From positions 1 to 35,559 of the forward strand of contig JAGCLW010000063.1 in the NCBI GenBank assembly GCA_017646805.1: a DNA stretch of 35,559 nucleotides, in the 5' to 3' direction. Origin of the DNA: Paludibacteraceae bacterium. Its GTDB lineage: Bacteria; Bacteroidota; Bacteroidia; Bacteroidales; Paludibacteraceae. Below the pieces are notes generated by a model, which was given only the letters and a program-made list of their open reading frames with translations, was not told the DNA's origin and did no database searches. The position numbers and the translations under genes were made by a program. Shown here one piece after another: positions 1 through 35,559 of the stretch. Within the stretch, counting starts at the first letter, position 1, and each line of letters opens with the position of its first letter.

Positions 1-1291
1 CTCCGTTTAGGAAATATCTTGTGCCGTCTTTCTCGATATAGATTATTCCGTTGCGGTCAATGATTTTCTTCACCTCGCTCTTTTCTACTGTGTTTTCTAC
101 TGTGGCTTCATTCACGCCAGTGGCAGGAATGGCTTGTATGTTTGTGAAATTCTCCCAGTCTTCTGCTCTTTCGTATGCATTAACGCTTCCAGCTGGCACA
201 TACAGAGGAATGTTGTAATCTGGCATATCTAAAAAACCGTTGGCGTAGCCATACTCGTTGACACATAACGGAGGGTTTGTTGCTTCCACTGTCATGCTTG
301 TCAGTCCTGTGCAGCCTTCGAACGCAGAATCTCCAATGCTTGTGACGCTGTTCGGGATGGTAATGCTTGTCAATCCTGTGCAGCCTCTGAACGCCTGATA
401 TCCAATGCTTGTCACGTCATTGCCAATTGTTATGCTTGTCAATCCTGTGCAGCCATAGAACGCCTCTCTTCCAATGCTTGTGACGCTGTTCGGAATCTCA
501 ACACTTGTCAACTTGCTGCATTTGCAGAACGCAAAATCTCCAATGCTTGTGACGCCATTGCCAATTGTTACGCTTGTCAGTCCTGTGCAGCCTCTGAACG
601 CATACTCGCCAATGCTTGTGACGCTGTTCGGGATGGTAATGTTTGTCAGTCCTGTGCAGCCATAGAACGCAAAATCTCCAATGCTTGTGACGCCATTGCC
701 AATTGTTACGCTTGTCAGTCCTGTGCAGTCTTCGAACGCAGCATTTCCAATGCTTGTGACGCTGTTCGGAATGGTAACGCTTGTCAGTCCTGTGCAGTCA
801 TAGAACGCCCCTCTTCTAATGCTTGTGACGCTGTTTGGGATGGTGACGCTTCCAGTTTTTCCCGGTGGACATATTATTAATGTCTTCTTGTCTTTGCTGT
901 ACAAAACTCCGTCTATTGAAGCGTAGTTTAAGTTGTCTTCTGCAACATTTATGCTTGTCAATCCTGTGCAGCCATCGAACGCATCTTCTCCAATGCTTGT
1001 GACACTGTTCGGGATGGTAATGCTCGTCAGTCCTGTGCAGTCACGGAACGCGGCATATCCAATGCTTGTGACGCCATTTTCTATTACAACCTTTTTGATA
1101 TCTGAACTATAAGTACTCCATGGAACATTTGATGAATCATAATCTTTCATATCTCCCGTTCCGCTGATAGTAAGTGTGCCGGTGGATGACACATAAGAGT
1201 AAGTCACATTACTGCCGCACTTGCCGCTTGCGTCTGCCCATGCGAGGGTTGTGGCGCATATTGCCACAATTAATGTAAATAATTTTTTCAT
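1..1291 (-). CDS. BspA-like leucine-rich repeat surface protein (3' end cut by window)
   Basis: Secreted or surface repeat protein of the BspA (LRR_5) type; such proteins in Bacteroidetes are often adhesins or surface scaffolds, but the ligand here is unknown. The ATG at 1291 opens a signal peptide ([19 protein letters not shown]). A short region follows ([20 protein letters not shown], typical of the BspA N-terminus), then ten LRR units of about 23 residues built on [14 protein letters not shown]-x-x-AF-x-x-CTG. The second unit is enlarged by a segment containing [14 protein letters not shown]. After the repeats comes [17 protein letters not shown], a usual end of such arrays, then a tail [15 protein letters not shown] that resembles the short C-terminal tail of many Bacteroidales surface proteins. 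About 430 codons are present; the stop lies just outside, probably within a few tens of codons. The gene is far downstream of the folded leader at 1601-1756, which may govern it. Confidence 0.9.
299..848 (-). repeat. Tandem 69-bp LRR-coding repeats
   Basis: Eight near-identical 69-bp units encode the 23-residue LRR modules of the BspA-like protein. For example the string gtgcag recurs at exactly 69-bp spacing (about 310 and 379). Two further units lie at about 955-1100, separated by an enlarged unit. Units alternate between TIPNS and TIGNG/TIGND endings. The DNA identity is high enough that copy number could change by slippage or recombination. Confidence 0.85.
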
Positions 1292-1445
1292 GTTTTTAAA
1301 ATTTTAGATTTTTGAAATTCAGTTGTTATGGTTGTTTAATGATTAAATTCGTCTTCAAATTAAAGAGTCATTGATTTCTTTTAAATAAGAAAATTTGCCT
1401 ACCTTGGTTGTGCTTAATATGCTCATAACTATTAAGATTGTTTTG

Positions 1446-1499
1446 CCTACTCTTTATCGGATTTTCGGCTTGCTCCGTCCTACTCGTTTCGTTTTTCGG
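1446..1499. repeat. Degenerate direct repeat upstream of the BspA-like gene
   Basis: Two related blocks, 1446-1468 (cctactctttatcggattttcgg) in short form cctactc...tttcgg and 1479-1499 with the same ends cctactcg...tttcgg, lie 33 bases apart. A third cctacc motif occurs at about 1399. A small perfect hairpin (aggttg/caacct, 1545-1557) is nearby. The rest of 1292-1600 holds no convincing gene. The block looks like part of a non-coding repeat family, but no second copy exists in the window to prove it. Confidence 0.4.
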
Positions 1500-1600
1500 T
1501 TACACGTTGCTTCTTTTTTGCAGAATGCAATAACACCATTTTTTAGGTTGCCAACCTTCTAAGGCACACAGTTGTTTTTAGTTACGCTCGTCAATAGCTT

Positions 1601-1664
1601 AAAAAAAATCGACCAAACACCAAAAAGAAACGTGGACATTCTCGTCTACATCCCGGGTGTTTGG
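1601..1664 (-). terminator. Minus-strand intrinsic terminator (possibly conditional)
   Basis: On the minus strand ccaaacacc (1664-1656) pairs with ggtgtttgg (1621-1613), 9 of 9 bases. It is followed by TCGA and eight T (1608-1601). The 34-base loop contains a smaller imperfect stem (1644-1649 with 1632-1637). There is no oligo-T on the other side, so it acts on minus-strand transcripts only. It sits 310 bases upstream of the BspA-like start codon. Confidence 0.55.
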
Positions 1665-1756
1665 CCTAACCCTCAATCTCAGACAAGAAATGCCCACGTT
1701 ATTAACGCAGGCATTCGTAACTGTCGTCTGAGATTGATTCCTTCGGTGGCCAAACT
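1601..1756 (-). ncRNA. Candidate structured leader RNA or attenuator
   Basis: Read on the minus strand, this block folds in two competing ways. A first hairpin has a perfect 12-bp stem (1726-1737 with 1673-1684) extended by inner pairs (1710-1715 with 1689-1694). The segment 1656-1666 (ggccaaacacc on the minus strand) can pair upstream with gtttggcc at 1748-1755, or downstream with ggtgtttgg at 1613-1621. Only the second pairing makes a stem followed by eight T. The loop of the first hairpin (1694-1700) is complementary over 7 bases to the loop of the terminator stem (1629-1635). This arrangement is seen in the sequence; a regulatory role is inferred. It could instead be a DNA-level element such as a mobile-element end. 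Confidence 0.45.
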
Positions 1757-1877
1757 TTAGGATGTTTTCAGAACAGCAACGAACGCTATGATTACTAATA
1801 TTTTATTCTATTCTATTTCAATATTCTATCTCGTTTTGTTACACAATTATTTATGTTTGAAAAATTTTTAATGGAAT

Positions 1878-1946
1878 TTACATTTTTGCTTTAGCAGCTT
1901 CTTTCATATCGGAAAATGCTTTTTTGAAAAAATTTATAACCTTCAT
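1878..1946 (-). CDS. Possible micro-ORF, 22 residues (30 from an upstream ATG)
   Basis: A very small reading frame codes for MKVINFFKKAFSDMKEAAKA and two more residues, then stops. An in-frame ATG at 1970 would add eight residues. It lies 24-48 bases downstream of a perfect minus-strand -7 box (1994-2001), so it would be the first thing translated from that transcript. The peptide is lysine-rich and could form an amphipathic helix. It resembles the N-terminus of small Bacteroidales proteins of the form MK..KxFFxxMKExAKAQ, but that resemblance is from memory. It could be a real micropeptide, a leader peptide for the folded RNA downstream, or the stump of a decayed gene. Confidence 0.4.
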   Translation of the reverse strand: MKVINFFKKAFSDMKEAAKAKM

Positions 1947-1993
1947 AATCTTAATTTTAAAATGAGGCATAAAAATTTTTTGAGTACAACACA

Positions 1994-2001
1994 CAAAGAT
2001 A
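1994..2001 (-). promoter_or_regulatory. Minus-strand -7 box (TATCTTTG)
   Basis: The minus strand reads TATCTTTGT here, identical to the -7 boxes of rimP and thrA in this window. No clear TTTG -33 element was found 19-21 bases upstream. Transcription would start near 1987 and run through the micro-ORF, the folded block and, if not terminated, the BspA-like gene. Confidence 0.5.
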
Positions 2002-2078
2002 CTTTTTCTTTTCGATAAAAAAAATGTTTGATATAAAAATATTCATTTCCCTTTTTTAGCGGTGTTTTTTGTTAAATA

Positions 2079-2110
2079 TTTGTTTTTTTCAAAAAATATT
2101 CTCACTTTTG
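2079..2110 (+). promoter_or_regulatory. Likely promoter of the OmpA/TPR lipoprotein gene
   Basis: TTTG at 2079-2082 and CACTTTTG at 2103-2110 are separated by 20 bases, the usual -33/-7 spacing of Bacteroides promoters. The first two bases of the -7 box deviate (CA instead of TA). Confidence 0.4.
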
Positions 2111-2197
2111 CAAATTGAATGATTTTTAGTGCTTTTGAGGCATTATTTTTGTAAAAAAACGCGAAAAGATAAATAACAAAATAAACATTCTATTTTT

Positions 2198-3895
2198 ATG
2201 AAAAAGAATTTATTGATGGCGATTGCCACTCTTGCCCTTGTTTTTTCTTTCTCAGCATGTAAGAAAATGGGCTCGCTCTCTCAAGAGTATTTCAAAGTAG
2301 AACCAGCCGTTCTTGAAGCAAAAGGAGGTATGGTTAATGCGAAAATTTCAGGAACATTCCCTGAAAAGTATTTTAAGAAAAAAGCAACAGTAGTTCTTAC
2401 TCCGATTATCAAATATAATGGTACGGAAGAACGTCTTAATCCTGCTACATTCCAAGGAGAAGGAGTGCTTGGAAACAACAAGAAAATTTCTTACAAAGCA
2501 GGAGGAACATATACTCATCGTATAGAGTTTGAATTCAAACCAGGAATGGAAAAAGCGGAACTTTTCTTGGAATTTGAAGTTCAAATGGGAAGCAAGACAG
2601 AAAAACTTCCTGCAGTAAAAGTGGCAGATGGAATCAATTGCACTTACATGCTTGCTAAAGGAGAAATGATGAAACCTGCTTTTGCAGAAAATGAATTTCA
2701 ACGTACTATCGTTTCAGCACAAGAAGCCGACATCAATTTCCTTGTTGCACAAGCAAATATTCGCTCGTCAGAATTGAATAAAGATGAAATTGTTGCACTT
2801 ACAAATAAATTGCAAGAAGTGTCGAATACCGAAGGATCTTCTATTACTGCAGTTGAAATTTCAGGATATGCGTCTCCAGAAGGTTCTCTCGGATTGAACA
2901 CATCTCTTGCAGAACGTCGTGAGCAAGTTGCGGTTGATTACATCAACAAGCAAATGAAAAAATTGCAATCGGCAGTAGAAATAGATTCTCGTTATACTGC
3001 AGAAGACTGGGAAGGATTCCAACAATTGGTTTCTAATTCTTCTATTCAAGATAAAGAATTGATTTTGAATGTATTGTCTCAATTTTCAGATCCAGAACAA
3101 CGTGAAATGGAAATTCGTAAATTGTCGGCTGCATTCAAAGCTCTTGCAACAGACATTCTTCCTCAACTTCGTCGTTCAAAAATGAAAGTTTCGTTCGAAC
3201 TTTCAGGAAAAACAGACGAACAACTTGTTTCCGGAGCAAAAACAGCAGCAGATTCTATGACAGTAGAAGAATTGCTTTATGCAGGAACTTTGGTTAATTC
3301 GGCAGACGAAAAAGTAGAAATTTATTCAAAAGCGGCAGAACTTTATCCAGAAGATTGGCGTACAATTAACAATTTAGGAGCTGCAAAATTCCTTCAAGGA
3401 AATATAGATGAAGCAGAACAATTGTTCTCTAAAGCAATTGACATGAATTCTTCAGCAAAAGAAACAAATTATAACTGGGGAGTTACAAAATTGACTAAAG
3501 GTGAAGTGAAAATTGCAGAATCTTTCCTTGGAAAAGCAGCCGGAATCGGAGATATGCTTGATGCTGCTCTTGGTGTAATTTACCTTCATAAAGGAGATTA
3601 CGGTGCAGCAACTAAGGCTTTGAATAAAGATAAATCAAATAATAATGCAATTGCAAAATTGGTTGTGAAAGATGTAGCTTCGGCACAAGCAATTCTTGCA
3701 GAAGTAGAAACTCCAACGGCACTTACAGCATATCTTAAAGCGATTGCATTTGCTCGTCAAGGAGACAAAGCGTCTGCATTGTCAAATCTTAAAGAAGCAG
3801 CAACAAAAGATGCAGATCTTAAAGCTCGTGCAGCGGTAGATATTGAATTTGCTAAATATCGTGAAGATGCAGAATTTGCATCAATTGTAAAATAA
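2198..3895 (+). CDS. OmpA-like outer-membrane lipoprotein with TPR region
   Basis: Envelope lipoprotein of 565 residues. It starts with a lipoprotein signal peptide (MKKNLLMAIATLALVFSFSA, lipidated Cys21). The next residues are KKMGS, without the acidic cluster associated with surface export in Bacteroidetes, so the mature protein probably faces the periplasm. Residues about 30-150 look like a beta-rich domain. Residues about 190-345 carry an OmpA-type peptidoglycan-binding core with ISGYASPEGS and a LAERR helix, interrupted by an insertion. From about 355 on there are TPR-like helices (NNLGAAKFLQGNIDEAEQLF; NWGVTKLTKGEVKIAESFL). It stands alone between its own promoter and a terminator. Its exact role is not known; a cell-wall-anchored scaffold is the simplest reading. 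The family assignment is firm at domain level only. Confidence 0.85.
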   Translation: MKKNLLMAIATLALVFSFSACKKMGSLSQEYFKVEPAVLEAKGGMVNAKISGTFPEKYFKKKATVVLTPIIKYNGTEERLNPATFQGEGVLGNNKKISYKAGGTYTHRIEFEFKPGMEKAELFLEFEVQMGSKTEKLPAVKVADGINCTYMLAKGEMMKPAFAENEFQRTIVSAQEADINFLVAQANIRSSELNKDEIVALTNKLQEVSNTEGSSITAVEISGYASPEGSLGLNTSLAERREQVAVDYINKQMKKLQSAVEIDSRYTAEDWEGFQQLVSNSSIQDKELILNVLSQFSDPEQREMEIRKLSAAFKALATDILPQLRRSKMKVSFELSGKTDEQLVSGAKTAADSMTVEELLYAGTLVNSADEKVEIYSKAAELYPEDWRTINNLGAAKFLQGNIDEAEQLFSKAIDMNSSAKETNYNWGVTKLTKGEVKIAESFLGKAAGIGDMLDAALGVIYLHKGDYGAATKALNKDKSNNNAIAKLVVKDVASAQAILAEVETPTALTAYLKAIAFARQGDKASALSNLKEAATKDADLKARAAVDIEFAKYREDAEFASIVK

Positions 3896-3923
3896 TCTGT
3901 AAGTTTTTTCTATGAAAAACAGG

Positions 3924-3962
3924 AGAAAGGGTGATAATTTTGTATCACTCTTTCTTTTTTTT
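3924..3962 (+). terminator. Intrinsic terminator after the OmpA/TPR gene
   Basis: Stem agaaagggtgata (3924-3936) pairs with tatcactctttct (3943-3955) with one G-T pair, followed by a run of T to 3962. Confidence 0.85.
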
Positions 3963-3974
3963 GTAAAAAAACAC

Positions 3975-3982
3975 TATCTTTG
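3975..3982 (+). promoter_or_regulatory. -7 box of the rimP-nusA-infB-suf operon
   Basis: TATCTTTG is a perfect match to the Bacteroides -7 consensus TAnnTTTG. No good -33 element is visible because the preceding terminator occupies that position. The transcript should start near 3989, so translation must begin at the ATG at 4055 rather than at the TTG at 3980. Confidence 0.65.
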
Positions 3983-4010
3983 TACCCGAAAGATGAGTTA
4001 AACGAAGGGA

Positions 4011-4042
4011 AGAGACGCAGAATGTTGCGTCTCTCTCTTTTT
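4011..4042 (+). terminator. Terminator-like hairpin in the rimP leader
   Basis: Perfect 9-bp stem agagacgca (4011-4019) with tgcgtctct (4026-4034), a 6-base loop, then ctctttttatt. It lies between the operon promoter and rimP, so it could act as an attenuator of an operon that itself encodes NusA. It also resembles a palindromic repeat with gagacgca/tgcgtctc arms recalled from other Bacteroidetes, so a repeat-element origin is equally possible. Confidence 0.55.
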
Positions 4043-4054
4043 ATTATAGTTTTT

Positions 4055-4516
4055 ATGGATAAAATATTATTGGTTCAGACAATAGAAGAAGCAATCAAGA
4101 ATACAGATTATTTTTTGGTAGATGTGCGTATTTTGCCAGGAAATGAAGTGATTGTTGAAATTGACAATAAATCGGGAGTTGATTTAGATTTTTGTGCTGC
4201 ATTGAATCGTAAGATAGAAGCAGTGTTTGATCGAGATGTTGAGGATTATTCTTTGGAAGTGGGAAGTGCCGGTCTGACAGCTCCATTCAAAGTTAGAGGA
4301 CAATATGAGAAAAATTTAAATAACACGGTTGAAGTTCTTACGAAAGATGGAAGGAAGTTGTATGGAGTGCTTGTTGCAGTGGAAGATTCTTTATTTACGA
4401 TAGAAATGGAGAAGAAAATTAAGCCTGAAGGGGCTAAAAAGAAAATACTCGTAAAAGAACAAGAATCTTTTGCTTATGATGCGGTAAAGTATGTTAAATA
4501 TGATTTTAAAGTATAA
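4055..4516 (+). CDS. rimP: Ribosome maturation factor RimP
   Basis: Cytoplasmic factor needed for maturation of the 30S subunit. The protein has 153 residues from the ATG at 4055 (MDKILLVQTIEEAI), close to the usual RimP length. The N-terminal alpha/beta domain contains the conserved pattern VDVRILPGNEVIVEIDNKSG followed by DFCAALNRKIEAVFD. The segment YSLEVGSAGLTAPF matches the RimP signature (LEVSSPGL.RPL). The C-terminal part is the small SH3-like domain. A longer frame could begin at a TTG at 3980, but that codon overlaps the -7 box. Position ahead of nusA and infB is the near-universal context of rimP and confirms the call. Confidence 0.93.
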   Translation: MDKILLVQTIEEAIKNTDYFLVDVRILPGNEVIVEIDNKSGVDLDFCAALNRKIEAVFDRDVEDYSLEVGSAGLTAPFKVRGQYEKNLNNTVEVLTKDGRKLYGVLVAVEDSLFTIEMEKKIKPEGAKKKILVKEQESFAYDAVKYVKYDFKV

Positions 4517-4541
4517 ATTTGATAAATATCTATAAATAATC

Positions 4542-5792
4542 ATGGCGAAAAAAGAAACAGTAAACTTGGTTGAGACTTTTGCTGAGTTTAAAGAACAAAA
4601 AAACATTGATCATTCTACTCTTATTGGTGTTTTAGAAGAATCTATTCGTAAAGTTATTATTAATTTGTTTGGTTCAGACGAAAATTATGACATTGTCATC
4701 AATCCAGGTAAGGGAGATTTTCAAATTATGCGTAGTCGTGTGGTTGTTGCCGACGATGAATTAGAAGATGAAAACAAACAAATTTCTTTGTCTGAAGCAC
4801 GTAAAATTGATGAAGATTTTGAAGTTGGAGAAGATGTTTCTGATGAAGTTAATTTTCTTAGTTTTGGACGTCGTGCAGTGATTATCCTTCGTCAAACATT
4901 GGCGTCAAAAGTGCTTGAATTGCAAAAGGATAGTCTTTATACAAAGTATAGCGAAAAGGTCGGAAAAATTGTTTCGGGAGAAGTTTATCAATTGTGGAAA
5001 AAAGAAATTCTTATTTTGGATGATGACCACAACGAAATGTTGCTTCCTAAATCAGAACAAATACCTACCGACCATTTTAAGAAAGGAGATATTGTTCGTG
5101 CAGTAGTGGCAAAAGTGGATAATAATCATAATAATCCTAAAATTATTTTGTCTCGTACAACACCTCTTTTTCTCGAACGTTTGTTTGAACTTGAAGTTCC
5201 GGAAATTCAAGAAGGTCTTATCACAATCAAAGCTATTGCACGTATCCCAGGAGAACGTGCTAAGGTGGCGGTAGAATCGTATGATTCAAATATAGATCCG
5301 GTAGGAGCTAGCGTTGGTGTAAAAGGAGCTCGAATTCATGGTATTGTGAGAGAATTGAAAAACGAAAATATTGATGTTTTGAATTATTCAGAAAATGTAA
5401 GTTTGTTTATTTCTCGTGCATTGGCTCCTGCAAAAATATCTTCGATTCGTTTGAATGAAGAAGAAAAGAAAGCAGAAATTTATCTTCAACCGGAAGAAGT
5501 TTCTTTGGCAATCGGAAAAGGCGGAGCGAATATTAAATTGGCATCAATGCTTTGTGGATATACACTTGATGTTTTCCGTGAATTGGACGATCAAGAAGAA
5601 GATGATATTTATCTTGACGAGTTTAAAGATGAGATTGACGAATGGGTGATAGATGCGGTTAAAGCAATCGGTCTTGATACGGCTCGATCTGTTCTTTCTA
5701 TGCCAAGAGAAGCTTTAATAGAGCGTGCCGATTTGGAAGAAGAAACTGTAGATAATTTGCTTGAAATACTTCGTGCAGAATTAGAAGACTAA
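4542..5792 (+). CDS. nusA: Transcription termination/antitermination protein NusA
   Basis: Binds RNA polymerase and RNA to modulate pausing, termination and antitermination. The 416 residues hold, in order: the N-terminal polymerase-binding domain (ending about 125), the S1 domain (about 135-200, VGKIVSGEVYQLWKKEILIL), a first KH domain with DPVGASVGVKGARIHGI, and a second KH domain with AIGKGGANIKLASMLCGY. A short helical C-terminus follows (TARSVLSMPREALIERADLE), lacking the double acidic repeats of the E. coli protein, as is usual in this phylum. It lies 25 bases after rimP and 29 bases before infB. Its own operon leader contains a terminator-like hairpin, which would allow feedback. Confidence 0.97.
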   Translation: MAKKETVNLVETFAEFKEQKNIDHSTLIGVLEESIRKVIINLFGSDENYDIVINPGKGDFQIMRSRVVVADDELEDENKQISLSEARKIDEDFEVGEDVSDEVNFLSFGRRAVIILRQTLASKVLELQKDSLYTKYSEKVGKIVSGEVYQLWKKEILILDDDHNEMLLPKSEQIPTDHFKKGDIVRAVVAKVDNNHNNPKIILSRTTPLFLERLFELEVPEIQEGLITIKAIARIPGERAKVAVESYDSNIDPVGASVGVKGARIHGIVRELKNENIDVLNYSENVSLFISRALAPAKISSIRLNEEEKKAEIYLQPEEVSLAIGKGGANIKLASMLCGYTLDVFRELDDQEEDDIYLDEFKDEIDEWVIDAVKAIGLDTARSVLSMPREALIERADLEEETVDNLLEILRAELED

Positions 5793-5821
5793 TTTTTATA
5801 AACCCCTTTGCTTAATACTTG

Positions 5822-8551
5822 ATGAGAATAAATAAAGCTTTAAAAGAATTAAATGTTGGACTCGATACGGTTGTTGAGTTCTTGCATGAAAAAGGTTACA
5901 CTGATGTAAAGTCTGACCTTAATGGAAAAATTTCAGATGAACAATTTGATTTGCTTGTTGAAGAATTTGCTAAAGACAAAAAAATCAAAATGGAATCGGA
6001 AAAACTTCGAGAACAAAAAAAATCGAAAGATGTAGCTCCAACTGTTGCTATTGATGGTTTTGGCGAACAAAAAGAAGAAAAACCAGCAACGCAAGAGCCT
6101 GAAGTAATCAAAGTTGAGATTGATACGAAAAAATTACCTAAACTGAAACCTGTAGGAAAAATCGATCTTGACAAAAACAATATGCCTAAAAAAGAAGAGG
6201 CGAAGAAGGTTGAACCTGAGATAAATGAAGAAAAAAACATTTCTAAAGAAATAGAAATAATCGATTCTTCAAAAGAAGAAGTATTTTCTTTAAAATCCAA
6301 ACCAACAACCGAAGGTCCTAAAGTTTTAGGCAAAATAGATCTTTCATCAATAAATGATAAAACTCGTCCAAGTAAAAAATCAAAAGAAGAATTGAAGCGT
6401 GAACGCGACAAACGAAACAAAGTCGCACAAGGTCAATCTCAATCTTCAAATCAATCAAATCAAGGAAAAGGGGGAGAGCACAATAAGAAAAAACGTGCTC
6501 GTATCAATCAAGAACGAGTTGATATAAACAATGCAAATGTTGGGGCTCAAAATAATCAAAAAAATAATGCAAAGGGAAATAATGGGCAACCAAATGCAAA
6601 TAATCACAAGAAAAACAAAAAGAATAAAAACAACGCTCCTGTAGCAAAAGAAGTTTCGGAAGAAGACGTACAACGTCAAATAAAAGAAACTCTTGCCCGA
6701 CTTACTGAAAAGAAAGTAAAAGGAGCAAAATATCGTAAAGATAAACGTGAGGCTGCCTCTGCTCGTCAAGAACAACAAGAAGAACTTGCTCGTCAAGAAA
6801 ATCAAATTATCAAGTTGACCGAATTTGTCACTGCAAATGAATTGGCAACAATGATGAATGTTTCTGTAAATCAAGTTATTGGAACTTGTATGACATTGGG
6901 AATCATGGTGTCAATCAATCAACGTCTTGACGCAGAAACAATAAATATCGTAGCTGAAGAATTTGGGTTTAAAACAGAATTCGTTTCGGCAGAAGTAGCC
7001 GAAGCAATTGCCGAAGAAGAAGACAAAGAAGAAGATCTTCTACCACGTGCTCCAATTGTAACAGTAATGGGACATGTCGATCATGGAAAAACTTCTCTTT
7101 TGGATTACATTCGTAAAGCAAATGTTATTGCAGGAGAAGCAGGTGGAATTACGCAACATATTGGTGCATATCATGTGACTCTTGACAATGGTCGAAAAAT
7201 CACGTTCCTTGATACTCCGGGACACGAAGCTTTCACGGCAATGCGTGCTCGTGGAGCAAAAGTTACGGATATTGCAATTATTATTGTTGCAGCAGATGAT
7301 AATGTGATGCCACAAACAAAAGAAGCAATCAATCACGCTTCGGCGGCAGGAGTTCCTATTGTATTTGCAATAAATAAGATTGACAAAGAATCCGCAAATC
7401 CGGATAAAATCAAAGAAGAATTGGCGACTTTGAATTACCTTGTAGAAGAGTGGGGAGGAAAGTATCAATCGCAAGATATTTCAGCGAAAAAAGGATTAAA
7501 TGTAAACGAATTATTGGAAAAAGTTTTGCTCGAAGCAGACTTGTTGGAATTGAAAGCAAATCCAAATCGTAAAGCCGTTGCTTCAGTCATTGAATCTTCG
7601 TTGGATAAAGGTCGTGGATACGTATCTACAGTTCTTGTTCAAACAGGAACATTACGCGTCGGAGATGTTGTTCTTGCCGGACAATATTACGGAAAAGTAA
7701 AGGCAATGTTTAACGAACGAAATCAACGTATTACGGAGGTCGGACCTTCAGAACCGGCATTGATTCTTGGGTTAAATGGAGCTCCGACTGCGGGAGACAA
7801 TTTGAACGTAATGTCGAGCGAACAAGAAGCTCGTGAGATAGCAAATAAACGAGAACAATTGCAACGTGAACAAGGACTTCGTACAACAACTCATTTGACA
7901 CTTGAAGAAATCGCACGTCGTAAGGCATTAGGAAATTTCCAAGAATTAAATGTAATTGTAAAAGGAGACGTAGACGGTTCTATAGAAGCACTTTCAGATT
8001 CTCTCATCAAACTTTCTACAGAAGAAATACAAGTGAATGTTATTCATAAAGCAGTTGGTGCTATTTCCGAATCTGACGTAATGCTTGCTGCAACTTCTGA
8101 TGCAATTATTTTTGGATTCCAAGTTCGTCCGACAGTAGAAGCTCGTCGTAGTGCGGAACACGAAGGCGTGGATATTCGTTTGTATTCAATTATTTACGAT
8201 GCAATAGAAGATTTGAAAGATGCAATGGAAGGAATGCTTTCTCCAGAATTGAAAGAAGAATTCCAAGCAAATGTGGAAGTACGCGAAGTGTTTAAAATTT
8301 CCAAAGTCGGAACGATTGCCGGCTGTATGGTAAAAGAAGGAACGGTGAAACGTACATCAAAAATTCGTGTTATTCGTGATGGAATTGTTGTATATACAGG
8401 CGAGCTTGGATCGCTTAAGGTTTACAAAGATGACGTAAAAGAAGTCAAACACGGACACGAATGCGGACTTAATATTGCAGGCTACAATGATATTCAAATT
8501 GGAGATATTATTGAAGCATACGAAATGACGGAAGTGAAGCGAAAATTATAA
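5822..8551 (+). CDS. infB: Translation initiation factor IF-2
   Basis: GTPase that brings initiator tRNA to the 30S subunit and promotes subunit joining. The start chosen is the ATG at 5822 ([20 protein letters not shown], the IF2_N fold); a TTG directly in front is less likely. Length is 909 residues. Residues about 60-320 are a charged linker that becomes very rich in Asn, Lys and Gln around 210-280. A second IF2_N motif ([20 protein letters not shown]) follows. The GTPase domain has G1 GHVDHGKTS (417-425), DTPGHEAF, and NKID. C-terminal domains run to [12 protein letters not shown]. The Asn/Lys-rich linker is probably a consequence of AT-rich base composition. Confidence 0.97.
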
Positions 8552-8559
8552 AAAAAACT

Positions 8560-9054
8560 GTGGTAGTTTTTGATATTATCATATTAGTTGTGTTTGCTTA
8601 TGCAACAATAAGAGGCCTATTCAAGGGCGCTATTTCAGAATTAGCGTCCTTGTTTGGTGTTGTATTGGGAATTTTTTGCGCTCGTTCGTTTTCCTTTGAA
8701 ATATCAGAATCCGTAGCAACGTATTTTTCTATCGAAGAAAAATATGCTGTTTTGATTTCATATTTAATTTTATTCCTTGGAGCAATTCTTATCGTTTTAT
8801 TATTTTCTCGAATTTTGAATCAGATTCTAAATAAAATGATGCTTGGTTGGCTCAACAAATTGTTTGGAGGAATTTATGCTTTGACAAAATATGTCTTGAT
8901 CGCCAGTGTTTTGGTTTTTGTTTTTCATTTGTTTAACGAACAATTTCACTTTTTATCAAAAGAGACAATTGCGTCTTCAAAATTGTATCAGCCATTACTT
9001 TTGTTGGCTGAAAAATTATTAAATTATCCATTTAATTCACACATCAATTACTAA
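8560..9054 (+). CDS. CvpA family inner-membrane protein
   Basis: Membrane protein of 164 residues with about four hydrophobic segments: near 3-20, 26-45, 63-85 and 100-125. The first part (FDIIILVVFAYATIRGLFKG followed by ELASLFGVVLG) matches the CvpA/colicin V production family (D-x-I-x5-F-x3-RGxxKGxxxE). In enterobacteria CvpA affects colicin V secretion and membrane stress; the role in Bacteroidetes is not settled. It starts with GTG at 8560, 8 bases after infB stops. A cvpA gene between infB and sufB is a common arrangement in Bacteroidales, which supports the call. Confidence 0.85.
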   Translation: MVVFDIIILVVFAYATIRGLFKGAISELASLFGVVLGIFCARSFSFEISESVATYFSIEEKYAVLISYLILFLGAILIVLLFSRILNQILNKMMLGWLNKLFGGIYALTKYVLIASVLVFVFHLFNEQFHFLSKETIASSKLYQPLLLLAEKLLNYPFNSHINY

Positions 9055-9066
9055 TTTTTTATTAAC

Positions 9067-10512
9067 TTGGAAGATAATCAAAAACTTTTGAAGGAAATTA
9101 CCAGTGGTGAATATAAGTATGGATTTACCACTGATATTGATACCGAATATATTCCTACGGGTTTGAATGAGGATATTGTTCGACTTATTTCTGCGAAAAA
9201 AAATGAACCGGAATGGTTGCTTGATTTTCGTTTGAAAGCTTTTCGACATTGGCAAACGTTAGAAATGCCACAATGGGCTCATCTTGATGTGCCGGAAATT
9301 GATTTTCAGTTGATTGCGTATTATGCTGCACCAAAGAAAAAGGAAGGTCCGAAGTCGTTGGACGAAGTTGATCCGGAGTTATTGAAAACGTTTGATAAAC
9401 TCGGAATTCCTCTTGAAGAGCAAAAAATGCATTTGGGTATGGCTGTTGATGCGATTGTTGATAGTGTTTCGGTAAAAACGACACATAAAGAAAAATTGGC
9501 GGAAAAAGGAATCATTTTTTGTTCTATTAGTGAAGCTGTACAGGATTATCCGGATCTTGTTCGTCAATATATGGGATCGGTTGTTCCTTATACGGATAAT
9601 TTTTTTGCGGCACTTAATTCTGCCGTATTCAGCGATGGTTCGTTTGTTTATATTCCCAAAGGCGTACGTTGTCCGATGGAATTATCTTCGTATTTTAGAA
9701 TTAATGCGATTAACACAGGGCAATTTGAACGTACGTTGATTATTGCCGATGATGATTCGTATGTTTCTTATTTGGAAGGTTGTACGGCTCCACAACGAGA
9801 TGAAAATCAGTTGCATGCAGCGATAGTGGAAATAATCACGAATGAGCGTGCAGAGGTGAAGTATTCTACGGTTCAGAATTGGTATCCGGGCGACAAAGAA
9901 GGCAAAGGTGGAGTTTATAATTTTGTTACCAAAAGAGGAATTTGCAAAGGGGATAATTCAAAAATTTCGTGGACGCAAGTAGAAACCGGTTCGGCAATTA
10001 CATGGAAATATCCGAGTTGTATTCTGAAAGGCGATAATTCAATTGGAGAATTTTATTCTGTTGCGGTTACGAATAATTATCAACAAGCGGATACAGGGAC
10101 AAAAATGATTCATATAGGAAAAAACACAAAGAGTCATATTGTTAGCAAAGGTATTTCGGCTGGTCATAGTCAAAATAGTTATCGAGGATTGGTGAAAGTT
10201 GTTCCTGCGGCGGAAAATGCACGAAACTTTTCGCAATGCGATAGTTTGTTGATGGGCGATAAATGTGGAGCTCATACGTTTCCTTACATGGAAGTCGATA
10301 ATGATACCGCAATTGTTGAACATGAAGCGACAACGTCAAAAATCAGTGAAGATCAGGTTTTTTATTGTAATCAACGAGGAATTTCGACGGAAGATGCCGT
10401 TGGACTTATTGTAAATGGATATGCCAAAGAGGTAATCAATAAATTGCCGATGGAATTTGCGGTAGAGGCTCAACGTCTTTTGCAAATCAGTCTTGAGGGT
10501 AGTGTTGGATAA
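9067..10512 (+). CDS. sufB: Fe-S cluster assembly protein SufB
   Basis: Core scaffold subunit of the SufBC2D complex, on which iron-sulfur clusters are built in the cytoplasm. The 481-residue protein begins with TTG at 9067, since no ATG or GTG is available between the preceding stop and the conserved region ([20 protein letters not shown]). Typical SufB motifs are [70 protein letters not shown], and the C-terminal [20 protein letters not shown]. It is followed 18 bases later by sufC. Length and motifs are complete, so it should be functional. Confidence 0.97.
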
Positions 10513-10530
10513 TTATAAAAAAATTGTCAA

Positions 10531-11286
10531 ATGTTAGAAATAAAAAATTTGCATGCCAATATCAATGGCAAAGAAATATTGAAAGGAATAAATCTCGTGG
10601 TTAATCCGGGAGAAGTTCATGCGATTATGGGACCGAATGGAAGCGGAAAAAGTACGCTTTCGTCAGTTATTGCCGGAAATCCTGCATTTGAAGTGACTAA
10701 AGGAGAAATAATTTTCAATGGGAAAAATTTGCTGGATCTTTCTCCGGAAGATCGTTCTCGCGAAGGGATTTTTTTGAGTTTTCAATATCCGGTTGAAATT
10801 CCTGGTGTAAGTATGGTTAATTTTATGCGTACAGCAGTGAACGAACATCGTAAATATAAAGGTTTGGAATCTCTTTCGGCATCTGATTTTTTGAAATTGA
10901 TGCGTGAAAAAAAAGAAGTTGTTGAATTAGACAATAAATTGGCAAATCGTTCGGTGAATGAAGGTTTTTCCGGAGGAGAAAAAAAACGTAATGAGATATT
11001 TCAAATGGCAATGCTTGAACCAAAGTTGTCTATTTTAGATGAAACGGATTCGGGATTGGATATTGACGCTTTGCGGATTGTTGCTTCGGGTGTGAATAAA
11101 CTTAAAACTGCTGATAATTCAACAATTGTGATTACGCATTATCAACGTTTGTTGGATTACATTGTGCCAGATATTGTACATGTGCTTTATAAAGGAAAAA
11201 TTGTAAAAACGGCGGGGAAAGAACTTGTTATGGAGCTTGAAGAGAAAGGTTATGATTGGATTAAACGTGAATTAGGAGAAATGTAA
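10531..11286 (+). CDS. sufC: Fe-S cluster assembly ATPase SufC
   Basis: ABC-type ATPase that drives the SufBD scaffold during cluster assembly; soluble, not a transporter. In the 251 residues are Walker [10 protein letters not shown] (34-42), the Q-loop [11 protein letters not shown], the ABC signature [11 protein letters not shown], the Walker B with the SufC hallmark [16 protein letters not shown], and the switch histidine in [12 protein letters not shown]. It lies between sufB and sufD, with only 2 bases to the sufD start, indicating coupled translation. Confidence 0.97.
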
Positions 11287-11288
11287 AA

Positions 11289-12638
11289 ATGCTTGCAGAA
11301 CAACAATATATTGAATTGTTTCAAAAATATCGTTCGGAAATAGATTCTCATGCTTCAAGTTTGATGAATGAGGAACGAGCGTTTTCGTTTGATTTTTTTG
11401 CAAAAAAAGGATTTCCCAATCAACGAGATGAGGATTTTTTGCATATTAATCTTGAGAAACAATTTTCAAATGATTATGGAATGAACCTTAAAGCAGTTGA
11501 TTTTAAGGTGGATCCATATAAGTTTTTTCGTTGTACGGTGCCCGGAATCAATTCGCACATGTTTTTCGTGATCAACGATCAATTTTATCCAAACGTGCAA
11601 TTGAAATATGAATTACCCCAAGGCGTGATTGCAGGAAGTCTTCGAGAAATGTCGAAAAAATATCCGGAATTGATTCGTTCGTATTATAACAAATTGGCAA
11701 AAAACACGACAGATACAACAGTTCATTTTAATACGGCATTTGCACAAGATGGATTTTTTCTTTATGTGCCTAAAGGAGTTGTCGTCGAAAAGACAATACA
11801 ATTGGTTAATATGATGTATGGCGGTGTGGATATGATGGCAAATAGTCGTAATTTGATCGTCATAGAAGAAGGTGCTTCGGCAAAATTACTCGTTTGTGGT
11901 CATGCGATGGAAGAAAGATCGTATTTGGCAAATCGAGTGACAGAAGTTTTTGTGGGAAAAGGGGCAAAATACGATCATTATAAATTGGAAAATACGAACG
12001 AAAAGATGACAAATGTAGGGTCTCTTTTTGTCTCTCAAGATCAAGAATCTGAGGTGGTGATTTCGGAAATTACACTTCAAAATGGCTTGACACGAAACAA
12101 TGTCGTTGTAAATCTTGATGGAGAATATTCGTCTGTGGTTCTTGGCGGAATGGCGATCAATGATTGTCATCAACATACAGATACACATACGATAATAAAT
12201 CATAATCAGCCGAATTGTTCGAGCAAAGAGCTTTACAAATATGTTCTTGATGGAGAAGCTACGGGTGCATTTGATGGACGTATTTTGGTAAAAAAAGATG
12301 CACAAAAGACGTCGGCTCACCAAACGAATAGAAATATTTGTTTGAATAAAAAAGCAAAAATGTATACAAAACCACATCTTGAAATTTATGCAGATGATGT
12401 CTCTTGTTCGCATGGAGCAACGGTTGGACAATTAGATGATTCGACGGTGTTTTATTTGCGTTCGCGAGGAATTTCGGAAGTAGAAGCGAAAATGCTTTTG
12501 ATGTTTGCATTTGTCAATGATGTGGAGGAATTGATTCGAGTTCCGGCACTTCAAGATACAATTCGGTTGTTGGTCGAAAAACGTTTTCGAGGAGAATTAA
12601 ACAAAAAATGTGAAGGTTGTTCTTCTCATTGTAAATAA
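11289..12638 (+). CDS. sufD: Fe-S cluster assembly protein SufD
   Basis: Second scaffold subunit, paralogous to SufB, partner of SufC in the SufBC2D complex. It has 449 residues starting at the ATG at 11289. The conserved C-terminal half includes CSSKELYKYVLDGEATGAF, GRILVKKDAQKTSAHQTNRN, LNKKAKMYTKPHLEIYADDV, CSHGATVGQLDDSTVFYLRS and RGISEVEAKMLL. The extreme C-terminus is cysteine-rich (KCEGCSSHCK), which may be a metal-binding extension. The operon ends here with a terminator; sufS and sufE are not in this window. Confidence 0.95.
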   Translation: MLAEQQYIELFQKYRSEIDSHASSLMNEERAFSFDFFAKKGFPNQRDEDFLHINLEKQFSNDYGMNLKAVDFKVDPYKFFRCTVPGINSHMFFVINDQFYPNVQLKYELPQGVIAGSLREMSKKYPELIRSYYNKLAKNTTDTTVHFNTAFAQDGFFLYVPKGVVVEKTIQLVNMMYGGVDMMANSRNLIVIEEGASAKLLVCGHAMEERSYLANRVTEVFVGKGAKYDHYKLENTNEKMTNVGSLFVSQDQESEVVISEITLQNGLTRNNVVVNLDGEYSSVVLGGMAINDCHQHTDTHTIINHNQPNCSSKELYKYVLDGEATGAFDGRILVKKDAQKTSAHQTNRNICLNKKAKMYTKPHLEIYADDVSCSHGATVGQLDDSTVFYLRSRGISEVEAKMLLMFAFVNDVEELIRVPALQDTIRLLVEKRFRGELNKKCEGCSSHCK

Positions 12639-12672
12639 AAAAAAAGACGCTATGAAAGTAGCGTCTTTTTTT
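12639..12672. terminator. Bidirectional terminator between sufD and the MBL gene
   Basis: aaaaagacgcta (12641-12652) pairs with tagcgtcttttt (12659-12670) around a 6-base loop. A-run and T-run flank both sides, so the same hairpin can end the suf operon on the plus strand and the convergent minus-strand operon. Confidence 0.9.
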
Positions 12673-12681
12673 GTGGCAATT

Positions 12682-13488
12682 TTAGTGTTTTTGTTGAAAA
12701 AATTTCATTGCATTTTCTCCCGTGCAGTGGCAAGTTTCGATTTTTGTTTGCGGATAATTTTTTTGCAAAAAAGTTGCAATTTTCAAAAGTTCATCATCGC
12801 TTTCAAACGTTTGCCCATCTCGAGGATCAAGCAAATGGAATCCTCCAACAATATGAGTGATATTTTTTATTCCTTTTTCGTTTGCACTTTTCAAAATATT
12901 GAGAATTCCATTATGACAACAACCTGTAAAAATTAGTGTGGCATCGTCTGTTGTGACGGAAAAAATCAATTCATGTTCAAACGAATCGACAAGAATTTCG
13001 GTTGAATCAGGAAGTTTTGTTTTTAAGTTTTTGTTTGCTTTTGGTTTGGGAAAAATATTGGAAGAATTGCCGAAGATTTTTATAAAATTGTTGATTGTTT
13101 TTTCTTCTCCATCTTCGATCCAAATCATTTGATTGTGAAGTTGATTGAGATCGATGGGAGTGGAAATATCTCTCAATTGATTGTTTCGTTCCGAATAAAA
13201 ATGTGTGTTTTTCAATCGTTTTGAGGCGATGATTTTTACGGAATGATTTTTATTGATCACTGCTTCAAGTCCTCCGGTGTGATCACGATGTCCGTGAGAA
13301 AGAAAAACGTAGTCAATGGAAGCGAGATTTATTCCCAATATTTGAGCGTTATAAGAAAGTGTTTCCGGAGAACTTCCGGTGTCTAACAAAATTTTCACAT
13401 TGTTTGCTTCTAAATATATGCAAAGTCCGTGTTCTGTTTTTAAACGATTGTCGGTCAGGTGATTGTTGATGACGAATGTGTATTTCAT
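12682..13488 (-). CDS. MBL-fold metallo-hydrolase, COG1237-like
   Basis: Predicted metal-dependent hydrolase of 268 residues with the metallo-beta-lactamase fold. The metal-binding motif SHGHRDHTGG is at 64-73, preceded by LLDTG (34-38). Further conserved segments are LIFTGCCHNGILNI, HIVGGFHLL and ETCHCTG near the C-terminus, which together fit the COG1237 group. Archaeal members of that group are linked to methanopterin synthesis, but in bacteria the substrate is unknown, so no reaction is assigned. It begins directly after the stop of the AI-2E-family gene (stop 13489-13491, start 13488), so the two are co-transcribed and translationally coupled. Confidence 0.85.
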   Translation of the reverse strand: MKYTFVINNHLTDNRLKTEHGLCIYLEANNVKILLDTGSSPETLSYNAQILGINLASIDYVFLSHGHRDHTGGLEAVINKNHSVKIIASKRLKNTHFYSERNNQLRDISTPIDLNQLHNQMIWIEDGEEKTINNFIKIFGNSSNIFPKPKANKNLKTKLPDSTEILVDSFEHELIFSVTTDDATLIFTGCCHNGILNILKSANEKGIKNITHIVGGFHLLDPRDGQTFESDDELLKIATFLQKNYPQTKIETCHCTGENAMKFFQQKH

Positions 13489-14658
13489 TTATACGTTTTT
13501 GATTACTTTGGTGTAGTAAGAAAGCAAAATTGTTGTCAAAGGAAGAGCAACAATCATTCCCGCAATACCGAACAACGATCCCCAAATAGATAGAGAAAGG
13601 AGAATGACGGCGGGATTTAGTCCCATCGCATTTCCCATGATTTTTGGAATTAAAAAAAGATCTTCAATGATTTGAACGATTCCCATGACAGCGAGAGATT
13701 CTAATCCCATTATCCACCAATTTAGTCCTGATTGTTGGGCTCCGATAAATGCGAATAATAGGACAACGGGCAACATGATTGTTTTTAGATAAGGTACGAG
13801 CGTGAGAATTCCCATGGATAATCCTAAAATAATTCCCAATGGAAGATCGATAAAGTAAAATCCAATTGATAGAAGCAATCCCGCAATAGAAGCAATTACC
13901 AACTGACCGCGAAAGTATTTGTTCATTCCGGATTTTAAATCTTCTGCAATGAGAATAATGAGATTTTGATATTTGTGCGGAACAAGTGTGATGAAATTTT
14001 TTGCAATATGTTCATAATCCCAAAGAATAAAAATTAAATAAAGGATTGTAATAAAAACAACGAGCAATCCCGCAATAAAATTCATGCTACTTGACAAGAA
14101 TTTTCCAAAATAAGGTAAAATCTTCTCTAAAAGATTTTCCTTTGTTGTCGCACCGGTTAGAATTTCTGTTAGATTTAGGTGGTTGAACCATTCAATCAAT
14201 TGATTTTTAGTTGTTTCTGTAAGAAAAGATGTTGTTTCTAAATGTTTTGTGAGAGTAAAAACTACATCTTTTGCTTCGAGGACTTCGTTTACAATCGGAG
14301 GAATGATTAGTGTTAAAATTAAAATGAAGAATGATACAACAGAAACCAACGTTAGAGTAATGCTTGCAATGCGGTGTGAAATTCGACATTTTGTTTCAAA
14401 AAAATGCATGATTGGATATAGCAAATATGCAATAAGCCAAGCAATAAGAAATGGCAACAAGACATTACTTAGGCGATCAAATAATAAATATAACGCAATT
14501 GCAATGCTGATGCCCAACAAAATACGAATCACTCGGTCAAACGTGAATGGTTTGCTTAATGTTTCGTCAAGTTTCCCTTCAAGATGAACATTTATAGGAG
14601 AAGACGATTCTTTTTTTGAAGACTTGTTTTTTCTTTTTTTATTGTTCGGGTTTTCCAT
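13489..14658 (-). CDS. AI-2E family (PerM/TqsA-like) membrane protein
   Basis: Integral inner-membrane protein of 389 residues in the AI-2E transporter superfamily (PF01594). A lysine/serine-rich cytoplasmic N-terminus is followed by about eight transmembrane segments arranged as in the family: two near 45-95, a pair near 105-125, a large loop of about 80 residues, then several in the C-terminal half. The family-typical region IILGLSMGILTLVPYLKTIM and the end MIVALPLTTILLSYYTK are present. Substrates of this family vary and the autoinducer name should not be taken literally. The ATG at 14658 was preferred over a TTG at 14685. First gene of a two-gene operon with the MBL hydrolase. Confidence 0.85.
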   Translation of the reverse strand: MENPNNKKRKNKSSKKESSSPINVHLEGKLDETLSKPFTFDRVIRILLGISIAIALYLLFDRLSNVLLPFLIAWLIAYLLYPIMHFFETKCRISHRIASITLTLVSVVSFFILILTLIIPPIVNEVLEAKDVVFTLTKHLETTSFLTETTKNQLIEWFNHLNLTEILTGATTKENLLEKILPYFGKFLSSSMNFIAGLLVVFITILYLIFILWDYEHIAKNFITLVPHKYQNLIILIAEDLKSGMNKYFRGQLVIASIAGLLLSIGFYFIDLPLGIILGLSMGILTLVPYLKTIMLPVVLLFAFIGAQQSGLNWWIMGLESLAVMGIVQIIEDLFLIPKIMGNAMGLNPAVILLSLSIWGSLFGIAGMIVALPLTTILLSYYTKVIKNV

Positions 14659-14667
14659 AAAAAACTT

Positions 14668-14675
14668 TATCTTTG
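14668..14675 (+). promoter_or_regulatory. Plus-strand -7 box (TATCTTTG) ahead of the 14774 gene
   Basis: TATCTTTGC is a perfect -7 box. TTG at 14642-14644 lies 23 bases upstream, slightly longer than usual. Start of transcription would be near 14682, with a 90-base leader before the ATG at 14774. Confidence 0.5.
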
Positions 14676-14707
14676 CATGATTCAAATTGGGTTGATAAAT
14701 CTCCTTG

Positions 14708-14715
14708 CAAAGGTA
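14708..14715 (-). promoter_or_regulatory. Minus-strand -7 box (TACCTTTG) of the AI-2E-family operon
   Basis: The minus strand reads TACCTTTGC, matching TAnnTTTG. Transcription would start near 14701, 43 bases before the ATG at 14658. It faces the plus-strand promoter at 14668-14675. Confidence 0.5.
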
Positions 14716-14773
14716 TTATTTTTTTTGACATTTTGAATTTAATCTTGTTTATATAATTTTTTTTGTCTACCAA

Positions 14774-15517
14774 ATGAAAAAAGAAACAATTATAGCATTA
14801 GTAGAAAAAGATCTTCGTGAGTTACAAGTAATTACAACGGGATTATTTGAGTTGCAACAACCAGCTCCGTCAATTGTAAAATTGGCACAAGATAAAGCCA
14901 ATGAAATTGCAAAAAATATGGAATTGTTATTGTCTATTCCGGAGCAGTTTAATGTAAAAAAAGAAGTCGAAGTGTCTGAAGAAAATACAGCAGAACAAAG
15001 AGAAGTCGTTTTTTCTGATGAAGAAATTGAAACGTTGTTGCAATCTGATTTAGATTCCAATGCTCCGGAAGAAGAAGTCGTTTTGATTTATGAAGAAGAA
15101 CCGGAAGAGAATGAAAATTTATCGCAACCTGAAGATACGAAAGTAGAACAAGAATCAGACAAAACGCAAGTTGAGCAAACTCAAACAACGCCTTTGTCAA
15201 CAAAAGTTGATGTTCAATATGGAACGAAAACAACGATTGTTGAAACGATGAATAAGGTAGAAAATTCAAGCATAGCAGATCGTTTTGCAACAAAAAAAAT
15301 ATCCGATGTCAGACGAATGCCGATTGGTGATCGTTTGCGTTTTCAACGCGAACTTTTTGCAAACGAACCCGACGTGATGAATACGACACTTGCGTTTATA
15401 AATAGCACACAATCAATGGACGAGTGTTTGCTTCATATTCAAGAAAATTATCCTCAATGGGATATGGAAAGTGAAGTGGTGGTTGAGTTTTTAACGTTTA
15501 TCAATAGAAAATTTTAA
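14774..15517 (+). CDS. Conserved Bacteroidales protein of unknown function
   Basis: Cytoplasmic protein of 247 residues; no signal peptide or membrane segment. It has three parts: a helical N-terminus (about 1-60), a long acidic Glu-rich and Gln/Thr-rich linker (about 65-165), and a conserved C-terminal domain (about 175-247). The last contains ISDVRRMPIGDRLRFQRELF, then NTTLAFINSTQSMDECLLHI and YPQWDMESEVVVEFLTFINR. This C-terminal pattern (dRFrFqreLF...Dxxxmn.tl..ln) is recognisable as a family seen across Bacteroidales, without known function. The stop codon overlaps the rsmI start by one base, so both are probably translated together, but that does not prove a role in ribosome modification. 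Confidence 0.8.
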   Translation: MKKETIIALVEKDLRELQVITTGLFELQQPAPSIVKLAQDKANEIAKNMELLLSIPEQFNVKKEVEVSEENTAEQREVVFSDEEIETLLQSDLDSNAPEEEVVLIYEEEPEENENLSQPEDTKVEQESDKTQVEQTQTTPLSTKVDVQYGTKTTIVETMNKVENSSIADRFATKKISDVRRMPIGDRLRFQRELFANEPDVMNTTLAFINSTQSMDECLLHIQENYPQWDMESEVVVEFLTFINRKF

Positions 15518-16182
15518 TGTTATACGTTGTCCCAACTCCAATAGGAAATTTGGAAGATATGACTTTCAGAGCCATCAATGTATTGAAGCAAGTGGATTTG
15601 ATTCTTGCTGAAGATACACGGACGTCGGGCATATTGCTTAAGCATTTTGAAATTCAAACACCGATGATGTCGCATCATAAATTTAATGAACATCAAACGG
15701 TTGAACAAATGAGTGAGCGTATGTTGGCAGGAGAGACAATGGCTTTGATTTCTGACGCCGGAACTCCGGCTATTTCCGATCCCGGATTTATGCTCGTGCG
15801 AGCATGCGTCGAAAAAGGTGTAAAAGTGCAATGTTTGCCCGGAGCAACAGCTTTTGTTCCGGCATTGGTTGATAGTGGATTGCCGAATGATCGATTTTGC
15901 TTTGAGGGCTTTTTGCCGGTAAAAAAAGGTCGGCAAACAAAATTGAAAAATCTTTCGGAAGAAGAGCGAACAATGATTTTTTATGAATCTCCATTTCGTT
16001 TGGTCAAAACTTTGGCACAATTTGTGCAATATTTCGGTGCTGGCCGAAAAGCAAGTGTTTCTCGTGAAATATCAAAGTTTTATGAAACCACACAGCGGGG
16101 TTCTCTTTCGGAATTAGTAGATTTTTTTACAAAAAATCCACCCAAAGGCGAAATTGTCATTGTAATAGAAGGAAGAAAATAG
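15517..16182 (+). CDS. rsmI: 16S rRNA (cytidine-1402-2'-O)-methyltransferase RsmI
   Basis: Methylates the 2'-O of C1402 in 16S rRNA using S-adenosylmethionine, fine-tuning decoding in the P site. The tetrapyrrole-methylase fold is evident in VVPTPIGNLEDMTFRAINVL at the N-terminus, LILAEDTRTSGILLKHF, the SAM-binding LISDAGTPAISDPG, and GFLPVKKGRQTKL. At 221 residues it is a little short of the E. coli enzyme but usual for the phylum. The ATG overlaps the stop of the preceding gene (taatg). Confidence 0.95.
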   Translation: MLYVVPTPIGNLEDMTFRAINVLKQVDLILAEDTRTSGILLKHFEIQTPMMSHHKFNEHQTVEQMSERMLAGETMALISDAGTPAISDPGFMLVRACVEKGVKVQCLPGATAFVPALVDSGLPNDRFCFEGFLPVKKGRQTKLKNLSEEERTMIFYESPFRLVKTLAQFVQYFGAGRKASVSREISKFYETTQRGSLSELVDFFTKNPPKGEIVIVIEGRK

Positions 16183-16233
16183 TGTTTTTATTCCTTTTTT
16201 GATAAAAAGTATCTTAATCTGAAAAATATTCCC

Positions 16234-16241
16234 TACATTTG
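16234..16241 (+). promoter_or_regulatory. -7 box of the coiled-coil lipoprotein gene
   Basis: TACATTTG fits TAnnTTTG. It overlaps a possible TTG start at 16239, so translation must begin at the ATG at 16284. No clear -33 element. Confidence 0.5.
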
Positions 16242-16283
16242 ACAGATTTTAGTTCTAAAAAACAAATAATCAATTATAAATTT

Positions 16284-17150
16284 ATGAAAAAAGTTTTTCT
16301 ATTTTTAACAATTGTTTTGTCAAACGCAGTGTTGTTTACAAGTTGTGTAAAAGATTCTGCTGAATATCAACAATTGTTGGCTCAAAATGATTCATTGTGT
16401 GATTCTTTGACGAATCTTCGTTCTCAAAAAGATGCCGAAATTGATGAAATGTTGAAGTTATTGAATGAAATTTCAGATAACTTTGACGCTATCGCAAGTG
16501 CAGAATCGTTGATTACGCGTGAAAGTCAAAATGAAATGGGAGTTTCGACAAGTGCAGTGGAGCGAATCAATAAAAATTTTCAATTGATTCAAAACGCACT
16601 ACAAAAGAATCGTGAAAAAATTGCTTTGCTTGAACAAAAAGCAAAAAAAGCCGGTCGTGAAAATACAGAATTGCAAGCTACAATCGAACGTCTTACTCAA
16701 CAAATTGACGTACAAACAGTTGCGGTAGATTCTTTGCAAAAAGAAATTCGTAAAAAAGACAATCGTATTGTAGAACTTGATGTAGAAGTTGGTCGTTTGA
16801 ATGACGAAAATCTTGAAAAATCTGCTCTCATTCAACAACAAGCCGATGAGTTGTCTGCCGCATGGTATGTATTTGGAACAAGAAAAGAATTGAAAGCTCA
16901 AAATATTATTTCGGGAGGAGTATTCAATCGTCGAGTTCTTCAAAAAGATTTTAACAAAGATTATTTTGTGAAAATCGACAAGCGTCAAATTAAGAACATT
17001 CCTGTGTACAGCAAAAAAGCAAGATTGTTGACCAGCCACCCACCAAAATCGTATGAAATGGCAACAGAAAACGGAACAAAAGTCATTATCATTAAAGATG
17101 TAGATGCTTTTTGGAGTGTGTCTAAATATATGGTTGTTCAAACTAATTAA
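16284..17150 (+). CDS. Coiled-coil lipoprotein, function unknown
   Basis: Lipoprotein of 288 residues with signal peptide MKKVFLFLTIVLSNAVLFTS and lipidated Cys21. Residues about 30-190 form a long coiled coil rich in Gln, Glu, Lys and Arg (for example AALLEQ-type heptads in EKIALLEQKAKKAGRENTEL). The C-terminal region about 195-288 is a compact domain beginning WYVFGTRKELKAQNII, with FFVKIDKRQIKNIPVY-like strands and ending in WSVSKYMVVQ. Proteins of this layout recur in Bacteroidales and are called only lipoproteins. A role at the inner face of the outer membrane is plausible but not shown. It is flanked by its own promoter and a strong terminator, hence monocistronic. Confidence 0.8.
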   Translation: MKKVFLFLTIVLSNAVLFTSCVKDSAEYQQLLAQNDSLCDSLTNLRSQKDAEIDEMLKLLNEISDNFDAIASAESLITRESQNEMGVSTSAVERINKNFQLIQNALQKNREKIALLEQKAKKAGRENTELQATIERLTQQIDVQTVAVDSLQKEIRKKDNRIVELDVEVGRLNDENLEKSALIQQQADELSAAWYVFGTRKELKAQNIISGGVFNRRVLQKDFNKDYFVKIDKRQIKNIPVYSKKARLLTSHPPKSYEMATENGTKVIIIKDVDAFWSVSKYMVVQTN

Positions 17151-17174
17151 TTGAAAAATTAAACAAAAAAAGAT

Positions 17175-17218
17175 AAAAAAGCCACAAATTAACAAAAGGA
17201 ATAATTTGTGGCTTTTTT
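17175..17218 (+). terminator. Strong intrinsic terminator
   Basis: A perfect 16-bp stem, aaaaaagccacaaatt (17175-17190) with aatttgtggctttttt (17203-17218), around a 12-base loop ends in a T-run. It may act in both directions. Confidence 0.92.
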
Positions 17219-17249
17219 CGGAAAAATATGTTTATAAAAAATTAGTACT

Positions 17250-18626
17250 ATGAAAAAGATTTTTTTGTCAATTTTTTTATTTGCTTGTTTGTCTTTGACG
17301 GCACAAATTGATACTTACAACGATAGCCTTCGAGCAGAACCTTCGGCAGATGTGGATTATGCAATGGAAGTGACCAATCGTCTTTGCGATTATTCAATGT
17401 ATGGGCGAGGAATTGCAAAAGAAGGAGACAAAGTGGCGGCACAATATATAGCTGACGAATTGAAATCTATTGGAGCAGAGCCAATTGGTCGTGGTTATAT
17501 GCAACCTTTTTATATCAGTGCCAATGTTTTTCCTAAACGAATGACATTGCAATTGGGAACTGATTATTTGGTGCCGGGAGTGGATTTTATCATTGATCCA
17601 ACGGCTCCTTCCGTGTCAGGAACGTATGATGCTGTGACGATAACTCGTGCCGATATGTTGAATCAAATGACATTGATGGATAAACTTCGTCAGGCAAAAG
17701 GAAATTTTTTGATTATTGATAACAATAATTATGAAGGCGAAAAACGTGATCAAACGCAAAAAATCAATATGAGAATTGATAATTTTCGTAATGATGCAAA
17801 AGTTGGAGTGAAGGGTGTGATTGTTTATGATACGCTTCGTGTTCAAAGTTGGTCTTCAGCAACAATGCAAACGGAAGTTCCTGTGTTTTACGTATTTAAA
17901 AAAGATGTAAATCTTGAAAATGTTGCAGAAATTAAAGTTGCGGCTGATGCGGATTTTTTGCCAAAGTATCAAACTCAAAATGTAATTGCAAGAATAAAAG
18001 GTTCTGTAAAACCAGAAGAATATATTGTGATTACATGTCATTATGATCATTTGGGAATGATGGGCGAAGCAGTGTATTCTGGGGCAAACAATGGAGCTTC
18101 TGGGGTGGCAATGATGTTGTCTTTGGCAAAACATTATGCGATGATTCCACCGGCATATTCTGTTGTATTTATTGCTTTTGGTGCAAATGAGTTTGGTCGA
18201 GAAGGAGGAAATGCGTTTATTAAAAATCCATCAATTCCGTTGTCGAAAATTAAGTTGTTGGTTAATTTTGATATGATGGGTTGTGGATATGATGGCGTTC
18301 GGGTTATCAATGGAACTTCTTTTCCTGAATATATGAATATTTTGACGAAGATAGCACGTGAATATCGTTTGGTAAAAAATGTGGAGGCGGTTCGTAATTT
18401 GTCGTATTTTTCAGAACATTTTGCATTTTCAAACGAAGGAGTTGGTGTGAAATCAATGATGGTTTGTTCTTTAGGAGGAGATTATACTACTCGAAAAGAA
18501 GATGGTACAATTTCGCTTGTGCCACAATTGTATAAGCAAATTCAAGATACAAAAGAGATGATTCCATACACGAAATTTGCAGAAATGAAAAATTTGTTTA
18601 TTCGTTTCTTTGAAACGTTAAAATAG
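17250..18626 (+). CDS. M28-family metallopeptidase-like protein, active site altered
   Basis: Secreted protein of 458 residues (signal peptide MKKIFLSIFLFACLSLTA) with a PA-type insert in the first half and an M28 aminopeptidase fold in the second. Retained metal ligands are H264 in HYDHLG, E314 in ANEFG, D341 in NFDMMG and H390 in SEHF. Two key positions differ: the bridging-metal Asp of the GADDNASG motif is Asn281 (GANNGASG), and the general-base Glu of the EE pair is Asn313. The protein is full length, so it looks like a deliberate family member rather than a broken gene, probably a weak or non-catalytic peptidase-like protein. It stands alone between two terminators. Confidence 0.85.
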   Translation: MKKIFLSIFLFACLSLTAQIDTYNDSLRAEPSADVDYAMEVTNRLCDYSMYGRGIAKEGDKVAAQYIADELKSIGAEPIGRGYMQPFYISANVFPKRMTLQLGTDYLVPGVDFIIDPTAPSVSGTYDAVTITRADMLNQMTLMDKLRQAKGNFLIIDNNNYEGEKRDQTQKINMRIDNFRNDAKVGVKGVIVYDTLRVQSWSSATMQTEVPVFYVFKKDVNLENVAEIKVAADADFLPKYQTQNVIARIKGSVKPEEYIVITCHYDHLGMMGEAVYSGANNGASGVAMMLSLAKHYAMIPPAYSVVFIAFGANEFGREGGNAFIKNPSIPLSKIKLLVNFDMMGCGYDGVRVINGTSFPEYMNILTKIAREYRLVKNVEAVRNLSYFSEHFAFSNEGVGVKSMMVCSLGGDYTTRKEDGTISLVPQLYKQIQDTKEMIPYTKFAEMKNLFIRFFETLK

Positions 18627-18644
18627 AAGAAATAATTTCGATAG

Positions 18645-18684
18645 AAATAGGGATAAGTCGTTTGAGACATATCCCTATTTTTTT
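18645..18684 (+). terminator. Intrinsic terminator after the M28-like gene
   Basis: aaatagggata (18645-18655) pairs with tatccctattt (18670-18680), 11 bp, followed by T residues. Confidence 0.88.
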
Positions 18685-18729
18685 GTTGAAAATACCGATA
18701 CACAATAGATTACCTCGATTTTTTTTTAT

Positions 18730-18737
18730 TATCTTTG
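18730..18737 (+). promoter_or_regulatory. -7 box of the OmpA lipoprotein gene
   Basis: TATCTTTGC, perfect consensus, 28 bases before the ATG at 18765. It rules out an upstream start at 18735. Confidence 0.6.
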
Positions 18738-18764
18738 CATGTTTTTATTGTAAAATTAAATAAA

Positions 18765-19739
18765 ATGAAAAAAGGTTTTTGTTTTTGTCTTTGTTCGTGT
18801 TTGTTTTTCTTGTTTTTTATTTCGTGTGCTCCGATTTATAAATGTGGAGATCCTATTCCGGTAAAAAAATCTGCTTTTTGGGGAAAACGTTTGAAAACAG
18901 TTATTCAAGAACGAGATGTACTTTGTGAAGATTTAACAAAACGAGATACTACGATTGCGTATTTGAAAAATGAAATAGATTCGTTGTCTTTGGCGTTGAA
19001 ATCGTGTGATAGTCTTTCTGCGGTTTTGGGAGATGCAAATCTTGTTTTGCAAAAAAATTATGATGATCTCCAAAATGCAAAATTGTCGGAAGCGGAAAAA
19101 TTTAATAATGCATTGGCATTGAAGACAGAAGAATTGAATCAAAAAACGGCTGATTTGGAACAGCGAGATGCTCAACTTTTGGCAAAAGAAAAGGAATTGG
19201 CTGAAAGGGAAAAATCTTTGGCTGAACTGAAAAGAAAGTTGGCTGAAAAAGATGCTGCCGTTAAGTCTCTTAATGATGCGATAAAAAAGGCTTTGCTTGG
19301 TTTTGATTCTGACGAACTTTCGGTAGAAATGCGAGACGGGAAAGTGTATGTTTCTATGTCGAATAAGTTGATGTTTGCTTCCGGATCGTGTGAGGTTGAA
19401 CCAAAAGGTTATGAGGCATTGAAAGTTTTGTCCGACGTCATGAAGAAAAATCCTGAAATTGACATTTTGATAGAAGGACATACGGATAATGTGCCGATGA
19501 AACAAGGAAAAGGATCTTCAATTAAAGATAATTGGGATTTAAGTGTTATGCGAGCAACAAGTATTGTCCGAATTTTAACATGGAAGTTTGGCGTGTCACC
19601 AACTCAAGTGACAGCTGCAGGTCGTGGCGAACATTTCCCTATTGCAGATAATGCGACAGCAGAAGGGAAAGCTAAAAATCGTCGTACGGAAATTATTTTG
19701 ACACCGAATTTGGACAAAATTTTGAATCTAAGCAAGTAA
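18765..19739 (+). CDS. OmpA family peptidoglycan-binding lipoprotein
   Basis: Outer-membrane lipoprotein of 324 residues. The signal peptide is unusually rich in cysteine and phenylalanine (MKKGFCFCLCSCLFFLFFIS, likely lipidated Cys21). Residues about 45-180 are a coiled coil with repeated LAEREKSLAELKRKLAEKD-type heptads. The C-terminal OmpA domain (about 195-315) has LMFASGSCEVEPKGYEALKV, the peptidoglycan-binding EGHTDNVPM (GHTDN at 238-242), the invariant NWDLSVMRA, and KAKNRRTEIIL. The layout suggests a spacer that reaches from the outer membrane to the cell wall. The ATG at 18765 was chosen because the -7 box precedes it. The next gene, dusB, begins within 50 bases. Confidence 0.9.
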   Translation: MKKGFCFCLCSCLFFLFFISCAPIYKCGDPIPVKKSAFWGKRLKTVIQERDVLCEDLTKRDTTIAYLKNEIDSLSLALKSCDSLSAVLGDANLVLQKNYDDLQNAKLSEAEKFNNALALKTEELNQKTADLEQRDAQLLAKEKELAEREKSLAELKRKLAEKDAAVKSLNDAIKKALLGFDSDELSVEMRDGKVYVSMSNKLMFASGSCEVEPKGYEALKVLSDVMKKNPEIDILIEGHTDNVPMKQGKGSSIKDNWDLSVMRATSIVRILTWKFGVSPTQVTAAGRGEHFPIADNATAEGKAKNRRTEIILTPNLDKILNLSK

Positions 19740-19785
19740 TATTATCAATTCAATTTTAGAACATATTATTCCTCCCAAAGGCTTA

Positions 19786-20727
19786 TTGTTAGCTCCGATG
19801 GAAGATGTTACAGATCCGGCTTTTCGTCTGATTTGTAAAGATTTTGGAGCAGACATGGTTTATACCGAATTTGTGTCTTCCGATGCGTTGGTTCGTAGCG
19901 TAAAAAAAACTACGGAGAAATTGAATATTTTAGAAAAAGAGCGTCCGGTTGCCATTCAAATTTATGGAAAAGATCCGGCTGTAATGGCAGAAGCCGCTCA
20001 AATTGTAGAATCTGTTCAGCCTAATATTATCGATCTCAATTTTGGTTGCCCGGTAAAAAAAGTCGCCGGGAAAGGTGCTGGAGCTGGACTATTGAGAGAG
20101 CCGGAGAAGATGATTCAGATCGTGAAATCTGTTGTCAATGCAGTTAAACTTCCGGTTACGGTAAAAACGCGTTTGGGTTGGGACGATGATTCTAAAATTA
20201 TAGTTGATTTGGCGGAACAATTGCAAGATTGCGGGATTCAAGCATTGACTATTCATGGTCGCACACGTTGCCAAATGTATACGGGAGAAGCCGATTGGTC
20301 ATTGATTGGAGAAGTAAAAAATAATTCGCGAATGAATATTCCAATTATTGGGAATGGCGATGTTACAACTCCGGAGCGTGCGAAAGAATGTTTTGAAAAA
20401 TATGGAGTTGATGCGATTATGATTGGTCGGGCATCGATAGGTCAGCCTTGGATTTTCAGAGAAATAAAATATTTTTTGCGACATGGAATGCCAGCTCCGG
20501 ATATGACTTTTGACGAAAAATTGAATATCCTGAAACGTCAATTGACCGATAATATTCAAAAGTTGGACGAACGACGAGGGATTATTCATACTCGAAGACA
20601 TTTGGCAGCAACACCTTTGTTCAAAGGAATTTCGCATTTTAGAGAAACGAGAATAGCGATGTTAAGATCGGAATCGGCAGAAGAACTTTTGGAGATTCTT
20701 GATTCGATTAAATCAATGTTAAACTAA
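19786..20727 (+). CDS. dusB: tRNA-dihydrouridine synthase, DusB-like
   Basis: FMN enzyme that reduces specific uridines in tRNA with NADPH. Motifs: LAPMEDVTDPAFR (first barrel strand and FMN phosphate loop), IQIYGKDP, DLNFGCPVKKVAGKGAGAGL with the catalytic Cys, KTRLGWDD, LTIHGRTRCQMYTGEADW, IGNGDV, and IMIGRASIGQPWIF. The only ordinary start in the open frame is a TTG at 19786, yielding 313 residues but cutting into the first beta strand. The frame is open upstream to 19732 and encodes SILEHIIPPKGLLLAPM, which looks like genuine DusB N-terminus; a non-standard ATT start (for example 19741) is therefore possible. Followed 23 bases later by the rhomboid gene. Confidence 0.92.
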   Translation: MLAPMEDVTDPAFRLICKDFGADMVYTEFVSSDALVRSVKKTTEKLNILEKERPVAIQIYGKDPAVMAEAAQIVESVQPNIIDLNFGCPVKKVAGKGAGAGLLREPEKMIQIVKSVVNAVKLPVTVKTRLGWDDDSKIIVDLAEQLQDCGIQALTIHGRTRCQMYTGEADWSLIGEVKNNSRMNIPIIGNGDVTTPERAKECFEKYGVDAIMIGRASIGQPWIFREIKYFLRHGMPAPDMTFDEKLNILKRQLTDNIQKLDERRGIIHTRRHLAATPLFKGISHFRETRIAMLRSESAEELLEILDSIKSMLN

Positions 20728-20750
20728 CGAAATTTATACACTTTATTAAA

Positions 20751-21425
20751 ATGAATTTTTATATTCCTCCGATTACAAAGAATTTGTTGATTATCAACAT
20801 TTTGTGTTTTGTTGCAAGTTTTTCGTTGCCTCATATTGGATTTGATATTGAAAATATGCTTGGGTTGCATTATTTTCGTGCAGACAAGTTTAATTTGATT
20901 CAATTGGTAACGTATATGTTTTTTCATGCTGATTTTACGCATTTGTTTTTCAATATGTTTTCGTTGTGGATGTTTGGTCGTGTGATTGAAGAATTGCTTG
21001 GAGCAAAGCGTTATTTGACATTTTATTTTGTTTGTGGATTGGGAGCTGCAATTACACAAGAATTGACTTGGGCAATATCAATAGAGCCTTACGTGACGAA
21101 TCTTTTTTCTGTTTATGGAGATCTTCCGGAAGTAAGGGCTCAAGTTGGGCAATTTTTGAATATGCCTTTGACAATTGGAGCTTCCGGTGCGGTCTTTGGA
21201 TTGCTTTTGGCTTTTGGTATGATGTTGCCAAATCAGCCGATTTATATGATGTTTATTCCTATTCCGATTAAGGCAAAATATTTTGTAATTGGTTATGCTG
21301 TAATCGAATTGTTGGCCGGAGTGGCTCCTACTTATGGTGATAATGTGGCACATTTTGCTCATCTTGGAGGTATGGTTTTCGGATTTTTTCTTTTGCATTA
21401 TTGGAGAAAAAAATCAACTTATTAG
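20751..21425 (+). CDS. Rhomboid family intramembrane serine protease
   Basis: Integral membrane protease that cleaves transmembrane substrates within the bilayer. The 224 residues contain about six hydrophobic segments: near 10-30, 52-75, 85-105, 135-155, 160-180 and 200-218. The rhomboid signature is complete: HADFTHLFFNMFSLWMFG in the L1/TM2 region, catalytic Ser145 in GASGAVFG, and catalytic His204 in AHLGG. The substrate cannot be predicted. It is part of a closely spaced run (dusB 23 bases before; EEP-family gene 29 bases after) and probably co-transcribed with it. Confidence 0.93.
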   Translation: MNFYIPPITKNLLIINILCFVASFSLPHIGFDIENMLGLHYFRADKFNLIQLVTYMFFHADFTHLFFNMFSLWMFGRVIEELLGAKRYLTFYFVCGLGAAITQELTWAISIEPYVTNLFSVYGDLPEVRAQVGQFLNMPLTIGASGAVFGLLLAFGMMLPNQPIYMMFIPIPIKAKYFVIGYAVIELLAGVAPTYGDNVAHFAHLGGMVFGFFLLHYWRKKSTY

Positions 21426-21454
21426 AAAATCGTTTTTTTTGATTCCCCACAAAA

Positions 21455-22549
21455 ATGATAAAAGTATTATTCAATATATTTAGTCTGACGATAAATTGGG
21501 TTTGTATTATACTATTTGTCCTCTCCGGAATTGCGACTCAGATAAACCCTAATGTTTGGATTTTACCATCGGTTTTATCGATTGGATTTCTTTTTTTTGC
21601 AATAGCAAATATTTTATTTGTTTTTTATTGGTTGATAAGAAAAAAGTGGAGTTTTATTTTTTCACTTTTCTTTTTGTTTTTGTTTGCTCAAAATTTATTC
21701 AATTTTTGTTCGTTGACGATTGTTCCCGAAGTTGAACAGCGTTCGGAAAACACAGTAAAAATCTTGTCGTATAACGTAAAATTGTTTGATTTTTTTAAGA
21801 AAAACAAGAAAGGAGAGAATAAAATAATTTCATATATTCTCGAGCAAGATGCAGATGTTGTTTGTTTGCAAGAATTTGGATATTTTAATAAAAAAGGTTT
21901 TTTGTCGGAACATGATATTCAACAAAGCTTGTCTTCACGTTATCCATATTCGTATGTAGAAACGCATAAAACAAGAAAAGGACAAGGATCTTACGGCGTA
22001 GCGACATTTTCTAAATTTCCGATTTTGAAGAAAGAAAAAGTAAATTATCAAACGGATTTTAACTATTCCATTTATACGGACATTAAGATAAATAAAGATA
22101 CATTCCGAATTTTCAATTGCCATTTGGAGTCAAATCGTTTGACAATCGATGATAAAAAGAAAATGTTTGAAATGATGGAGACAAAGGAAGAAGAACGGAT
22201 AGAGACGATGCGATTGTTGGCGAAAAAATTTGGTGAAAGTTCAAAAATTCGAGCGAATCAAGTTGATGTGGTACAAAAGTTAGTACATAATGGAGATGTC
22301 CGCAAAGTGATTGTCTGTGGAGATTTTAATGATATTCCAAATTCTTATACATACAAAAAGATAAAAGGATTGTTTGTCGATGCTTTTGTGGCAACATCAA
22401 GTGGCGTAGGCGTGACGTACAACGAAATGCCTTTTTATGTTCGGATTGATTATTTTTTGTGTAGCAAAGAGATTGCTCTTGTTTCGTACAAGCGAGGAGA
22501 TGTCTTATATTCGGACCATTATCCAATTCAAATAGAGATTAACAATTAA
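21455..22549 (+). CDS. Membrane-anchored endonuclease/exonuclease/phosphatase family protein
   Basis: Protein of 364 residues with three N-terminal transmembrane segments (about 5-28, 35-58 and 63-87) and a C-terminal EEP (DNase I-like) domain from about 105. Catalytic motifs are intact: ILSYNVKLF, the metal-binding Glu in CLQEFG, NCHLES, GDFNDIPNS and the terminal SDHYPI. The family includes nucleases and phosphodiesterases for lipids, inositol phosphates and nucleotides. The membrane anchor puts the catalytic domain at the membrane, probably on the periplasmic or outer side, but neither the side nor the substrate can be settled from sequence. This three-helix layout is common in Bacteroidetes. 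purE begins 11 bases later. Confidence 0.85.
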   Translation: MIKVLFNIFSLTINWVCIILFVLSGIATQINPNVWILPSVLSIGFLFFAIANILFVFYWLIRKKWSFIFSLFFLFLFAQNLFNFCSLTIVPEVEQRSENTVKILSYNVKLFDFFKKNKKGENKIISYILEQDADVVCLQEFGYFNKKGFLSEHDIQQSLSSRYPYSYVETHKTRKGQGSYGVATFSKFPILKKEKVNYQTDFNYSIYTDIKINKDTFRIFNCHLESNRLTIDDKKKMFEMMETKEEERIETMRLLAKKFGESSKIRANQVDVVQKLVHNGDVRKVIVCGDFNDIPNSYTYKKIKGLFVDAFVATSSGVGVTYNEMPFYVRIDYFLCSKEIALVSYKRGDVLYSDHYPIQIEINN

Positions 22550-22559
22550 ATTTATAGAT

Positions 22560-23078
22560 ATGAGTTCTACAATGACACCATTGGTAAGTATCATAATGGG
22601 TAGTACGTCGGACCTTCCGATAATGGAAAAAGCGGCAACGTTATTAAATGATTTTCAAGTTCCTTTTGAAATGAACGCACTTTCGGCACATCGAACTCCC
22701 GAAGCAGTTGAAAGTTTTGCAAGAAATGCACAAAAAAGAGGAATAAAAGTGATTATTGCAGCGGCCGGAATGGCAGCTCATCTTCCTGGCGTTATTGCGG
22801 CAATGACACCAATTCCTGTTATTGGAGTGCCAATTAGTGCTTCGCTTGATGGCGTAGATGCATTGCTTGCGATTGTTCAGATGCCTCCTGGAATTCCGGT
22901 GGCAACGGTAGGAATCAACGCCGCTCAAAATGCGGGAATTCTTGCTTTGCAAATGTTGGCTGTAGAAGACGAAACGATTCAGAAGAAATTGATAGAATAT
23001 AAAGAATCGTTAAAAAATAAAATTACAAAAGCAAACGAAGATTTGAAAAAAGTTTCTTTTGCGTATAAGACAAATTAA
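22560..23078 (+). CDS. purE: N5-carboxyaminoimidazole ribonucleotide mutase PurE
   Basis: Converts N5-CAIR to CAIR in purine synthesis (class I PurE). In the 172 residues are GSTSDLP (14-20), the active-site SAHRTPE (42-48) with its His, AAAGMAAHLPGVIAAMTPIP, the loop SLDGVDALLAIVQMPPGIPV, and ATVGINAAQNAGILA. All class I hallmarks are present and the length is normal. The partner gene purK is not in the window. folK starts 2 bases after its stop, suggesting co-translation of two nucleotide/folate-related enzymes. Confidence 0.96.
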   Translation: MSSTMTPLVSIIMGSTSDLPIMEKAATLLNDFQVPFEMNALSAHRTPEAVESFARNAQKRGIKVIIAAAGMAAHLPGVIAAMTPIPVIGVPISASLDGVDALLAIVQMPPGIPVATVGINAAQNAGILALQMLAVEDETIQKKLIEYKESLKNKITKANEDLKKVSFAYKTN

Positions 23079-23079
23079 A

Positions 23080-23511
23080 ATGTCAATTGTCTATTTAGGT
23101 TTAGGATCAAATTTAGGCGAAAAAGAAAAAAATATCAAGAATGCGATTTGCAAAATCGAATGTCTGATTGGTCCTGTATTGTCTGTTTCTTCGTTTTTTT
23201 ATTCAAAACCTTGGGGATTTGAATCAGAAAATGATTTTGTAAATGCCGTAATTGCTGTAAAAACAGAGATTTTGCCGTTGCAATTATTAAAAATTTGCAA
23301 GCAAATTGAATCAGATGCCGGTCGAAAGCCTAAACAATCTTTGGATTATGAAGATCGTTCGTTGGATATTGATATTTTGATTTATGAAGGAATAGAAATG
23401 TCAACAGAAGAGTTGACGATTCCACATCCTTTGATTGAGCAACGAGATTTTGTCATTGTTCCGTTGTGGCAGGTAATGAAAGAAATAAATAAAAACGATA
23501 TAAGAAGTTAA
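23080..23511 (+). CDS. folK: 6-hydroxymethyl-7,8-dihydropterin pyrophosphokinase (HPPK)
   Basis: Transfers pyrophosphate from ATP to hydroxymethyl-dihydropterin in folate synthesis. The protein has 143 residues from the ATG at 23080; a TTG at 23059 inside purE is less likely. Motifs: LGLGSNLGEKEKNI at the N-terminus, SSFFYSKPWGFESENDFVNA, and DRSLDIDILIY with the two metal-binding aspartates, then IPHPLIEQRDFVIVPL. It is about 15 residues shorter than E. coli FolK but ends at a normal position. Downstream, glycogen synthase follows after 5 bases. Confidence 0.95.
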   Translation: MSIVYLGLGSNLGEKEKNIKNAICKIECLIGPVLSVSSFFYSKPWGFESENDFVNAVIAVKTEILPLQLLKICKQIESDAGRKPKQSLDYEDRSLDIDILIYEGIEMSTEELTIPHPLIEQRDFVIVPLWQVMKEINKNDIRS

Positions 23512-23516
23512 ACGTA

Positions 23517-25172
23517 ATGGCGAAAAAAAAATTATTATCTCCGGATTATATTTTTGAGACAAGTTGGGAAGTGTGTAATAAAGTAGGAGGAATTTATACG
23601 GTTCTGTCTACGCGTGCAAAAACATTGCAAGATGAGCATTTGGACAAATTGTTTTTTATTGGTCCAGATTTTTGGAAAGAAAATGAGAGTCCTTTTTTCA
23701 AAGAGGACAAAAAGTTATTGAAAGATTGGAAAGAAAAAGCGATCTCTATGGGATTGTCGGTTCGTGTAGGACGTTGGATAATTCCAGGTTCTCCGATTGC
23801 TATTCTTGTTGATTTCAAGCCATTTCAAAATTCGGAAATTTTGAATCAAGTATATTATTCGGCTTGGGAACATTTTCGTGTCGATTCGATGTTGGCGTAT
23901 GGAGATTATGATGAGGCGGCAGCATTTGGAATCGCAGCAGGAAAAGTGATGGAAAGTCTTTATAATTACATTATAAAGGTAGAGAAAAAAGCAAAAGTAG
24001 TTGCACATTTTAATGAATGGATGACTGCTTTTGGTTTGTTTTATATAAAAAGAAAATTGCCTAAAGTAGCAACAATTTTCACGACACATGCCACTACGAT
24101 AGGACGTTCGATAGCAGGAAATGGAAAGCCATTGTATGATCATCTTTCGGCATATAATGGAGATCAAATGGCTCGAGAATTAAATGTTGTGTCAAAACAT
24201 TCTGTAGAAAAAGCTGTGGCACATTATTGCGATGCATTTACGACAGTTAGTGATATTACAGCAAAGGAATGTGAACAATTGCTGGATCGGAAAGTTGATT
24301 TGGTTATACCAAATGGTTTTGAGAATGGATTCGTTCCATCAACGGAAGTTGCTTTTGAGAAAAAACGCAAACAAGCACGAAAAATATTGACTTCCGTTAC
24401 CGAAAAATTGATTGGTTACAAAGTGTCAAAAGATGCAGTTTTTGTTGGAACATGTGGTCGATATGAGTATAAAAACAAGGGAATAGACGTATTTATCGAT
24501 TCATTGAATTGTTTGGCAAAAAAAGATAAACTTGAGCGTGAAGTCATTGGCTTTGTTTGCGTTCCGGCATATATAAAAGGACCACGATTGGATTTGCAAG
24601 ATGTGTTGAAACAGAAAAATCAAACGTCAGGATTGCCGTTTAATTTTTTGACACATGAGTTGTATGAACCATACAATGACAATGTATCCAATGCAATTCG
24701 TTGGTTTGGATTAGAAAACAAACCGGAAGATAAAGTGAAAATTGTTTTTATCCCATCATATTTGAATGGAAATGATGGAATTTTCAACAAAGATTATTAT
24801 GATTTGTTGATTGGATTTGATTTGACGATTTATCCTTCGTATTACGAACCTTGGGGATATACTCCTTTGGAAAGTATAGCATTTTCAATTCCTACAATAA
24901 CTACAAACTTGTCTGGTTTTGGACAATGGGTCAATGCCGAAAAAGATGAAAAAAAGTCGGGAGTCTATGTCATTTCTCGAACGGATTACAATTATCATGA
25001 AGTAAAAGAACAAATTGCCAACACTATTTTGGAATTTGTTAATTTGCAAGAAAATGAAGTGGAAATGAAAAGAAATTCAGCGAAATCATTATCTTTGCAA
25101 GCATTATGGCAAAACTTTATCTCTTATTACAAAGAGGCATATCATTTTGCTCTTATGAAAAAGAAATTTTAA
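23517..25172 (+). CDS. Glycogen synthase, GT3-like
   Basis: Transfers glucose from a nucleotide sugar (UDP- or ADP-glucose) to growing glycogen. The 551 residues resemble family GT3, the fungal/animal type, rather than the GT5 GlgA of E. coli. N-terminal domain: ETSWEVCNKVGGIYTVLSTR (substrate loop with VGGIYTV), FIGPDFW, HFNEWMTAFGLFY, TIFTTHATTIGRSIAGNG. C-terminal domain: GRYEYKNKGIDVFIDSLN, FIPSYLNGNDGIFN, and YPSYYEPWGYTPLESIAF with the catalytic Glu. Animal enzymes carry long phosphorylated ends that are missing here. It precedes glgP by 37 bases, making a synthesis/breakdown pair. Confidence 0.92.
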   Translation: MAKKKLLSPDYIFETSWEVCNKVGGIYTVLSTRAKTLQDEHLDKLFFIGPDFWKENESPFFKEDKKLLKDWKEKAISMGLSVRVGRWIIPGSPIAILVDFKPFQNSEILNQVYYSAWEHFRVDSMLAYGDYDEAAAFGIAAGKVMESLYNYIIKVEKKAKVVAHFNEWMTAFGLFYIKRKLPKVATIFTTHATTIGRSIAGNGKPLYDHLSAYNGDQMARELNVVSKHSVEKAVAHYCDAFTTVSDITAKECEQLLDRKVDLVIPNGFENGFVPSTEVAFEKKRKQARKILTSVTEKLIGYKVSKDAVFVGTCGRYEYKNKGIDVFIDSLNCLAKKDKLEREVIGFVCVPAYIKGPRLDLQDVLKQKNQTSGLPFNFLTHELYEPYNDNVSNAIRWFGLENKPEDKVKIVFIPSYLNGNDGIFNKDYYDLLIGFDLTIYPSYYEPWGYTPLESIAFSIPTITTNLSGFGQWVNAEKDEKKSGVYVISRTDYNYHEVKEQIANTILEFVNLQENEVEMKRNSAKSLSLQALWQNFISYYKEAYHFALMKKKF

Positions 25173-25209
25173 AACTTAAATAATTATTTATCTTCATAAA
25201 TTTACGTAA

Positions 25210-27774
25210 ATGAGAGTATTAGCTAATAACATTAATCAATCTAATTGGAAAGAAGTAAACGTAACTTCTCGTGTGCCAGAAGGTCTAACAGGATTGTATG
25301 AGATTGCTCACAATTTGTGGTGGTCTTGGAACGAAGAAGCAACAGAATTGTTTGAAAGTATCAATCCTGATTTGTGGCAAAAATGTGGTTATAATCCAGC
25401 TCTTTTTCTTGACCGTTTGAATTATGAAAAAATGCAAGAACTTGAAACAGATGAAGTGTTCATGAAACAATTCTCTGCTGTTTATGCCAAGTTTCGTGCA
25501 TATATGGATGTTAAGCCAGATCCTAAAAAGCCAACTGTAGCATATTTTAGTATGGAATACGGTTTGACTGATATTCTTAAAATTTATTCTGGTGGACTTG
25601 GAGTTTTGGCAGGAGACTATTTGAAAGAAGCTTCTGATAGCAATGTTGATATGACAGCAATCGGGTTCTTGTATCGTTTCGGGTATTTCACTCAAACGTT
25701 ATCAACAAACGGAGATCAAATGGCTGTCTATGATCCTCAAAATTTTAATTCTCTTCCGATAGATCAAGTTCGTGATGAAGATGGATTGCCAATGATTGTT
25801 GAAGTTCCTTATCATGATCGTATTATTTATGCAAATCTTTGGCGTGCAAATGTTGGGCGTATAGCACTTTATTTGTTGGATACAGATAATGAATTAAATA
25901 GTGAATTTGACCGTACAATTACACATCAATTGTATGGAGGAGATTGGGAAAATCGTTTGAAACAAGAATATCTTTTAGGTGTTGGAGGAATTTATACTCT
26001 GAAACGTCTTGGTATTCAAAAACAAGTTTATCACTGCAACGAAGGACACGCAGCACTTATCAATGCTCAACGAATGGTTGATTATGTGCAAAATGAAGGA
26101 CTTTCATTTAACGAAGCCTTTGAAGTTGTAAAAGCATCTTCTCTTTATACGGTTCATACACCGGTTCCAGCAGGACATGATAGTTTTGATGAAGGATTGT
26201 TTCATAAATATATGTGTAACTTCCCACCTAAATTAGGAATTTCTTGGGACGAATTTATTGATTTAGGACGCGAAAATCCTGGCAATCATAGTGAGAAGTT
26301 CTCAATGTCTGTATTTGCATGCAATACGTGTCAAGAAGTAAATGGTGTAAGTTGGTTGCATGGAAAAGTTTCGCAAGATATGTTCCAACCAATTTGGAAA
26401 GGATATTTCTCTGAAGAACTTCACGTAAGTTATGTTACAAACGGAGTTCACCTTCCTACTTGGGCAACGAGAGAATGGAAAAATCTTTACGAAAAAACGT
26501 TTGGATCAGAATATATTTATGATCAATCAAACATGGATCTTTTTGCAAAAATCCAAAATGTTTCGGACGAAGAAATTTGGCAGATCCGTAGTGGGTTGAA
26601 ACAAAAATTGATAGACTTTGTAAAAGCAAAAACTCAAGAACAATGGAGAAAAAATCAAAGTGCTCCATCAAACGTTCTTCAAGCAGTGGAAGCAATCAAT
26701 CCAAATGCATTGATGATTGGTTTCGGTCGTCGTTTTGCAACATACAAACGTGCACATCTTTTGTTTAACGATCTTGAACGTCTTGAAAAAATCGTAAACA
26801 ATCCAAACTATCCGGTTCAATTCCTTTATACAGGGAAAGCACACCCTGCAGATGGTGCCGGTCAAGGTTTGATTAAACGTATTGTGGAAATTTCTCGTAT
26901 GCCACAATTCTTAGGAAAAATCATTTTCCTTGAAAATTATGATATGCGTCTTGCAAAACGTTTGATTTCTGGTGTTGATATTTGGTTGAATACTCCAACA
27001 CGACCTCTTGAAGCATCGGGAACTTCTGGAGAAAAAGCTCAAATGAATGGAGTACTTAATTTCTCTGTCCTCGATGGTTGGTGGTATGAAGGATACGTAG
27101 AAGGTGCAGGATGGGCATTGACAGATAAACGTACATTCCAAAATCAAGCATATCAAGATCAATTAGATGCTCTTACGATTTATTCTACGCTTGAAAATGA
27201 AATTATTCCTATGTATTTTGCTAAAAATAGCAAAGGATATAGCCCGGAATGGATCCAAACGATTAAAAATTCGATCGCACAAATTACTCCTCGTTTCACA
27301 ATGAAGCGAATGATGGATGATTATATGGATCGTTTTTATAACAAACTTGCCGTTCGTGGAACTGAAATGAAAGAAAATAATTTTGCAAAAGCAAAACAAA
27401 TTTCGGCATGGAAAGAAAAAGTGGCGGCAATGTGGGATGAAATAGAAGTCAAATCTTTGAATATTCCGGACGAATTGCTCAAATCGCCTGTGGCTGGACA
27501 AGAGTATAAGATTACGGCTCAAATAGACACAAAAGATCAATCAGAAACAAACTTCGGATTGGAACTTGTGTTTACATATCAAGACGAAAAGAACATAACT
27601 CGTATTTATACAGTTAAGGAATTTGAAGTAATCAATAAACAAGGTTCTTTGATTGATTTTGCATTATCTTGTCACCTTAACAACGGAGGAAGTTATAAAT
27701 ATGGAATACGATTATTCCCTAAAAATTCAGAACTTCCTAATCGTCAAAACTTCTGTTATGTTCGTTGGATATAA
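25210..27774 (+). CDS. glgP: Alpha-glucan (glycogen) phosphorylase
   Basis: Releases glucose-1-phosphate from glycogen; GT35 family, short bacterial form with DUF3417-like N-terminus. Length is 854 residues. Motifs: [38 protein letters not shown] followed by [69 protein letters not shown], and [19 protein letters not shown], whose lysine should bind pyridoxal phosphate. A C-terminal extension of about 100 residues (after 750) is beta-rich and typical of Bacteroidetes members. Transcription may come from the upstream genes; the hairpin at 27790 ends it. Confidence 0.95.
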
Positions 27775-27789
27775 TTAAAAATAATTCAA

Positions 27790-27828
27790 TAAAAAAAGTA
27801 TTGTTTTTCATAGCAATACTTTTTTTAT
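27790..27828 (+). terminator. Intrinsic terminator after glgP
   Basis: aaaaaaagtattg (27791-27803) pairs perfectly with caatacttttttt (27814-27826), 10-base loop. Confidence 0.9.
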
Positions 27829-27891
27829 TGTGTAAAATTTGATTTCTATATTAAGTTTTATAGATTAGAATTAAAAAAAGATAAAAAAAAC

Positions 27892-27921
27892 TTGTTAGAA
27901 TAATTTCTTTTTTTATCTTTG
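27892..27921 (+). promoter_or_regulatory. Promoter of the HU gene
   Basis: TTG at 27892-27894 and TATCTTTG at 27914-27921 are 19 bases apart, the best-formed promoter in the window. The 5' leader is about 73 bases, with no obvious fold. Apart from this promoter and the terminator at 27790, nothing else was seen between glgP and HU. Confidence 0.7.
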
Positions 27922-28000
27922 CAAGGTAGATGGTAGAGAGCGGATTCTTTATCCTTTCGGTGACATTAAATTTTTTATTATAAATTAAACAATTATTACT

Positions 28001-28276
28001 ATGAACAAATCAGAATTGGTAAAAGCTATGTCAGAAAAAGCTGGACTTAGCCAAGTTGCAACAAAACAAGCACTTGATGCATTTATTGAAGTTGTAACTG
28101 AAACTCTTGCTAAAGAAGATTCAATTGCTCTTGTTGGTTTTGGAACATTCTCAGTTGCTACTCGTTCAGAACGTCAAGGAATTAATCCTTTAACAAAGAA
28201 ATCAATTACTATTCCAGCTAAAAAAGTAGCTAAATTTAAAGTTGGAGCCGCTCTTGCTGATGCAGTAGCTAAATAA
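28001..28276 (+). CDS. hup: DNA-binding protein HU
   Basis: Small histone-like DNA-bending protein, 91 residues, normal length. It begins MNKSELVKAMSEKAGLSQVA and contains the core IALVGFGTFSVATRSERQGI with NPLTKKSITIPAKKVAKF, which fits the DNA-binding arms (RxGxNPxTxxxI.IpA). It is transcribed alone between a strong promoter and a terminator, as expected for an abundant nucleoid protein. HU and IHF subunits look alike; the length and start favour HU. Confidence 0.95.
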   Translation: MNKSELVKAMSEKAGLSQVATKQALDAFIEVVTETLAKEDSIALVGFGTFSVATRSERQGINPLTKKSITIPAKKVAKFKVGAALADAVAK

Positions 28277-28296
28277 TATTGATTTTCCTTTTATTT

Positions 28297-28335
28297 AAAG
28301 AGAGATATTCATAAAAGAATATCTCTCTTTTTTTT
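28297..28335 (+). terminator. Intrinsic terminator after HU
   Basis: aaagagagatattc (28297-28310) pairs with gaatatctctcttt (28317-28330), 14 bp, then a T-run. Confidence 0.92.
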
Positions 28336-28351
28336 GAGATAGAATTTGATT

Positions 28352-28384
28352 TTTGTAGTTTTAATATTTTTTTCTGTATCTTTG
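28352..28384 (+). promoter_or_regulatory. Promoter of pyrH-frr
   Basis: TTTG at 28352-28355 and TATCTTTG at 28377-28384 are 21 bases apart. Transcription should start near 28391, so the in-frame starts at 28346 and just after are excluded. Confidence 0.65.
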
Positions 28385-28411
28385 CATATCAAATATTTTA
28401 TGATTTATTCT

Positions 28412-29128
28412 ATGAGTGTTCCGAAATATAAACGTATTCTTCTTAAACTTTCGGGAGAAAGTTTGATGGGAGAAAAACAATATGGAATAGATGAGGTGCG
28501 ATTGTCTCAGTATGCAGAGCAAATCAAGGAAATTCATGCTATGGGGGTGGAGATTGGAATTGTGATTGGAGGAGGAAATATTTTTAGAGGTTTGAGCGGT
28601 GCATCAAAAGGTTTTGATCGGGTAAAAGGAGATCAAATGGGAATGATGGCAACGGTGATAAATAGTCTTGCTCTATCGTCTGCTCTTGAAGCAATTTCTG
28701 TTTCGTCGAAGGTATTAACGGCAATTCGCATGGAGCCAATAGGAGAATTTTATAGTAAACAAAAAGCAGTTGATTTGTTGACTTCCGGTGTAGTTGTGAT
28801 TTTTTCGGCAGGAACAGGAAATCCTTATTTTACAACAGATACGGGTTCAAGTCTTCGTGCAATAGAAATAGAAGCAGATGTGATGTTGAAAGGAACACGT
28901 GTAGATGGTATTTATACGGCAGATCCGGAAAAGGATTCTACTGCGATTAAATATTCGGAAATCACTTATGATGAAATTTATAATAAAGGGTTGAAGGTGA
29001 TGGATTTGACAGCAACAACGATGTGTAAAGAGAATAATATGCCAATTTATGTATTTGATATGGATACGGTTGGAAATTTGAAAAAAGTGATTAGTGGCGA
29101 AAATATAGGAACGTTGGTTCATAATTAA
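28412..29128 (+). CDS. pyrH: Uridylate kinase PyrH
   Basis: Phosphorylates UMP to UDP with ATP; amino-acid kinase fold, hexameric and allosterically controlled by UTP/GTP in the family. The chosen ATG at 28412 gives MSVPKYKRILLKLSGESLMG and 238 residues; an in-frame ATG at 28400 would add four residues. Motifs: KLSGESL (phosphate-binding lysine), VIGGGNIFRG, GDQMGMMATVINSLAL, FSAGTGNPYFTTDTGSSLRA, LKGTRVDGIYTADPEKD. frr follows 38 bases later, the usual pyrH-frr pairing. Confidence 0.96.
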   Translation: MSVPKYKRILLKLSGESLMGEKQYGIDEVRLSQYAEQIKEIHAMGVEIGIVIGGGNIFRGLSGASKGFDRVKGDQMGMMATVINSLALSSALEAISVSSKVLTAIRMEPIGEFYSKQKAVDLLTSGVVVIFSAGTGNPYFTTDTGSSLRAIEIEADVMLKGTRVDGIYTADPEKDSTAIKYSEITYDEIYNKGLKVMDLTATTMCKENNMPIYVFDMDTVGNLKKVISGENIGTLVHN

Positions 29129-29166
29129 AGAAAGAATAAATTTAAAAATTAGATAATAAATTTAGT

Positions 29167-29727
29167 ATGGCTGAGGTTAAAGATTTTTTGAATAATGCAG
29201 AACAAGATATGGAATCTGCAGTTCTTTTTTTGAAAGACTCGTTGGCACGAATCCGTGCCGGAAAGGCAAATATTCATATTCTTGATGGAATTCGAGTTGA
29301 ATATTATGGTCAAATGTCTCCAATTTCTGCAGTGGCATCGCTGACAACACCTGATGCAAAAACAATTGCAATTCAACCATGGGAAAAATCATTGCTTCCA
29401 GTAATTGAAAAAGCGATTATAAATTCAGAAGTTGGTATTATGCCGGCAAATAATGGAGAAATAATTCGTCTTTCGATTCCTCCTTTGACAGAAGAACGAC
29501 GTCGAGAATTGTTTAAGCAATGTAAACAAGAATGTGAAGATGCAAAAATTAGTATAAGAAATGCACGTCGAGATGCTATTGATGGATTGAAAAAAGAATT
29601 GAAAAATGGAATGCCGGAAGATGTGGAAAAAGATGGGGAAACTTTAGTGCAAAAACTTCACGACAAATACGTCAAGAATATAGACGATTTGATGGTGGAA
29701 AAAGAAAAAGAAATGATGACAATTTAA
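29167..29727 (+). CDS. frr: Ribosome recycling factor
   Basis: Splits the post-termination ribosome together with EF-G. It has 186 residues, the standard length. Signatures: LARIRAGKANIHILDGIRVE (close to RTGRAxxxlLdxi.V.YYG), YYGQMSPISAVASLTTPDAK, IQPWEKSLLPVIEKAI, LSIPPLTEERRRELFKQCKQ and RNARRDAIDGLKK. No defect seen. rsgA starts 10 bases downstream. Confidence 0.97.
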   Translation: MAEVKDFLNNAEQDMESAVLFLKDSLARIRAGKANIHILDGIRVEYYGQMSPISAVASLTTPDAKTIAIQPWEKSLLPVIEKAIINSEVGIMPANNGEIIRLSIPPLTEERRRELFKQCKQECEDAKISIRNARRDAIDGLKKELKNGMPEDVEKDGETLVQKLHDKYVKNIDDLMVEKEKEMMTI

Positions 29728-29736
29728 TTTTTTTTC

Positions 29737-30660
29737 TTGAACGGATTAGTAATTAAAAATACAGGAAGTTGGTATCTTGTTAGAACGGACGAACAAAAGA
29801 ATTTTGAATGCAAAATCAAAGGTTCGTTTCGATTGAAAGGTATCCGTACGACAAACCCTATCGCTGTTGGCGATAGGGTGGTTTTTGATGTAGATACAGA
29901 AGGATTTGGTTTGATTTCTGAAATTCAAGAAAGAAAAAATTATATTGTTAGAAAATCATCAAATCTGTCAAAACAAGCTCATATCATAGCCGCCAATCTT
30001 GATCAAACATATTTGGTGGTCACTATAAATTATCCGGAAACTACCACTGTTTTTATTGATCGTTTTTTAGCAACGGCAGAAGCATATCGCGTTCCTGCAA
30101 AGTTGATTTTCAATAAAATCGATTTGTATTCTGCTGAAGAATTAGAATATTTAGATTCTCTCATTTCCTTATATTCGTCTATAGGATATGAATGTCTTAA
30201 AGTTTCTTCATTTACGGGAGAAGGAATAGAAGAATTGCGAGAGTCGTTGAAAGATAAGATCACTCTTTTTAGCGGACATAGTGGTGTTGGAAAATCAACT
30301 CTAATAAATTCGGTTGAAGAAAATCTGTTGGCAAAGACTTCTGAAATTTCAGAATATCACAATAAAGGAATGCACACCACGACTTTTTCGGAGATGTATG
30401 AATTGTCAAAAGGAGGATTTTTGATTGATACTCCAGGAATTAAGGGCTTTGGAATGGTTTATATGGAAGAAAAAGAAGTGTCACATTATTTTCCGGAGAT
30501 TTTTGCAGTTTCCAAAGATTGTCGTTTTGGTAATTGCACTCATGTACAAGAACCTGGATGTGCTGTTTTAGAAGCTGTTTCCAACCATTGGATAAGTCAA
30601 AGTCGATATTTAAGTTATTTAAATATTTTAGAAGATTTGAAGGGTGGAAAATACAGGTGA
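29737..30660 (+). CDS. rsgA: Small ribosomal subunit biogenesis GTPase RsgA
   Basis: Circularly permuted GTPase that checks late 30S maturation. The 307 residues start at TTG 29737 ([17 protein letters not shown]), with no better start near. The OB-fold comes first, then the G4 motif FNKIDL before G1 GHSGVGKST (180-188), then G3 DTPGIKGFG, the order that marks the permuted family. The C-terminal zinc site is [14 protein letters not shown]. Linked to frr, so the pyrH-frr-rsgA group joins UMP kinase with two ribosome factors. Confidence 0.95.
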
Positions 30661-30704
30661 GTAAGAAAAAAGAATTTTTATTATGAAAATTCCTAAAAAA
30701 ATAC

Positions 30705-30712
30705 TACCTTTG
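30705..30712 (+). promoter_or_regulatory. -7 box of the DUF177-rpmF unit
   Basis: TACCTTTGC fits TAnnTTTG and lies 32 bases before the GTG at 30744. No clear -33 element. Confidence 0.55.
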
Positions 30713-30743
30713 CAAAGTTTTTTCGCAAAATATTAAAGTAATC

Positions 30744-31304
30744 GTGCGATCTTTTACTGATTATATCATCAATTTGAGAGAATTATCTATTGGATTACAT
30801 TCGTTTGAATTTATTCTTGATGATAGTTTTTTTTCTTTGTTTGAAGATTCAATGGTTTCTAAAGGGAATTTGAAAGCAAAGGTAGATGTTAGTGTTGGAA
30901 AACAGATTGATATTGATCTGAATGTTGTAGGATCTGTATTTGTTCCTTGCGATAGATGTCTTGATGATATGATTTTGAAGATAAATGGAGTAGATTCATT
31001 TTCTGTTCAAATGTATGATGAAAAGTTGGATTTTGTTGACCAAGATGTAGTAGAGGTTGATGATGTTCATGGAAACTTTAATATTGCTTGGATTTTATAT
31101 GAAACAATAGTTTTGAATATTCCAATGCAACATGTTCATGAAGATGGTGGTTGTAATGAGGAAATGTTTGAAAAATTGAGACACTATATAGTTCAAGATG
31201 AAAAAGATGAAATGGTAAATGAAGTGATCTCTGACAAGGTTGAAAGCGACGAGGTTCAAGAAATTGATCCTCGGTGGGCAAAACTAAAAGATTTATTGAA
31301 ATAA
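30744..31304 (+). CDS. DUF177 (YceD-like) protein
   Basis: Protein of 186 residues in the YceD/DUF177 family, which sits next to rpmF in most bacteria. Members are linked to 23S rRNA accumulation in some lineages. Start is GTG at 30744 (MRSFTDYIINLRELSIGLHS). The CxxC pair is C69-x-x-C72 (VPCDRCLDDM), with the later conserved FNIAWILYETIVLNIPMQH and CNEE. The C-terminus ends DPRWAKLKDLLK, a very typical DUF177 ending. It is 34 bases upstream of rpmF and almost surely co-transcribed with it. Confidence 0.92.
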   Translation: MRSFTDYIINLRELSIGLHSFEFILDDSFFSLFEDSMVSKGNLKAKVDVSVGKQIDIDLNVVGSVFVPCDRCLDDMILKINGVDSFSVQMYDEKLDFVDQDVVEVDDVHGNFNIAWILYETIVLNIPMQHVHEDGGCNEEMFEKLRHYIVQDEKDEMVNEVISDKVESDEVQEIDPRWAKLKDLLK

Positions 31305-31338
31305 TTAAAGATATTAATAATAATTAAAGTTAAACAAA

Positions 31339-31515
31339 ATGGCACATCCTAAGCGAAGACAATCTAAGAGAAGAACTGCTGCAAGAAGAACTCATGACAA
31401 AGCAGTAGCCCCAACATTGGTTGTATGTCCTAATTGTGGTGCAATGCACATTTATCACACAGTTTGTGGGGAATGTGGATACTACAGAGGTAAATTAGCT
31501 ATTGAAAAAGCTTAA
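31339..31515 (+). CDS. rpmF: 50S ribosomal protein L32
   Basis: Small ribosomal protein of 58 residues. It begins MAHPKRRQSKRRTAARRTHD, the conserved basic N-terminus of L32 (A.PK.r.Skr.r..RR). Four zinc-ligand cysteines are kept in CPNCG (C30, C33) and CGEC (C43, C46), followed by YYRGK. This is the zinc-binding (C+) form. Sequence length and position behind DUF177 settle the identity. A terminator follows before fabH. Confidence 0.97.
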   Translation: MAHPKRRQSKRRTAARRTHDKAVAPTLVVCPNCGAMHIYHTVCGECGYYRGKLAIEKA

Positions 31516-31547
31516 GTATTTTAAGTTTTTTTATGAAGAAAAAACAG

Positions 31548-31604
31548 AGTTTGCTTTAGACGCAAAAGAAATAAAATTTCTTTATCTAAAGCAAACTTTT
31601 TTTT
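31548..31604 (+). terminator. Terminator between rpmF and fabH
   Basis: agtttgctttaga (31548-31560) pairs with tctaaagcaaact (31585-31597), 13 bp. A second small stem (gaaat/atttc) in the loop and a run of T follow. fabH starts 24 bases later, so this may lower rather than fully block readthrough into fabH; no separate fabH promoter was seen. Confidence 0.85.
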
Positions 31605-31628
31605 GTTAATTATTTAATTTTATTGAAA

Positions 31629-32606
31629 ATGTATGCAGCGATAACGGGCGTAGGAGGTTACGTTCCAGATTATATATTGACTAATGAAGAACTCAGTCAG
31701 ATGGTAGATACCAATGATGAGTGGATTATGTCGCGTGTGGGAATTAAAGAACGTCGGATTCTCAAAGGAGAAGGTTTGGGAGCTTCTTATATGGGAGCGA
31801 AAGCGATTGACGAGTTGTTGAAAAAAACAGAAACAAAACCAGAAGAAATTGATTTACTGATTTGTGCGACTACAACGCCAGATCATCCATTCCCTTCGTG
31901 TGCTTCTATGTGCGCGGAAAAAACGGGAATAAAAAATGCATTTGCTTTTGATGTGGCGGCGGCATGTAGTGGTTTTTTGGTTGCATTAGAGACCGGATCT
32001 AATTTTATTAAATCTGGAAAATATAAAAAAGTAATTGTTTTGGCGACAGAGAAAATGTCGAGTATTGTAGATTATACAGATCGAAATACTTGTCCGCTTT
32101 TCGGTGATGCCGCAGCTGCAGTTTTGTTAGAGCCATCAGAAGATTATGGATTAATGGATTCTTTGATTAAAACTGATGGTGTTGGATTTCCTTTTTTGAA
32201 TTTACATGCCGGAGGATCGGCTTTCCCTGCTTCTGAAGAGACCGTAAAAAATCGTCAACATTTTGTTTATCAAGAAGGAAAACATGTGTTTAAATTTGCT
32301 GTGACAAATATGGCTGATATAGCCGCAGAAGTGATTGAACGAAATTCTCTTAAGTCAGAAGACATAAACTGGTTTGTTCCTCATCAAGCTAACCTACGTA
32401 TTATTGATGCGGCAGTGAATCGAATCAATGTTCCGTATGAAAAAGTGGTTATTAACATTGATAAATTCGGAAATACGTCAGGAGTCAGTTTGCCTCTTTG
32501 TTTGTGGGATTGTGAGAAACGATTCAAAAAAGGAGACAACATAATTTTAGCAGCTTTTGGTGCCGGATTTACTTGGGGATCAGCCTATTTGAAATGGGCA
32601 TATTAA
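31629..32606 (+). CDS. fabH: Beta-ketoacyl-ACP synthase III (FabH)
   Basis: Condenses acyl-CoA with malonyl-ACP to start fatty-acid synthesis. The ATG at 31629 gives 325 residues ([20 protein letters not shown]); a TTG two codons earlier is possible. The catalytic triad is complete: Cys113 in AAACSGF, His in VPHQANLRI, and Asn in GNTSG. Other typical parts are [14 protein letters not shown] and the C-terminal [17 protein letters not shown]. plsX, often between rpmF and fabH elsewhere, is absent. Several fabH paralogues are common in Bacteroidetes. Confidence 0.96.
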
Positions 32607-32612
32607 GGTTTT

Positions 32613-32672
32613 TTTTGAAACAAAAAAACAGAAAGCGAGTTCGTGAATATTTTTACGAACTCGCTTTCTGTT
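32613..32672 (-). terminator. Minus-strand terminator of tRNA-Arg
   Basis: An 18-bp stem (32627-32644 with 32655-32672) is followed on the minus strand by TTTTTTTG and further T. Located 14 bases beyond the 3' end of the tRNA. It can also stop fabH transcripts only weakly, since the plus-strand side lacks a T-run. Confidence 0.8.
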
Positions 32673-32685
32673 AAGAGAAAGTGTG

Positions 32686-32759
32686 TGATCGGGAGGAGAT
32701 TCGAACTCCTGACCGTCTGCTTAGAAGGCAGATGCTCTATCCAGCTGAGCTACCCGACC
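32686..32759 (-). tRNA. tRNA-Arg (anticodon TCT)
   Basis: A 74-base cloverleaf on the minus strand. Acceptor arms are GGTCGGG (32759-32753) and CCCGATC (32693-32687) with discriminator A at 32686. D arm GCTC/GAGC, anticodon stem TCTGC/GCAGA with loop CTTCTAA giving anticodon TCT (32725-32723), T arm AGGAG/CTCCT with loop TTCGAAT. It reads AGA. CCA is not encoded. The gene appears intact and is monocistronic. Confidence 0.97.
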
Positions 32760-32777
32760 TTTCTCTTTTTCCGACTG

Positions 32778-32809
32778 CAAAGAAACGAGTTTTTTTTTTT
32801 ATATGCAAA
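32778..32809 (-). promoter_or_regulatory. Likely promoter of tRNA-Arg
   Basis: On the minus strand TTTG (32809-32806) and TTTCTTTG (32785-32778) are 20 bases apart, matching -33/-7 spacing with one mismatch in the -7 box. It lies about 20 bases before the tRNA 5' end. Confidence 0.5.
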
Positions 32810-32882
32810 TCTTTTTTTTGATAAAACGTTTCTATTGTCGAGGTAATCTTTTGTTTTCTTCTTATTTTTTAGAGAAAAATAT

Positions 32883-32890
32883 TATCTTTG
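32883..32890 (+). promoter_or_regulatory. -7 box of thrA
   Basis: TATCTTTGT, perfect -7 consensus, about 118 bases before the thrA GTG. No matching -33 element at 19-21 bases. The leader shows no convincing terminator/antiterminator pair. Confidence 0.55.
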
Positions 32891-33008
32891 TGCGTTTGTA
32901 TGGATAAAAATAGATGATTTGTATTTGTTTTTATTTATGAGAAAAACAAGTTGTTCGTAACCTTCTGTTTTTATTCTTTTTTTAGTTTTAATTTTATTTG
33001 TTACAATT

Positions 33009-35444
33009 GTGAAAGTAATGAAATTTGGCGGAACGTCCGTAGGTTCCGTAGCTAGTATCTTGAGTGTAAAACAAATAGTGGAAAACCAAAAAGAACCCGT
33101 AATTGTAGTTGTTTCGGCTCTTGGAGGTATAACGGATAAATTGATTGCCACGGCACAAATTGCAGCGGCAGGAAATGCTACATATAAAGAAGAATTTAAG
33201 TCAATTAAATTTCGTCATTATGAAGTTGCTTCCGGAGTTTTGGCAGAAGAAAAAGTTTCTTCTGTGATGACGAAAATGGAAGCTCTTTTTGAAGAATTGT
33301 TTTCAGTATATGCTAAAATTTATTCTTTATCTTCTTTGTCAAATGAAGATAAAGATTGTGTTGTTAGTTTTGGCGAACGATTGTCTTCATTTTTAATTTC
33401 AGAAGTGATTGATGGTTGTGAGTATGCGTATAGTCCTGATTTTATCAAGACAAAAACGACATTTGGAAAACATTCGTTAGATGTAAAAGTTACTTCGGAA
33501 TGTATTTCTGAAATTTTTAAGAATCGTTCATTTGATACGATTCTTGTTCCCGGATTTATAGCAAAAGATAAGGAGACGGGAATAATAACAAATCTTGGTC
33601 GTGGAGGATCAGATTATACTGCGGCAATTTTGGCTGCTGAATTAGGAGCTACACAACTTGAGATTTGGACTGACGTAGATGGATTTATGACAGCAGATCC
33701 TCGAGTGATCAGTAAAGCGTATGTTATTGATCGTTTGAGTTTTGTGGAAGCGATGGAATTGTGTAATTTCGGAGCAAAAGTGATTTATCCGCCAACGATT
33801 TTTCCTGTTTATCATAAGAATATTCCAATTATTATTAAAAATACATTTAATCCATCAGCTCCGGGAACGTATATTTCTCGAGACAAAGAAGATTCTACGC
33901 AATCTATCAAAGGAATTTCTTCAATCAATGATACCGCTTTGGTGACGATGCAAGGAATGGGAATGGTTGGTGTGACTGGAGTCAGTTGTCGATTGTTTGG
34001 TGTTTTAGCGAAATATGGTATTAGTGCGTTTTTTATTTCGCAAGCGGCATCGGAAAATACGATTTCGATTGGAGTGACAAACGATCAGGCAGAGTTGGCG
34101 GTAGAAGTGATTAGTCAGGAGTTTGCGTATGAGTTGTCTGTGGGAGAAATCAATCGTGTCAAAGCAGAAAAAAATCTGGCGACAATTGCTGTTGTCGGAG
34201 ATAATATGAAACGAATTCCGGGTATTTCCGGTAAACTTTTCGGAACTCTTGGAAATAATGGAATCAATGTCATTGCGATAGCACAAGGAGCCTCTGAAAC
34301 AAATATATCTTTTGTTACGGATTCAAAATCTCTTCGTAAAGCATTGAATGTAATTCATGAGTCATTTTTCCTTTCAGAATATAAAGAGATAAACGTTTTC
34401 CTTTGTGGAATTGGTACTGTTGGAAGTGGTTTATTAGAACAAATTTATGGTCAACAACCTAAATTGATGAATGAAAATCGATTAAAAATTAAGGTTGTTG
34501 GAATTGCTCGAGGCTCAAAAGTCTTGTTTGATCGCGAAGGAATTGACCTTTCTTGTTATAAGCAACGTCTTGAAGAAGAGGGAGTTGTGTCTTCTCCTAC
34601 GATTTTGAAAGAAGGAATTTTAGAAATGAATATTTTTAATTCCGTATTTGTAGATTGTACAGCAAGTGCAGAAATTGCCGCTTTGTATAAAGATTTGTTG
34701 TCGCATAACGTGTCGGTTGTTGCAGCGAATAAAATTGCCGCATCTTCAGAATATGCAAATTATCAAGAATTGAAGCAAATAGCAAGAGAGAAAGGTGTTA
34801 AATATTTGTTTGAAACGAATGTTGGAGCCGGTCTTCCAATTATCAACACGATGAATAGTTTGATTCATTCCGGAGATAAAATTGAGAAAATGGAAGCCGT
34901 TCTTTCTGGAACGTTGAATTATATTTTTAATACAATTAGTGCAGAAATACCGTTAAGCAAGGCGATTTTGATGAGTAAAGAAGCCGGATATGCAGAACCA
35001 GATCCTCGTATTGATCTTAGTGGGAAAGATGTGATTCGCAAATTGGTGATTCTTGCACGTGAGGCCGGATATAAAGTTGAACAATCTGACGTGAAGAAGA
35101 ATTTGTTTATTCCAAGTAAATATTTTGAAGGATCATTGGAAGATTTTTGGAATACTATTTCAGAATTAGATGAAGAATTTGAAATCAATCGAAAACGTCT
35201 TGAAAGCGAAAATAAAAAATATCGTTTTGTGGCGAAAATGGAATATGGCGAATGTTCTGTCGGATTGCAAGAAGTGAATTCTCAACTTCCTTTTTATGAT
35301 CTTGAAGGAAGCAATAATATCATTATGATTACAACAGAGCGATACCATGAATATCCAATGATAATAAAGGGTTATGGAGCAGGAGCGAGTGTGACGGCTG
35401 CGGGAGTCTTTGCAGATATTATTAGTATTGCCAATATTCGATAA
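33009..35444 (+). CDS. thrA: Bifunctional aspartokinase / homoserine dehydrogenase
   Basis: Catalyses the first and third steps from aspartate to threonine, methionine and isoleucine. In the 811 residues the kinase domain (about 1-300) has KFGGTSVGS at the N-terminus, VSFGERLSS, and TNLGRGGSDYTAAILAAELG. Two ACT regulatory domains (about 310-450) contain GMGMVGVTGV and GISGKLFGTL, implying feedback control, probably by threonine. The dehydrogenase domain (about 460-811) has the NAD(P) motif LCGIGTVGSGLLEQI, AANKIAASSEY, FETNVGAGLPIINT, LSGTLNYIF, and AGYAEPDPRIDLSGKD. The start used is GTG at 33009, with an ATG three codons later as alternative. Downstream thr genes are not next to it. Confidence 0.96.
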   Translation: MKVMKFGGTSVGSVASILSVKQIVENQKEPVIVVVSALGGITDKLIATAQIAAAGNATYKEEFKSIKFRHYEVASGVLAEEKVSSVMTKMEALFEELFSVYAKIYSLSSLSNEDKDCVVSFGERLSSFLISEVIDGCEYAYSPDFIKTKTTFGKHSLDVKVTSECISEIFKNRSFDTILVPGFIAKDKETGIITNLGRGGSDYTAAILAAELGATQLEIWTDVDGFMTADPRVISKAYVIDRLSFVEAMELCNFGAKVIYPPTIFPVYHKNIPIIIKNTFNPSAPGTYISRDKEDSTQSIKGISSINDTALVTMQGMGMVGVTGVSCRLFGVLAKYGISAFFISQAASENTISIGVTNDQAELAVEVISQEFAYELSVGEINRVKAEKNLATIAVVGDNMKRIPGISGKLFGTLGNNGINVIAIAQGASETNISFVTDSKSLRKALNVIHESFFLSEYKEINVFLCGIGTVGSGLLEQIYGQQPKLMNENRLKIKVVGIARGSKVLFDREGIDLSCYKQRLEEEGVVSSPTILKEGILEMNIFNSVFVDCTASAEIAALYKDLLSHNVSVVAANKIAASSEYANYQELKQIAREKGVKYLFETNVGAGLPIINTMNSLIHSGDKIEKMEAVLSGTLNYIFNTISAEIPLSKAILMSKEAGYAEPDPRIDLSGKDVIRKLVILAREAGYKVEQSDVKKNLFIPSKYFEGSLEDFWNTISELDEEFEINRKRLESENKKYRFVAKMEYGECSVGLQEVNSQLPFYDLEGSNNIIMITTERYHEYPMIIKGYGAGASVTAAGVFADIISIANIR

Positions 35445-35468
35445 TAGTTGTTTTTTTCTTGTGAGAAA

Positions 35469-35559
35469 ATGAAAAAAAATGTTTTTTTTCTTCTTCTTTT
35501 TATTTACTTATTGTAGTGTAAAAAAGAAGTGCAATTTCCTTCCAACAAAGAACAACGAG
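35469..35559 (+). pseudogene. Start of a lipoprotein-like gene with an in-frame TAG (cut by window)
   Basis: From the ATG at 35469 the frame reads MKKNVFFLLLFIYLL, then TAG (35514-35516), then CKKEVQFPSNKEQR to the window end. Without the TAG this would be a perfect lipoprotein signal peptide with the Cys exactly at the lipid position; a serine codon TCG changed to TAG is the simplest explanation. A different frame from an ATG at 35479 is open to the end (MFFFFFFLFTYCSVKKKCNF...), but its lipobox FTYC is poor. Runs of eight A and eight T nearby make a sequencing or slippage error possible. The family is unknown. Confidence 0.4.

Follow-up and report, generated by a model that had tools for sequence, protein, structure and literature searches.

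Comparison across genomes strongly supports the view that the folded block on the minus strand of the window (the whole 35,559-nt stretch analysed, part of a 1.6-Mb draft genome, G000) belongs to a strongly conserved family of switch-like leader RNAs that is very widespread in Bacteroidota. In the preferred reading, to which a probability of roughly 60% was given, this is a large family of 5' leaders that is not in Rfam 15 and would act by transcription attenuation, the window leader probably lying in the 5' UTR of a gene for a BspA-like surface protein. Features of the region are listed in Table 1.

Table 1. Features of the leader region and their coordinates in the window
Feature	Position	Strand	Evidence or remark
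Perfect -7 box TATCTTTG	1994-2001	-	214 nt upstream of RNA; not the family promoter position
Micro-ORF, 22 or 30 codons	1878-1970	-	Real; outside the conserved element
TAATTGTG, candidate promoter of window copy	1842-1849	-	Suggested by family promoter position
Core structured leader RNA (model R1)	1622-1787	-	cmsearch 105.8 bits; covariation
5' box AGCGTTCGTTGCTGTTC	1771-1787	-	Most conserved segment
P1 5' strand (P1a 1764-1760, P1b 1755-1748)	1748-1764	-	Internal loop with invariant AA
P2 5' strand	1724-1737	-	
P3 hairpin (P3a 1716-1704, P3b 1700-1688)	1688-1716	-	
P2 3' strand	1673-1686	-	
P1 3' strand	1649-1666	-	Conserved CC of internal loop; partner of P1 5' and anti-P1
T3' (GAATGTCCACG) with U-run 1630-1622	1622-1641	-	Terminator-like 3' side
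Anti-P1 GGTGTTTGGTC	1611-1621	-	Second partner of P1 3' strand; swap test
GACGAGCGT, 3' segment able to close on 5' box	1584-1592	-	Swap test, high-scoring subfamily only
Second, degenerate DUF805b-like unit	1479-1507	-	18.6 bits
DUF805b RNA (Rfam RF02914)	1444-1478	-	45.6 bits vs gathering score 35.6
BspA-like LRR surface protein gene, 430 aa, runs off window	2-1291	-	Pfam LRR_5 E 3.4e-88; candidate target

Spread and covariation of the family

With the block as query, blastn gave a copy of 93% identity in a single congener and two others of about 73-74%; the 5' box TAATCATAGCGTTTGC recurred at further places. Plain blastn recovered genus-level copies and common boxes only, and a covariance model was required for wider relatives. 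The P1-P2-P3 architecture was common to ten copies, and a pattern scan added more. Model R1 was then available from 18 copies with a hand-written structure; the window copy, itself one of these 18, scored 105.8 bits (E 7e-21), and the copies in congeners had been found independently by blastn. In the order to which the window belongs, R1 matched 141 of 393 sampled genomes, covering 84 of 206 genera. It also matched all six genomes of the window's genus and 26/296 genomes phylum-wide, among them members of other orders in the class and two from beyond it. Well-searched genomes held 13-23 copies each. Closely related named matches were Bacteroidales/Paludibacteraceae MAGs, many of them recovered from the rumen or elsewhere in the gut, and the matches also included the named isolates Heminiphilus faecis AM35 and Porphyromonas sp. 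oral taxon 278.

Covariation was scored in three alignments. The 18 copies (A2) gave.595, against.255 ±.016 when shuffled and at most.137 when slid, with compensatory changes at 29 of 36 pairs. Among 100 matches (A3) both sides had changed at 35 of 36 pairs (score.637 vs.232 shuffled), P1 being 98% paired while its letters varied freely, and 47 further matches (A4) repeated this pattern at.606; model-fitted alignments favour the structure and shuffle tests are inflated by sequence relatedness, A2 being a plain MAFFT alignment with slid controls at or below.14. Missing covariation in the stems was what the sequence-only reading had beforehand set against its own proposal, and covariation proved strong in A2, A3 and A4.

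Fold of the window copy

The block had a folding energy of -64.1 kcal/mol, compared with -42.0 ± 4.2 for shuffles (z = -5.3). The conserved unit begins at box AGCGTTCGTTGC (1787), and homology with the closest copy spans 1806-1465. Competing pairings noticed in the window alone were found again: GGCCAAAC(ACC) at 1666-1656 can pair with GTTTGGCC (1755-1748) or with GGTGTTTGG(TC) (1621-1611). The oligo-T terminator assigned to the second pairing stood in part: a T8 does follow GGTGTTTGG(TC) at 1608-1601, but this U8 is absent from the closest relative, and the terminator kept across the family is the earlier GTCCACG with its U-run (1639-1622). The 5' box has two possible partners, P3a (1718-1711) or GACGAGCGT (1592-1584), and T3' can pair locally or form 13 bp with P3b. 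In RNAfold the anti-P1 fold reached -82.7 kcal/mol, the fold with P1b enforced -81.8 and that with box:P3a enforced -74.1, so the anti-P1 and P1b folds are nearly equal in energy. Elsewhere in the window, on the plus strand, a strong terminator-like hairpin (3921-3958) follows a 565-aa lipoprotein-like gene at 2198.

Alternative helices

Matched and swapped duplex energies were compared for the alternative pairings, a test that also leaves relatedness in: box:P3a gave p=3e-18, P3b:T3' gave p=1e-19, and P1 3':anti-P1 was conserved among copies above 100 bits (44 of 47, p=2e-12). Outside that high-scoring subfamily P1 3':anti-P1 was not conserved by the same test, conservation of anti-P1 being limited to it. 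Two controls with unrelated segments were not significant. The helices box:P3a, P3a:P3b and P3b:T3' were each conserved beyond chance in one set, and they are mutually exclusive (1:2, 2:3, 3:4), one of them standing beside a U-run; because such exclusive helices are conserved, control of the attenuation type is the reading we prefer. P3b:T3' would form a pseudoknot across P1 and P2, and RNAfold cannot score box:P3a and P3b:T3', which would both cross P1, together. As a local hairpin ending at the U-run was seen in only 35/51 high-scoring and 30/93 lower-scoring copies, the family does not generally have a classical short terminator.

A further helix, P0, between an upstream ACATA and a TATGT after the U-run, was dropped as weak (p=0.006 in the lower-scoring class only, p=0.10 overall). 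In lower-scoring copies such as L232, L244, L248 and L249, bases just ahead of the U-run (GGUUCC, for example) could pair with a GGAACC about 30 nt after it; this would give another alternative hairpin, whose loop would hold the U-run (swap test p=8e-5).

Promoter, U-run and upstream ORF

Of 142 copies, 89 had the Bacteroidetes -7 box TANNTTTG in the preceding 150 nt, mostly 50-100 nt from the RNA; the opposite strand gave 21 and shuffled sequence 12. At least five U stood directly after T3' in 121/144 copies (5.7% in controls). The gap from RNA to ORF had a median of 61 nt and contained a -7 box in one of 121 cases. This arrangement suggests that transcription enters the genes only by way of the RNA, and by position the family would be a transcribed leader.

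These distances bear on two other views of the family. A DNA-level element, such as an integron attC-like hairpin, a MITE or a recombination site with a conserved single-strand fold, would account for dozens of copies per genome ahead of unrelated cassette-like genes and for a conserved fold of variable sequence. It is very unlikely, given the set distances to the promoter box and to the start codon and the U-run right after the 3' helix; the window copy also had no match in phage and plasmid collections, and the box pattern was absent from viral contigs, while an integron attC site is argued against only by the promoter and U-run placement. A family of trans-acting small RNAs lying merely upstream of genes, for which the terminator-like 3' end and the existence of paralogous families in Bacteroides (FopS, PMC11697453) would speak, is improbable, since the genes begin a median of 61 nt later without their own promoter and therefore need read-through.

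For the window copy, the sole near-consensus promoter at the usual family position is TAATTGTG (1849-1842), 62 nt 5' of the RNA and one mismatch from TANNTTTG. The sequence-only reading had placed the promoter at 2001 and had included the micro-ORF in the device. Both elements are present in the DNA: TATCTTTG is a perfect -7 box, and the ORF MKVINFFKKAFSDMKEAAKAKM runs from 1946 to its stop, with an in-frame ATG also at 1970. They fall outside the homology with the closest copy, however, and most promoters of the family sit 50-100 nt ahead of the RNA. Control of the trp type, in which a ribosome on the micro-ORF would select the fold, could draw on an ORF of 22-30 codons with a perfect -7 box upstream. 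It is highly improbable: short ORFs between start site and box occurred at chance (42/82 vs 42.3 in shuffles), with no sign of a leader peptide conserved for its regulatory codons, a search of 60 relatives with the 22-aa peptide, a short query, did not recover it, and the micro-ORF already ends some 90 nt before the RNA, beyond the family promoter position. The box at 2001 and the micro-ORF may be a separate small transcription unit, or chance. Of the attenuation- or riboswitch-like leader first proposed, the exclusive conserved stems and the lack of a known class stand, and the micro-ORF and the promoter at 2001 lie outside the device.

Downstream genes

The downstream genes mainly code either for exported proteins, BspA-like ones among them, or for restriction-modification enzymes. 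Among 135 downstream proteins searched with Pfam, where a single protein may match several families, LRR_5 (BspA) was commonest with 11, followed by N6_N4_Mtase (9), C5 DNA methylase (7), MmeI MTase (5), N6_Mtase (4) and the Por secretion tail (4); PADLOC assigned type II and III methyltransferases. The high-scoring subfamily, to which the window copy belongs, stands mostly ahead of restriction-modification genes, and a crude sequence test found signal peptides downstream of 6/47 high-scoring and 54/88 other copies. Specificity of the RNA for restriction-modification genes was considered and dropped, as lower-scoring copies precede exported proteins.

A link to BspA-like proteins, earlier suggested from the window's own next gene, holds at family level, and the copies are not scattered without ties to downstream genes. 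With genes assigned by coordinates, an LRR_5 gene came next after 12 of 55 RNA copies in three genomes (G000, G004, G360; hypergeometric ~1e-14, taking the gene total as about 5300). A BspA protein begins 62-63 nt after such an RNA in three further species of the genus (L132, L150, L249), two of these proteins being 71-73% identical to that of the window.

Several loci showed other arrangements. At L039 (G108:C31) four 5' boxes without the full structure (62151, 63350, 64468, 64917) each stand directly before an ORF; the ORFs are DUF1016/YhcG-like by eye, with no profile search, and appear as tandem related genes with box-only leaders. A minimal version at L077 (G170:C9, 15326) consists of the box, a short hairpin to GCAAACG and a DNA-methylase-like ORF, whose relative in L087 has a full-length RNA. 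Copies at L112, L115, L116, L129 and L130 precede ORFs of about 70 aa that are HTH-regulator-like and mutually similar (MExxHIGxxIRxELRKQ...), and then another gene.

DUF805b and the BspA-like gene of the window

The RF02914 match is confined to 1478-1444, between the RNA and the BspA-like gene, and is not in the folded block. In three genomes, the window included, 9 of 12 DUF805b copies followed an R1 RNA in the same orientation, 26-144 nt to its 3' side, and therefore the window RNA, DUF805b and the BspA-like gene look like one leader. A search upstream of the three lone sites for hidden R1 copies gave none that was convincing. DUF805b sites occur also at G000:C1:1849 and C40:885, and one of the three lone sites is upstream of an LRR_5 gene.

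The window gap from RNA to BspA-like gene is 330 nt, and gaps above 250 nt were found in only 3% of copies. The closest relative lies in G003, with 93% identity across the RNA and 91% along the 348 nt that align to window 1806-1465; a different gene follows it, again at a long distance (413 nt). Together with membership of the subfamily that mostly precedes restriction-modification genes, these distances would suit an orphan leader of a lost gene of that kind, which would now yield only a short terminated RNA or nothing and would be unrelated to the BspA-like gene. We regard this as a real but unlikely alternative: the structure is intact and its pairs are compensated, DUF805b stands on the same strand between RNA and gene as in other leaders, and the interval has no consensus -7 box. 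The window leader, with DUF805b after it, probably belongs to the 5' UTR of the gene starting at 1291, which it would control.

Proposed mechanism

Under attenuation, the nascent RNA would either keep P3 intact (P3a:P3b) or let the 5' box capture P3a, freeing P3b for T3'. P3b:T3' adjoins the oligo-U run, and the set of helices formed would decide between a stop about 60 nt before the start codon and reading on. In the window copy's subfamily the P1 3' strand would offer a second choice, P1 or anti-P1. Transcription, termination and switching are inferred, as are the direction in which control would run, its trigger and its hold on the BspA-like gene of the window. Since the downstream genes have no function in common, a global signal or an RNA-binding factor is a likelier trigger than pathway feedback.

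Within the fast-changing helices some unpaired nucleotides are invariant (AA 99%, GG 99%, CC 94-97%). They could form the ligand pocket, with the AA/ACC loop, the GG and the box, of a new class of metabolite- or nucleotide-sensing riboswitch whose expression platform, which the 3' part does resemble, would be the competing helices. This has perhaps one chance in a few: the downstream genes lack a common pathway, unlike those of most metabolite riboswitches, and a protein or global signal would be an equally good fit.

Comparison with known systems

The Rfam 15 covariance search gave no family over the RNA core, DUF805/DUF805b appearing only 3' of it, in line with the sequence-only reading, which recognised no known riboswitch class in the fold. 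No description of this RNA was found in open-access papers, although an earlier one is possible, for instance among the thousands of RNA candidates of PMC8040213; judged on Rfam 15 and the open-access literature only, the family is apparently undescribed.

Trp-type attenuators share the mutually exclusive chain of helices (1:2, 2:3, 3:4) ending in a U-run, but the present family has no conserved leader peptide, a large constant P1-P2-P3 arm and unrelated downstream genes. Riboswitches with a terminator platform likewise place a structured domain, then alternative helices and a U-run ahead of the start codon, and differ in that the target genes here are unrelated. FopS of Bacteroides, known to us by description, is also a multicopy paralogous RNA family of Bacteroidales; it has a single-stranded 5' part and a terminator hairpin and acts in trans on start-codon regions (PMC11697453), whereas the RNA described here is a leader of about 166 nt in cis whose core is structured throughout, with no unstructured 5' seed before a terminator hairpin. 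Flavo-1 RNA (Rfam; Weinberg 2010, PMC2864571) is a comparable multicopy structured motif, found in Flavobacteriaceae and without clear gene link (PMC9723704), but family copies in other orders of Bacteroidia matched no Rfam family even at E 0.5. The DUF805b and DUF805 RNAs (RF02914 and RF03081) are known cis-regulatory motifs (DUF805b 35 nt) that neighbour the leader; they cover none of the 166-nt core, and at 3 of the 12 DUF805b sites no partner could be detected.

Implications

A wider reading, which we hold tentatively and as somewhat doubtful, is that a single phylum-wide leader class with dozens of copies per genome places phage-defence (restriction-modification) and surface-protein genes under a common RNA-level signal, as an RNA regulon answering to some ligand or protein, with DUF805b as the leader's 3' appendage. 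Bacteroidota are major gut, rumen and oral bacteria, and little is known of their regulation at the RNA level. A leader conserved in over a third of the order's sampled genomes would rank among the commonest regulatory RNAs of the phylum. The family gives the unexplained Rfam motif DUF805b a context, and it raises the testable question of which single signal suits both surface display and phage defence.

Follow-up and report, generated by a model that had tools for sequence, protein, structure and literature searches.

Loss of the zinc-bridging aspartate and the general-base glutamate in an M28-type protein of a Paludibacteraceae clade, a probable pseudopeptidase

In M28 aminopeptidases, a carboxylate bridges the two zinc ions and a glutamate activates the water; without the former the two-zinc centre should not assemble properly, and without the latter the water is not activated. 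Table 1 of PMC7522609 gives the zinc ligands as H85, D97, E132, D160, and H247 for the Streptomyces griseus aminopeptidase (SGAP) and as H97, D117, E152, D179, and H256 for the V. proteolyticus aminopeptidase. An M28 enzyme can stay active when only its base is mutated: AaaA E147A (equivalent to SGAP E131A) retained 46% activity, with a neighbouring Glu suggested by the authors as a possible substitute (PMC3426542), and the V. proteolyticus E151H structure (2anp) is called 'functional' in its entry title. According to PMC4000134, the transferrin receptor is an M28 homologue without peptidase activity that works by protein-protein interaction, and the metallopeptidase-like CA_C2195 has been suggested to lack peptidase activity as well. 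Non-catalytic M28 homologues are thus already known as a kind, to which a clade of bacteria in which the loss is graded adds a new form. No publication on this clade was found in the open-access literature, and one may have appeared elsewhere.

Here we describe such a protein from a Paludibacteraceae bacterium. The window, i.e. the whole stretch of DNA that was analyzed, comprises 35,559 nucleotides of contig JAGCLW010000063.1 (assembly GCA_017646805.1). It contains an intact open reading frame for an M28-type protein of 458 amino acids, in agreement with the earlier note on this DNA, which had called the gene full length and provided with a signal peptide; the latter is read from the sequence. 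The gene and the parts of its product are as follows.

17250..18626, + strand: candidate M28-type pseudopeptidase gene (open reading frame, Pfam Peptidase_M28, predicted fold)
17250..17306, + strand: apparent signal peptide, probably of type I (residues 1-19; sequence inspection)
17502..17957, + strand: putative PA domain-like insertion into the M28 fold, approximately residues 85-236 (from the alignment with the BSAP structure 6hc7; boundaries approximate)

The protein matched Pfam Peptidase_M28 over residues 244-451 with 96.3 bits (E 2.5e-27; curated cut-off 21.3). An AlphaFold2 model computed from 53 sequences (pLDDT 91.8, pTM 0.89) predicted an M28 fold that is closest to that of the Bacillus subtilis aminopeptidase BSAP/YwaD (6hc6 and 6hc7; Z 32.1, 371 aligned residues, rmsd 3.9 for 6hc7); other M28 aminopeptidases matched as well. 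The match to BSAP, an M28 protein with an inserted domain, spans residues 25-458 of the model (20% identity), and BSAP was also the best PDB sequence match of the window protein (E 3.6e-10). The motifs GANDNGSG and GAEELG of BSAP correspond to GANNGASG and GANEFG in the window protein. Residues about 85-236 we take to be a protease-associated (PA) domain-like insert, partly from M28 architecture; a Pfam search of the window protein returned no PA domain match. A 14-column insert around TTRKEDGTISLVPQ (residues about 413-427) was absent from the other 11 aligned relatives and coincides with a low-confidence region of the model. At the N-terminus, the model shows a helix (residues 2-16) followed by a low-confidence linker, which fits the apparent signal peptide, and the N-termini of the corresponding proteins in the eight related genomes described below resemble that of the window protein. 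The protein is probably exported, to the periplasm or the cell surface.

Three further groups of known proteins share the fold. The ectodomain of transferrin receptor 1 (Z up to 27.8) belongs to a longer human chain (617-640 residues), and a binding role is something that we infer for the window protein. CA_C2195 (3k9t; Z 26.2) resembles the window protein as a bacterial M28-like protein without catalytic residues, but has an extra winged-helix domain and another insert and is assigned to DUF4910, whereas the window protein matches Peptidase_M28 (PMC4000134). Bacterial glutaminyl cyclases (7d1e, 7cjg; Z 28.5) are shorter, with 276-292 residues versus 458. They bind zinc by D, E, and H with an Asp in site 2 (ligands as given in PMC7522609), and the window protein has N281 instead.

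The residues of the presumed active site were assigned in an alignment of 127 ortholog rows.

18039..18041, + strand: His264, retained metal ligand, corresponding to SGAP H85; invariant (H) in all 127 rows
18045..18047, + strand: Asp266 of the HxD motif; D in 127 of 127 rows
18090..18092, + strand: Asn281, replacing the zinc-bridging Asp (SGAP D97); from codon and alignments
18186..18188, + strand: Asn313, replacing the general-base Glu (SGAP E131); from codon and alignments
18189..18191, + strand: Glu314, retained metal ligand (SGAP E132); from the ortholog alignment
18270..18272, + strand: Asp341, retained metal ligand (SGAP D160); from the ortholog alignment
18417..18419, + strand: His390, retained metal ligand (SGAP H247); from the ortholog alignment

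The five ligand columns thus hold H264, N281, E314, D341, and H390, i.e. four of the five ligands are kept and the bridging aspartate is an asparagine. N313 occupies the general-base position directly before E314, and codons 281 and 313 both read AAT. The earlier note had made the same two substitutions and four preserved ligands out of the motifs, and comparison with the published ligands confirmed this assignment. It had also considered that acidic residues at adjacent positions might take over. This was looked for in the alignment and not seen; there is no acid within three residues of N281, and the acids close to N313 are the ligand E314 and E318.

To define the distribution of these changes, 155 loci were examined, of which 148 gave a BLAST hit at 1e-10 and seven did not. 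By score and coverage, 127 of the 148 were retained as orthologs; the 21 dropped loci were mainly distant M28 paralogs by score, plus L148 and L149. The bridging-Asp column of the 127 rows contained D (117), N (4), C (4), and S (2), and the base column E (119), H (4), N (3), and Y (1). The ten rows without Asp correspond to nine genomes, L004 and L076 being one contig (G001). L076, isolate RGIG10032 of a Paludibacteraceae bacterium from yak reticulum, is the G001 contig itself and was the one clade member among the best 80 of 447 relatives in the scan of named genomes. Five of the nine genomes belong to the genus of the window (G000-G004) and four to another genus of the same family (G027, G054, G554, and G555). 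Asp was lost in all nine, and the base was also lost in seven. A sequencing slip does not account for Asn281 and Asn313, because G002 and G027 also carry both asparagines and Asp is absent from every clade genome.

Outside the clade, both acids were intact in all 117 ortholog rows. They were also present in all 14 additional class-level loci, which were taken by best score from the 379 genomes (of 395 searched) that matched; one of these loci has Gln for His390. The ligand columns vary outside the clade too, with His390 replaced by Gln in L145 and L180 and Glu314 by Asp in three rows. Two orthologs with an intact D/E pair that are identical over the tree columns (L033 and L081, from G106 and an NC_groundwater Bacteroidia MAG) contain an in-frame stop and Asp in place of the Glu ligand, and are possibly an inactivated copy. 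Within the family, 47 of 358 genomes matched at E 0.001, nine of which encode the clade protein; the genus member G005 gave no match, but its genome is only 51% complete. Viral contigs, searched with six peptide patterns from the window protein, yielded no relative. None of the nine clade reading frames has an in-frame stop, and all nine proteins exceed the Pfam Peptidase_M28 cut-off. One clade member (G002; L157:7399-8853) continues for about 40 residues past the C-terminus of the other members.

The same nine genomes encode a second M28 gene, glutaminyl-cyclase-like by reading of its motifs. Unlike the window gene, it has kept both the His and the bridging Asp as well as the acidic pair in every one of them; the later ligands Asp and His are likewise present in eight (the G001 copy is cut off before them). 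The loss of the acids is therefore specific to the window-type gene, and M28 chemistry has not been lost genome-wide in the clade.

A maximum-likelihood tree was built from the best-scoring 62 of 126 rows, excluding columns 280-282, 313-314, and 390. With these trait columns excluded, the nine Asp-less genomes formed one clade (support 100/100). Its neighbours on the tree were four intact rows (94/91, not starred), one of them from the same family (G579, L057). This ortholog has intact catalytic residues, is the best-scoring intact relative found (38% identity), and has no Cbp1-type gene within the 17 kb examined. The 62-row tree requires one loss of Asp, one loss of Glu, and two losses of His390. 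The first branch in the clade consists of G554 and G555 (Ser281, Glu313), and the remaining seven genomes (99/98) share the Glu loss. Residues 281/313 of these seven are (i) N/N in G000, G002, and G027; (ii) C/H in G001, G003, and G004; and (iii) N/Y in G054. The earlier note had proposed a family tree to see whether a clade shares both changes; the tree does show one clade with Asp lost in nine and the base in seven genomes, although the exact N/N pair is confined to three of the nine.

Further ligands differ within the clade. His390 was replaced in four genomes, by Ser in G001, G003, and G004 and by Tyr in G054, and E314 is unchanged in eight of nine. In G554 (L056), the general-base Glu is present and the following Glu, a metal ligand, is Val, such that the site was damaged by a different route. 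H264, D266, and D341 are invariant throughout. Across the clade, position 281 is N, C, or S; position 313 N, H, Y, or E; position 390 H, S, or Y; and position 314 once V. Such continued change is unlike an enzyme under catalytic constraint.

Seven predefined catalytic columns were compared by permutation with the other columns conserved in at least 95% of the outgroup (41 columns in total), using eight clade rows. The catalytic columns did not deviate more than the other conserved columns (p 0.14); the loss is thus specific and no general decay of the active site is claimed, a result that counts against a pseudopeptidase. Since 21 of the 41 columns were invariant among these eight rows too, the constancy of H264, D266, and D341 is weak evidence for metal binding. 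Other outgroup-conserved positions that changed in the clade are 282, 320, 339, 369, 389, and 429, apparently near the motifs.

Selection was strongly purifying among G001, G003, and G004, all with the C/H variant (dN/dS of 0.002/0.347 for G003-G004, 0.075/1.128 for G001-G004, and 0.078/1.148 for G001-G003). Pairs that include the window gave finite values for three of eight comparisons, all near saturation (0.548/1.644, 0.589/2.253, and 0.579/2.600), and no value for five. The statement in the earlier note that the gene is maintained is thus borne out in this one lineage, with the window's own pairs near saturation.

Three elements flanking the gene were also considered.

16284..17150, + strand: Cbp1-family coiled-coil lipoprotein gene (NCBIfam NF052320)
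17176..17217, + strand: hairpin with T-run, terminator-like, between the upstream gene and the M28-type gene (z -5.2)
18636..18690, + strand: hairpin with T-run, terminator-like, after the M28-type gene (z -7.9)

The product of the upstream gene scored 260.3 bits against NF052320 (cut-off 90). According to PMC3949742, Cbp1 of B. fragilis binds collagen, is located in the outer membrane, and is a putative lipoprotein. Each of the nine clade genomes has a cbp1-type gene upstream of the M28-type gene and in the same orientation. It is the immediate neighbour in eight; in G027, one HAD-type gene stands between the two. The gap measures 99 bp in the window, 13-38 bp in G001, G003, G004, and G054, and 160-318 bp in G554, G555, and G002. 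Six family genomes that lack the M28-type gene (L171-L176) were examined as well. All six have a HAD-type gene after cbp1, and five have rsmI before it; a distant M28 match (E 2.2e-13) was all that one of the six, G006, gave. The adjacency is therefore partly inherited gene order, and this order together with the HAD-type gene of G027 weakens it as proof of joint function. The flank upstream of the pair holds a coaX-like gene in G001, G003, and G004 (L156, L158, and L159) and rsmI in the other six clade genomes; names of coaX and HAD-type genes were assigned from protein starts, and the rsmI of the window matched TP_methylase. That the pair is intact in G001, G003, and G004 despite the altered flank mildly favours a link to cbp1. 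The O-glycosylation motif D(S/T)(A/I/L/M/T/V), as defined in PMC3949742, occurs at residues 25-27 in eight of the nine clade proteins. As a trait shared with Cbp1 it was rejected, since 56 of the 117 outgroup rows also carry it among their 45 N-terminal residues. The downstream neighbour (18735-19739) encodes a coiled-coil plus OmpA-domain protein, for which no match was detected in the nine regions examined around M28-type genes.

In the window, the hairpin at 17176..17217 separates the cbp1-type gene from the M28-type gene. With hairpins on both flanks, the latter is probably transcribed alone in this genome. A consensus terminator scan, which covers loops of 3-8 only, found neither hairpin. 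A scan for sigma-70-type promoters, whose scope excludes Bacteroidota promoters, gave no + strand match upstream and one - strand match inside the gene. Hence, of the promoter context and terminator described earlier, the flanking T-run hairpins were recovered and an upstream promoter match was not.

Taken at face value, the draft state of the genome and the lost catalytic residues could point to a decaying gene, a pseudogene in the making, or an assembly error, and clean estimates of selection are limited to three other clade genomes. Nine open frames without stops, strong purifying selection among these near relatives, and losses common to several genomes make this very unlikely. It is also rather improbable that the protein is still an ordinary aminopeptidase, in which the carbonyl oxygen of Asn281 would bind the metal and Glu314 would serve as both ligand and base. 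Four ligands are retained, and the activity of the AaaA base mutant (PMC3426542), together with that implied for V. proteolyticus E151H by the entry title of 2anp, lends this idea some credit. In the window protein, however, Asp and Glu are both absent, neither loss occurs in the 117 plus 14 other ortholog rows, and other clade members have lost further ligands, four genomes H390 and one E314.

Changed chemistry is unlikely, if somewhat less so. A single metal held by His264, Asp341, Glu314, residue 281 (Asn, Cys, or Ser), and His390 might support a different or slow reaction, and G001, G003, and G004 might have a new His264-Cys281-His313-Glu314-Asp341 site. H264 and D341 are invariant in nine of nine genomes and E314 is kept in eight; the three genomes in which H390 became Ser have Cys281 and His313, two residues well suited as ligands. 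Single-metal M28 relatives are known, namely the glutaminyl cyclases and a model of GPAA1 (PMC7522609), and CA_C2195 is another (PMC4000134). On the other hand, the single-zinc relatives tabulated in PMC7522609 retain Asp at the equivalent of position 281, the retained H264 and D341 may be structural given the 21 equally invariant columns, and no gene nearby hints at a reaction. A related idea, which we regard as a long shot, is that the metal site is being rebuilt after loss of the Asp and then of the base, with the new Cys/His set (His264, Cys281, His313, Glu314, and Asp341) of G001, G003, and G004 as its outcome.

We therefore consider that the window gene most likely encodes a maintained M28 pseudopeptidase with a non-catalytic binding role, probably secreted. 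A non-catalytic role is the most likely one because both the bridging carboxylate and the water-activating Glu are missing, and the protein resembles known non-catalytic M28 homologues in combining the predicted fold with lost catalytic residues and a maintained gene (maintenance having been measured in three clade genomes). The earlier note had left the choice between a pseudoenzyme and changed chemistry; clade-wide acid loss and selection support this pair of readings, with the pseudoenzyme as the more probable of the two. For the pseudopeptidase, the following course of events may be envisaged. The ancestor of two genera in one family would have lost the zinc-bridging Asp, as seen in all nine genomes; the lineage to seven of them would then have lost the general-base Glu; and the site would subsequently have diversified into N/N, C/H, and N/Y. 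The BSAP/YwaD-like fold would be retained, with two-zinc, Glu-assisted hydrolysis no longer possible. Metal may still bind, because the window protein keeps four ligands, H264, D266, and D341 are fixed, and E314 changes once in the clade. The protein would most likely have been kept to bind a peptide or another protein at or close to the former cleft, possibly in concert with the Cbp1-type lipoprotein encoded nearby.

Pfam alone would annotate all nine clade proteins as M28 peptidases. The clade offers a graded series of one site, from an intact ortholog in the same family through a base without the bridging Asp to the N/N, C/H, and N/Y forms. If the site is indeed being rebuilt, the series would lead from a two-zinc peptidase, past the branch that keeps the base (Ser281/Glu313), to a new site that holds one metal for binding or catalysis and acts together with a Cbp1-type surface lipoprotein. 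These graded variants could reveal the order in which a two-zinc site is dismantled, and whether metal binding outlasts catalysis.
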